In this document: positions 1 through 44,614 of the stretch, one piece after another
Layout: each line of letters opens with the position of its first letter
Numbering within the stretch: the first letter of the stretch is position 1
Assembly (NCBI GenBank): GCA_013141375.1
Contig: JABFRC010000310.1
Location: 1-44,614 of the forward strand
Length of the DNA: 44,614 bases
Source of the DNA: Methylococcaceae bacterium
GTDB lineage: Bacteria > Pseudomonadota > Gammaproteobacteria > Methylococcales > Methylomonadaceae
Direction of reading: 5' to 3'
The notes under the pieces: generated by a model
Database searches by the model: none
The model's input: only the letters and a program-made list of their open reading frames with translations
Told to the model about the DNA's origin: nothing
Translations under genes and position numbers: made by a program

Positions 1-1
1 T

Positions 2-628
2 ATTAAAAGCTCTGAAGAACCTGCTGAGAATATCGTTGAGCCGAAAACATTGAAAATGGATGTTTCCATGATTACGAATGCTGCGCCTAACCCTATAGTC
101 GCGCCGCCACAACCACCCCCGCCCGCACATGCGCCACCACAAAAAGCACCACCAAAAGTAACACCGCCCAAGCCGATTGTTAAAAAAGCTCCAGCGCTTG
201 AGCAAAAAATAGTGGATGTTGCACCCAAAGAATCGGCTGCACCGGTTGCGCAACCACAAGTAGCTTCTTCATCGCCATCGCAACCAACCCAAAATACAGG
301 TGTTGCCAATAGCAAAGAATCTACAAGCAGCGCCCAGGAGTCATTTACTGAAGCTAATTTCCGCGCCAACTATGCACAAAATCCCAAGCCGAACTATCCT
401 CCGATTGCCAAGAGCCGAGGTTGGGAAGGCAAAGTCATGTTGCGGGTACAGGTTTCTGCAAAAGGCTTAAGTGATACTGTCACTGTTGAGCAAAGCAGCG
501 GTCATGACATGCTGGATGACGCCGCTATTGAAGCCGTCAAACAATGGCGTTTTATTCCTGCTAAACGAGGTGAGACGCCGGTATCAAGCTCGGTCGTCGT
601 ACCGATTATTTTCAATTTACGCGATTAA
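2..628 (+). CDS. tonB: Energy transducer TonB (5' partial)
   Basis: The inner-membrane-anchored protein couples the proton motive force, through ExbB/ExbD, to outer-membrane receptors. The reading frame is open to the window edge, so the N-terminal membrane anchor is missing; an internal TTG at 50 is not the real start. What remains is an acidic stretch, a long Pro/Lys/Ala-rich periplasm-spanning linker (PPPPAHAPP, VTPPKPIVKKAP), and a C-terminal TonB domain. That domain starts near the YPPIAKSRGWEG motif and includes DDAAIEAVKQWRF and PIIFNLRD, the classic TonB_C signature. It is followed 14 nt later by exbB and exbD, then nikR, a receptor and a HupE-like permease, so it is probably dedicated to nickel uptake. 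The family call is secure; the dedication to nickel is inferred from neighbours. Confidence 0.93.
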   Translation: MKSSEEPAENIVEPKTLKMDVSMITNAAPNPIVAPPQPPPPAHAPPQKAPPKVTPPKPIVKKAPALEQKIVDVAPKESAAPVAQPQVASSSPSQPTQNTGVANSKESTSSAQESFTEANFRANYAQNPKPNYPPIAKSRGWEGKVMLRVQVSAKGLSDTVTVEQSSGHDMLDDAAIEAVKQWRFIPAKRGETPVSSSVVVPIIFNLRD

Positions 629-642
629 TTCGGGAGAGATTA

Positions 643-1320
643 ATGCCATCTCATGCTTTTCAGGACCTTGTGATCGATGCCACCTTGTATACGTTAATAG
701 CGTTTTCGATGATATCGTGGACTTTGATTTTTTTTAAAATTTGGCAATTCGTCAAAAACAATGCTTGTAACAAACAATATGTTGAAGCCTTCTGGGCGGC
801 TAAAGACCTCAGTGCTGCTGAAAAATTACCCGCGGATAAAGCCAAAGGCCCCAAAGCACGTATTGCCGCTAGCGGTTTTGACTGGCTGGCAAAAAAGAAC
901 GAATCTACAGCCTCAACCAGCCTTAAGTTTCATGGTTGCTCACCTCAATATTTGCTGGAGCAAACCTTGCGCAAACAGGCACTGCTTGAGCAAAAACGCA
1001 TCGAACTTGGCATGACCATGCTGGCCAGTATCGGCAGTACCGCGCCTTTTGTCGGTTTATTTGGCACGGTAGTCGGCATCATGCACGCCATGCGTCACAT
1101 TAGTGAAACCGGATCGGCCAGCCTGGATGTAGTGGCCGGCCCCATAGGCGATGCATTGATTGCAACCGCCATTGGCATTGCCGTTGCAGTCCCGGCGGTG
1201 CTTGCCTATAACTTTTTTTTACGCCAAGCCAAACATCATCGAACTTCACTTGAGGGTTTTACCGATGATTTTTTGCATCTCGTGTTTGGCGATGATTTGA
1301 ACAACAGCAACAAGGAGTAA
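643..1320 (+). CDS. exbB: ExbB/TolQ/MotA-family proton channel protein
   Basis: This inner-membrane partner of ExbD and TonB forms the proton-driven motor that energises TonB-dependent receptors. The 225-residue length fits the ExbB family. A first membrane helix lies near residues 12-34. A cytoplasmic loop follows, and then two long hydrophobic helices containing the family signature STAPFVGLFGTVVGIM and, further on, IGDALIATAIGIAVAVPAV. The start ATG at 643 has a GGAGAG ribosome-binding site about 6 nt upstream. The gene sits 14 nt after tonB and 3 nt before exbD, so the three are surely co-transcribed. Confidence 0.95.
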   Translation: MPSHAFQDLVIDATLYTLIAFSMISWTLIFFKIWQFVKNNACNKQYVEAFWAAKDLSAAEKLPADKAKGPKARIAASGFDWLAKKNESTASTSLKFHGCSPQYLLEQTLRKQALLEQKRIELGMTMLASIGSTAPFVGLFGTVVGIMHAMRHISETGSASLDVVAGPIGDALIATAIGIAVAVPAVLAYNFFLRQAKHHRTSLEGFTDDFLHLVFGDDLNNSNKE

Positions 1321-1323
1321 CTC

Positions 1324-1734
1324 ATGGGATTCAAAATAAATTCGGATGATGAAGAGGCCGTCAGTGAAATCAATGTCACGCCTCTTGTTGATGTGATGTT
1401 AGTACTGGTTATCATTTTGTTGGTGACCGCGCCTCTTCTAACTCAATCTATTAATGTGGCACTACCGAAAACGACATCGACGACACCAGACACCGAAAAG
1501 CAGCCCTTACAGCTTGGTATTGAAGCACAAGGCCAGATTACGCTGAATAAAATTCCGATGACAGACCTAGCAGAGCTGGATAAAAGTTTAAAAAGCGAGT
1601 TGTCACTCAATCCCGAAGCCGGCGTACACATTTATGCCGACTCGGCAGTCAGTTACGGCAAAGTGGCCGAAGTCATGGCGACAGTTCAGCATGCAGGAAT
1701 TGCCAAGATGTCATTTGTAACCGTGGAAAAATAA
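1324..1734 (+). CDS. exbD: ExbD/TolR-family biopolymer transport protein
   Basis: ExbD provides the proton-binding aspartate of the TonB motor. The 136-residue protein has a short cytoplasmic N-terminus and a single membrane helix with the conserved EINVTPLVDVMLVL motif; the Asp in LVDVM is the family's essential proton-path residue. A periplasmic domain of about 90 residues follows. AAGGAG lies just upstream of the ATG, which begins 3 nt after the exbB stop. The nikR start follows its stop by 8 nt, which ties the motor to nickel control. Confidence 0.95.
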   Translation: MGFKINSDDEEAVSEINVTPLVDVMLVLVIILLVTAPLLTQSINVALPKTTSTTPDTEKQPLQLGIEAQGQITLNKIPMTDLAELDKSLKSELSLNPEAGVHIYADSAVSYGKVAEVMATVQHAGIAKMSFVTVEK

Positions 1735-1742
1735 GGAACCTC

Positions 1743-2204
1743 ATGGAGCGCTTCACCATTTCTCTTAGCGATGAGCTGGCTGCAGAATTTGATCAATGGA
1801 TACAGGATCGCAGCTACTCCAATCGTTCCGAAGCTGTTCGCGATTTACTCCGCAAAGAAATAGAGACCAAGCGCTTAGTGAAGGATCAGGCCGTATTCAG
1901 TATTGCGACCATGTCGTTTGTTTATAATCACCATGAACGCAATTTGGCCGAACGCCTGACCAGTCTTCAGCATGATGCCCATGACTTGGTAGTTTCATCG
2001 ATGCATGTCCACCTGGATCATGACGATTGCATGGAAACTCTGTTTCTTCGTGGCTTGACCAAACAAATTCGCAATTTTGCCGAAAAACTGTCGGCCGAAA
2101 CCGGGGTGCGGCATACCGTTATCAATTTGGTGCCAATTAAATTAGCGCCGCTGCAACACACTCATAACGATAATACCCACGGCCATTATCATCCGCACAG
2201 TTAG
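1743..2204 (+). CDS. nikR: Nickel-responsive transcriptional regulator NikR
   Basis: NikR is a tetrameric ribbon-helix-helix repressor that binds DNA when loaded with nickel. The N-terminal RHH (FTISLSDELAAEFDQWI...SRSEAVRDLLR type) covers residues 1-45, and an ACT-like metal domain follows. The square-planar nickel ligands of the E. coli protein align with His77, His88, His90 and Cys96 (motif HVHLDHDDC). Unlike most NikR proteins, the C-terminus carries an extra His-rich tail at residues 139-152 with six His, which may store or buffer metal. It is the fourth gene of the tonB-exbB-exbD run, and a receptor gene follows it. It probably represses the downstream receptor/permease and possibly its own operon. 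Confidence 0.95.
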   Translation: MERFTISLSDELAAEFDQWIQDRSYSNRSEAVRDLLRKEIETKRLVKDQAVFSIATMSFVYNHHERNLAERLTSLQHDAHDLVVSSMHVHLDHDDCMETLFLRGLTKQIRNFAEKLSAETGVRHTVINLVPIKLAPLQHTHNDNTHGHYHPHS

Positions 2205-2227
2205 CAATATCGACTAACTCACCAAGC

Positions 2228-2254
2228 GTAAGATTTAAATATTATTTATCATAC
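2228..2254 (+). promoter_or_regulatory. Candidate NikR operator upstream of the receptor gene
   Basis: The nikR-receptor gap contains GTAAGA, 15 nt of AT-rich sequence, then TCATAC. This resembles the E. coli NikR site (GTATGA-N16-TCATAC) with one base change and a spacer one base shorter. A second inverted ATAC/GTAT pair (2251-2265) overlaps it. The position, about 120 nt upstream of the chosen receptor start, suits a promoter operator. The match is imperfect, so this is only a candidate. Confidence 0.3.
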
Positions 2255-2373
2255 AAATTGAGTATTATGCTCGCCAGCTGCTTTTGAGAGGGTTTCGAAA
2301 GATAATCAAGCTGAATGGTGCCAGGCAATTTATGCTCTGGCGAAATGAGGGCATTGTCAGAAGAGGAGCTGCC

Positions 2374-4509
2374 ATGCGCATAAAAAAAATTACAAATAAA
2401 AACGCGAGTTTGTGCTTGGGACTGGGCGTATTTTTAAGCCTGAATGCTGCCTTGGTTCAAGCCGCTTCTGCTCAAGAGCAATCCGAGGAACTTGAAGCTG
2501 TCACCGTCGAAGAAGATGGTCGTGCTAAAAACCTGATTGGGATAGCTGGTTCCGCATCACAAGGCGAAGTCAGTCAAAAACAATTCGAATATCGCCCGCT
2601 ATCCCGTAATGCCGAACTGGTGGAAGTGGTGCCTGGTGCGGTCGCGACCCAGCATAGTGGTTCCGGCAAGGCCAATCAGTATTTTTTACGCGGTTTCAAT
2701 CTCGACCACGGCACCGATTTTACGACCATTGTCGACGGCATCCCGATGAACATGACCAGCCATGCGCATGGCCAGGGTTATATGGATATCAACAGCATCA
2801 TTCCTGAGCTGGTTCAGCGCATTGAATACGGAAAAGGCCCGTATTATGCCGAAGTCGGCGATTTTGCTGCGGCCGGGTATTCCAAGATGTTCTCCATGGA
2901 CAAGCTGCCGGAAGGGATTTTTAAATTTACCGGTGGAGAATTTGGCTATTACCGGACGCTGGTCGCCAATTCCAACAAGATTGGCAGTGGCGACTTGCTT
3001 TATGCCGGTGAATTCAATTTGTACGATGGCGTCTGGAAAGTGCCGGAAGACACCAAAAAGTTTAACGGCATGTTGCGTTATAGCCTTGATCAGGGCAATT
3101 GGGGCATGGCCGTCAATGCCAAGGGCTATACCAACACCTGGACAGCGACCAACCAGATTCCTCAGGCTCTGGTTGATAACGGCACACTAGACCTCTACGG
3201 CACCATGGATCCGACCGACGGCGGCGAAACCAATCGCTACAGTTTATCCTCGAGTTTTTGGAACAAAGGCGACAACTGGAAAAATGACGCCAACATCTAT
3301 GCCTTGTATTACGACCTGGACCTGTATTCCAATTTTTCCGGCTATACCGATACCGCGAACTTCCCCGGTGGCGATCAGATTTATCAATCAGAACATCGGG
3401 TGCAAACCGGCGGCAATATTGATCATACCCGCTATAACAAATTCTTTGGCTTTGATATGGACAACAGCATTGGCTTGCAGTTTCGCCATGATGAAGTCAT
3501 GGGTCTCGGACTCGATCATACCCAAGGCAGACAATTGGTGGACATTGTCAGTCACAGCGATGTCTCTCAAACCAATGTGGGTATCTATGCCAAAAACCAA
3601 ACATATTGGCATGAAAAAGTCCGTACCATTGCCGGTGTTCGTGGTGATTTTCTGAACAACGATGTCACTGTGGAAGGCACTGCCGCCTATGATGCCAACG
3701 TCAATGCCGCAAATTCCGGCAGAAGCGGTAAAGCACTGGTCAGTCCAAAACTGAGTATCGTGGTTGGCCCCTGGTATAAGACCGAATACTTTTTCAACTT
3801 TGGTTACGGCTACCATTCCAACGATGGCCGCGGCACCACACTGCAACTTGATCCATCCAGCGGCGAATCCGTCGGCACCAACGCCAGAGTGACACCTGCG
3901 GCTGCATCGCGGGGTAGCGAAGTGGGTCTTCGAACCAGTTTTATTCCCGGTTTGAACAGTACCTTGGCGGTTTGGTGGCTGGAGTCCAGTCAGGAGCTGG
4001 TCTTTGTTGGTGACGCCGGCACGACTGAAACCAATGGTGAATCTCATCGCTATGGTTTTGAATGGACCAACTATTACAAACCCACCGACTGGCTGACACT
4101 CGATGCTGATTATGCAGTGACTTCGGCGCAATACTCGGCCATTCATCCCGGTGAAACTGACCGCTATGTGCCTAACTCAGTCGGTCGGGTGATTAGTGCC
4201 GGTGCGACGGCCGTGGCGCCGAATGGCTTGTTCGGAACTGTTCGATTTAGACATTTTGGCGATATGCCATTAAATGAGTCCGGCACTTTCTGGTCTGGCG
4301 ATACCAGCATTGTAAATCTGGGCGCAGGTTTCAAACATAAAAAATACAAACTTGAAGTTGATCTCTTCAATATCTTGGGCTCTAAAAGTAATGATATTGC
4401 CTACGCCTATCCTTCTGCCTATCCTAACGGTGCTGCGGCTGTGGATGGCATCATGAAGCACCCGGTGGAGCCGAGAATGGTGCGTGGAACCATCACCATC
4501 AATTTTTAA
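2374..4509 (+). CDS. TonB-dependent outer-membrane receptor (probable nickel uptake)
   Basis: This is a 711-residue outer-membrane beta-barrel receptor with a plug domain. I chose the ATG at 2374 because GAGGAG lies just upstream and it begins a clean signal peptide (MRIKKITNKN..., cleavage after about ALVQAASA, residue 33); the frame extends to a TTG at 2284. A TonB-box-like EAVTV is at residues 41-45. The plug (RNAELVEVVPG, QYFLRGFNLDHGTDF, VDGIPMN) covers roughly residues 60-190. The barrel ends with the terminal Phe (TITINF) typical of outer-membrane proteins. His-rich patches in the plug (SHAHGQG) could contact metal. The substrate is inferred from nikR immediately upstream and a HupE/UreJ permease 12 nt downstream; cobalt or a nickel chelate are alternatives. 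Confidence 0.88.
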   Translation: MRIKKITNKNASLCLGLGVFLSLNAALVQAASAQEQSEELEAVTVEEDGRAKNLIGIAGSASQGEVSQKQFEYRPLSRNAELVEVVPGAVATQHSGSGKANQYFLRGFNLDHGTDFTTIVDGIPMNMTSHAHGQGYMDINSIIPELVQRIEYGKGPYYAEVGDFAAAGYSKMFSMDKLPEGIFKFTGGEFGYYRTLVANSNKIGSGDLLYAGEFNLYDGVWKVPEDTKKFNGMLRYSLDQGNWGMAVNAKGYTNTWTATNQIPQALVDNGTLDLYGTMDPTDGGETNRYSLSSSFWNKGDNWKNDANIYALYYDLDLYSNFSGYTDTANFPGGDQIYQSEHRVQTGGNIDHTRYNKFFGFDMDNSIGLQFRHDEVMGLGLDHTQGRQLVDIVSHSDVSQTNVGIYAKNQTYWHEKVRTIAGVRGDFLNNDVTVEGTAAYDANVNAANSGRSGKALVSPKLSIVVGPWYKTEYFFNFGYGYHSNDGRGTTLQLDPSSGESVGTNARVTPAAASRGSEVGLRTSFIPGLNSTLAVWWLESSQELVFVGDAGTTETNGESHRYGFEWTNYYKPTDWLTLDADYAVTSAQYSAIHPGETDRYVPNSVGRVISAGATAVAPNGLFGTVRFRHFGDMPLNESGTFWSGDTSIVNLGAGFKHKKYKLEVDLFNILGSKSNDIAYAYPSAYPNGAAAVDGIMKHPVEPRMVRGTITINF

Positions 4510-4521
4510 GGAATAGTTTCG

Positions 4522-5637
4522 ATGACTTCGCATGTTGTTCGCTATGCAAAATGGGTTATTGCCGTCTTGTTTATATTGCAATCAAGCTGGGGATTCGCAC
4601 ATCCGCCGGGCCTTAGCTCGTTGGATTTGTCAATAAAAACCGATGTCATAGATGTTAAAGCCACTTTTGCCTTACAAGACATCGAAGCCTTTGCTCCGAT
4701 GGATAGTGACCTGGATGCCGAAGTCAGCGATGCTGAACGTGATGCCGCCAAACCCAGCATTGCCAAATTGCTGGCAGAACAATTACGAATTAACATCGAC
4801 GGCAAGGATGTTGCCCCTTCCGAAACCGGCCAGGTGAGTTTCGACGATCAAAATAACGCTCATGTTGAATTTAACTATCCGGCTTTGCCTCGGCAACAGT
4901 TGCTTGTGCAATCAACATTTCTGGCGCGTTTGCCCGATGGACATCAGCAATATTTATCGGTCAGGGATGCCAACGGCAAAGCACTCAACGAAAAGCTGCT
5001 GTCAAAAAATGATGACCAATTCAGTCTGAAGATTGCGGGCCTGGCAAACGCAAGTCAACCAGCCGTTGAACATTCAGCGTTTACGACCTTTGTCGATTTT
5101 TTTAAGCTCGGGATAGAGCACATTCTTACCGGCTATGACCATTTGCTGTTTTTATTTGCTTTATTAGCCGTCACCCATAGCTTCTGGCCAGCGCTGAAGA
5201 TCATTACTTTTTTCACCGTTGCACATTCCATTACCTTGGCGTGCGCCGCATTGAACATCATTGAGCTACCCAGCAGCTTTGTTGAGCCATTTATCGCCGC
5301 GACCATTGTTTATGTCGGCGTAGAAAATGTAATTCGCGGCGATCACCCTAAAGGCCGACATTGGCTGACGTTTGGCTTTGGCTTGGTACACGGCTTTGGT
5401 TTTGCCAGTGTACTCAGAGAAATTGGCATATCGTCAGGTAATGCCGGTATTTTAGTGCCTTTGGTTTCCTTTAACCTTGGCATTGAAACCGGACAAATCG
5501 CCGTGGCTACTATCGTTTTACCACTGATATGGTGGCTAAATAACCGAGTTGAAACCGCCGAGAAATTTTTGAAAGGTTGTTCGATTTTGGTGAGCTTGAT
5601 GGGCGCATACTGGTTGCTGGAAAGGACTGTGCTTTAA
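4522..5637 (+). CDS. HupE/UreJ-family membrane protein (likely nickel permease)
   Basis: This 371-residue inner-membrane protein belongs to the larger HupE/UreJ-2 type. A signal-like helix (residues 10-26) ends at GFAHPPG. A periplasmic domain of about 160 residues follows, then about six membrane helices. Family motifs are GIEHILTGYDHLLFL (about 197-211), FTVAHSITL, HGFGFAS and FNLGIETGQ; the His/Asp residues in them are thought to handle nickel. It begins 12 nt after the receptor gene, with AAGGAA overlapping that gene's stop. Together they make a plausible outer-to-inner-membrane nickel route feeding hydrogenase or urease, neither of which is in this window. Confidence 0.85.
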   Translation: MTSHVVRYAKWVIAVLFILQSSWGFAHPPGLSSLDLSIKTDVIDVKATFALQDIEAFAPMDSDLDAEVSDAERDAAKPSIAKLLAEQLRINIDGKDVAPSETGQVSFDDQNNAHVEFNYPALPRQQLLVQSTFLARLPDGHQQYLSVRDANGKALNEKLLSKNDDQFSLKIAGLANASQPAVEHSAFTTFVDFFKLGIEHILTGYDHLLFLFALLAVTHSFWPALKIITFFTVAHSITLACAALNIIELPSSFVEPFIAATIVYVGVENVIRGDHPKGRHWLTFGFGLVHGFGFASVLREIGISSGNAGILVPLVSFNLGIETGQIAVATIVLPLIWWLNNRVETAEKFLKGCSILVSLMGAYWLLERTVL

Positions 5638-5764
5638 AAAAAATGGACGATAATTATTTTTTTGAATATGGAATGATCTATCGCCGAATTTGATCATTGT
5701 TATTTTTTCCCCATACTGTAATGATTGCCGGAAATGCCCACCCATTTTTTGGAGTCATACTGTT

Positions 5765-8602
5765 ATGAATTTACCTAAACCCCTTCGCGATTATTTTTTT
5801 CTTGTTTTTTTATCGGCTTTAACTGCTGCTTTACTCCCGGCGACAGGGGCTTGGGCGGGAAGTAAAGTGTTTGATTTGGTTACTTTGGGCAATGACGGTT
5901 CCTTACCGCAGGATGGCTTATACAGTGGTGATAACTCCAGAATAACGCCGGATGGGCGCTTTGTGGTCTATCGATCGGGCGAAACAAAATTGGTTACGCC
6001 GAAAACATCGGGATACCAAATTTTTCTTCGGGATCGCAGGAACGGAACGACCGAGTTGATTAGCACGAGTGATGCAGGTCAATACGGAAATGGTTCGAGT
6101 GAGTCGGCGACGATTTCGGATGATGGCTGCCGAGTGGTGTTTATATCTTACTCAACAAATTTAGTTACCGGCTATCAATCCCGCCCTAACAACTCCAACG
6201 TCTATTTACGCGATCGCTGTACGACACCGAATACAACGACTCTTGTTAGTGTCAATTACAGTGGTGCGCAATCAAATGCGGCTAGTTATGCGCCTGCCAT
6301 TTCAGGTAATGGCAGGTTCGTTGCTTTTAACTCCTACTCAACCGATTTGGTGCAGGGGGTGGCTGATACAGATGTGCTCTATCGACGCGATTTAGACACT
6401 CAAACCACGATTTTGCTGTCAGCAAATATTGTTGACGGGAAAGGTGAGCAAGCTAATTATCCTTCGCTTTCATTTGATGGTAGCCGCATCGCATTCAGCT
6501 CGGCTTCCACAAAGCTTGTTAGTGCCACAGTATTTGGCTGGAATGTGTTTCTTTATGATGCCAACTCCAATCCTCATATCCGCCTGGTATCCTCCGATGC
6601 CAATGGCAACCCCCAGAATTTAGCCAACGGCGACTGGACTCACCCCGGCATTTCTGAAGATGGGCACTATGTATCGTTTTACAGCAATGCGCCGAATCTG
6701 GTGCCCAACGACACTAACAATGAATACGATGTATTTGTTAAAAATGTAGATACCAAAGAAATCTGGCGTGCCTCCGAAAGCAGCAGCGGTAAGCAATCAA
6801 ATGGCATTACCAAATTTAATTCCACGCTGTCAAAGGATGGCACCTGGGTGACCTTTTATACGGAAGCCACTAATCTGGTCGATAACTTGACCATAGGAAG
6901 AGTGGTTTTACTGCATAACATTCATACAGGCGAAACCCGTCTGGTTTCTGCGTCTAATAGTTATACGGAATCTGCTCCCAATATTTCAGGCGATCTATAC
7001 GGGCGTTTTGTGTCAAATTTTTGGGGAGAGAATCTCGATGCCAGCCTTCCACATGCTGGTGTGTTCGTCTACGACCGACACAGATTGCCAGTAGCGATCG
7101 CCAAAATAGATGCCAGCACAGTCCAACCCGCCAAGACCGGCGATTTGATTACACTGGATGGCAGCAGCAGTAACAATAATGCCAACCTGAATTACACGCC
7201 CAATTTCTTTGCACCTAAAGCGGTACCCGCTTTGATTTTCACCTGGACACAGACAGAAGGAAATTCGGTCACGTTTAATGATCCCCATGCCGCCAAGCCA
7301 ACTTTTACTGCGCCGGCAGAGGGCACCTATACCTTCAAACTGGTGGTAGGTGACACCGTCGAAGACAGTGCAGCGAGCACAGTGAGCATTCAAGTGGGTT
7401 CGGGCTCTGGTCCTGGACCAGTTAATCAAAAACCGATAGCGAATGCCGGTCCGGATCAGACGGGAGCTCTTGTTGCTCAACTCGTGCAATTGAACGGATC
7501 TCTGAGCTCCGATCCTGACAGTGGCCCCAATGCGCTAAGTTACAGCTGGTCCCAGCTTTCCGGTCAGTCCTTGACGTTGACCAATGCCAATACAGCAACC
7601 CCGAGTTTTACGCCAACGCTCCCAGGCACTTACAGTTTCCGTCTGGTAGTAAATGACGGCAAAGATTTAAGTACGCCGGATGTTGTCACGGTAACTGTCG
7701 GTACCAACACCGCCAGTAATGTCCCACCGGTTGCAGAGGCGGGTAACGATCAGATCGTCACAAAAGGCGATGTGGTGACATTGGATGGAAGTCAAAGTTT
7801 CGATCCTGATGACGACACTGCCCAACTCAGCTATGTTTGGAAACAGGTGGGCGGTCCGCAAGTCAAACTGGATGATACAACATTAGAAACTCCCTCCTTT
7901 AACGCAGCCAAGGTGGGCAGCTACAGCTTTCAGTTAATTGTTAAGGATAATAATTTCCCGCCAGCTGCCAGTTTACCGAGTGTCGTCACCGTAACGGTCG
8001 AATCCGGCTCGACAAGTGGTAACGAACCACCGCTTGCATTAGCTGATGTTACACCCGGCCAGAAAATTGTCGGCACAGCAGTAAAACTGAACGGAGCAGG
8101 CAGCAACGATCCGGATCAAGCGCCCAAAAAGAAACTTAAATATCAATGGGTTCAAATTGATGGGCCTGCTGTCAAATTGCTATCTGCCACATCTGCGGCA
8201 CCACAATTTACGCCAAAACAGCCGGGTGATTATGTATTTGAATTGACTGTATTTGATGGCGAAGACTGGAGTGCCCCTGATTCCGTCACAGTGAATATTG
8301 CAGGAGATATTGCCGTCACTTTGCCTTTGGAAGGCGATGTCTGGGAGCTTGGATCAACACAAACCATTAATTATGAAACCGCAGACATTAATCCGAAAAC
8401 CCCACTTCAAGCTTATGCAATCTGGATTAATGGGGATGGGGAATATGATTTTGTCGCCCTGAAAAAAGTCAAAGCAAAAACCCTTGGTACGTTGTCATGG
8501 CGCATTCCCAATAAGCCACGCTTTCAAACCGAGTTTGCCGTAATTCTCTTATGCGCAAATGAAGACTTTTGTGGAAATAGCGGGGTGTTTAGCATTCAGT
8601 AA
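5765..8602 (+). CDS. Secreted beta-propeller (TolB/WD40-like) protein with PKD-like repeats
   Basis: The 945-residue exported protein starts at ATG 5765 (GGAG 10 nt upstream), which opens a signal peptide ending near TGAWA. Residues about 35-435 hold repeated blades with FVAFNS / VSFYS, NLV and D-x-FV motifs, like PD40/TolB propellers. Four PKD/Ig-like modules follow, at about 440-545, 556-645, 652-745 and 754-848 (NAGPDQ, LDGSQSFDPD, SYSFQLIVKD motifs). The last domain (about 849-945, ending LLCANEDFCGNSGVFSIQ) resembles Ig-like modules beginning V-x-LPxxGDxW. No catalytic residues are evident; a surface or binding role is likely. The propeller at 23147-24418 shares its blade type. Confidence 0.8.
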   Translation: MNLPKPLRDYFFLVFLSALTAALLPATGAWAGSKVFDLVTLGNDGSLPQDGLYSGDNSRITPDGRFVVYRSGETKLVTPKTSGYQIFLRDRRNGTTELISTSDAGQYGNGSSESATISDDGCRVVFISYSTNLVTGYQSRPNNSNVYLRDRCTTPNTTTLVSVNYSGAQSNAASYAPAISGNGRFVAFNSYSTDLVQGVADTDVLYRRDLDTQTTILLSANIVDGKGEQANYPSLSFDGSRIAFSSASTKLVSATVFGWNVFLYDANSNPHIRLVSSDANGNPQNLANGDWTHPGISEDGHYVSFYSNAPNLVPNDTNNEYDVFVKNVDTKEIWRASESSSGKQSNGITKFNSTLSKDGTWVTFYTEATNLVDNLTIGRVVLLHNIHTGETRLVSASNSYTESAPNISGDLYGRFVSNFWGENLDASLPHAGVFVYDRHRLPVAIAKIDASTVQPAKTGDLITLDGSSSNNNANLNYTPNFFAPKAVPALIFTWTQTEGNSVTFNDPHAAKPTFTAPAEGTYTFKLVVGDTVEDSAASTVSIQVGSGSGPGPVNQKPIANAGPDQTGALVAQLVQLNGSLSSDPDSGPNALSYSWSQLSGQSLTLTNANTATPSFTPTLPGTYSFRLVVNDGKDLSTPDVVTVTVGTNTASNVPPVAEAGNDQIVTKGDVVTLDGSQSFDPDDDTAQLSYVWKQVGGPQVKLDDTTLETPSFNAAKVGSYSFQLIVKDNNFPPAASLPSVVTVTVESGSTSGNEPPLALADVTPGQKIVGTAVKLNGAGSNDPDQAPKKKLKYQWVQIDGPAVKLLSATSAAPQFTPKQPGDYVFELTVFDGEDWSAPDSVTVNIAGDIAVTLPLEGDVWELGSTQTINYETADINPKTPLQAYAIWINGDGEYDFVALKKVKAKTLGTLSWRIPNKPRFQTEFAVILLCANEDFCGNSGVFSIQ

Positions 8603-8614
8603 AAAACTCAGATA

Positions 8615-8657
8615 CTACATGGGTGGTTGAAATGAAAGAAATCAACCACCCATGTAG
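8615..8657. terminator. Perfect 16-bp hairpin after the propeller gene
   Basis: CTACATGGGTGGTTGA (8615-8630) pairs perfectly with 8642-8657 around an 11-nt A-rich loop, 12 nt after the propeller-gene stop. There is no downstream T-run on the plus strand, and the A-run just upstream would serve as a T-run only for minus-strand transcription. It probably ends or stabilises the upstream transcript, but it could be a mobile palindrome. Confidence 0.55.
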
Positions 8658-8701
8658 ACCAAAATTGATATCAAACTACCTATCCCAGTTGGAGAGCCGA
8701 A

Positions 8702-9169
8702 GTGGATATTTATGACAAGTACAAAAATTTAAAAGACAAAGAAAAGGAATTCTTATGGTCACATCCTATTGCAGCCGCTGATTTCAATTCAAATTCATCG
8801 ACGGCGCTTTCAGAAGCGCGTAAACGATTTTCTGCGGCAACATTGCATAATGGTTCCGGTGATGCGTTTCGCCATTGCTTTTGGTCTGCCATGAATGCGC
8901 GAGACCAGGGGAAAGAACTGGCGAAAAATTTTGGAGATGCACACGAGGATTTTGATGGTAATCCTACCAATGAAAAAACCATGGATCTTCATAATAATGG
9001 CGTTGGTTATGAAATCGGTAGTCAATCGCCCGGCGCTCCAGATCGACATTTAATCATTATGTGTACACAAGCCTGGGCCGCAGGAAAGCTGGTTCAGGTC
9101 AACGGCGTTAACAGCGGCGACCTGATTTATTCAAACTCGACGGAAAATTATCTTTATGGGGGTAAATAA
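8702..9169 (+). CDS. DUF6973-type protein
   Basis: This is a 155-residue soluble protein without a signal peptide. It starts at GTG 8702, supported by GGAGAG 5 nt upstream. It carries the His-rich pattern GDAFRHCFWSA (about 58-68), DAHEDF (about 80-85) and MDLHNNGVGYEIG (about 96-108), which I recognise as DUF6973. The His/Asp/Glu spacing resembles small metal-dependent or phospholipase-like hydrolases, but no activity is established. Its stop overlaps the ATG of the following lipoprotein by one base (TAATG), so the two are translationally coupled. An enzyme or toxin with a membrane-tethered partner is possible but unproven. Confidence 0.6.
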   Translation: MDIYDKYKNLKDKEKEFLWSHPIAAADFNSNSSTALSEARKRFSAATLHNGSGDAFRHCFWSAMNARDQGKELAKNFGDAHEDFDGNPTNEKTMDLHNNGVGYEIGSQSPGAPDRHLIIMCTQAWAAGKLVQVNGVNSGDLIYSNSTENYLYGGK

Positions 9170-9621
9170 TGAAAAGGGTATCGTTTATTCGAGCCGCATT
9201 GTTACTACTCGGTTTAATAACAGGGTGCTCACAGAGCGATGAACTCGCCGACGGTTTTATCCGAGATCTAGGGAAAGTAAACGAAGCGCTCAAGTCAGAC
9301 CAGGTATTGAGAATGGACACAGTTAACAAGGGCGAATGGGACAGGATGTTTGTGTTTGCACCCTACACAGCGCTTTCAGAAATAGAGACTGCCATAAAGC
9401 TAAAAGCCTCTCCAGCCATAGAAAATGCAAGACTCGAAGAAAGGGATGATATTAATTTGATTGTATTTCTAAACAGAGACAATATTACATTTGCAGCAGC
9501 AGTGCCCCGCTCAGTGGCCGATTTTTCTATTTCCAAGGAAGTTCAACCAATCAGCCGGAGTGCTGCCGTGTTTAAAAACACTGGCGTGGGAAGTCCTCTT
9601 ATTTTGGATGGCAAGAAGTAA
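9169..9621 (+). CDS. Small lipoprotein coupled to the DUF6973 gene
   Basis: The 150-residue protein has a lipoprotein signal peptide with lipobox LITGC (Cys20), so the mature part should be anchored facing the periplasm. The mature region is charged and shows no family I recognise. The ATG shares a base with the stop of the DUF6973 gene, indicating coupled expression and likely joint function. An immunity-type or chaperone role for the partner is a guess based on gene arrangement only. Confidence 0.65.
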   Translation: MKRVSFIRAALLLLGLITGCSQSDELADGFIRDLGKVNEALKSDQVLRMDTVNKGEWDRMFVFAPYTALSEIETAIKLKASPAIENARLEERDDINLIVFLNRDNITFAAAVPRSVADFSISKEVQPISRSAAVFKNTGVGSPLILDGKK

Positions 9622-9731
9622 ACTGCGCCTGCATAGCCTTAATTATATATCTTTAACCATGCTGTTCTTCCCCGCCTGGTAGTAAAGTTGCAACTGTAAT
9701 TTCCTGACGTTGACCCAAGCCAGGGCTTTGG

Positions 9732-10070
9732 CTACATAGCAAGTATTTCAACATGGACCGCCAGCCAAATAGTCGGCTGCTCAGCATCAGTCCATTCAAC
9801 CCGGTGCTTCAGATGACTTGGCAAATGCAGGCTGTCACCGGGCTTTAGTAATATCGGTTCGGGCTCGCCTTCAATCAGTAAGCCCGCTGAGCCTTGCAGC
9901 AATAACACCCATTCATCCCAATGTTGGTCGTACCATTCACCCTCGGGTGTCGCATGAGCATGGGAGACGATTCGCTCCAAACGCACGCCTCCGAGTTCAA
10001 GAAAGGTTTCAAAACTCTCTTCAGCGCCGGGTTGGGGCAGATGCTCAAACAGGTTGACCTTGTTAATCAT
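9732..10070 (-). CDS. Small cupin-domain protein
   Basis: This is a single-domain cupin of 112 residues, starting at MINKVNLFEHL (ATG at 10070). The frame runs on to 10142, but that would intrude on the divergent gene's promoter. The cupin motifs are HWDEWVLLLQGSAGLLIEG and PGDSLHLPSHLKHRVEWT; His and Glu in the first and His in the second would form a metal site. The substrate is unknown; small cupins of this kind are often annotated as phosphoribosylaminomethyl-like or generic cupins. It is transcribed divergently from the large membrane protein gene. Confidence 0.8.
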   Translation of the reverse strand: MINKVNLFEHLPQPGAEESFETFLELGGVRLERIVSHAHATPEGEWYDQHWDEWVLLLQGSAGLLIEGEPEPILLKPGDSLHLPSHLKHRVEWTDAEQPTIWLAVHVEILAM

Positions 10071-10208
10071 GCGTTTGTTCCAAGTTGGTATTAACACAAG
10101 TATTCTTGTGACTGCGGGGATTTTATTGCAAGATTGCCGCAACTGTTTGATAGTTTCCGCATATCAGACATCCCACGTACAGCGCTTTTTATCCCTCTGG
10201 AGTTACTA

Positions 10209-13200
10209 ATGACCATTTTCACCTGGTTGCTATTGTTTGGCTCGTTGTTGTTTTCACCCCTGGCTCAAGCTAAAGCGCTGACACCGGAGCAAGTGCCGGA
10301 GCCGCTAAAGCCTTGGATTACCTGGGTGTTACAGGATAATCCCGACCTGACCTGCCCGTTTATTTACAACAGTGTTGAACAAAAGCGCTGCAGCTGGCCA
10401 ACGCGGCTAACTCTGGATTTGCAGCCCAAAAAGGGCAGTTTTAGCGTTAGCTGGAAAGTGTATGCGGACAGTTGGGTCAACTTGCCGGGTGATGATGAAC
10501 ATTGGCCGCTTAATGTTAGCGCTAATGGCAAAGCCGCGCTGGTGATGGATAAAGCCGGTGTGCCTTCAATAAAGCTCAATGCCGGATTTTATCAAATCAG
10601 CGGCGATTTTTTGTGGGATGACTTGCCGGAGAATCTGGTGATACCAGAGGATACCGGGTTGATCAATGTGCAAGTGAATGGCCATGCCATTGCCAATCCG
10701 GCCATTAAAGACGGTCAATTGTGGTTAAAGCAAAGCGAAACCGGGCAAAGCAAAGCCGAAGACAGCCAGAACAATCTGGATATTCAAGTGTTCAGAAAAA
10801 TTATTGATGAGGTGCCTTTGCAAGTACTGACGCGAATTGAGCTGGACGTATCCGGCCAGCAACGTGAAATCCGTTTAGCCAAACCCATTCTGGATGGCTT
10901 TATTCCGGTGCATTTGGAAAGTGATTTGCCTGCCCGCCTGGAGCCTGATGGCCGGCTATTGTTGCAGGTTCGCCCCGGACATTGGCAGTTGACCTTGCAT
11001 GCGCGCCATGCCGGTGAAATTAATGCGCTGAGCTTGAATACCGATAGTCAGGACTGGCCCGAATCAGAGATTTGGGTCTTTGAGGCGCGCCCGCAATTGC
11101 GCATGGTGTCGGTCGAGCAACCCGAGCCGATAGATGCCAGCCAGACGAATTTAGCAGAAGACTGGAAAACGCTACCTGCATATAAACTCAATCAAGGCCA
11201 GACAATGAATTTAACCGTCATCCGTCGCGGCGATCCCGAACCCGAGCCAAATCAATTAACGTTAAACCGGCAGTTATGGCTGGATTTTTCAGGCACCGGT
11301 TATACCGTCAATGATCATATTACCGGCACCATGACCCATGACTGGCGCTTGAATGCCTTGCCGCAAACGCAGTTGGGTCGAGTGACGCTGGACAGCAATA
11401 ACCAGCTGATTACCCGCCAGGCCGCCAAACAAGGTGTTGAAGTCAGAAAAGGCCAATTGAATCTGGAGGCAGACAGTCGTGTCGAAGGCGCCATCAGCCA
11501 GCCAAGCGCGGTGGGTTGGGAGCAACGTTTTCAGCATGTGCGCGCCGAACTCAACCTGCCGCCGGGTTGGCGCCTGGCCTTTGCCAGTGGCGTCGATAAT
11601 GTGCCGGACAGCTGGATTTCGCGTTGGACCTTATTGGATTTGTTTATGGTGCTGATCGCGGCACTAGCAATCAGTCAGTTGTGGTCCGTATCTTGGGGCA
11701 TATTTGCACTGATTACCCTGGCGTTAATCTGGCACGAGCCGGAATCACCGCAGTTTGTCTGGCTGAATATTTTGGCCGCGACCGCTTTGGTGAAAAACTT
11801 ACCCGAGAATAGATTTCTTAAAGTAATTCGCAGTTATCGCAATCTTTGCTGGTTAGCCCTGGTTCTGATTACTGTGCCGTTTCTGGTATCGCAAGTGCGC
11901 ATTGGCCTTTATCCCCAGTTGGAGCAGCCTTGGCAAAACATTATGCAGCCACTTTATGCTGAGGGTGCCGGGGTGTCCCAGTCGGCTGAAATACTAGCTG
12001 ATTCTATGCCGCCCAGTGTTCAGTCAGCCGCTCCGATGATGCAAAACCAACGACAACTTGCTAAAAAAGCGCTTCGTCCGTCGTCAAGTTACAATTTGGC
12101 AGAAGGCTATGATAGCGCTGTCAACTTTGCCCGCATCGACCCAAAAGCCAGAGTGCAAACCGGTCCCGGTCTGCCGCAATGGCAATGGCATAAAGTGGAA
12201 TTATCCTGGAATGGCTCGGTCGATGCCGAGCAACATCTGCATTTATGGTTGTTATCACCAACCGTCACCTTGCTGTTAAATATTCTTCGCGTTGGCTTGG
12301 TGTCAATATTGGCCTTGTTAATGTTTGGGGTGGTGGAAAAAATATGGCTTAATTTAAGACCTGCTTCGCCGCTGCTTTTATGGTTTGTGTTATTGCCGCT
12401 GCTGTCATTGCCCAGTCAGGGCACTTATGCCGATTTTCCTGATCAAGGATTGCTGGACAGCCTAAAAGGCAAATTACTGGAAGCACCAGACTGCGCACCC
12501 ACTTGTGCGCAAATTCCACAGATGCAGTTGAGCATCACCGACAAAGAGTTGAACATCAGCCTGCAAATTCACGCCCAACAAGCTGTTGCTGTGCCTTTGC
12601 CTGCTGAAGTTGACCAATGGTTTCCCAATCAAGTGCTGGTTGATGGTGAAAATGCCCAAGGACTTTACCGAGAAGGCAACGGTTTATGGTTAAACCTGAC
12701 TACGGGCCCGCACCAAGTGACGCTGACAGCTCCTGTGCCAACAGGCAGCAAATTTACATTGCCCTTGCCGTTAAAACCCAATTATCTCAAGGTAGCTAGC
12801 GTTGGTTGGGAGGTTGTTGGTTTGCAGGAAAATGGTCAGGCTGATGATTCCTTGCAATTAACCCGAGGCCAGGCATCACAAACGACTGCGACCAACACAG
12901 AATTACCGTCGTTGGCATTGCCGCCTTTTGTAAGCATTGAACGCACCTTACAACTGGGTCTGGATTGGCGCGTGCTGACTCAGGTAACTCGCTTATCTCC
13001 TGCCGATACGGCGGTGGTGCTGTCGGTGCCGTTATTGGCCGGTGAATCGGTGACATCTCAGGGCATACGCGTTAAAGCCGGCAAGGTTGAAGTCAATATG
13101 CCTGCCGGCCAAGCCAGCATACAGTGGCAATCGACCTTGGAAAAGTCTGAAAAAATCAATTTAATTGCCGCGCAGAACGATCAATGGATTGAGGTTTGGC

Positions 13201-14339
13201 GTGTTGACGTCAGTCCTATCTGGCATTTTGAGTCATCCGGCATGGCGGCGATGCAAGCCGACACATCTGCACAATGGCTGCCCGAATGGCATCCCTGGCC
13301 GGGCGAGCAATTAACCCTGGCTATCACCCGGCCTGAAACGGTGGAGGGACAAACGCTGACCATCGACAGTAGCACGCTGAGTATTAAACCGGGACAACGC
13401 AGTCAGGATACGCAGCTCAATTTCAGCTTACGTAGTTCGCAAGGCGGCCAACATTCGATAACTTTACCGGAGCAAGCAGTTTTGCAAGCGGTCACCATCA
13501 ATGACCAAAACCAGCCTATTCGCCAGGATGGTCGCAAGCTGACTTTGCCGGTTAACCCCGGCAAACAGGAAATTGCTGTGAGTTGGCAACAAACGGCCGG
13601 TCTTGCCGCGATACTAAGCACCCCGGTGGTTGATTTAGGTGTCGGTAGCGTCAACAGCCGATTGAATATCGGCTTAGGGCAAGATCGCTGGGTGTTGCTC
13701 ACTTTAGGCCCTCGCTTTGGACCGGCGGTTTTATTCTGGGGCGTATTGCTGGTGATCGTAATACTGGCGGTGGCCTTAAGCAAAATTCCGTTGGCTCCGC
13801 TCAAGCATTGGCAATGGTTTCTGCTGTTAATCGGACTAAGCCAAATAGACATTGAGGCTGCGGCAGTGGTCATAGGCTGGCTGATGTTACTGGGCTGGCG
13901 CGGGAAAACCACCGACCTTGCGCCGCGCTTTTTCAATCTGCTGCAAGCGGCTATTGTGGGCTTAACTTTAGTAGCCCTGAGCCTGTTGTTTTTGGCAGTG
14001 GAACAAGGTCTGCTGGGTTCGCCGGAAATGCAGATTACCGGCAACCAGTCCACAGCGTTTGACCTTAACTGGTATCAAGACAGAAGCTTGCCGACCTTGC
14101 CGGTGGCTACGGTAATATCCGTGCCGTTATTGGTCTACCGGCTGTTGATGCTGGTTTGGTCGCTATGGTTGGCGGTGTCTTTGGTCAAATGGCTGCGCTG
14201 GGGCTGGGGCTGTTTTTCGAGCCAACATTTATGGCTACCGAAAACCAAGAAAAAACAAGCTGAGTCAGAGCCGGTGAATGCTGAAAATCAGGCTGAAGAT
14301 TTAACAGAAAATAAGCAGCCTGATCAATGGCTGGTTTAA
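10209..14339 (+). CDS. Very large membrane protein of unknown function (1,376 aa)
   Basis: ATG 10209 has GGAG 6 nt upstream and begins a signal peptide (ending near PLAQA). A large beta-rich periplasmic region (about 25-470) starts with a short Cys-containing segment (LTCPFIYNSVEQKRCSW). About three membrane helices follow (475-575), then a loop, two more helices (about 688-740), and a second beta-rich domain of about 430 residues opening with DCAPTCAQ. A C-terminal set of four or more helices (about 1170-1330) precedes a charged cytoplasmic tail. The two periplasmic domains show similar composition, hinting at internal duplication. I recognise no named family and no catalytic motif. It stands alone between a divergent cupin gene and a convergent small gene. 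Confidence 0.8.
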   Translation: MTIFTWLLLFGSLLFSPLAQAKALTPEQVPEPLKPWITWVLQDNPDLTCPFIYNSVEQKRCSWPTRLTLDLQPKKGSFSVSWKVYADSWVNLPGDDEHWPLNVSANGKAALVMDKAGVPSIKLNAGFYQISGDFLWDDLPENLVIPEDTGLINVQVNGHAIANPAIKDGQLWLKQSETGQSKAEDSQNNLDIQVFRKIIDEVPLQVLTRIELDVSGQQREIRLAKPILDGFIPVHLESDLPARLEPDGRLLLQVRPGHWQLTLHARHAGEINALSLNTDSQDWPESEIWVFEARPQLRMVSVEQPEPIDASQTNLAEDWKTLPAYKLNQGQTMNLTVIRRGDPEPEPNQLTLNRQLWLDFSGTGYTVNDHITGTMTHDWRLNALPQTQLGRVTLDSNNQLITRQAAKQGVEVRKGQLNLEADSRVEGAISQPSAVGWEQRFQHVRAELNLPPGWRLAFASGVDNVPDSWISRWTLLDLFMVLIAALAISQLWSVSWGIFALITLALIWHEPESPQFVWLNILAATALVKNLPENRFLKVIRSYRNLCWLALVLITVPFLVSQVRIGLYPQLEQPWQNIMQPLYAEGAGVSQSAEILADSMPPSVQSAAPMMQNQRQLAKKALRPSSSYNLAEGYDSAVNFARIDPKARVQTGPGLPQWQWHKVELSWNGSVDAEQHLHLWLLSPTVTLLLNILRVGLVSILALLMFGVVEKIWLNLRPASPLLLWFVLLPLLSLPSQGTYADFPDQGLLDSLKGKLLEAPDCAPTCAQIPQMQLSITDKELNISLQIHAQQAVAVPLPAEVDQWFPNQVLVDGENAQGLYREGNGLWLNLTTGPHQVTLTAPVPTGSKFTLPLPLKPNYLKVASVGWEVVGLQENGQADDSLQLTRGQASQTTATNTELPSLALPPFVSIERTLQLGLDWRVLTQVTRLSPADTAVVLSVPLLAGESVTSQGIRVKAGKVEVNMPAGQASIQWQSTLEKSEKINLIAAQNDQWIEVWRVDVSPIWHFESSGMAAMQADTSAQWLPEWHPWPGEQLTLAITRPETVEGQTLTIDSSTLSIKPGQRSQDTQLNFSLRSSQGGQHSITLPEQAVLQAVTINDQNQPIRQDGRKLTLPVNPGKQEIAVSWQQTAGLAAILSTPVVDLGVGSVNSRLNIGLGQDRWVLLTLGPRFGPAVLFWGVLLVIVILAVALSKIPLAPLKHWQWFLLLIGLSQIDIEAAAVVIGWLMLLGWRGKTTDLAPRFFNLLQAAIVGLTLVALSLLFLAVEQGLLGSPEMQITGNQSTAFDLNWYQDRSLPTLPVATVISVPLLVYRLLMLVWSLWLAVSLVKWLRWGWGCFSSQHLWLPKTKKKQAESEPVNAENQAEDLTENKQPDQWLV

Positions 14340-14461
14340 TAAGTGCGGAATGCACACACAGTAATCTCAAGGGATGCAGCGAACACGAAGCTTTCTATGG
14401 TCTGATTTTTAATGAATGTCTTCGTGTTACCGGCGATTTAAAAATGCTTCGGATGGGCAAA

Positions 14462-14722
14462 TCAATACCAGTTGATTTGGTCGGTTATCTTAAAATCCAG
14501 CAAAGTTTGCTTTTTGGCTTGCTTAGCGGCATCGGTATTCTTTGGATTACGACCACCGTCATCATCTGCGTCAATGCAAGCCTTTATAAATTGCTTCAGT
14601 TTAAGCTCGGCACTTTGCTTGGTCTGAAAAGGTCCGGCATTACCTTCGCGTGCTTGGAAGTACCATTCGGTAGTCCCCGTTCTTGGATTTTTTTCACTGT
14701 AAACGCGATCTGCTTTGAACAT
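14462..14722 (-). CDS. Small DUF6316-like protein
   Basis: This is an 86-residue soluble protein. Its start at 14722 is fixed by an excellent AGGAGG 5 nt upstream. The motif TTEWYFQAREGNAGPFQTKQSAELKLKQFI (given here only as its key parts W-YFQ-REG and GPF) matches my memory of the DUF6316 pattern in gammaproteobacteria. The C-terminal half is Lys/Asp-rich. The function is unknown. It is convergent with the large membrane protein gene and divergent from tetR. Confidence 0.7.
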   Translation of the reverse strand: MFKADRVYSEKNPRTGTTEWYFQAREGNAGPFQTKQSAELKLKQFIKACIDADDDGGRNPKNTDAAKQAKKQTLLDFKITDQINWY

Positions 14723-14868
14723 AAATCCTCCTATTCTTATAGTAAGAGTATCGGCACAAATACTTAAATTTCAAGGTCTGGAGCCAAGATTGGCGCTTAG
14801 TAATTGATGAAAATCAAACGATGAGCCAACAAATTTCTGGCAGAAAACCATTTGCATTACCAATGTCG

Positions 14869-14898
14869 TTGACACATTAAGACAACCGGTCGTATTAT
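14869..14898 (+). promoter_or_regulatory. Sigma-70 promoter of tetR (leaderless)
   Basis: TTGACA (14869-14874) and TATTAT (14893-14898) are separated by 18 nt. Transcription should begin about 7 nt after the -10 box, which falls on the tetR ATG at 14905. No ribosome-binding site is present, so the mRNA is probably leaderless. The TetR palindrome lies between the -35 and -10 boxes. Confidence 0.75.
14878..14897. promoter_or_regulatory. TetR operator candidate, site 1 (autoregulation)
   Basis: TAAGACAACCGGTCGTATTA is an imperfect palindrome (8 of 10 base pairs symmetric) centred on ACCGGT. It occupies the spacer and -10 box of the tetR promoter, so bound repressor would block RNA polymerase. 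A nearly identical sequence lies upstream of mtoX (17573-17590). Confidence 0.65.
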
Positions 14899-14904
14899 TT
14901 AGCC

Positions 14905-15501
14905 ATGACTAGAGAAGCAAATAAACTTATTAATCGTGAGAAACTGTTAAGCCAAGGCGTGGCACTACTTACCGAACAAGGCTATCACGGCACCGGACTT
15001 AAAGAAATTCTGGATGCGGTAAAAATTCCCAAAGGTTCTTTTTACAATTACTTTGGCAGCAAAGAAAATTTCGGCGCCGAAGTTATTCAACATTATATCG
15101 AGCCATTTATTGTGCTATTGGCCGGACATATACAAAAATCTGAAGACGATGCACTGGGCGCACTGCAAAATTATTTTAATGAGCTAATCCGTGAATTGGA
15201 AAAAGCCGATTTTAAAGGCGGTTGCCTGCTGGGTAATTTAATGGGGGAAATCGGTGATACCAGCGAAATTTGCCAGAAATCACTGCAAACGGCGGTGGAT
15301 CGTTATCGGGATTTGCTCCAGCTGGGCTTGGAAAAATCCCAACAACAAGGCACGGTAAGAACCGACAAATCTGCTCAAGCCATGGCCGATTTATTAGTCA
15401 ACACCTGGCAGGGCGCGTTATTGCGGATGAAGATCGAGAAATCATCAGTGCCACTTAAGCAATGCCGGGATGATTTATTGGGGGATTTTTTTAAAGCATA
15501 A
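14905..15501 (+). CDS. TetR-family regulator (NemR/AcuR type)
   Basis: The 198-residue repressor has an N-terminal helix-turn-helix with GYHGTGLKEILDAVKIPKGSFYNYF (key parts G-KEILDAV and PKGSFYNYF; about 26-50). This form is typical of NemR/AcuR-like regulators that respond to electrophiles, acrylate or reactive small molecules. Cys107 in KGGCLLGNL aligns by motif with the redox-sensing Cys of NemR. It is probably translated from a leaderless mRNA. A DUF4242 gene follows 60 nt later, and the pair ends at a strong terminator (15951-15977). The operator placement predicts self-repression and control of mtoX. Confidence 0.92.
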   Translation: MTREANKLINREKLLSQGVALLTEQGYHGTGLKEILDAVKIPKGSFYNYFGSKENFGAEVIQHYIEPFIVLLAGHIQKSEDDALGALQNYFNELIRELEKADFKGGCLLGNLMGEIGDTSEICQKSLQTAVDRYRDLLQLGLEKSQQQGTVRTDKSAQAMADLLVNTWQGALLRMKIEKSSVPLKQCRDDLLGDFFKA

Positions 15502-15561
15502 TTATTTATTGTGCTTTACAAAGATGACCATCATTTATTTTTAATCAATAGGAGTAAAGCA

Positions 15562-15837
15562 ATGCCAAAATACATTATTGAACGTGACATCCCAGGCGCC
15601 GGCGCATTAACTGCACAAGACCTGCAAGGCATTTCGCAAAAATCTTGCGGCGTCCTGAGTAATCTGGGCACTAAAATACAATGGCTGGAAAGCTATGTTA
15701 CCGACGACAAAGTCTATTGCGTGTACATCGCTCCGGATGAAGCCACAGTTAAAGCCCATGCAGAACAAGGTGGGTTTCCAGCCAACCGTATTTCTCAGGT
15801 TAGAACTATCATTGACCCGACGACTGCTGAAGGCTAA
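15562..15837 (+). CDS. DUF4242 (SCO4226-like) small protein
   Basis: This 91-residue ferredoxin-fold-like protein starts at ATG 15562 with AGGAG 7 nt upstream; the longer frame to 15511 lacks such a site. The pattern MPKYIIERDIPGAG...WLESYVTDDKVYCVYIAPDE is the DUF4242 signature. The Streptomyces member SCO4226 binds nickel, but metal binding here is not shown by the sequence. It is cotranscribed with the tetR gene, so it is likely to be induced by the same signal. Confidence 0.85.
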   Translation: MPKYIIERDIPGAGALTAQDLQGISQKSCGVLSNLGTKIQWLESYVTDDKVYCVYIAPDEATVKAHAEQGGFPANRISQVRTIIDPTTAEG

Positions 15838-15950
15838 CTCGACTAGACATTAAAATATCAAGGTTTTGCTTCTTCTCCCGTCGGGAAATAGCGGAGATAA
15901 GAGGATCAAAACCAACGCGTTTTAGCTTATTTTTAAACGCCCCTCACACA

Positions 15951-15977
15951 TCCCTCTCCATCCGGAGAGGGATTTTT
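15951..15977 (+). terminator. Rho-independent terminator after tetR-DUF4242
   Basis: TCCCTCTCC pairs with GGAGAGGGA around a 4-nt ATCC loop and is followed by TTTTT. It separates the tetR unit from metY. A weaker imperfect hairpin framed by GGTTTTG/CAAAACC lies just upstream (about 15862-15916). Confidence 0.88.
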
Positions 15978-16036
15978 GCGCAGATTTATTAGCATTGCGT
16001 AATTGAAAATACCTTATCCAGACCGGAGCAAACTCC

Positions 16037-17308
16037 ATGAAACTTGAAACCATAGCCGTACACGGTGGTTATAGCCCCGACCCGACGACCAAAGCAGTCG
16101 CGGTACCTATCTATCAAACCACCTCTTATGCCTTTGACGACACCCAGCATGGCGCCGATTTGTTCGACCTGAAAGTGGCCGGCAATATCTACACCCGCAT
16201 CATGAACCCGACCACCGACGTACTGGAAAAGCGCGTAACTGAGTTGGAAGGCGGACTGGCCGGTTTGGCATTGGCATCCGGCATGTCCGCAATTACTTAT
16301 GCGATCATGACCATCGCCGAAGCAGGCGACAACATCGTTTCCGCCGCCACACTATACGGCGGCACCTACAATTTGTTTGCCCACACCCTGCCCCAATACG
16401 GCATCAATGTGCGCTTTGCCGATTATCGCGATCCTAAAGCATTTGAGACTTTAATCGACGATAAAACTAAGGCCATTTTTTGCGAGTCGGTCGGCAATCC
16501 ATTGGGCAACATTACCGACTTTGAAGTTTTGGCCGAAATCGCGCATCGCCACGGTGTGCCGCTGATTGTCGACAACACCGTGCCGTCGCCGTATTTGTGC
16601 CGTCCTATCGAACATGGTGCCGACATTGTCGTGCACGCTCTGACTAAATATCTGGGCGGTCACGGCAACAGCATCGGCGGCATCATTGTCGATAGCGGCA
16701 AATTTCCTTGGGCCGAACACAAAGCACGCTTCCGTCGCCTGAACGAACCCGATGTCTCCTACCACGGAGTGGTGTATACCGAAGCCCTGGGGCCGGCAGC
16801 TTATATTGGCCGGGCACGCGTGGTGCCGCTGCGCAATACCGGTGCCTGTATCTCGCCGTTTAATTCATTTTTGATCCTGCAAGGTATTGAAACGCTGGCC
16901 CTGCGCATGGACAGAATTTGCGAAAACACGCTAAAAGTCGCGCAATTTCTGCAAGGCCACAGCAAAGTCGCCTGGGTGAATTACGCTGGCTTGGAAAGTC
17001 ATCCGGACAAAGCCCTAGTCGATAAATACATGGGTGGCCGCGCCTCCGGCATTCTTACCTTCGGCTTAAAAGACGGCCGTAAAGCTGGCGAGAATTTTCA
17101 GGATGCATTAAAACTGTTCACTCGATTGGTCAATATCGGCGATGCCAAATCGCTGGCTTGTCATCCGGCATCGACCACGCATCGTCAATTAGCACCGGCT
17201 GAGCTGGCCAAGGCCGGCGTCACTGAAGACATGGTACGTTTGTCGATGGGTATCGAGCATATCGACGACATTCTGGAAGATTTAGAGCAGGCACTGGCGG
17301 CATCCTGA
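16037..17308 (+). CDS. metY: O-acetylhomoserine sulfhydrylase / aminocarboxypropyltransferase
   Basis: This PLP enzyme makes homocysteine from O-acetylhomoserine and sulfide; members of the family can also use methanethiol to form methionine directly. The protein has 423 residues. Lys204 in VHALTKYLGGHG is the PLP lysine. ASGMSAITYAI, GGTYNLF and VDNTVPSPYLCRP are conserved Cys/Met-metabolism PLP motifs. GGAG lies 8 nt before the ATG. Its position between a TetR unit and the methanethiol oxidase gene suggests a second route for consuming methanethiol; this context argument is inference. Confidence 0.93.
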   Translation: MKLETIAVHGGYSPDPTTKAVAVPIYQTTSYAFDDTQHGADLFDLKVAGNIYTRIMNPTTDVLEKRVTELEGGLAGLALASGMSAITYAIMTIAEAGDNIVSAATLYGGTYNLFAHTLPQYGINVRFADYRDPKAFETLIDDKTKAIFCESVGNPLGNITDFEVLAEIAHRHGVPLIVDNTVPSPYLCRPIEHGADIVVHALTKYLGGHGNSIGGIIVDSGKFPWAEHKARFRRLNEPDVSYHGVVYTEALGPAAYIGRARVVPLRNTGACISPFNSFLILQGIETLALRMDRICENTLKVAQFLQGHSKVAWVNYAGLESHPDKALVDKYMGGRASGILTFGLKDGRKAGENFQDALKLFTRLVNIGDAKSLACHPASTTHRQLAPAELAKAGVTEDMVRLSMGIEHIDDILEDLEQALAAS

Positions 17309-17387
17309 GAATATAGCCGTCCGCCATCTAGCCTTTCGTGGTGAGCCTGTCGAACCATGAACAACTTGATGGCGATGATCTAATAAA

Positions 17388-17517
17388 GTAACTATTCACC
17401 ACAGAGGACACGAAGATCACGAAGAAACTGTTAGTGTTGGAATAGAGCTGTTTCAGTTCTTACTCAACGCGTATTACTATCTTCGCGTCCTCTGTGACCT
17501 TCGCGGTGAATAGTTAC
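17388..17517. repeat. 130-bp inverted-repeat (MITE-like) element
   Basis: The left end GTAACTATTCACC, followed by an ACAGAGGACACGAAG segment, is repeated inverted at the right end with an extra 11-12 nt (GCGAAGGTC) in between. The ends are perfect for 13 nt. There is no coding potential. It looks like a small non-autonomous palindromic element inserted between metY and mtoX. Confidence 0.65.
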
Positions 17518-17533
17518 GAATAAACAACATAGC

Positions 17534-17559
17534 ACCCGAGGTTAAATTTCGGGTTTTTT
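17534..17559 (+). terminator. Rho-independent terminator upstream of the mtoX promoter
   Basis: ACCCGA pairs with TCGGGT around a 9-nt loop, followed by a T-run. It insulates mtoX from metY read-through, so mtoX needs its own promoter, where the TetR-type palindrome begins 14 nt later. Confidence 0.7.
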
Positions 17560-17572
17560 AGGCCAACCAAAA

Positions 17573-17590
17573 AAGACGACCGGTCATATG
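17573..17590. promoter_or_regulatory. TetR operator candidate, site 2 (upstream of mtoX)
   Basis: AAGACGACCGGTCATATG matches site 1 at all but three of 18 positions. As in tetR, a -10-like hexamer (TATGTT, 17587-17592) begins two bases after the GGTC arm. The expected -35 position is poor, so the promoter may need an activator or be weak. Confidence 0.6.
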
Positions 17591-17592
17591 TT

Positions 17593-17802
17593 AGAGTCAT
17601 TTTGACTGGGCAACTTTCCGTTATCAGCATGATAACGACAGCATCAATCACACTGTGAACGATGCGGAAACTAACGCAGGAAGTTTTGCGTTTTAACGCT
17701 TTGCGGGGTTACGGACTGACACTGACAAGGTTGGTGATAATAAAAAAAGCCGCTGGGGGCAACAGCCCGCAAACAGAGGCGTAACGAAAGAGGAAGGAAA
17801 CT
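17593..17802 (+). other. Structured leader upstream of mtoX
   Basis: About 200 nt lie between the operator and the mtoX start. They hold several hairpins: a perfect CGTTATCA/TGATAACG pair around GCA (17619-17637), GCATC/GATGC, ACGCA/TGCGT, and GCTG/CAGC shortly before the ribosome-binding site. I match it to no riboswitch class I know. The first palindrome could equally be a second operator. Confidence 0.45.
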
Positions 17803-19185
17803 ATGAAAACTAAGTTCAACAAATCTCGGCTTATCAGCGCCGCTGTTACCGCGTCAGTGGTCGCATTGGCAGGACTAGCGATAACGCCAGTGCAAGCCGA
17901 TGAAACCTGCATGTCGCCGTATATGGCTAAAATTGTCGGCCAGGAAGATTTTGTTTATATCTGGACCCTGGGCGTGGAAGGGCTTGGCGATGAGCAAGAC
18001 AAACTGGTCACTGTCGATGTAAACCCGAAGTCGCCCAAGTACGGCAAAGTCATCAACAGCGTATCTGTCGGTGGCCGAAACGAAGCCCATCACTCCGGCT
18101 TTACCGATGATCGTCAGTATTTATGGGCGGGCGCCTTGGACACCAACAAGCTGTTTGTTTTTGACGTCCATACCGATCCAGCCAAGCCCAAGCTGGTTAA
18201 AACCATCACTGATTTTGTCGCCAAAAGCGGCGGCGTTGTTGGCCCACATACCACTTATGCGTTGCCTGGACGCATGATCATGACCGGCCTGTCCAACAAC
18301 AAAGACCACGGCGGCCGCACCGCTATCGTTGAATACACCAACGACGGCGAGTACATCGCCACGCATTGGACGCCCACCGATGACAATCTGCAAGGCGCCA
18401 TCAAAACCGGTAAATACGCCGATGGCTACGGCTATGATTTGCGCGTATTGCCCCGGCGCAATCTTATGTTGACCTCGTCGTTTACCGGCTGGTCAAACTA
18501 CATGATGGATTTCGGCAAAATGCTGCAAGATCCGGAAGCCATGAAGCGTTTCGGCAACACCGTGGTGCAGTGGGACTTGCACACCAAACAGCCGAAAAAA
18601 GTCTTCGATGTACCCGGCGCACCGCTGGAAATCCGTTGTGCCTGGGGACCTAACCACAACTATTGTTTCACCAGCACCGCGCTGACCTCCAAAATCTGGC
18701 TGATTTACGAGGATAAAGACGGCGCGTGGCAAGCTAAAGAAGTGGCCAATATTGGTGAACCTTCCAAAATCCCGCTGCCGGTGGATATTTCCATTTCCAG
18801 CGACGACGGCACGCTCTGGGTCAACACCTTTATGGATGGCAAAACCCGCGCATTCGACATTACCGATCCATTCAAACCCAAACAGGTGTTTGAGCAAAAA
18901 ATCGGCGCGCAAGTCAACATGGTATCGTCCAGCTGGGACGGCAAACGTCTTTATTACACCTCATCCCTGCTGGCCAACTGGGATAAAAAAGGTGCTGATA
19001 ACGAGCAGTTTATAAAAGCCTACAACTGGGACGGCAAGCAATTGCAGCAACAATTTGCGATTGATTTCAACAAGGAAAAACTCGGCAGGGCGCATCAAAT
19101 GGTGTTTGGGGCTTATTCGCTGTATAGCGCTAACAAGCCAACGACACTGGATACTCTGGTGACGCAACTGGATTTGAAAAAATAG
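17803..19185 (+). CDS. mtoX: Methanethiol oxidase (SBP56/selenium-binding family), periplasmic
   Basis: MtoX is a copper enzyme that converts methanethiol to formaldehyde, H2S and H2O2. The protein has 460 residues, near the usual SBP56 length. A Sec signal peptide (residues 1-32, ending TPVQA) places it in the periplasm, as in methylotroph MtoX. The mature start DETCMSPYMAKI and later motifs (HHSGFTDDRQYLWAGALD, APLEIRCAWGPNHNYCF) are hallmark SBP56 sequences. AGGAAGG precedes the ATG. A TetR-type palindrome lies upstream, metY is the preceding gene, and the SCO-MauG fusion expected for its maturation is 5.4 kb downstream. In known methylotrophs mtoX adjoins SCO1 and mauG genes. Confidence 0.93.
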   Translation: MKTKFNKSRLISAAVTASVVALAGLAITPVQADETCMSPYMAKIVGQEDFVYIWTLGVEGLGDEQDKLVTVDVNPKSPKYGKVINSVSVGGRNEAHHSGFTDDRQYLWAGALDTNKLFVFDVHTDPAKPKLVKTITDFVAKSGGVVGPHTTYALPGRMIMTGLSNNKDHGGRTAIVEYTNDGEYIATHWTPTDDNLQGAIKTGKYADGYGYDLRVLPRRNLMLTSSFTGWSNYMMDFGKMLQDPEAMKRFGNTVVQWDLHTKQPKKVFDVPGAPLEIRCAWGPNHNYCFTSTALTSKIWLIYEDKDGAWQAKEVANIGEPSKIPLPVDISISSDDGTLWVNTFMDGKTRAFDITDPFKPKQVFEQKIGAQVNMVSSSWDGKRLYYTSSLLANWDKKGADNEQFIKAYNWDGKQLQQQFAIDFNKEKLGRAHQMVFGAYSLYSANKPTTLDTLVTQLDLKK

Positions 19186-19280
19186 GTCTTCTGTTGCTTC
19201 CTTTCATGCTGTGCCCTGCCGGGACGTACCTAGCGCAGTCGAGGGGCATGATGGGAAGCAACCTATTCAAAATTTAGAAA

Positions 19281-19317
19281 TTTCACCCCCCCTCTTTTTC
19301 AAAGAGGGGGGGTGAAA
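19281..19317. terminator. Perfect 17-bp hairpin downstream of mtoX
   Basis: TTTCACCCCCCCTCTTT (19281-19297) pairs perfectly with 19301-19317 around a 3-nt loop. It lies 95 nt after the mtoX stop. A T-run is lacking, but this very stable, G/C-rich stem should halt or protect the mtoX mRNA. Confidence 0.6.
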
Positions 19318-19348
19318 CGTCAGAAGCCCCGAGTTAAGCCGCTCATTC

Positions 19349-19447
19349 GAACGAGAAAATTTGGTAGTCCGACTGTAGCGTAGCGAAATACGGGGATGGG
19401 GATGGGGATCAACTTAACCCGGATTACGCCAAGCGCCATCCGGGCTA
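19349..19447. repeat. Composite intergenic repeat, copy A
   Basis: The block contains GAACGAGAAAATTTGGTAGT, then a unit ending GCGAAATACGGGGAT, then a palindrome CCCGGAT...ATCCGGGCTAC. The same order of units recurs on the other side of the Tae4 module (21080-21292). The first 20 nt also recur at 24550-24569 with one change. Confidence 0.65.
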
Positions 19448-19458
19448 CCTCTATCGTT

Positions 19459-20049
19459 TTATTTATGGGGCACATAACGATAATGCCCCGTTATTTTGTA
19501 AGAAAAAATCATGTCCTCCAGTTTTGGACCGGCACCAATGTTGTGAACGATAAGTGGATTTCCAGTGCTGCGGGAAATTTTATCCGTGACAATGCCAATA
19601 TGCGGCAGATTTCCCGGCAACATCCAGGTCACGATATCCCCAGGCGCATAATCCTGGCCTTGATCGGTCACGGGGAATACTTTGCCATACCGAGTGAAAA
19701 AAACCTGTAGATTCGGGACCCGACGATGATCAATATTCCGGTCAGTCGACTTTAAGCCCCAGAGCCGCTTTGAAGGATACAAGCGAAAGTTTTTGACCAT
19801 ATCCTCGTGAACTAAAACCTGAAGATCGACCCCCAGCTTGCGATACGAGCGAATGATGACATCGGTACACACCCCAACATTTGCGGGGACATCACCGTTT
19901 GGATAGGCGATTGAAAAATACGACCCATCATAACGAACGTTTTGGTGGGTCTGGTCCAGTGCCGCCAAAACGATGGCCTGTTCAAACCCATCACTGAGTG
20001 CGTCTTGAGAAAAAACAATCGTAGCGATGAATAGAAATCTTCTTATCAT
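19459..20049 (-). CDS. DUF1287 protein, Cys/His hydrolase-like, exported
   Basis: The 196-residue protein has a signal peptide (ending about DALS, residue 19). The DUF1287 signature is clear: DQTHQNVRYDGSYFSI, YPNGDVPANVGVCTDVIIRSYR and HEDM. Cys61 (GVCTDV), His150 (LPHIGIV) and His169 (IVHN) are placed as in papain-like or NlpC/P60-type cell-wall amidases; catalysis is inferred, not shown. It starts 15 nt after the tai4 stop and is the last gene of a three-gene set with tae4 and tai4, so a peptidoglycan role fits. Confidence 0.85.
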   Translation of the reverse strand: MIRRFLFIATIVFSQDALSDGFEQAIVLAALDQTHQNVRYDGSYFSIAYPNGDVPANVGVCTDVIIRSYRKLGVDLQVLVHEDMVKNFRLYPSKRLWGLKSTDRNIDHRRVPNLQVFFTRYGKVFPVTDQGQDYAPGDIVTWMLPGNLPHIGIVTDKISRSTGNPLIVHNIGAGPKLEDMIFSYKITGHYRYVPHK

Positions 20050-20064
20050 TGCGTGAAAACTCTA

Positions 20065-20493
20065 TCAGCGGCGAAGAGTGCTTTTTAATCGCATGGCAAA
20101 CTCCCTTGAATTGATAAATTCAACACAGCTTTGCAAGCGCATGGGTATGCCGTTTTGAGTGATGCCAGGAGCAGGCGCGGATTTGGCGAGCTGTGCCAAT
20201 GCAGTATAAGACTCAGCCGACAAACTACCATTTTCCACTAAACCACCGGCCCAGGCATCGGCTTCGGTTGCAATCGGCGTTCCCGCGTACCGTTCCATAA
20301 TGCAGGCCGCAAGCACATAATTGCGCGCTTGCGCCATTTCACTGGACGTCGGTTTTTCGGCGGCAATCGCCGTGGTGGATAAAAACAAAATGGCTGCCGT
20401 TGGCAATAGCATGAAGCGAGCAATTGCTTTAAACCATTTCGCAGTAAGGCGAAACTCTTGAGGTTTGATAGCCCAAAGCTTTATAGCGACCAT
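20065..20493 (-). CDS. tai4: Tai4-family amidase immunity protein
   Basis: The 142-residue protein carries a long, basic N-region and a hydrophobic signal (about 26-44, ending TAIAA), so it is exported to the periplasm, where Tai proteins neutralise Tae amidases. The mature part (ARNYVLAACIMERYAGTP, ADAWAGGLVENGS, LQSCVEF) has the two Cys residues and Trp region typical of Tai4. The ATG overlaps the tae4 stop by 13 nt with AGGAA 7 nt upstream, implying coupled translation, as expected for toxin and immunity. Confidence 0.85.
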   Translation of the reverse strand: MVAIKLWAIKPQEFRLTAKWFKAIARFMLLPTAAILFLSTTAIAAEKPTSSEMAQARNYVLAACIMERYAGTPIATEADAWAGGLVENGSLSAESYTALAQLAKSAPAPGITQNGIPMRLQSCVEFINSREFAMRLKSTLRR

Positions 20494-21008
20494 AGCGTCA
20501 TTCCTATCGTGGTGGCTTCAATCTGCGGTGTTGCCGAATTATCTTTTAAGTTTCGATAATCATCATGGGGTTCTCTGAAGGCGCTGCCATCCCAAAGCGC
20601 GACATGGCCGCTGGCATCACTCCAGCCGGTAACGTCGAATGACACAATGCCTTGTTGCCCCGCAAAGGCTTTGTCGAAATCTTTTGTGACTTTGACAGGG
20701 GTCACGCCTAACGCCGATGCCAGGTAAGTTTTCATATCCCGCACACGGAATATGTAAGGCATTCCGTCAGCACCGATCATGGTCTCAATTTTAAGGGACT
20801 TGGTCAGCTTTGCCGAAATCGGCATGTTGCCGTAATTGAGGGCTCGGGACATGCGGGCGGCACAGGTATTGCCGTTTACCCCAAACCCCGGCACGTCAAT
20901 GTTCTTAGCCAGACTGCCACCGATATACGTATGCAGATCGCGCAGTGTCGGGTAACTCGTGTGGTCAGGGAATGCTCCCCACATCATTATGAAGCTAGGC
21001 TTGGCCAT
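20481..21008 (-). CDS. tae4: Type VI secretion amidase effector Tae4
   Basis: Tae4 is a peptidoglycan DL-endopeptidase delivered into rival cells by type VI secretion. The 175-residue protein starts at ATG 21008 (AAGGA upstream) and has no signal peptide, as expected for a secreted-by-needle toxin. Cys49 in NTCAARMSRALNYG and His135 in GHVALWDG are the catalytic Cys and His motifs; Asp140 sits in the acidic position. The cognate tai4 follows and overlaps. No T6SS structural genes are in the window, so delivery depends on genes elsewhere. Direct composite repeats on both sides suggest acquisition as a module. Confidence 0.9.
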   Translation of the reverse strand: MAKPSFIMMWGAFPDHTSYPTLRDLHTYIGGSLAKNIDVPGFGVNGNTCAARMSRALNYGNMPISAKLTKSLKIETMIGADGMPYIFRVRDMKTYLASALGVTPVKVTKDFDKAFAGQQGIVSFDVTGWSDASGHVALWDGSAFREPHDDYRNLKDNSATPQIEATTIGMTLWSL

Positions 21009-21079
21009 ATTTTTTATCCTTTTGGTCAGTAGTTTGTAGATCAGTTCGATTAGGGTGTTCCCACGCAGCATATGGTAAA

Positions 21080-21292
21080 GAGAAATTGGGTAGCTCGTAT
21101 GCAGCGCAGCGAAATACGGGGATCAGCGCACAATTGTAAACAAGCAATATCCTAATAACCATTGCTATTGACCCCCGGGTAATCCCAGGGGGTTGTGATA
21201 TTGAGTGTCTGGAAAGTCAACGTGTTTTATAAGTACAGGTCATTCTGTTCGGATACACTGAGCCCGGATTCCGCAAAGCTCCATCCAGTCTA
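21080..21292. repeat. Composite intergenic repeat, copy B
   Basis: This block contains AGAGAAATTGGGTAGCTCG, a GCAGCGCAGCGAAATACGGGGAT unit (21101-21123; 21 of 23 bases as in copy A), a GC hairpin ACCCCCGGG/CCCAGGGGGT (21171-21193), and AGCCCGGATTCCGCAAAGC...CTAC (21261-21292). It is in the same orientation as copy A, so the two flank the tae4-tai4-DUF1287 module as direct repeats. Confidence 0.6.
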
Positions 21293-21359
21293 CTTGCTGA
21301 CCCCAGTTATTCAAGCTTCAGTATTCAGGAACGTTACAATCCAAAATAGGCAAAAAAAA

Positions 21360-21441
21360 GTAGGGTGGGCACGCCTTTTTGCCCACCATTTCACGTCATT
21401 GCTTTATTTCCGCGTGGGCACAAACAGCGTGCCCACCCTAC
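21360..21441. repeat. 82-bp palindromic repeat element
   Basis: GTAGGGTGGGCACGC (21360-21374) is perfectly repeated inverted at 21427-21441. The interior holds more GTGGGCA/GCCCAC pairing. A second hairpin, GTAGCCTCAAGG with CCTTGGGGCTAC, follows at 21461-21491. Nothing codes between tae4 and the BrnT gene apart from these repeats. Confidence 0.7.
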
Positions 21442-21583
21442 CGCGCTTCAGCAAGGTCGAGTAGCCTCAAGGGGCAGTTCCTTGGGGCTACCCTACCGGG
21501 CTAACCCCCAGCTACTTGTTTGGAATGCCGACAATCGCAGTTGATTGATGACAATGGGCATACGGCATAGTAAGCTTTATTCC

Positions 21584-21865
21584 ATGAAAGTGATTAATTG
21601 GAACGCTGAGAAAAATCAGATATTAATGAATGAAAGAGGAATTTCGTTTGAAGATATTCTTTTTTCTATTCGGAATGGAGATTTGCTTGATGACATATGT
21701 CATCCCAATGTCGATAAGTACCCAAATCAAAGAGTACTTATGGTTGATGTTGACGGCTACGTTTTTCTGGTTCCTTATATCGAAACTACAGAAGAGATTT
21801 TTCTCAAAACCATAATCCCCAGTCGCAAAGCGACGAAAAAATATTTGCGAGGCAGCGATGACTAA
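21584..21865 (+). CDS. brnT: BrnT-family toxin
   Basis: This 93-residue RelE-fold ribonuclease-type toxin starts at ATG 21584 (MKVINWNAEKN). NWNAEKNQILMNERGISFEDILFSI and the terminal IIPSRKATKKYL are the BrnT hallmarks, including the basic C-terminus. The downstream antitoxin gene overlaps by 8 nt. BrnT cleaves RNA to halt growth in characterised systems. It lies in the repeat-rich island beside the Tae4 module, and its AT-rich codon use differs from the neighbouring housekeeping genes, suggesting transfer. Confidence 0.88.
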   Translation: MKVINWNAEKNQILMNERGISFEDILFSIRNGDLLDDICHPNVDKYPNQRVLMVDVDGYVFLVPYIETTEEIFLKTIIPSRKATKKYLRGSDD

Positions 21866-22163
21866 AATCAAATTAAATCAAGAAGAACAAGAAATTTTAG
21901 ATGCTTTCGATGCAGATGAATTTGAATCCGTTATAACAGACGACCGTAGATCTTATTTAATGCAAACCGCTGACGAAACATTTAAAAAAGATAAGCGTAT
22001 CAATATCAGAATTTCGAGCAGAGATTTGACGGCGCTACAACGAAGAGCACTAGAAGAAGGCTTACCTTATCAAACGTTAGTCGCCAGCATCTTACATAAA
22101 TATGTCTCTGGAGGCTTACAAGACATTGCAGCAAATAAAGCGTTACACGGAATAACTCGTTAG
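21858..22163 (+). CDS. CopG-type ribbon-helix-helix antitoxin partner of BrnT
   Basis: This 101-residue antitoxin has a disordered acidic N-terminal half (DAFDADEFESVITDD) that would wrap the toxin. The ribbon-helix-helix part is RINIRISSRDLTALQRRALEEGLPYQTLVASILHKY (key parts RINIRIS and ALEEGLPYQT). This fits the CopG_antitoxin family more than classic BrnA. The start codon overlaps brnT by 8 nt, so the two form a coupled, self-repressing operon. Confidence 0.88.
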   Translation: MTKIKLNQEEQEILDAFDADEFESVITDDRRSYLMQTADETFKKDKRINIRISSRDLTALQRRALEEGLPYQTLVASILHKYVSGGLQDIAANKALHGITR

Positions 22164-22212
22164 CTGAAGGTTGGGCACCTAAGCATAACTGGGGTTAGAA
22201 TAGCCCGCGTAG

Positions 22213-22238
22213 GTCCGATTAGTGCAGCATAATCGGAC
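22213..22238. repeat. REP-like palindrome at the RAYT 3' end
   Basis: GTCCGATTA is inverted as TAATCGGAC around an 8-nt loop and overlaps the stop codon of the transposase remnant. RAYT transposases act on such palindromes, so this could be a native substrate end. Confidence 0.55.
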
Positions 22239-22904
22239 GCATGTATTCATCGCCACCTACTACGGAATTGATGTCACCGCACCCATCGGCTTGATAAATA
22301 CCTTTTGCGACATTGCGATGAAAGGTTGAATAAGGCCAATCCTCGACCCGCTTGACGTATCCATGCTTCAAGGGATTTACATGAACATAATCGATGTGGC
22401 GTTGGTAGTCGACGTCGTTGCAGATAAAATGCTCCCAGTAATGCCGTTGCCATATGCCTCGTTCCCCGGCTTGTTTTCGTACATCAGACCGCCGTTCAGT
22501 TTGGGGTAACGCACGTGAAAATCCACTTTTAATCAAGCGCCATCGCTTGCTGAAATCGCAATCGCCGGATGGTAAAGTTCACCGCTCGGCAACTCGATTG
22601 CTGTTCCTGACGCAATTCTACCTCCTCCATCCATGGAGTCGTGCTCCCTGCGTCGCCTACCAACAGTAGGCGCATTAGGCGAATGCGCCTACTGTTGGCG
22701 CCCTACTTCCTGCATCCCTGCAGTTGAATGTAAATACTCTGGCAAAACAACCCAGGCGTCGATTTGAAAAGGGTGGCGCTCACGGACTCGCCTCACCGTT
22801 TCGCTCAGTAAACTGATCTCGCGGATGAGCAGGTCGTTGTGATGCCGCTGCAACAGGTTTGCCGTAAAAAACCAAGTTCCTGCTGGTATGAATGCGCGTC
22901 GATA
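22219..22904 (-). pseudogene. REP-associated tyrosine transposase (RAYT), interrupted
   Basis: Two co-linear pieces of one RAYT gene are readable on the minus strand. The N-terminal piece (22904 down to about 22728) begins YRRAFIPAGTWFFTANLLQR and ends WVVLPEYLH; its normal start codon is gone. The C-terminal piece (22578 down to 22219) resumes at TLPSGDCDFSKRWRLIKSGF and includes QRHYWEHF and YVHVNPLKHGYV, holding the catalytic Tyr region. Exactly where WTLP should follow LHxx, about 149 bp of hairpin sequence is inserted, adding a stop. The gene is therefore inactive, though its copies elsewhere could still mobilise its palindromes. Confidence 0.85.
22579..22727. mobile_element. 149-bp hairpin insertion within the RAYT gene
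   Basis: The insertion splits the RAYT frame. It contains a perfect 17-bp stem (CCAACAGTAGGCGCATT, 22660-22676, with 22682-22698) around a 5-nt loop, plus CTCCATCCATGGAG and CTGCATCCCTGCAG palindromes. Related CTACCTCCTGCATCC and CCATGGAG segments occur at about 41083-41150. It resembles a non-autonomous palindromic element. Confidence 0.65.
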
Positions 22905-23146
22905 GTTGGCTGACGCTGCTATTATTTCATACCGCCAAAAGGGTTATCATTAAGGTAGGTTACTTTAAACTAAGCGATGCGCCCCAAAATCTGAACATAA
23001 ATCACCATTGTTCCAACAATAAAAGGACTGCTATTTATCAATTGTTGAAATCCAGCGATAACAAACCAAACCACGTTGTGTGTATAGCCATTTCCGGCAA
23101 TTGCAAGTCAGGGCAATTTTTCCCTACTGAACGGCAGTCGATAATT

Positions 23147-24418
23147 ATGGCACTGGCGTTGATCATGATCATGTTCTGGCCATGCGTACAAGCCGCCCCA
23201 CTTATAACTCAACGGGTTTCTGTTAATTCGAAAGGAATTCAAGGCAATGATGCTAGCAACTATGTAACCTCGGTTTCAGCTACTGGACGTTGGGTGGCTT
23301 TCATGTCAATCGCTTCCAACTTGGTAGCACACGATACCAACGATGTCGCAGACATATTCGTTCGTGATCGCTACACCAAGAAAACTAAACGGGTATCGGT
23401 GAATTCCAAAGGAGTGCAAGCAGATAACGCGAATTACTATGCATCGATTTCCGCCAATGGCCGCTGGGTGGCTTTCATGTCCTCTGCTGTTAATCTTGTG
23501 ACAGATGATAATAATGACGCCGAAGATATCTTTGTTCGTGATTGCAAGACCGGCAAAACCGAGCGGATATCGGTTGATTATAAAGGCCTTGAGGCAAACA
23601 ACGGTAGCGATACCCTTTCAATTTCCGCTGATGGTCGCTGGGTAACCTTTTCATCCATGGCCTCCAATCTAGTGGCGGATGATGCAAATGGCACGTGGGA
23701 CATTTTTGTCCACGATCGCAAGACTGGTAAGACCGAGAGGGTGTCGGTGAATTCAGCCGGCGCCGAGGCCAATGGCGGTAGCCACAACCCCTCAATCTCA
23801 TCTGATGGTCGATGGGTAGCATTTGTCTCTGAAGCTTCCAATCTAATAGCGGATGATACAAACAATGTAAATGACGTGTTTGTGTACGACCGTGAAACCG
23901 GCAAAACTAAGAGGTTGTCTATTGACTCACAGGAACAGGAAGCCAATAACAATAGTGATTACACATCCATTTCTGCCGATGGTCGCTGGGTGGCTTTTGA
24001 TTCAAGGGCCTCCAATCTGGTGGCGGATGATACAAATGGCTCATTGGACACTTTTGTTCACGATCTTAAGACGGGTAAAACCGAGCGCGTGTCGGTCGAT
24101 TCGGCAGGCATTGAGGGGAATAGTAGTAGCGGGTATCCCTCAATTTCGGCTTCCGGACGTTGGGTCGCGTTTGGGTCGAATGCCAATCTGGTGTCGAACG
24201 ATATAAATGGTACATTGGATATTTTTATTCATGATCGAGAGAAGGGCACTACCCGACGCGTCTCGGTTAATTCTGGAGGTCATGAAGCTAACGGTCAAAG
24301 CTTGGCTCCAGCGATGTCAGCAAATGGTCGCAGGGTAGCTTTCGAATCAGATGCTTCCAACTTGGTAAAGAAAGACAGTAATGGTTCAACAGACATTTTT
24401 GTTAAAAAGTTGTGGTAA
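23147..24418 (+). CDS. Secreted seven-repeat beta-propeller (TolB/PD40-like) protein
   Basis: The 423-residue form starts at ATG 23147 with a short hydrophobic signal (ending PCVQA). The frame is open to 22892, but that start lies inside the RAYT remnant. The rest is seven tandem repeats of about 57 residues with the consensus ISADGRWVAF-S-ASNLVADD-NG--DIFVHDRKTGKTERVSV-S-G-EAN. The Asp/Asn-rich D-N-x-x-D-IFV loops look like calcium-binding or surface loops. One full seven-bladed propeller would account for the whole chain. Repeats are similar enough at DNA level to suggest recent internal duplication. No partner domains, unlike the protein at 5765. Function unknown. Confidence 0.8.
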   Translation: MALALIMIMFWPCVQAAPLITQRVSVNSKGIQGNDASNYVTSVSATGRWVAFMSIASNLVAHDTNDVADIFVRDRYTKKTKRVSVNSKGVQADNANYYASISANGRWVAFMSSAVNLVTDDNNDAEDIFVRDCKTGKTERISVDYKGLEANNGSDTLSISADGRWVTFSSMASNLVADDANGTWDIFVHDRKTGKTERVSVNSAGAEANGGSHNPSISSDGRWVAFVSEASNLIADDTNNVNDVFVYDRETGKTKRLSIDSQEQEANNNSDYTSISADGRWVAFDSRASNLVADDTNGSLDTFVHDLKTGKTERVSVDSAGIEGNSSSGYPSISASGRWVAFGSNANLVSNDINGTLDIFIHDREKGTTRRVSVNSGGHEANGQSLAPAMSANGRRVAFESDASNLVKKDSNGSTDIFVKKLW

Positions 24419-24420
24419 GA

Positions 24421-24441
24421 ATTCAGGTGTAAGGCCTGAAT
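24421..24441 (+). terminator. Hairpin after the propeller gene
   Basis: ATTCAGG pairs with CCTGAAT around a 7-nt loop two bases after the stop codon. A strong T-run is missing. Confidence 0.45.
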
Positions 24442-24456
24442 AGCTCTTACTTTCTA

Positions 24457-24569
24457 GTTCTCACGCGCTGCGTGTGAACTCATACTGGCCACGCTGCGGT
24501 TTGGTTATCAACGCGGAGCGTTGAAACTGCATTTCCATGCAGCGCATGGGAACGAGAAAACTTGGTAGT
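24457..24569. repeat. Triple-hairpin intergenic repeat upstream of the SCO-MauG gene
   Basis: Three consecutive hairpins occur: GTTCTCACGC/GCGTGTGAAC (24457-24479), CAACGC/GCGTTG (24509-24523) and TTTCCATGC/GCATGGGAA (24532-24552). They run into GAACGAGAAAACTTGGTAGT (24550-24569), which is nearly identical to the start of composite repeat A. It leaves only about 35 nt before the coding start for a promoter. Confidence 0.6.
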
Positions 24570-24603
24570 AGCGTCACTACAAAATAACCACTCAGAGGAC
24601 ACC

Positions 24604-26493
24604 ATGCAACAATCGAATCTGCCAAGTCTGCTTGTTGCGTTATTTCTTGTTTGTGCCAGTTCATTAAGCCCAGCGGACGATACGCAAACACTCGCCCCCG
24701 GCTATGGCGCGCTTGAGTTTACCGCACCCGAGCCAGGCACTTATCAGCTTCCGGCCTTGGGCAATGCCGCCGACGGCAAGTTGCTGAACACACAAAATAA
24801 CGCCATTTCGTTGCATAGCTTGCTGGGCGACAAAGTGGTCTTGCTCAGTTTTATTTACTCCAGCTGCAGCGATGTCAACGGTTGCCCGTTGGCCACGGCA
24901 GTTTTGCACAAAATCAAAACCCGGTTAAAAAAGGAACCCGAATTAGTCGGCAAGCTGCGCATGTTGACGATCAGCTTTAACCCCGAACACGATACACCGA
25001 CAGTGATGCAGCAATACGCCCAGGGCTTTCAGGATCAAGACGTCGACTGGCATTTTTTGACCACCAAATCCGAACAAGACTTACAGCCGCTCCTCGACAG
25101 CTACAAACAAAATATACAGAAGGTTTTTGATGCCGACGGCCATTTTACCGGCACGTTTTCACACCAGTTGCGGGTTTATCTGATTGACCGCAACAAACAG
25201 ATTCGCAATATCTACAGCGTGTCTTTTCTGCATCCGGACACATTGATTAACGATGTAAAAACCCTTCTGCAAACGCCGCTCAAACCAACACAGCCTGAGC
25301 ATTTGCCCACCGCAGCGTTATATTCGGCTGGCGATAACAAAGCCGGATATGAGCAAGACAGTTATCAAACCCATTCCATTGCCCTGGCCGAGCGAAAAGG
25401 CCAGGCAAGCGATTTGACCAGGACAATTCGCAAGCCGCCGTTGGGGCTGGGTGCGGTGCCTGTGCCAGTAGACAATCCCGTCAATAAAGCCAAAATCAGT
25501 TTAGGTAGGCAGCTTTTTTACGACCGCAGGCTGTCGCTTAACAATACTTTTTCTTGTGCGATGTGCCACATCCCGGAACAGGGTTTCACCAACAATGAAA
25601 TGGCTACAGCCGTAGGCATCGAAGGTCGCACCGTTCGGCGCAACAGCCCAACGCTTTACAACATCGCCTATGCCAACGCGCTGTTTCATGACAGCCGCGA
25701 AACCACTCTGGAGCAACAAGTCTGGGCCCCCTTGCTGGCCCATAACGAAATGGGTAATCCATCCATTGGTGTCGTTGTCGAAAAAATAAAGTCTATTGCC
25801 GACTACAAGCAGCAATTTGAACGCGTCTTCGGCAAAGGCCCGAACATGGAAACCATCGGCATGGCCATTGCCAGCTACGAGCGCAGTTTGAATTCAGCCA
25901 ATTCTGCATTCGATCGCTGGTACTTCGGGCATGAGAAAGCTGCGATTGATGAGCAAGCACAACGCGGTTTCCAGCTGTTTACCGGCAAGGCCAACTGCTC
26001 TAGTTGCCATCGCATAGATAAAAACCGGGCCCTGTTTTCAGATGACGACAACCACAATACCGGCATCGGCTATCGCGATGCGATGAACACACCCAGCGCG
26101 TCGCAACCGCTGCAAGTCGCCCCTGGCGTCTATCTCAATGTGGACAGCAGTGTGATTGCCAAAGTATCCGCCGCCAAGGCTAATGATTTGGGGCGGTACG
26201 AAATCACCCAGGATCCGCAGGACCGCTGGAAATACAAAACCCCAAGCCTGCGCAACATCAATCTGACCGCACCTTACATGCACAACGGTAGTCTGACGAC
26301 CTTGCGTGAGGTGGTTGAATTCTACAATCGCGGCGGCGTTGCCAATGAAAACCTTGATTCCCTAATTAAGCCGCTGCAATTGACCGAAGCAGAAATCGAT
26401 GATTTGACTGCTTTTTTACAAACATTGACCGGTGATAACGTGCAAGAGCTGGTTGCTGATGCATTTGCAGCGCCGGTGGGGGACAGTCGCTAA
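24604..26493 (+). CDS. SCO1/SenC-MauG di-haem fusion (probable MtoX maturation factor)
   Basis: The 629-residue exported protein joins two normally separate enzymes. A signal peptide (ending about LSPA) is followed by an SCO-type thioredoxin-fold domain (about 50-225). This has Cys88 and Cys94 in CSDVNGCPLA, and His187 in FSHQLRVYLIDR, for copper binding; the Cys pair is C-x5-C rather than the classic C-x3-C. The second half (about 280-610) is a MauG/cytochrome-c-peroxidase domain with haem motifs CAMCH (318-322) and CSSCH (465-469). ATG 24604 has AGAGGA upstream. In known mtoX clusters, separate SCO1 and mauG genes accompany the oxidase, so this fusion probably matures the MtoX encoded 5.4 kb upstream. 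Confidence 0.9.
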   Translation: MQQSNLPSLLVALFLVCASSLSPADDTQTLAPGYGALEFTAPEPGTYQLPALGNAADGKLLNTQNNAISLHSLLGDKVVLLSFIYSSCSDVNGCPLATAVLHKIKTRLKKEPELVGKLRMLTISFNPEHDTPTVMQQYAQGFQDQDVDWHFLTTKSEQDLQPLLDSYKQNIQKVFDADGHFTGTFSHQLRVYLIDRNKQIRNIYSVSFLHPDTLINDVKTLLQTPLKPTQPEHLPTAALYSAGDNKAGYEQDSYQTHSIALAERKGQASDLTRTIRKPPLGLGAVPVPVDNPVNKAKISLGRQLFYDRRLSLNNTFSCAMCHIPEQGFTNNEMATAVGIEGRTVRRNSPTLYNIAYANALFHDSRETTLEQQVWAPLLAHNEMGNPSIGVVVEKIKSIADYKQQFERVFGKGPNMETIGMAIASYERSLNSANSAFDRWYFGHEKAAIDEQAQRGFQLFTGKANCSSCHRIDKNRALFSDDDNHNTGIGYRDAMNTPSASQPLQVAPGVYLNVDSSVIAKVSAAKANDLGRYEITQDPQDRWKYKTPSLRNINLTAPYMHNGSLTTLREVVEFYNRGGVANENLDSLIKPLQLTEAEIDDLTAFLQTLTGDNVQELVADAFAAPVGDSR

Positions 26494-26659
26494 GTGTTTT
26501 TTAGTATGTTAAAGCCTTTGTAGTCGGTATAGAAACAGTGCTTTGCGCCGGATAAATCAGCCAAATTTGCTAAGCCAAAGTCGCTCAAGAAATCGTTGCG
26601 TCGAGCTTGGTAAAAGATGTGGAGAAGCTTTAAATAATTACCCTGCTGAGATTGTTCTG

Positions 26660-27094
26660 TTATTGATACAACTGCGCTCCATGCCTGATCCAGCCCCCGA
26701 CATGGCGGCTTTGCGGATCATGATGCGTCCAGTGAATCACGCCGCCTTTTTTGTTCCACTCATATTCCCCAGAAAACTCAATACTATCGCCCTCTTTAAG
26801 GTTGTCGATGCGTGGCGCTAAATCCAGATTATGCGTTACCAACAGGGTATGTCCTGAATTCAAGCTGACAATAAAGCGTTGATGCTTGCTGCCATTAACA
26901 TCGTCAGGAAGTAATTTCAGGACAGAGGCTTGCACCTGGATTTGAAAATCGCTGCGATGAGTTTTGAAGGCCTCGGTGAGCAGCTCGTCGCTATTTTGAT
27001 TTGCTTCAGCTGCTTGCACGCTAAACCAATGGGCATGGTCTATTCCGACAATAATTCCACTGGCAATGGCGATCAACATCAATAATTTTTTCAT
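26660..27094 (-). CDS. DUF3465 protein, exported
   Basis: The 144-residue periplasmic protein has a hydrophobic signal (residues 3-18). The DUF3465 signature is strong: KHQRFIVSLNSGHTLLVTHNLDLAPRI and GEYEWNKKGGVIHWTHHDP, ending GGWIRHGAQLYQ. The fold is probably OB-like; function is unknown. GAGGAA lies 5 nt before the ATG. It stands alone, divergent from the small-ORF run at 27286-27937. Confidence 0.88.
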   Translation of the reverse strand: MKKLLMLIAIASGIIVGIDHAHWFSVQAAEANQNSDELLTEAFKTHRSDFQIQVQASVLKLLPDDVNGSKHQRFIVSLNSGHTLLVTHNLDLAPRIDNLKEGDSIEFSGEYEWNKKGGVIHWTHHDPQSRHVGGWIRHGAQLYQ

Positions 27095-27181
27095 TCAGTT
27101 CCTCAATTGCTTCGGGATTGTTATCAACTTTGATTAGGCTCGGCCTATAAAAACACGCAACTATTCATTCAACAAGAAAAA

Positions 27182-27234
27182 CCGACTATGTGTCATTTAA
27201 TTATCGATACGATAATTGTTTGACACATAGTCGG
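27182..27234. terminator. Large nested palindrome between divergent genes
   Basis: CCGACTATGTGTCA (27182-27195) is perfectly inverted at 27221-27234. Inside it AATTATC/GATAATT pairs around GATAC. T-rich sequence on the right and A-rich on the left would suit bidirectional termination, yet the flanking genes diverge from it. A regulatory site or a mobile palindrome is therefore as likely. Confidence 0.5.
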
Positions 27235-27285
27235 ATTTATTTTACTGTTTCGACTCGCTAACAATAATAATAAGAGGAGTCGAAC

Positions 27286-27369
27286 ATGTTTAAACCATTC
27301 GTTATTTACGCGGACATCACCGAAATTCGGCAAAGCCAACGAATCTTAATAGTCACGTATACATCCTGA
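27286..27369 (+). CDS. Possible 27-residue small ORF
   Basis: AGAGGAG sits 8 nt before this ATG, a better ribosome-binding site than most genes here. The product (MFKPFVIYADITEIRQSQRI...) has no known relative in my memory. Its stop is 12 nt before the next ATG, so it could be a leader peptide or a true small protein of the same unit. Coding status is uncertain. Confidence 0.4.
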   Translation: MFKPFVIYADITEIRQSQRILIVTYTS

Positions 27370-27381
27370 TAGGTGAACATC

Positions 27382-27576
27382 ATGAGCCAAGAAAATCAAA
27401 ATCAGGAAAAAGATCATTTTGTACTGTATGTCGCACTTGCCACCGTAGCACTTGTGGGTGTTTTATTGATGGTAAAGCAAAGCGAAAGTGAAAAATTTGC
27501 GCCTATCAAAGATCAAATCAGCGAAGAAAACCGCTTAATGAATATCCGAGTTCTCGGTCAGCGCGGAGATGAATAA
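27382..27576 (+). CDS. Small single-helix membrane protein
   Basis: The 64-residue protein has a polar, charged N-terminus (MSQENQNQEKDH), one membrane helix (about FVLYVALATVALVGVLLMV) and a charged C-terminal tail. ATG 27382 is preferred over GTG 27373 because AGGTGA lies 6 nt upstream of it. The next gene begins 1 nt after its stop, so the two are cotranslated. No family recognised. Confidence 0.65.
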   Translation: MSQENQNQEKDHFVLYVALATVALVGVLLMVKQSESEKFAPIKDQISEENRLMNIRVLGQRGDE

Positions 27577-27577
27577 C

Positions 27578-27937
27578 ATGAAAGGAAACTTAATCAAAGG
27601 TTTGTTGCTGACCTGCTTTTTGGTCGGCCCAGTAGGCGCAACTGAGTATATTTATCGGGATTTGATGGCGAATACCTTGCCATCTGCGCAATGTGAAACT
27701 GCCTCTAAAGCCCAGGAAATTGCCGCAAAATCTTACAATATTGACAGATACAGCAAACGTTTCTGTCAATCGCAAGGTTACGGTTGGCATGTTGAAGGTG
27801 TAAAAGAAATTGGGAAAACTCAGTGCACAGAGTGTCCGGATAATAAAGGCCTTCAGAAATGTCATCAAGAAGATGTGGTGGTGACCTGCAAAAGAATTAA
27901 ACCTGGCTCAGTTGGCATGTTGCCAGGGAAAAGCTAG
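27578..27937 (+). CDS. Small Cys-rich exported protein
   Basis: The 119-residue protein has a signal peptide (MKGNLIKGLLLTCFLVGPVGA). The mature part contains six Cys (AQCET, RFCQS, QCTEC, QKCHQ, VTCKR), suggesting disulfides or a metal site in the periplasm. ATG 27578 is set 9 nt after GGAG, more natural than ATG 27569. No family recognised; the neighbouring small membrane protein is its likely partner. Confidence 0.65.
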   Translation: MKGNLIKGLLLTCFLVGPVGATEYIYRDLMANTLPSAQCETASKAQEIAAKSYNIDRYSKRFCQSQGYGWHVEGVKEIGKTQCTECPDNKGLQKCHQEDVVVTCKRIKPGSVGMLPGKS

Positions 27938-27962
27938 ATTCACGAGTTATCCTCCTAAGATC

Positions 27963-27996
27963 TGGTGACGGCAATCGTTGGCTGTCACCATTTTTT
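27963..27996 (+). terminator. Rho-independent terminator after the small-gene run
   Basis: TGGTGAC pairs with GTCACCA, extended by GC/GC beyond a G-T pair, and is followed by six T residues. It ends the 27286-27937 unit just before the convergent polysaccharide gene. Confidence 0.88.
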
Positions 27997-28006
27997 ATAA
28001 AGTCAG

Positions 28007-29974
28007 CTACGCAATATCAACCAGCGCAGGATGCAGCAATTCGATGTCTTCAATGCCACGACCTTTTTGCGGTGGTGAATAACTGCTGTAACTAGCCAGT
28101 GCCGTTGGTGCCAAGTAGCCAGTGATTTCTTCAAGATCCGACAAACGCAAACCCTGGCGCACAAGATAGGCGATGTAGCTGTGGCGTATGGCCTCTGCTG
28201 TTATTTCTTCGGGATCTGATAAACCCGAATCTACGACCGCACATAACAGAATAGCGGCAAGCTCTTCAGATGTAATATTGCCTGCATCCCAGGCGGGATG
28301 ACCGCCGGACTGCGAAAATAAAGTTATCAGAGAATTGCTTAGCCCGAGCGTTCTGGGTGATTCATCGATGACAGTTAGTGTTGCAGATTCCAGATCAATT
28401 TGGCCGGGAATCAGTGCCGCCGCTTCTTCTAATGTCAGCCCGCTGAGCAATAAAGCAATAAGTTGCTTGGCTTTCAGGTGCGCGGCTTTCAATAAAATTC
28501 TCAGCTGATGACTGGACAGCTCTTTTACCGTCGGCTCTGGCAACGCCATGACGGTATTTTTTTCTATGGCTTTGGTTGTCTCGGGCTGAAAAGCAATCTG
28601 GTCGGCAGATGGTTGACCATACACATGCACACCGGAAAGCGTAATGCCGGCAGCTTGCAGTTCCGGTTTACGGGTTAAATATTCAACAATCCATACCGCA
28701 AAAAGCCCCAGTAAAATGGAGCTGACCAATGAAATCAGCGCATCGCGGTTGTAGTCGGGGCTGATGGGGTCAGCCGATCGATAGGCCCGGTTGATGACCG
28801 ACACTTGCGGATATTTTTCTTTTTGGCTGGTTTGTACTTGGACCAACCGCTCCTGCGTATCTCTCGAAAGCTTTTCCAGACCTTCCAAGTCTGTTTGCAG
28901 TGCATCATGTTCAGTAAATTTTGTCGTAAACGCGGCCATTTGTTTTTTGATTTCGGCCAGTTGACCGCGAATCTCCTTAACGGTTTGCTGAGCGGCAGCG
29001 TATTGATTTTCGGCCTCCGTGATTACCAGATCCTTACCATAATCACGCCGCGTTTTAATCTCCGCTTCCAGCTTTTTAATTTGCTCCGGAATAATTTTTA
29101 AAGACGGCTGTTTATTCAGATAGTCGCGGGTAAATCGCTTATCAAACTCGGCTAGTTTTTCCTGTAAGTCATGCAAACGTCTTTCCAGGTCTTGCAAACT
29201 GCCACGCTCACGCTCCGGGACCACAGCTTGACCACGGGCAATTGCCGCTCTGATTGCATCAAGATTGGCGCGAGCCTTCACTTCATTTTCACTGGCTTTA
29301 TTCAGGGATTCAGTAATGCCATTTAGCCTGGCCGAGGGTGCATTTTCTTCCCTACCAATGGAAGAAATATCATTGGCAATTCTAAAAGCCTCAAGTTCGG
29401 CGCGCTTTTGGCTGATTTTTTCAGTCAGACCGCTCAGCTCACCTTCAACCATGCCGGCCGTGTTTCCTGATATTTTCTTGATGTCATTGGCCCTGGCCTC
29501 CAGATACACATCCAGCCAAGTGTTCACCAGCAACGGCAAGAAATCAGGATCACTGCCTTCCGCACGGATCTCAACCAAATTGGTCTCCGGCACCGGTTCC
29601 ACCGTCAAAAAGCGTTCAATATCTTGCGTGGTTAATTGCGCTAAAGCGACTTTGGCAGATTTGAGTTTTACTAAGGTTTCGGTAAGAAGTTCGTGACTGA
29701 GTAATATCTGCTTTTGTATGGCGACATGTTGCAAGTCTGCCGGACTGCTCTCTTTGTCGATTGCCGTCATTGCCGAAGTCAGTAAGCTAGCGCTACTCCG
29801 GTAAATAGCTGGGCGACTGTAGGTATACGTCAAGCTGATAGCCGCGCTAAGAAAAAACACCGTGACAAAAATGATGACTCGGCGGGTACGAAACCAGGGG
29901 CGATGGTTGAATTCCGGCACGGGGTTGAGATTGCCGTTAGGCAAAAAGTCGACTTGAGAGGCGTATTTATCCAT
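28007..29974 (-). CDS. Wzz/GumC-type polysaccharide co-polymerase with recombinase-like C-terminus
   Basis: The 655-residue inner-membrane protein has a membrane helix near 31-53, then a Wzz domain and long coiled coils (about 170-400, many KLE/EIK heptads), and a second helix (about 411-433). This topology regulates chain length in exopolysaccharide export. The cytoplasmic C-terminus (about 485-640) is not a kinase. Instead it resembles a tyrosine-recombinase catalytic fold: LIALLLSGLTLEEAAAL, ITAEAIRHSYIAYLVRQG and LASYSSYSP. The key residues are degraded (Arg in SGLR is Thr; the HxxR His is Glu; the LGH His is Tyr). A dead recombinase fold used for protein contact is likely. No other polysaccharide genes adjoin. 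Confidence 0.8.
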   Translation of the reverse strand: MDKYASQVDFLPNGNLNPVPEFNHRPWFRTRRVIIFVTVFFLSAAISLTYTYSRPAIYRSSASLLTSAMTAIDKESSPADLQHVAIQKQILLSHELLTETLVKLKSAKVALAQLTTQDIERFLTVEPVPETNLVEIRAEGSDPDFLPLLVNTWLDVYLEARANDIKKISGNTAGMVEGELSGLTEKISQKRAELEAFRIANDISSIGREENAPSARLNGITESLNKASENEVKARANLDAIRAAIARGQAVVPERERGSLQDLERRLHDLQEKLAEFDKRFTRDYLNKQPSLKIIPEQIKKLEAEIKTRRDYGKDLVITEAENQYAAAQQTVKEIRGQLAEIKKQMAAFTTKFTEHDALQTDLEGLEKLSRDTQERLVQVQTSQKEKYPQVSVINRAYRSADPISPDYNRDALISLVSSILLGLFAVWIVEYLTRKPELQAAGITLSGVHVYGQPSADQIAFQPETTKAIEKNTVMALPEPTVKELSSHQLRILLKAAHLKAKQLIALLLSGLTLEEAAALIPGQIDLESATLTVIDESPRTLGLSNSLITLFSQSGGHPAWDAGNITSEELAAILLCAVVDSGLSDPEEITAEAIRHSYIAYLVRQGLRLSDLEEITGYLAPTALASYSSYSPPQKGRGIEDIELLHPALVDIA

Positions 29975-30171
29975 GGCACGTTTACCCTGATAGCAATAAA
30001 TTGACTATGTCACGAAACATGTTGAAGGTCTAGCTTTGTCGATAGCGCAGCTAGGCTCTTTGTTATACTGCGGATGCTTTTTGAAAAGCTATCATTATTG
30101 ATGCCATGATTTCTTGACCAGACCATGAAACAAGCGATGCCCGATACTGTCACCGTCAAACGATTAATCCT

Positions 30172-31518
30172 ATGAATCAAAAAACGCTCCTTGGTCATCC
30201 GATCGGTTTGTTTGTCTTGTTCTTTACCGAAATGTGGGAGCGCTTTTCGTTTTACGGGATGCGCGCCCTGTTGGTCTTGTACCTGACCCAGCATTTGATT
30301 CAGACCGCGCAAACGGGAGATACAGTTATTGGTTTTAAGGCGTTACAGGCGGGTTTGGAATTTGTGTTTGGGCCCATGAGCATTCAACCGCTGGCCTCCC
30401 AGATTTACGGACTGTATACCGGCTTTGTCTATTTCACGCCCATCTTCGGCGGCATGTTGGCTGATCGGGTTTGGGGGCAACGCAAGACGGTTGTGATCGG
30501 AGCGGTGTTGATGGCGCTGGGGCATTTTTTAATGGCCTCCGAAGCGTTCTTTTTGGTGGCATTACTGTTGTTGATTTTGGGCAGTGGCTGTTTTAAACCC
30601 AATATTTCCACGCAAGTCGGCAGCTTATATCCGCCCGGCGATCCTCGTCGGGATGGCGCATTCACCATTTTTTACATGGGCATCAATCTGGGGGCTTTTT
30701 TCGCCCCCTTGGTCTGCGGTACGTTGGGACAGCGTTACGGATGGCATTATGGTTTTGGCGCGGCCGGTGTCGGTATGTTGTTTGGGCTACTGGTTTATTT
30801 GGGCGGTCAACGCTATCTGGCCGAAGATCAATTCACGATAAAAGCAAATCAGCCTTTGGAAGAAGAGGTACCGTTGACAGCAAAAGAATGGCAGTCGATT
30901 GGCGGTCTGGTGGTGTTGGCAGCGCTCAACATCGTGTTCTGGGCTGTGTATGAACAGCAGGGCAATACGCTGCAACTGTTTGCCGACCAAAATACCGATT
31001 GGCATGTGTTTGGTTGGGAAATGCCGTCAACATGGTTTCAGTCGTTCAATCCTGCGTTCATTTTTTTGCTGGCGCCCTTGTTGGACAGACGTTCTGCGCG
31101 GCTTGCAAGCCAGGGCAAACAGCGCTCAAGTGTCGGCAAAATGGCATTCGGCGCAGGTTTGCTCGGAGCATCATTTTTGGTGTTAATTGTTGCGGTTTCC
31201 GGTATTGAATCTACCGAGAAAATCAGCTTTCTTTGGCTGGTATTGTGTACCTTGATTTACACCATCGGCGAGTTGTATCTCTCACCGATCGGCTTGTCTT
31301 TGGTGACCAAGGTATCTCCGCCCAGACTGGTCGGCATGATGATGGGCATGTGGTTTCTGGCTACATTTTTTGGTAATTATCTGTCCGGTTATATCGGTAC
31401 CTATTACGAAAAAATGCCCAAAGACAGTTTCTTTTTATTGTTGGCAATTTTGGGCGTAGGAACCGGTTTGCTGATTTTTGCCTTTAAAGCGCCGTTGAAA
31501 AAAGCGGTGGATGATTAA
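30172..31518 (+). CDS. POT-family proton-dependent oligopeptide transporter
   Basis: The 448-residue permease of the major facilitator superfamily imports di- or tripeptides with protons. The ExxER motif is seen as TEMWERFSFYGMRALL near the N-terminus; GGMLADRVWGQRKT is the MFS loop signature, and FKPNISTQVGSLYPPGDPRRDGAFTIFYMGINLG is the POT signature (key parts FKPN and DGAFTIFYMGINLG). About 12 or more helices are predicted by eye. It ends exactly where the convergent tag gene ends (no gap). Peptide uptake is the likely substrate role, but related nitrate or amine transport cannot be excluded. Confidence 0.92.
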   Translation: MNQKTLLGHPIGLFVLFFTEMWERFSFYGMRALLVLYLTQHLIQTAQTGDTVIGFKALQAGLEFVFGPMSIQPLASQIYGLYTGFVYFTPIFGGMLADRVWGQRKTVVIGAVLMALGHFLMASEAFFLVALLLLILGSGCFKPNISTQVGSLYPPGDPRRDGAFTIFYMGINLGAFFAPLVCGTLGQRYGWHYGFGAAGVGMLFGLLVYLGGQRYLAEDQFTIKANQPLEEEVPLTAKEWQSIGGLVVLAALNIVFWAVYEQQGNTLQLFADQNTDWHVFGWEMPSTWFQSFNPAFIFLLAPLLDRRSARLASQGKQRSSVGKMAFGAGLLGASFLVLIVAVSGIESTEKISFLWLVLCTLIYTIGELYLSPIGLSLVTKVSPPRLVGMMMGMWFLATFFGNYLSGYIGTYYEKMPKDSFFLLLAILGVGTGLLIFAFKAPLKKAVDD

Positions 31519-32085
31519 TCAATTTTTACTGTTTTTTGCATAACAAAAACAATCTATTACATGATCATTGACCATGCCGGTTGCCTGCATAAAGGCATAA
31601 CAGATAGTTGGCCCGACAAATTTAAAGCCGCGTTTGAGTAAATCCTTGCTCATGCGCTCTGATGCTGGCGTTGAGGCGGGGATGTCATTGTGTTTCTCCC
31701 AGGCATTTACTACTGTTTTACCTTCCACAAATTGCCAGATATAAGATGAAAAACTGCCGAACTCACGCTGTACCGCTAAAAATGCGCGGGCGTTGATGAC
31801 GGCAGAGTGTACTTTCAGTTTGTTCCTGACAATGCCGGCATTGACAAGTAATTCGGCAATTTTGTCATCGTTATAGTTGGCGATTATTTCAGCATCAAAG
31901 TGGTCGAAAGCCAGTCGGTACGCATCGCGTTTTTTTAAAATAGTGACCCAACTCAATCCGGCTTGCGCTCCCTCAAGAATCAAAAATTCAAATAGCAGTC
32001 GGTCATCATGTAAGGGCACACCCCATTCCTGGTCGTGATAGTCTTGTTCAATCGGGCTGGATTGCGCCCAAGTGCATCTGTTCAT
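31519..32085 (-). CDS. tag: DNA-3-methyladenine glycosylase I
   Basis: Tag removes 3-methyladenine from alkylated DNA in base-excision repair. The 188-residue protein matches the family length. All four zinc ligands of the E. coli enzyme are at the same positions: Cys4, His17, His175 and Cys179. The pocket motif EGAQAGLSWVTILKKRDAYR is intact. It is the only gene on this strand here; the upstream region (32086-32537) holds a DnaA-box cluster shared with the divergent phosphorylase gene. Confidence 0.96.
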   Translation of the reverse strand: MNRCTWAQSSPIEQDYHDQEWGVPLHDDRLLFEFLILEGAQAGLSWVTILKKRDAYRLAFDHFDAEIIANYNDDKIAELLVNAGIVRNKLKVHSAVINARAFLAVQREFGSFSSYIWQFVEGKTVVNAWEKHNDIPASTPASERMSKDLLKRGFKFVGPTICYAFMQATGMVNDHVIDCFCYAKNSKN

Positions 32086-32167
32086 GGCGGCGTCCTATAA
32101 ATTATCGGATAAGCTGGAGCGGGCAGGTTAACAAAATCCACGCTTGACAAGCTGGTTTTTGCAAAAC

Positions 32168-32404
32168 TTGTCCACAGCCGAAATTTAAAACTTTCGAGTT
32201 TTCAAATACCTAAAGACCTTATTTGGATTTATCATTAAAGGTGCTCAATAATCATCACAACTTAACCATATCTTGTTGATATTAAAACAATAGTTCAACC
32301 TCTGACTAAAACTTGCACACCTTAACAAAAAGCCTTTGGCGGTATTGGTTTGGCGGCGGTTTTTTCACCTTATCCACAAAGTTATCCACAGAAAATGTGG
32401 ATAA
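32168..32404. promoter_or_regulatory. DnaA-box cluster in an AT-rich intergenic region
   Basis: Perfect DnaA boxes TTATCCACA lie at 32370-32378 and 32382-32390, with an inverted one (TGTGGATAA) at 32396-32404; a weaker TTGTCCACA is at 32168-32176. The sequence between is AT-rich. No GATC cluster and no dnaA, dnaN or mnmG gene adjoins. It could titrate DnaA, regulate the phosphorylase or tag promoter, or be an origin. The rest of the 450-nt gap holds no ORF that I can support. Confidence 0.7.
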
Positions 32405-32462
32405 CTTCTTTGCTGATAAAAAGCGCGGCAACGAATAGTTAAGTATTGCAAACTCATTGTCC

Positions 32463-32468
32463 TATAAT
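32463..32468 (+). promoter_or_regulatory. -10 element for the phosphorylase gene
   Basis: A consensus TATAAT lies 70 nt before the ATG at 32538. A weak -35 (TTAAGT, 32439-32444) is 18 nt upstream. The DnaA boxes end about 60 nt upstream of this element, close enough to affect transcription. Confidence 0.5.
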
Positions 32469-32537
32469 CGTGAACGCCATCTGTTGGCTGTTCATGGCGT
32501 GAAATAGCAGCATTTTATAAACGAAGCCTTTGATTTT

Positions 32538-34073
32538 ATGAGCAACGATACCCTGCAAGTACGGCGCATTGCCATCGATACCTACCACGAAAACGTCGCC
32601 TATCTAAATCGTGATTGCGGCATCTACCGGGCAGAAGGCTTCCAGGCCTTGTCAAAAATTCAGATCAGTACCAATGGCACTCGTGTGTTGGCGGTGCTGA
32701 ATGTAGTCGATGATGCCTCTATTGTGCCGCCAGGAGAATTGGGACTTTCCGAACAGGCCTTCAAGCAACTTAATGTTGCCGAAGGCAGTCTGGTGACGGT
32801 TAATCATGCAGAGCCGCCGAAATCAATGGATGCGGTACGTCGTAAAATCAACGGCGAGCAGTTGGATCAGGGTGATTTTACCGCGATCACCCAAGATATC
32901 GTTGAGTCCCGCTATTCAAAAATGGAAATGGCAGCATTTTTAGTGGCTACCGGTCAAAACAATCTGGATCGTGACGAGTTGCTGTTTCTGACCCGTGCGA
33001 TGCTGCAATCCGGTGACACCATGAACTGGCACGAATCGCTGGTGGCTGATAAGCATTGCATCGGCGGCATTCCCGGCAATCGCACGTCGATGCTGGTCGT
33101 GCCCATCGTCGCGGCTCACGGCATGCTGATTCCGAAAACCTCCAGTCGCGCCATTACCTCTCCGGCCGGCACTGCCGACACGATGGAGATTTTGTCTGAC
33201 GTCAATCTTTCACCTGACCAGTTGCACGACATCGTTCGCAAGGAACGCGGCTGTTTGGCCTGGGGCGGTACGGCCAGATTGGCGCCGGTAGATGACATGT
33301 TGATTTCCGTGGAACGTCCGCTTGGGATTGATTCGCAAGGCCAAATGGTTGCGTCTATTTTGTCCAAAAAATTAGCGGCGGGGTCCACGCATTTAATCAT
33401 CGATATCCCTGTGGGGCCGACGGCCAAGGTGCGACAAATGCGCCAAGCACTGGCATTGCGCAAGCTATTCGAGTTTGTTGGCGATCGTCTTAACATTCAT
33501 TTGGAAGTGATGATCACCGATGGCCGTCAGCCGGTCGGACGCGGTATTGGCCCTGTGTTGGAGGCCCGCGATGTGATGCAGGTATTGCAGAATGACCCGG
33601 ATGCGCCGGCTGATCTACGCCAAAAATCCTTGTTGTTGGCCGGCAGAATCATTGAATTCGATCCTGATGTCAGAGGTGGCCAAGGCTATGCGATTGCCAG
33701 AGATATTCTTGAGTCCGGTCGCGCTTGCGCAAAAATGAATGCCATCATTCTGGCACAAGGAGCAAAAGTCATTGATTTAACGCCAGGCAGTCTGTCTTGT
33801 GATGTGCATGCCGATGACGATGGCGTGGTGACGCATATCGATAATTTTCAGATGGCAAAAATTGCCCGGCTGGCCGGAGCGCCGATGATGAAAAAAGCAG
33901 GGGTAGATTTGTTAAAGAAACTCGGATCACCGGTTAAAAAAGGTGACATCTTGTACCGTATTCATGCTGAATTCCCTGCGGATTTTACCTTTGCCCAAGC
34001 GCTGGCTGACCAGAATAATGGCTACACGATTGGTAGCAAACAAGACATTCTTAAACCACTGATCGCTTTTTAA
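32538..34073 (+). CDS. AMP/thymidine phosphorylase-family enzyme
   Basis: The 511-residue protein belongs to the thymidine-phosphorylase family but has an extra N-terminal domain of about 90 residues, as archaeal AMP phosphorylases do. The phosphate-binding signature is clear: [20 protein letters not shown] and [20 protein letters not shown]. Such enzymes release base from a nucleoside 5'-monophosphate and leave ribose 1,5-bisphosphate. It is followed after 61 nt by a PRPP synthetase homologue, which suggests a pentose-phosphate/PRPP salvage step. No ribulose-bisphosphate carboxylase or R15P isomerase is in the window. Thymidine phosphorylase activity is the alternative. Confidence 0.85.
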
Positions 34074-34134
34074 TACTAATAGAGGCGCAGCGCGAGGAAC
34101 CGAGTAAACGCGCTACGATTGCCACGAGGAAAAT

Positions 34135-35010
34135 ATGCTGATTCTTGCCTTCCCCGATTATTTTAAACAAGCACAACGTCTGGCTAACCGACTTGATGTA
34201 CCCTTGGCTGAAATCGCCTTGCACCATTTTCCAGACAGTGAAAGCTTGGTGCGACTGCCGCCGAGTTTACCGGAACACATTATCATTTGTCGCAGCCTTA
34301 ACCAGCCAAATGACAAGTTAATCGAATTGCTTTTGGCGGCGACTACGGCGCGCGGTTTGGGGGCGAAACGGGTAACATTGGTCGCCCCCTATTTAAGCTA
34401 TATGCGCCAGGACATCGCCAACCAACCCGGCGAAGCGGTAAGCCAGCGCATTATTGGTAAGCTGTTGGCCAGTTTGTTTGACGATGTACTCACCGTCGAT
34501 CCGCACTTGCACCGGATATCGTCACTGGATCAAGCGATCCCGATCAAAAATGCCATCAGCCTGTCGGCGACCGATGCGATGGCGACATTTTTAAAACAGC
34601 AGTTTGATGAGGCGATTTTACTGGGGCCGGACAGCGAATCGGAACAATGGGCTGCCAACATTGCCAGCCAAACCGGCTTTGATTATGTCATTGCCAATAA
34701 ATATCGCTGGGGCGATAAACAGGTGGAAATGAGGCTGCCGGAATACGATTACGCGAATAGGCCGGTCATTATTATTGACGACATGGCCAGCACCGGTCGA
34801 ACGCTGACCAAGGCGGCCGGGCTGTTGCAAGCTCAAGGGGCTAAAACGGTTTATGCGATGATTACACATGCCCTGTTTTGCGAAGATGCCGAGGCGCACA
34901 TCCTCAATGGCGGCATCAAAGCCATCTGGAGCACTGACAGCATTGATCACCCCAGCTCTTTGATTGCGCTCGATAGCCTACTTGCCGAGGCTATTCGCGC
35001 CATCAGTTGA
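34135..35010 (+). CDS. Ribose-phosphate pyrophosphokinase (short form)
   Basis: PRPP synthetase makes the common precursor of nucleotides and histidine. The 291-residue protein is shorter than the usual 310-320. The PRPP-binding loop is VIIIDDMASTGRTL, and SYMRQD, DPHLHR and GPDSESEQW match conserved sites. GAGGAA lies 5 nt before the ATG. The pairing with the AMP-phosphorylase-like gene suggests a specialised paralogue, rather than the main prs, that links nucleotide breakdown to PRPP; this is inference. Confidence 0.9.
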   Translation: MLILAFPDYFKQAQRLANRLDVPLAEIALHHFPDSESLVRLPPSLPEHIIICRSLNQPNDKLIELLLAATTARGLGAKRVTLVAPYLSYMRQDIANQPGEAVSQRIIGKLLASLFDDVLTVDPHLHRISSLDQAIPIKNAISLSATDAMATFLKQQFDEAILLGPDSESEQWAANIASQTGFDYVIANKYRWGDKQVEMRLPEYDYANRPVIIIDDMASTGRTLTKAAGLLQAQGAKTVYAMITHALFCEDAEAHILNGGIKAIWSTDSIDHPSSLIALDSLLAEAIRAIS

Positions 35011-35037
35011 GCCGGGTATCATTTTGTATATCGGCGC

Positions 35038-35373
35038 TTAAGCGTCAGCTTTAATGGCAAAGGTGTGTACCCAAACCAGAGCATCTTCGTTCCAGGTCAT
35101 GCCTGCGTGCATTTTCAGAATGATGTCGCGGTACAAATCCAGGCTGGGGTAACCTTCGGCCTTGGCATGCTCATCGGTCATATCGCCTAAACGCTCGCGC
35201 TTTAGGTCGGTGACGACAAAGGTGACGCCTTCCAAGGTAAATTCTTCGTCAGGATAGCCATAGACGCCATCGCGGCGTTGCTGGGTTTTATTGCCGGCAA
35301 GAGCGGCGGCAACCAGTTTCGGATGGGTTACCAGACGGTCTATTGAACAGGTTTTGGGAGGCAAGGTGGTCAT
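35038..35373 (-). CDS. ASCH-domain protein
   Basis: The 111-residue soluble protein has the ASCH pattern: a Lys/Arg-rich entry (NKTQQRRDGVYGYPDEEF), TFVVTDLKRERLGDMTDEHAKAEGY and a terminal DALVWVHTF strand. ASCH domains share the PUA fold and are thought to act on RNA bases or regulate translation. It is convergent with the PRPP synthetase gene. No partner is evident. Confidence 0.8.
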   Translation of the reverse strand: MTTLPPKTCSIDRLVTHPKLVAAALAGNKTQQRRDGVYGYPDEEFTLEGVTFVVTDLKRERLGDMTDEHAKAEGYPSLDLYRDIILKMHAGMTWNEDALVWVHTFAIKADA

Positions 35374-35492
35374 GTGAATTTCACTCGTAGTTAGAGGCAG
35401 TTGCTTGGGCGGCTAAGTCTATCGCATCTTGACTCTTATCGACCGTGTTTAGCGTAAAATGCCCAATAATTTTAAAAGACTCTCAATACCTC

Positions 35493-36569
35493 ATGTCCAT
35501 TCCTGTAAGTTCCTTACTGACGAGAATTATCATCCAGCCTGAAACAGCGCTAGCGCTTGAATTGACGGAATGGGATTTATTGATCAGGCAAGCCCGGCGG
35601 TCCAATGTACTGGCAAAGCTGGCCTATTTACTTGAAGACCTCCAACTGATTGACAATGTGCCTGAGCATCCGCGACGCCATTTACTGTCCACACAGGTTC
35701 ACGCACAACGCTTTAGCATTTCCCTGGATTGGGAAATTGAGTGCATCAATCAGGCCTTGACAGACTTGCAGGTGCCGGTAGTGTTTTTAAAAGGTACGGC
35801 TTATCACGTTGCCGAAAATCAAGCGGGCAGAGGCCGAGTGTTTTCCGATGTCGATATCCTGGTGCCTGAGGCTATGATCGCCGATGTTGAAATTGCACTG
35901 GTGAAAGCCGGCTGGATGACCAGTACCTTTGCAGCTTACGATCAAAAATATTATCGGGAATGGATGCATGAAATTCCCCCGTTAAGGCATCTTAAGCGGC
36001 AGACATCCATTGATGTTCACCACAATATCTTGCCGAAAACCTGCCGTTTTTGCCCGGATGCCAGCAAATTGCTGGCCCAGGCAGTAAAAATTCCCGGCAC
36101 TGAGCATTGGGTGCTTTCCCCGGAAGATCGTGTACTGCACAGCGCAGCACATTTGTTTTATGGCGGGGAGTTTGATCAGGGCTTTCGTGATTTAACTGAT
36201 CTGCATTTTTTGCTGAAAGAATTTGCAGAAACCGACGGATTTTGGCCTCGACTCCAAGAGCGAGCGACTAAACTGAATCAGCAAATCGCCCTGCATTATG
36301 CACTTCGTTACACTCGACTGATCTTGCAAACATCGATGCCGGACAGCATGTTTCATGAAGGTCAGGCAGGCATCAAGCAGCGATGGATGGATGCGCTGTT
36401 TTTAAGGGCGCTACAACCGAATCATGTCAGTTGTAGTGGCAAATGGACAGGGCTTGCATGCTGGCTGTTATTTGTTCGGTCACATTGGCTGAAAATGCCT
36501 TGGTATTTGTTGTTACCGCATTTGTTTCGCAAAACCCGGATGAAGTTCGCAGGCGAATCACAACATTAA
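35493..36569 (+). CDS. Uncharacterised nucleotidyltransferase (NTP_transf_5)
   Basis: The 358-residue protein starts at ATG 35493 (MSIPVSSLLT); the frame opens at 35445. The nucleotidyltransferase core is VVFLKGTAYH ... FSDVDILVP with the metal Asp pair Asp119 and Asp121. HDLxDL-like FRDLTDLHFLL and a basic, aromatic C-terminus follow. Family members commonly sit in PEP-CTERM or exopolysaccharide loci. The 3' end overlaps the convergent ppk2 gene by 4 nt. Substrate unknown. Confidence 0.82.
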   Translation: MSIPVSSLLTRIIIQPETALALELTEWDLLIRQARRSNVLAKLAYLLEDLQLIDNVPEHPRRHLLSTQVHAQRFSISLDWEIECINQALTDLQVPVVFLKGTAYHVAENQAGRGRVFSDVDILVPEAMIADVEIALVKAGWMTSTFAAYDQKYYREWMHEIPPLRHLKRQTSIDVHHNILPKTCRFCPDASKLLAQAVKIPGTEHWVLSPEDRVLHSAAHLFYGGEFDQGFRDLTDLHFLLKEFAETDGFWPRLQERATKLNQQIALHYALRYTRLILQTSMPDSMFHEGQAGIKQRWMDALFLRALQPNHVSCSGKWTGLACWLLFVRSHWLKMPWYLLLPHLFRKTRMKFAGESQH

Positions 36570-37348
36570 GGTGCAATCATGCCATTGTGCAGATAGCTTT
36601 CTTCGTAATTAAAAACGATATTCGCATCAGGCAGAACGAGGGCTTCGTTTTTGCCTTTGTAATCCAGTCTGAACAACAAGTCTTTGATCAAGTTGATGCG
36701 CGCGGCTTGCTTGTCATCGGCTCTGACCACTGTCCAGGGCGCTGATAAATGGTGGGTTCGGGCGAACATGATGTTGCGGGCGTCGCTGTAGTCATGCCAA
36801 TGCTTTTGCGCTTCTTTATCGATGGGACTGATTTTCCATTGCTTGAGCTGGTTTTTTTGCCTGTCGTTCAAACGCTTCTTTTGTTCGCTTTTACTGATAT
36901 CCAGATAATACTTAATCAATTTGATACCGGATCGCACCAGCAATTGCTCATAGTGGGATACCGTTTCGATAAATTCGTGATATTCGTTGTCACTGCAAAA
37001 TCCCATCACTCGTTCCACACCCGCGCGGTTGTACCAACTGCGGTTGAACAACACCATTTCTTGCGCAGCCGGTAAATGCTGGGTGTAACGTTGAAAATAC
37101 CAGGTACTGAGGTCGCGATCGGAGGGCTTACCCAGCGCGACCACCCGAATTTCGCGCGGGCTTAAATGTTCGATAATACGTTTAATCGTGCCGTCTTTGC
37201 CACCTGCATCCCGTCCTTCAAAGATAATCAGAATCTTGTCGCCATGCTTGATGATGTGATTTTGCAGTTTGACCAGTTCGATCTGTAGCTCCTGCAAGGT
37301 GTCTTTGTAGATTTGTTTATCGGGTTTTGCTGACGTTTTTTTACTCAT
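36566..37348 (-). CDS. ppk2: Polyphosphate kinase 2 (class I-like)
   Basis: PPK2 transfers phosphate between polyphosphate and nucleoside diphosphates. The 260-residue length is that of a single-domain PPK2. Walker A is EGRDAGGKDGTIKR (about 44-57, Lys51), the lid and Walker B segment FNRSWYNRAGVERVMGF. AGGAG lies 7 nt before the ATG. It is upstream of nothing on this strand except the convergent overlap; polyphosphate is a common storage polymer in methanotrophs. Confidence 0.94.
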   Translation of the reverse strand: MSKKTSAKPDKQIYKDTLQELQIELVKLQNHIIKHGDKILIIFEGRDAGGKDGTIKRIIEHLSPREIRVVALGKPSDRDLSTWYFQRYTQHLPAAQEMVLFNRSWYNRAGVERVMGFCSDNEYHEFIETVSHYEQLLVRSGIKLIKYYLDISKSEQKKRLNDRQKNQLKQWKISPIDKEAQKHWHDYSDARNIMFARTHHLSAPWTVVRADDKQAARINLIKDLLFRLDYKGKNEALVLPDANIVFNYEESYLHNGMIAP

Positions 37349-37457
37349 ATCTATCTCCTAGGCAAGCATCATTGTGTTTGATGTGTGCGAATATGTTGCA
37401 ATACATCCAGCCCTGCATTGCCTGAGTCCCGCTTTGATGAATTGGCAAGGCTTGCGT

Positions 37458-38204
37458 TTAGGTTTTGGCGCTGCCCGTATGATAAAAAGCGTAGGCATTT
37501 TTCCCCGATTTTTTAATCAGATACATCGCATCATCCGCATAGGTAATGAGTTTTTCTGTATCGTTACCGTGATCGGGAAAAATGGAAACACCAATGCTGC
37601 AACCGACTTTGGCGATTTTGCCTTCGAGCATCGCTGGTTCCTGGAAGGCTAAAAGTATCTTTTTTGCCACTAATTCAGCATCTACGTCGCTATCGATACC
37701 ATTTAATAAAATGATAAATTCATCACCACCGACTCTGGCAACAGTATCAGATTGACGAACTGAAGATTCCAAACGCTTCGCGACGTCTTGTAATAAAAGG
37801 TCGCCGATTCGATGCCCAAGAGTATCGTTGATCGCTTTAAAACCATCGAGATCGATAAACATAATGGCCAACTTTTCCCGGTTTCTGACGGACATATTTT
37901 GCGCGGTCGACAGCCTGTCCTTGAACAAAGCGCGATTCGGCAGGCCGGTCAAAATGTCATGATTCGCCATATATAAGATTTTTTCTTCGACTTGTTTGCG
38001 GGCCGCGATTTCATTAGCCAGCGTTTCGTTAAGCGTTTGCAGGGATTTTTTACTGGTTTCAATCTGCATAATTGCTTGTTGGAGCAATTTTGACTTGATT
38101 TGCGATTGATAGGCCTGGGCACGCATCGCCAGCGATTTCTCCAGCAAACGCCGCTGAAATTCGTCTGTATTTCCGGTCTTTAAGGCAAAAAGTTCATGGT
38201 TCAT
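37458..38204 (-). CDS. Diguanylate cyclase (GGDEF)
   Basis: The 248-residue enzyme makes c-di-GMP. A coiled coil of about 80 residues leads into a GGDEF domain. The motif is intact (159-163), with FIDLDGFK upstream for metal binding, and an RxxD inhibitory site (Arg150-Asp153) exactly five residues before GGDEF, so product feedback is expected. There is no sensor domain of its own. The start lies 5 nt after the stop of the ODP-like gene, so the two are one operon and the di-iron protein probably supplies sensing. Confidence 0.95.
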   Translation of the reverse strand: MNHELFALKTGNTDEFQRRLLEKSLAMRAQAYQSQIKSKLLQQAIMQIETSKKSLQTLNETLANEIAARKQVEEKILYMANHDILTGLPNRALFKDRLSTAQNMSVRNREKLAIMFIDLDGFKAINDTLGHRIGDLLLQDVAKRLESSVRQSDTVARVGGDEFIILLNGIDSDVDAELVAKKILLAFQEPAMLEGKIAKVGCSIGVSIFPDHGNDTEKLITYADDAMYLIKKSGKNAYAFYHTGSAKT

Positions 38205-38209
38205 AATTA

Positions 38210-38947
38210 CTATTTGCCGAGTAAATCAATACCGCAGCGTAAATTTTTTAAATGGTTAATGGCTATGGACACATTATCACCATCAATAACCGAGCCATGT
38301 TGTGGCAATATTCGCGCTATATCCAAAGACTCAATATTTTTCAAACCGAAGCGCATCACATCGTTGCTGGGCATATAGTTTTGATGAAACGAATCCATAT
38401 CATGCGGAAATCTGTCGCTGTCGAATAAACTCCAATGCTCATCAATCGCACCGAATAGATCACTGCTGAACAGGCTTTTGGTTTTCGTGTCGTAAGTGGT
38501 AATCGCGCCAGGAGCATGCAGATAAAGAGTCGGATGAAATGTCAGCACTCGGCCGCTTTTTAAGGTGTAGCGGTAATCGTTTTCGTCAACCGCATAAAAC
38601 TCGGAGTTCAATCCCAGATGGTGAATCAGCCGAACGGTATTGGAGTGGGCGGCTACTTTGAGATCTTTTCGGCCGATCAAATCTTCAACAATGGGCAAAT
38701 TGGCGCAGACATCCGGATCTTGATGGGCCGCCACGATCAGCGAGATTTTATCAGGACTGATTAAATCGATAATCTTGCGCATGATGATCGGAAATTCCGG
38801 CACCGAGCCGGGATCGAATAACACGGCTTCGTCGCCATCAATCAAAAGATAAGGATTGCAGTGCATATTTGCAGCCTCATCATAAAATCCGATCCAGTAG
38901 ATGTCTTCGGTGATGGCAATGGGATCATCGTAGTTATATTCAGTCAT
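38210..38947 (-). CDS. ODP-like di-iron metallo-beta-lactamase-fold protein
   Basis: The 245-residue protein starts at MTEYNYDDPI (ATG 38947; a TTG at 38983 is possible). It has the beta-lactamase fold of flavodiiron proteins: LLIDGDEAVLFDPG, and ligands His75, Asp77, Asp79 (AAHQDPDV), His144 (YLHAPGAI), Asp163 (SSDLFGA) and His217 (LPQHGSVI). The residue after Asp79 is Val80 where flavodiiron oxidases have a sixth His ligand, and there is no flavodoxin domain. That matches the ODP class, di-iron proteins that sense oxygen or iron in chemotaxis. Coupling to a diguanylate cyclase points to an O2/NO input into c-di-GMP. Confidence 0.85.
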   Translation of the reverse strand: MTEYNYDDPIAITEDIYWIGFYDEAANMHCNPYLLIDGDEAVLFDPGSVPEFPIIMRKIIDLISPDKISLIVAAHQDPDVCANLPIVEDLIGRKDLKVAAHSNTVRLIHHLGLNSEFYAVDENDYRYTLKSGRVLTFHPTLYLHAPGAITTYDTKTKSLFSSDLFGAIDEHWSLFDSDRFPHDMDSFHQNYMPSNDVMRFGLKNIESLDIARILPQHGSVIDGDNVSIAINHLKNLRCGIDLLGK

Positions 38948-39315
38948 GATTGAAATTTTTCTAGGGTTTAAAAACCTTGCCAATATGAGGATAAATGTTT
39001 AGCTGGTCAAATCTTCTTGCGCTGACAGTGATTATCGCCATGCAGACCAAATAAGGCATGTGGGTTTAACAGTGCACCGGTCCCCATTGCTGGAGACATA
39101 CGAATAAAACCTGCATCTTAAAATTAACTGGTGTACAAAATCAGGTGAAATGGCTCAATTCTCATTGTTTATTAGGTTATTTAACACAGTTTAATTAATT
39201 AACCCTCGCTTCCTTCATTAAGTTTTAACAACTTTCCACCTGTTCAAGGCGCGTTGTCTCCGGAAAGGCCATGAAAATCAATGGCGGAGATTTTGACAAG
39301 ATTCAAAGGCATTCT

Positions 39316-39331
39316 TGGCTCGCAATGTGCT
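39316..39331 (+). promoter_or_regulatory. Sigma-54 (-24/-12) promoter candidate
   Basis: TGGCTCG-CAAT-GTGCT keeps GG-N10-GC and matches the sigma-54 consensus TGGCACG-N4-TTGCW at most positions. It is about 95 nt before the VPLPA-CTERM gene. PEP-CTERM-type genes are often driven by RpoN with PrsK/PrsR. The remainder of the 38948-39429 gap shows AT-rich sequence but no ORF or hairpin that I can support. Confidence 0.55.
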
Positions 39332-39429
39332 TAATCTGCTTTAAGCGACGTGCAAATCAAAAAATTACCTTTATTTTTGCACAAATTTGCCATCCATTCT
39401 TAAAACAATATATGTCCTTAACATTGAAA

Positions 39430-40929
39430 ATGAAAACTTATAAAACAGCCTGGATTTATCTTTTACCTGCTCTTTGGGCGCCGACCGCTTTTGCTGATTA
39501 CAAAAGTGATATTGGTTACAGCGATCTGCTTACCCTTTTGGGGGGCGGCACGCCAACGGGCGCCAATGTCAAAGTGACTCAGGTTGAGGCATCGTTGGTT
39601 GGCTCATCAGATCCCGCCTATCCAAACTATGCACCAGATACAACTAACTCACAGTTTGTCGGTAAAACCTTTAGTTTCCCCGGAACAGCCAGTACATCAC
39701 CGTCAGGACATGCGAATAGTGTCGGCGCGCTTTTTTACGGCAATAACGCCATGGCGCACGGCATTAGCCAAATAACCAGCTACGAGGCAAATGCCTGGAT
39801 TAACAGTATCGTAAGCAATACAGTTTCCGCCCCGATAAATGGAAGCAGGATTGCCAATCATAGCTGGGTCGGTAACGGCAACACTGCCGGCGATACAGGG
39901 GCAATTTTGCGGCTGGCCGATCGGGAAGTGGAGCATAACGAATTTATCCAGGTTGTCGGCATGGCGAATAGCAACAGCAATTCACCGTTACTGGGTAGTG
40001 CCTATAACGTGATTGCGGTGGGTCGAACCGATGGTGGTCATGATCACGGTGCAGATGCCGTCGATTCGCTTTACATCGCCGGACGAACACGTCCCGATGT
40101 GGTTGCTCCTGAGTCTACCACCAGCGCAGCGACGCCGATTGTTTCCTCTGCTGCTGCACTGCTGGTAGAGACCGGTCATACCGGCGCTTTATCGCTTTCC
40201 AATGGCTCGGCCAGTATCGCTGGCGTAGGTGCGGTGTATAACGCGGAACGTTCCGAAACCATTAAGGCGGCATTACTGGCGGGCGCAGACAGGGTGACCA
40301 ACAACAGTTTGCTTGCCGCGAATATTACTGACTACCGCAGCAGCGGCCATCAAAGCGGCAATGGTCTGGATGATCGTTTTGGTGCCGGTCAGGTCAATAT
40401 TCTGCACAGTTATCAGATTATTGCCGCCGGTGAGCAGGACAGCCTCGAAGATGGTGGCGTAAGTACAGGCATTGATTTGCAGGGCTTCGATTACGACCCT
40501 GCTTTTGGTGGTCTCGTTGGTAGTAATAAGACGGCCACCTATAATTTCACAGCGAGTGAAGACTTGAAGCTTTCAGCTTCGTTGGCCTGGAATCTTGGCG
40601 TGTCCAACAATGGAGCGCTGAGCACCACCCTCCATGACCTGAACCTTGAATTGTTCGACGTCACTGATCAGACGGTAACGGATTTTTCTGCCAGCACTAT
40701 CGATAACACAGAAAATCTCTGGGTAAGCCTGGTCACAGGGCATAGCTACGAGCTGTTAGTTAAATCAGGCGAGAGTGGTAATTTTACCTGGGATTACTCG
40801 CTTGCCTGGCAAATGGTGCCTGTCAATACAGCAACCGTCCCGCTACCCGCTGCGTTTTGGTTATTTGCCAGTGCCTTGGCCGGTTTTGGTTTTACAGGTA
40901 GAAGAAAAAAGATTGATTCGAAAGGCTAG
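39430..40929 (+). CDS. Subtilisin-like protein with VPLPA-CTERM sorting signal
   Basis: The 499-residue exported protein starts at MKTYKTAWIY (ATG 39430, with a signal ending PTAFA); ATG 39412 is an alternative. A subtilisin-like fold covers roughly residues 30-370, with the His motif GHANSVGALFYGN and the Ser region TTSAATPIVSSAAALL. The usual catalytic Asp (VAVLDTG type) appears as Glu in VKVTQVEAS, so activity is doubtful. A beta domain follows, and the protein ends in VPLPAAFWLFASALAGFGFTGRRKK, a VPLPA motif, hydrophobic helix and basic tail recognised by an exosortase. No exosortase gene is in the window. Confidence 0.85.
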   Translation: MKTYKTAWIYLLPALWAPTAFADYKSDIGYSDLLTLLGGGTPTGANVKVTQVEASLVGSSDPAYPNYAPDTTNSQFVGKTFSFPGTASTSPSGHANSVGALFYGNNAMAHGISQITSYEANAWINSIVSNTVSAPINGSRIANHSWVGNGNTAGDTGAILRLADREVEHNEFIQVVGMANSNSNSPLLGSAYNVIAVGRTDGGHDHGADAVDSLYIAGRTRPDVVAPESTTSAATPIVSSAAALLVETGHTGALSLSNGSASIAGVGAVYNAERSETIKAALLAGADRVTNNSLLAANITDYRSSGHQSGNGLDDRFGAGQVNILHSYQIIAAGEQDSLEDGGVSTGIDLQGFDYDPAFGGLVGSNKTATYNFTASEDLKLSASLAWNLGVSNNGALSTTLHDLNLELFDVTDQTVTDFSASTIDNTENLWVSLVTGHSYELLVKSGESGNFTWDYSLAWQMVPVNTATVPLPAAFWLFASALAGFGFTGRRKKIDSKG

Positions 40930-40999
40930 CATTAATTCGTAGCCTGTGAGCTGGTCGAACTGTCGAAGCAAGAATGGATGATTTTTAGAGGATCCGTTA

Positions 41000-41213
41000 A
41001 TTCTACTCTGTCAGATTATCCGCAAGCCTGTCATACCCGCCTGGAAGCGGGTATCCAGTGCCATGGACGGTAGGCTTCGACCCCTCCATGGAGCCTCGGC
41101 GACTGCTCCTGCGTTGCTCTACCTCCTGCATCCTTGCAGTCGTGGATTCCGGCAATCCCTGCCGGTATGACGGCCTTCTGTAATCTGGTTCATATAATCT
41201 GTCAAGGTAGGAT
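41000..41213. mobile_element. 214-bp MITE-like element with 20-bp terminal inverted repeats
   Basis: ATTCTACTCTGTCAGATTAT at the left end matches the inverted right end (41194-41213) at 16 of 20 positions. Inside lie two facing palindromes (ATACCCGC/GCGGGTAT near 41034-41057 and GCCGG/CCGGC near 41145-41168) and CCATGGAG repeats. It encodes nothing. It fills the gap after the VPLPA-CTERM gene. Confidence 0.6.
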
Positions 41214-41229
41214 TGATGATAGTTTTAAT

Positions 41230-41262
41230 CAGCCTGGATTTTGCAAAGCGCCATCCAGGCTG
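41230..41262. repeat. REP-like palindrome, third copy
   Basis: CAGCCTGGAT pairs perfectly with ATCCAGGCTG around TTTGCAAAGCGCC. Relatives with the GCAAAGC/GCCAAGC loop occur in composite repeats A (19417-19447) and B (21261-21292). Confidence 0.65.
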
Positions 41263-41273
41263 AGTGCTTGTTT

Positions 41274-41636
41274 TTATTCCTGCTTATCATTCACCAAGTC
41301 ATAGGTAATATCCGGATTGAAGCCCATTGGCCAGTAAATTGCGGCAGCAGGCGGCCAAAATAACGACACCACACGGAATTTGGCTCTTAACCGACCTTCT
41401 TTGACGACCTGACCACCTTTTTCCAGACGATAAGGAATGCCGGAATCAGGCGGGATGCCAGCAGCTGTCCAGAAAAACGGCTTGGTGGTGACCTTGCCAT
41501 CGGCTTTGATGTCTACCGGCTGTGGCCTTTTATAAATATAAAGATCACTACCTGGCGGCACTTTAAAGGTGCCCGTAGTGGTACAGCCGGTGACCATGAT
41601 CAATACAGCCAGGGCTAAGCCTAATTTTTTTATCAT
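41274..41636 (-). CDS. Small lipoprotein
   Basis: The 120-residue protein starts at MIKKLGLALAV (ATG 41636; GGAGAA 6 nt upstream). The signal ends in a lipobox VTGC, so it is a periplasm-facing lipoprotein. The mature part has aromatic, Pro-rich segments (FWTAAGIPPDSGIPY, SLFWPPAAAIYWPMGF) but no family I recognise. It is 26 nt downstream of the ketosynthase gene on the same strand, suggesting co-expression. Confidence 0.75.
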   Translation of the reverse strand: MIKKLGLALAVLIMVTGCTTTGTFKVPPGSDLYIYKRPQPVDIKADGKVTTKPFFWTAAGIPPDSGIPYRLEKGGQVVKEGRLRAKFRVVSLFWPPAAAIYWPMGFNPDITYDLVNDKQE

Positions 41637-41662
41637 CGTAGTTCTCCAGGTTGTGTGGGAGT

Positions 41663-42892
41663 TTAATTTTCCCAACGCTTAAAAATCAAAGAGGTATTAA
41701 TGCCGCCAAACGCAAAATTGTTACTCATCACATAGTCACAATCGAGTTGGCGGACCTCCCCTTTGATGTAGTCAAGCTGGGCACATTCCGGGTCAATGTT
41801 GTCAAGATTGGCAGTGGGATGAAACCAGCCTTCATTCATCATATTGATCGACACCCAGGCTTCCAGCGCGCCGCATGCACCCAGAGTATGACCGGTATAG
41901 CTTTTCATGGAACTGATGGGAATATTGCTGCCGAACACCGCATGGGTCGCCTGGCTTTCTGCCCGGTCGCCGTGTTCGGTGGCGGTGCCGTGGGCACTGA
42001 TATAGCCGATGGCAGCCGGTTCCAGTTGGGCGTTTTGCAATGCCAACCGCATAGCCACCTGCATGCTTTTGCTGTCGGGTTGGGTGACATGCAAGCCATC
42101 GGAATTGGTACCAAAGCCAACCAGCTCGGCATGTATTCTGGCACCACGCGCCAGAGCGTGATCGAGTTCTTCCAGGATGAAGGTACCGGCGCCTTCACCG
42201 ATTACCAGACCGTCACGATCGCGGTCAAAAGGCCTTGGACTTTTATCGGGCTCATCATTACGCAAACTGGTGGCAAACAGGGTATCGAATACTGCCGCTT
42301 CGGACGGCGACAATTCATCCGAGCCACCTGCGACCATGAGTTGTTGATGACCATATTTGATGGCTTCGTAAGCATAGCCAATCCCTTGACTACCGGATGT
42401 GCAGGCGCTGGAGGTGGTGTATACCCTGCCATTGATACCAAAAAACAAACCAATATTGACCGGCGAGGTATGCGCCATCATGCGGATATAGGAGGTCGCA
42501 TTCAGGCCATCAACCGCATAATTGAGCAGCATGTTGCCGAACTCGGAAATGGCCTCGAGACTCCCGGCGCAACTGCCATAGGCAATGCCGGTTTGGCCGC
42601 TGCGCAGCACCGGATCGTTTAATAAGCCGGCGTCTATCAGTGCCAATTCAGTTGCACATGTAGCAAGCAATGCCACTCGGCCCATGCCTCGGGTTTGTTT
42701 GCGGGTGTAGTGGGCGGGTTTGTCAAAATTTACCGGTGCACCTAGTCGGGTATTCAAGCCTTTGTACTTGGCCCAGTCGTCCATGGTTTGAATACCGGTG
42801 ATTTGTTTTTTAAGATGCTCGGCGACGGTTTGCCAGTCGTTGCCGATTGGCGAAATCCCTGCCATGCCGGTAACCACGACACGTTTCAACAT
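41663..42892 (-). CDS. Beta-ketoacyl-ACP synthase (aryl-polyene ApeR/FabF type)
   Basis: The enzyme condenses acyl and malonyl units on ACP. The 409-residue protein keeps the catalytic triad: Cys164 (SSACTSGSQ), His301 (SAHGTATEHGD) and His335 (SYTGHTLGACG). The N-terminus VVVTGMAGISPIGNDW and DDWAKYKGLNTRLGAPV is the form I associate with aryl-polyene ketosynthases rather than housekeeping FabF. The start overlaps the ketoreductase gene by 7 nt. The pair probably makes a specialised acyl chain; no dehydratase, ACP or transport gene lies in view. Confidence 0.85.
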   Translation of the reverse strand: MLKRVVVTGMAGISPIGNDWQTVAEHLKKQITGIQTMDDWAKYKGLNTRLGAPVNFDKPAHYTRKQTRGMGRVALLATCATELALIDAGLLNDPVLRSGQTGIAYGSCAGSLEAISEFGNMLLNYAVDGLNATSYIRMMAHTSPVNIGLFFGINGRVYTTSSACTSGSQGIGYAYEAIKYGHQQLMVAGGSDELSPSEAAVFDTLFATSLRNDEPDKSPRPFDRDRDGLVIGEGAGTFILEELDHALARGARIHAELVGFGTNSDGLHVTQPDSKSMQVAMRLALQNAQLEPAAIGYISAHGTATEHGDRAESQATHAVFGSNIPISSMKSYTGHTLGACGALEAWVSINMMNEGWFHPTANLDNIDPECAQLDYIKGEVRQLDCDYVMSNNFAFGGINTSLIFKRWEN

Positions 42893-43611
42893 AGGCCACC
42901 ATTCACGGAAATGACCTGACGGGTAATATAAGCCGCATCGTCGGACATTAAAAATGCCACCAGCGCGGCAACTTCCTTTGGCGTGCCGACCCGGCGGGCT
43001 GGAATCATTTTTTTGATTTCCTCTAGCGGCAAATCATTAACCATATCGGTCTCGATAAGTCCGGGAGCCACGCAATTGACGGTGATGTCACGTTTGGCCA
43101 ATTCCAGCGCCAGGGCTTTAGTGGCGCCGATAATGCCCGCTTTTGCGGCGCTGTAATTGACTTGGCCTCGATTGCCCATTATGCCGGACACCGACGATAA
43201 GGTGACAATGCGGCCCGGCTTACGTCGTCTGACCATCGGCATCACTACCGGCTGCAAGACATTGTAAAAGCCATCGAGATTGCTGTGAATGACGCTGTCC
43301 CATTCTTCGCCGGTCAGAGAGGGGAACGCATTGTCGGCAGTAATTCCGGCATTACACACCACACCGTAATAAGCGCCGTGAGTTTCAATATCCTGGTTGA
43401 TTTGTTCGTTGCATTGCGCGCGGTCAGCAATATCGAATTGTAAAATTCGGGCAGATCGGTCTATCTGCTGTATTTCTGCGGCAACGTCTTCGGCCTGAGC
43501 ACGTTGGCTGCGGCAATGGATCACTAAATCAAAGCCCTGGTTAGCCAGAGATAATGCGATGGCCTTACCGATACCCCGGCTGGAGCCGGTGACTAAAATA
43601 GTTTTGTTCAT
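42886..43611 (-). CDS. 3-oxoacyl-ACP reductase (ApeQ/FabG type)
   Basis: This is a short-chain dehydrogenase of 241 residues (start MNKTILVTG, ATG 43611). The TGSSRGIGKA cofactor loop and the Ser140, Tyr153, Lys157 catalytic residues (LSSVSG...YSAAK) are intact. The ending DDAAYITRQVISVNGGLC is the form seen with aryl-polyene-type ketosynthases. It overlaps the ketosynthase start by 7 nt. The panC gene lies 66 nt upstream on the same strand, so a shared transcript is possible though unlikely to be functionally linked. Confidence 0.88.
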   Translation of the reverse strand: MNKTILVTGSSRGIGKAIALSLANQGFDLVIHCRSQRAQAEDVAAEIQQIDRSARILQFDIADRAQCNEQINQDIETHGAYYGVVCNAGITADNAFPSLTGEEWDSVIHSNLDGFYNVLQPVVMPMVRRRKPGRIVTLSSVSGIMGNRGQVNYSAAKAGIIGATKALALELAKRDITVNCVAPGLIETDMVNDLPLEEIKKMIPARRVGTPKEVAALVAFLMSDDAAYITRQVISVNGGLC

Positions 43612-43677
43612 GTGTGCTCGTATGTTGTTTAACAGATCTTGTAAATGCACTTTACACTGATCAGCGCATTTTTATAG

Positions 43678-44523
43678 CTACATAGCTCTGCTAAAAGCGA
43701 TGTTATCGATCAAGCGGGTTTTACCTAATCTGGCGGCTACCAATATCACCAGTTGAATATCTTGCGATCCGGCTTTCGCCAAATCATCACTTCGGCAAAT
43801 GGCAAAGTAATCGGGCTTAAAGCCTGCCGCTTGCAATGTGCGGAGCGATAGTTGTTCAATCTCTGCATACGGTTTACCGACTAAAACGGCATCTCTCGCT
43901 GCACAAAGGGTTTGATACAGCTGGGCGGCGGTTTGTTTTTCTTGCACCGACAAGTAACCATTGCGGGAACTCATTGCCAAGCCGCTGGCCTCTCTGACGG
44001 TGTCTACGCCGACGATGTCGACGGGGATGTTCAAGTCCCGCACCATGGTTCGAATAACGGCCAATTGTTGGAAATCTTTCCGGCCAAACAGGGCGCTATC
44101 CGGCTGCACAATGTTAAACAGTTTACAGACTACGGTGGCAACACCATCGAAATGACCGGGCCTAGCAGCGCCACAGTAAATAGTTGATAGGCCGCTGACA
44201 GAGACTGTGGTTTTGGCGTCACTCGTATACACATCTGACACTGCCGGCAAAAACAACAAATCGGCACCGGCGGCGGCAAGTTTGGCCTGGTCTTCGGTTT
44301 CGGTTCGTGGGTAGCTGTCAAAATCCTCGCCCGGCCCGAATTGGGTAGGATTAACGAAGATGCTGACGACCACTCGCTCGGCATGTTGCTTGGCTTCGGT
44401 GACTAGCCTGATATGGCCTTCATGCAGATTGCCCATGGTGGGGACGAATGCTATGCGTTCGCCCGCCTGACGCCAGGTTTTGATCGTGCAGCGTAATTCA
44501 GAAACTGTGTTGACGATGAGCAT
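43678..44523 (-). CDS. panC: Pantothenate synthetase
   Basis: PanC joins pantoate and beta-alanine in pantothenate (coenzyme A) synthesis. The 281-residue protein has the HIGH motif PTMGNLHEGHI, VNPTQFGPGEDFDSYPR, FGRKDFQQLAVIRTMVRDL and AMSSRNGYL, all diagnostic. It starts 5 nt after the panB stop, as in the usual panBC operon. Confidence 0.96.
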   Translation of the reverse strand: MLIVNTVSELRCTIKTWRQAGERIAFVPTMGNLHEGHIRLVTEAKQHAERVVVSIFVNPTQFGPGEDFDSYPRTETEDQAKLAAAGADLLFLPAVSDVYTSDAKTTVSVSGLSTIYCGAARPGHFDGVATVVCKLFNIVQPDSALFGRKDFQQLAVIRTMVRDLNIPVDIVGVDTVREASGLAMSSRNGYLSVQEKQTAAQLYQTLCAARDAVLVGKPYAEIEQLSLRTLQAAGFKPDYFAICRSDDLAKAGSQDIQLVILVAARLGKTRLIDNIAFSRAM

Positions 44524-44528
44524 AATGC

Positions 44529-44614
44529 TTAATAGCTGTGTTCTGCAGTCGGAAAGTTCAGCTGTTTGACGGCTTGATGATAAGCGACAATGGCTTCTTC
44601 AATCGAGCAGGCAT
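44529..44614 (-). CDS. panB: 3-methyl-2-oxobutanoate hydroxymethyltransferase, C-terminal end (partial)
   Basis: Only the last 28 residues are in the window: ACSIEEAIVAYHQAVKQLNF then PTAEHSY and a stop at 44529. The EHSY ending is typical of PanB, and the position before panC supports the call. The rest of the gene continues beyond the window. Confidence 0.8.
   Translation of the reverse strand, partial: ACSIEEAIVAYHQAVKQLNFPTAEHSY

Follow-up and report, generated by a model that had tools for sequence, protein, structure and literature searches.

Conserved operators support a circuit in which one predicted repressor of the TetR family controls both its own gene, tetR, and mtoX, the gene for methanethiol oxidase, in a Methylococcaceae bacterium. 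Such a pairing had been proposed in an earlier note on the stretch of DNA analysed here (44,614 nucleotides; hereafter the window), and the operator is indeed conserved at both genes; the proposal was too narrow, however, as comparison with relatives indicates that the circuit is wider than tetR and mtoX, taking in further genes, among them a SCO4226-like gene with a separate operator in many relatives. Taken as a whole, the reading of an AcuR-like autorepressor, with mtoX under its own operator and derepression linked to methanethiol, appears very probable to us.

The genes, promoter boxes and hairpins described below lie on the forward strand, and the operators are given without strand. tetR (14905..15501) encodes an AcuR/NemR-like regulator of 198 aa with TetR_N and TetR_C_13 domains. 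It is followed by a 91-aa SCO4226-like protein gene (15562..15837; PF14026, a nickel-responsive family, 99 bits against a cut-off of 28.5), by metY, for O-acetylhomoserine sulfhydrylase (16037..17308; TIGR01326, 654 bits, cut-off 495), and by mtoX (17803..19185; 460 aa), whose score of 788 bits to the NF052453 equivalog lies above the curated cut-off of 650 and identifies the predicted product as methanethiol oxidase. A SCO1/SenC-MauG fusion (24562..26493; PF02630 and PF03150), likely an MtoX maturation protein, is found directly 3′ of mtoX in several relatives and 5 kb away in the window, where no operator site of at least 13/18 was found within 2.5 kb of it.

Both palindromes described in the earlier note are present, and 15 of 18 aligned bases are common to the two. 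Operator 1, TAAGACAACCGGTCGTATTA, is an inverted repeat at 14878..14897 beside tetR, the inner 18 bases of which match the palindromic consensus AAGACGACCGGTCGTCTT at 16/18; operator 2, AAGACGACCGGTCATATG, lies upstream of mtoX at 17573..17590 (15/18). Operator 1 had been placed between the promoter boxes of tetR, and it does fill the 18-nt spacer that follows the −35 box TTGACA (14869..14874; similar hexamers occur in orthologues), but it is not wholly contained there, as it overlaps the −10 box TATTAT (14893..14898). A consensus scan gave 11/12 matches for these two boxes. The ATG of tetR follows the −10 box after 6 nt, a leaderless geometry, and a Shine-Dalgarno-like tetramer was found at 0/47 tetR genes, compared with 38/39 SCO4226 and 24/34 mtoX genes; together these features suggest that the tetR mRNA is leaderless, in agreement with the original description. 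The distance from operator to ATG at tetR is 8 nt in 34/47 cases.

We then assessed conservation across the window's order, in 61 genomes holding 50 close tetR copies; counts use this set since loci L046-L083, which came from a similarity search, are biased to close relatives, and L134-L142 served as controls only. The palindromes proved to be conserved beside orthologous genes, as the earlier note's hypothesis predicts: an operator of at least 14/18 accompanies 45 of the 50 tetR copies (0/2000 shuffles), the other five having no such site at the expected place, and an operator precedes mtoX in all four species of the window's genus. Of the 42 genomes that hold both tetR and mtoX, 40 have them linked, usually in the order tetR, SCO4226-like gene, mtoX; SCO4226 is often preceded by a second operator. 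A second site of at least 14/18 lies between tetR and mtoX in 24/40 linked genomes against 2/3550 shuffled intervals, although one of the 24 (G029) is a poor match; in the 16 linked genomes without such a site, mtoX could be transcribed by read-through from the tetR promoter. Neither gene needs the other, since no mtoX was detected at E 1e-40 in 5/47 tetR-bearing genomes and 9/14 genomes without a close tetR carry mtoX. No site of at least 14/18 was found in the examined stretch around mtoX in 7 of these 9 genomes, and in G005 and G037, which also lack a close tetR, a site scoring 14-15/18 lies near SCO4226 or mtoX. Some lineages have other genes where mtoX would stand, and in one genus a paralogous copy is accompanied by operators at rhodanese and SCO4226 genes, followed by an SQR-like gene.

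Several apparent extensions of the regulon were rejected. The many "sites" in G028 represent a dispersed palindromic repeat rather than a large regulon, and a Y1-transposase (RAYT-type) was discarded as the source of this repeat, as it is present in 7/7 genomes searched, G028 having 2 matches. SQR-like, rhodanese and DUF1641 genes lie near tetR throughout the genus of loci L127/L148, but at this one place only among 88 loci (L127 and L148 being the same), and were not accepted as general members. In G060, a methyltransferase gene is preceded by an orphan site, which was likewise dropped as the mark of a thiol methyltransferase; this gene had been suspected to be MddH from general knowledge and a literature listing, and the families found were generic.

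The conservation data also bear on whether mtoX is the main target at all. One may postulate that mtoX is one of several passengers, that the SCO4226-like metal-binding gene is the main target, and that nickel, copper or another metal, not sulfur, provides the signal. SCO4226 lies downstream of 42/50 tetR copies and mtoX of 40/50, so that the two are about equally constant partners; an operator stands before SCO4226 itself in many genomes, and the gene accompanies tetR with no mtoX in the examined stretch in Nitrosomonas (L066, L083) and in G383 and G181. In addition, SCO4226 of Streptomyces coelicolor, the namesake of the Pfam family, is reported to be nickel-induced (PMC4186839), and methanethiol oxidase (MTO) is described as a copper enzyme (PMC5739008). 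Against this, seven of the 40 linked genomes (G039, G040, G044, G050, G051, G054 and G060) have no SCO4226 between tetR and mtoX, and the paralogous regulon adds sulfur-type genes. We consider a metal-responsive regulator aimed at SCO4226 unlikely, albeit a serious alternative.

The properties of the regulator itself raise two further possibilities. The N-terminal helix-turn-helix domain (PF00440) scores 43.4 bits, above the cut-off of 24, and profile scans, alignment and structure comparison agree with the "NemR/AcuR-like" label of the earlier note at the family level. The predicted structure is closest to E. coli NemR (4yze) and to 3bru of Rhodobacter sphaeroides, which may be AcuR; sequence identities are 28% and 30%, respectively. 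The protein has three cysteines (Cys107, Cys123 and Cys187). Cys107 is invariant (79/79) and Lys176 is retained in at least 97%; these match the Cys106-Lys175 pair reported for NemR (PMC7464077), which, like the window tetR, is encoded at the head of a target operon, nemRA (PMC3739934). As formaldehyde is a reported product of MTO (PMC5739008), a NemR-like sensor of electrophiles or oxidants (formaldehyde, methylglyoxal, HOCl) that relies on Cys107 and Lys176 is conceivable. The same Cys and Lys are found in R. sphaeroides 3bru, however, so the pair is not diagnostic of NemR, and a redox-sensing role for Cys107 does not follow from its invariance. NemR targets nemA and gloA, neither of which the family scan identified in the cluster; overall, we view an electrophile sensor of the NemR type as a doubtful, if reasonable, interpretation.

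A true AcuR would sense acrylate or DMSP, and mtoX would belong to its targets since methanethiol is another product of DMSP breakdown. Among named models, that of AcuR fits the window protein best and also matches 38/38 relatives scanned, but the window protein's score of 150.1 bits to the equivalog NF051457 falls below its curated cut-off of 247. Acrylate-binding residues of a Halomonas AcuR are reported as Tyr82, Lys86, Arg120 and Trp183 (PMC13104084); when equivalents are found by counting from the shared Cys, without aligning the Halomonas sequence itself, three of the four positions differ, with Pro67 for Tyr82 (36/38), Leu or Gln71 for Lys86 (Lys in 0/38) and Gly105 for the acrylate-binding Arg120 (36/38), while Trp168 is retained for Trp183 (37/38). 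Little weight can be placed on the Lys86 position, where 3bru has Leu as well. A family scan confined to the four cluster genes found no acuI-like gene; the neighbours of tetR are the SCO4226-like gene, metY and mtoX. The leaderless, operator-first design is also shared with AcuR, but overall we judge acrylate sensing very unlikely.

This design is close to the published one. As reported for acuR-acuI-dddL of R. sphaeroides (PMC3017554), AcuR is a TetR repressor whose gene opens the operon it targets, and the leaderless mRNA starts at the ATG; a −35 box and a TATTAT −10 box lie upstream, with their centres 35 and 10 bp from the start, an inverted repeat overlaps the promoter, the gene is autorepressed, and the system belongs to a methylated-sulfur pathway. 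The differences lie in the operator, TAATAGAC-N6-GTCTATTA compared with the consensus palindrome AAKACRACCGGTCRTMTT here, and in the targets, acuI and dddL compared with mtoX and SCO4226.

The operator at mtoX is less straightforward than that at tetR. A −10-like hexamer, TATGTT (17587-17592), does lie at the same offset from the palindrome as claimed previously, but there is no good −35 box and no promoter was called by the consensus scan, for which reason we can only infer one. The predicted leader extends for about 205 nt after this hexamer, and mtoX has a Shine-Dalgarno-like GAGGAAGG; an Rfam scan of the whole window found no family at gathering score, so no curated riboswitch explains the leader. 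In the window's genus, metY (in the same place in 3/3 congeners, and with no operator site of at least 13/18 upstream in the window) and two terminator-like hairpins separate mtoX from its usual partners. One hairpin lies between the SCO4226-like gene and metY (15954..15971; 5 pairs, weak), and the other, intrinsic-terminator-like, directly before operator 2 (17534..17554; a 9-pair stem and a T run, the latter kept in three congeners); the scan for such hairpins found 9 against 6.0 in shuffles. The operator before SCO4226 has decayed here (15521..15538, 11/18; 12-13/18 in three congeners), against 14-17/18 in numerous other genera; mtoX carries an operator of its own. An operator also stands directly before linked mtoX in five more genomes (G039, G051, G054, G060 and G040), and in G011 an mtoX unlinked to tetR has one 19 nt ahead of its ATG.

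A loose pattern allowing 3 mismatches gave 11 matches in the window alone against 7.0 expected, a number reached in 13/100 shuffles; as this is not significant, it was dropped for orthologue-derived patterns. The specific pattern RAKACRACYRGTCRYAT, built from orthologous tetR promoters, matches the 3.9 Mb genome exactly twice, at operators 1 and 2, such that the single match apart from tetR adjoins mtoX; the same pattern read backwards has none. Despite the unrecognisable promoter hexamers at mtoX and the frequency of loose matches, a palindrome that is fortuitous or belongs to another TetR is the least probable explanation of all, given that 17572-17589 is the longest invariant run upstream of mtoX in the four species (18 bases, the next longest being 10), that the motif is unique in the genome to the two sites, and that it precedes mtoX in other genera.

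Under the preferred reading of an AcuR-like autorepressor, the tetR product, presumably a dimer, would bind AAKACRACCGGTCRTMTT and repress its own gene. RNA polymerase would be blocked at the tetR promoter, because operator 1 fills the spacer and overlaps the −10 box, and an mRNA starting at or beside the ATG would be translated poorly, as for acuR, keeping the repressor scarce. In most relatives the tetR promoter, often with the second operator, would serve tetR, SCO4226 and mtoX (and SCO1/MauG); in the window's genus metY and the hairpins would cut mtoX off, leaving its own operator copy to control it. An inducer tied to methanethiol or its products would then release the repressor and derepress mtoX. 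Candidates are methanethiol, sulfane sulfur or persulfide, sulfide, and formaldehyde; we favour methanethiol or reactive sulfur, though this is a guess, as is any role of Cys107 in the response. The sign of control is itself uncertain, as a Halomonas AcuR is reported to be an activator (PMC13104084). More speculatively, the protein may found a TetR-family group that senses methanethiol or reactive sulfur (persulfide or sulfane sulfur) in methanotrophs and is switched through the invariant Cys107 together with Cys123 and a C-terminal Cys; a common operator language may then join methanethiol oxidation and SCO4226-type proteins to the rhodanese and sulfide:quinone-reductase-like genes of the paralogue; we advance this only tentatively.

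The claim that the circuit had not been described holds in part. A tetR-first, self-repressing architecture is not new, being the published AcuR design (PMC3017554); among the matches listed in a literature search, we found neither a TetR repressor of mtoX nor a regulator of methanethiol oxidation in methanotrophs. A known counterpart is the operon SPOA0268-0272 of Ruegeria pomeroyi DSS-3, which likewise contains mtoX, SCO1/SenC and mauG behind its own regulator gene and whose transcription is raised by methanethiol, DMSP and MMPA (PMC5739008). That regulator belongs to the IclR family, not TetR, and the available text of the report names no SCO4226-like gene in the operon.

In the window's genus, a separate operator copy accompanies an operon partner that an intervening gene has cut off. 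Where methane is produced, methanotrophs encounter methanethiol and sulfide (see also PMC9003020). With the operator present at 45/50 sampled tetR copies, methanethiol regulation becomes testable in culturable strains, the SCO4226-like family gains a pathway context, and the repressor-operator pair is a candidate methanethiol or sulfur biosensor.

The cluster opens with tetR (14905-15501, + strand), followed on the same strand by an SCO4226-like gene of the PF14026 family (15562-15837), metY (16037-17308) and mtoX (17803-19185), whose product passes the curated methanethiol oxidase (MTO) model with 788 bits against a cut-off of 650. The closest named matches of the TetR protein come from Methylococcaceae and Methylobacter assemblies (94-95% identity), names that suggest the order Methylococcales, and AcuR is its nearest model (150 bits, cut-off 247). 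The earlier note had placed one palindrome in the tetR promoter (operator 1, 14878-14897) and another upstream of mtoX (operator 2, 17573-17590); on checking the sequence we found both where claimed, with 15 of 18 bases identical. A loose palindrome pattern does not stand out in the window, with 11 matches against 7.0 expected. A specific pattern built from orthologous tetR promoters, RAKACRACYRGTCRYAT, has exactly two matches in the 3.9-Mb genome, which are operators 1 and 2, and its reversed form has none there. Among the 61 genomes of the order, RAKACRACYRGTCRYAT was matched in 40 (1-3 sites in 39, and 22 in genome G028), and the reversed control gave two matches in total.

Every one of the 61 genomes has some TetR match; those scoring at least 200 bits, taken as close, amount to 50 copies in 47 genomes. 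We scored each tetR promoter against the 18-base operator consensus, taking the highest-scoring position in a stretch that begins 75 nt upstream of the gene and ends 12 nt inside it; 14/18 or more was reached in 45 of the 50 copies vs 0 of 2000 dinucleotide shuffles, and the palindrome is kept next to orthologous tetR genes. The sites of G040 and G046 score 13/18, and those of G004, G026 and the G011 copy at locus L043 fall below that. Among the 47 promoters scoring 13 or more, the operator ends 8 nt before the ATG in 34, the -10 box reads TATTAT in 22, and none has a Shine-Dalgarno-like tetramer, a feature of 38 of the 39 scorable SCO4226 genes and 24 of the 34 scorable mtoX genes. The same promoter geometry is described for the mapped leaderless acuR transcript (PMC3017554). 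A second tetR copy in G030 carries paired adjacent operators in one promoter (L125:5393-5440).

mtoX was found in 51 of the 61 genomes (E of 1e-40) and is linked to tetR in 40 of the 42 holding both (36 within tetR loci, plus four members of the window's genus by contig positions; G011 and G058 are the exceptions). An SCO4226-like gene separates the two in 33 of the 40 linked genomes, and 24 of the 40 have a second operator site scoring at least 14/18 between tetR and mtoX, vs 2 of 3550 shuffled intervals; one of the 24, in G029, is a poor 14/18 match that may be due to chance. Fourteen of the second sites precede SCO4226; the distance from site start to gene is 31-63 nt for 13 of them and 310 nt for the remaining one. 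Each of the four species in the window's genus keeps the palindrome immediately upstream of mtoX, and an operator also occupies this position in G039, G051 and G054 (one genus), G060 and G040; G011 has a 15/18 site whose end is 19 nt from the mtoX ATG, upstream of it, the nearer tetR copy being ~250 kb away. Seven genomes have mtoX matches with one internal stop (G023, G041, G047, G052, G054, G055, G058), of which only that of G054 (C1:545192-546148) is also short. The gene for an SCO1/MauG fusion, a likely MtoX maturation protein, is often downstream of mtoX in relatives, directly so in several, unlike in the window, where it lies ~5 kb from mtoX and other reading frames fill 19459-24418.

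In the window's genus metY stands between SCO4226 and mtoX, with a weak terminator-like hairpin before metY and a better one before operator 2; a 38-nt imperfect inverted repeat with a 54-nt spacer also lies between metY and operator 2 (17388-17517). No site of 13/18 or more precedes metY, and no promoter passes a consensus scan of the mtoX upstream region. Decay has reduced the operator before SCO4226 to 11/18 in the window and 12-13/18 in three congeners, and another species with metY after SCO4226 (locus L063) retains a 17/18 site there. Positions 17572-17589 form the longest invariant run (18 bases; next longest 10) in the mtoX upstream alignment of the four species. Severed from the operon, mtoX would have been kept in the circuit through its own operator, with gain and inheritance of that site both compatible.

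Nine genomes carry mtoX and have no close tetR; in seven of them, the 4-6 kb surrounding mtoX contains no site that reaches 14/18. The other two carry one, G005 (14/18) ~265 nt before SCO4226 (L134:1895-1912) and G037 (15/18) ~105 nt before mtoX (L137:2067-2084); their repressor may be lost or unassembled, or another TetR may act there. No site reaching this score was found at the second mtoX of G014 or the unlinked mtoX of G058. Close tetR relatives are rare outside the order, since at a threshold of E 1e-45 only six of 369 genomes sampled across the class have one, and three of the six belong to the order. Outside the order, sites precede both tetR and SCO4226 in G383, tetR in G258, and SCO4226, which there precedes tetR, in G181. 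In the G258 locus (L151:2401-4662) the tetR is 46% identical, its operator scores 14/18, and glutathione S-transferase and short-chain dehydrogenase genes come next.

Other genes also appear to belong to the regulon. mtoX is absent from five of the 47 genomes with a close tetR (G016, G017, G024, G026, G033); in the first four, and in Methylobacter loci, its place after tetR-SCO4226 is taken by a gene for an apparently secreted, beta-propeller-like protein of ~390 residues (L059:7015-8187 and relatives), the G033 stretch being too short to score. This protein is a distant MtoX relative (hhalign 93.6%, 23% identity, 340 columns) that falls below the SBP56 cut-off. A TPR protein gene follows SCO4226 in a Nitrosomonas locus (L066) and in G383. 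Five of six genomes of genus g11 carry a second tetR copy (L127 and L148, which are the same place, and L159-L162). Downstream of it lie genes for rhodanese, SCO4226 and an SQR-like protein, the last scoring 250 bits vs a cut-off of 525, and in G013 (L127) DUF1641 and beta-propeller (SBP-like) genes come after these. Sites precede rhodanese (14-15/18) and SCO4226 (14/18) in all five paralogous loci, and tetR itself in the four whose promoter was covered, giving two or three operators per locus. These rhodanese and SQR-like neighbours tie the tetR family to sulfur chemistry; sulfane sulfur release has been reported for MTO (PMC10936201). In G060, far from tetR, a 16/18 operator (L104:5623-5640; C1:1009622) lies ~125 nt before a gene for a 357-aa SAM methyltransferase.

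In G028, of the window's family (genus g26), this repressor's operator sequence, AAGACGACYGGTCGTCTT, has 286 forward and 283 reverse matches with up to 2 mismatches, largely the same places given that it is palindromic; two congeners have only 1-2. Sampled copies (L084-L103; 20 of 22 matches of one variant) have arms like GAAATTTTTC...GAAAAATTTC, and 19 of the 20 lie between genes (tandem in 9 cases, divergent in 5 and convergent in 5). The motif may be an operator that has become a repeat, or it may act as a sponge for the repressor.

The earlier note had also placed Cys107 within the region of the redox-sensing motif. The residue is conserved in 79 of 79 distinct TetR orthologues (Cys123 in 74), and the predicted model (mean pLDDT 92) is closest to E. 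coli NemR (4yze) and an R. sphaeroides TetR homologue (3bru). The NemR switch is a Cys-Lys pair (PMC7464077), but both residues also occur in 3bru, and conservation alone is therefore no pointer to redox sensing. Acrylate, judged from residues, is an unlikely inducer, because of the four acrylate-binding residues reported for Halomonas AcuR (PMC13104084) the window's TetR retains the Trp alone (counted from the shared Cys); of these positions, that of the Lys carries little weight, as 3bru has no Lys there either.

Judged by title and abstract opening, the open-licence papers listed by our searches include none on a TetR repressor of mtoX or a sulfane-sulfur-sensing TetR. In Ruegeria pomeroyi an IclR-type gene stands before mtoX, which methanethiol induces (PMC5739008), whereas the regulator gene here is of TetR type. 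The proposal that one repressor controls itself and mtoX is backed by comparative genomics, and the predicted circuit is well supported at the sequence level. It would be a fresh variation on the AcuR-type leaderless autoregulated operon, with a predicted regulon broader than first proposed.
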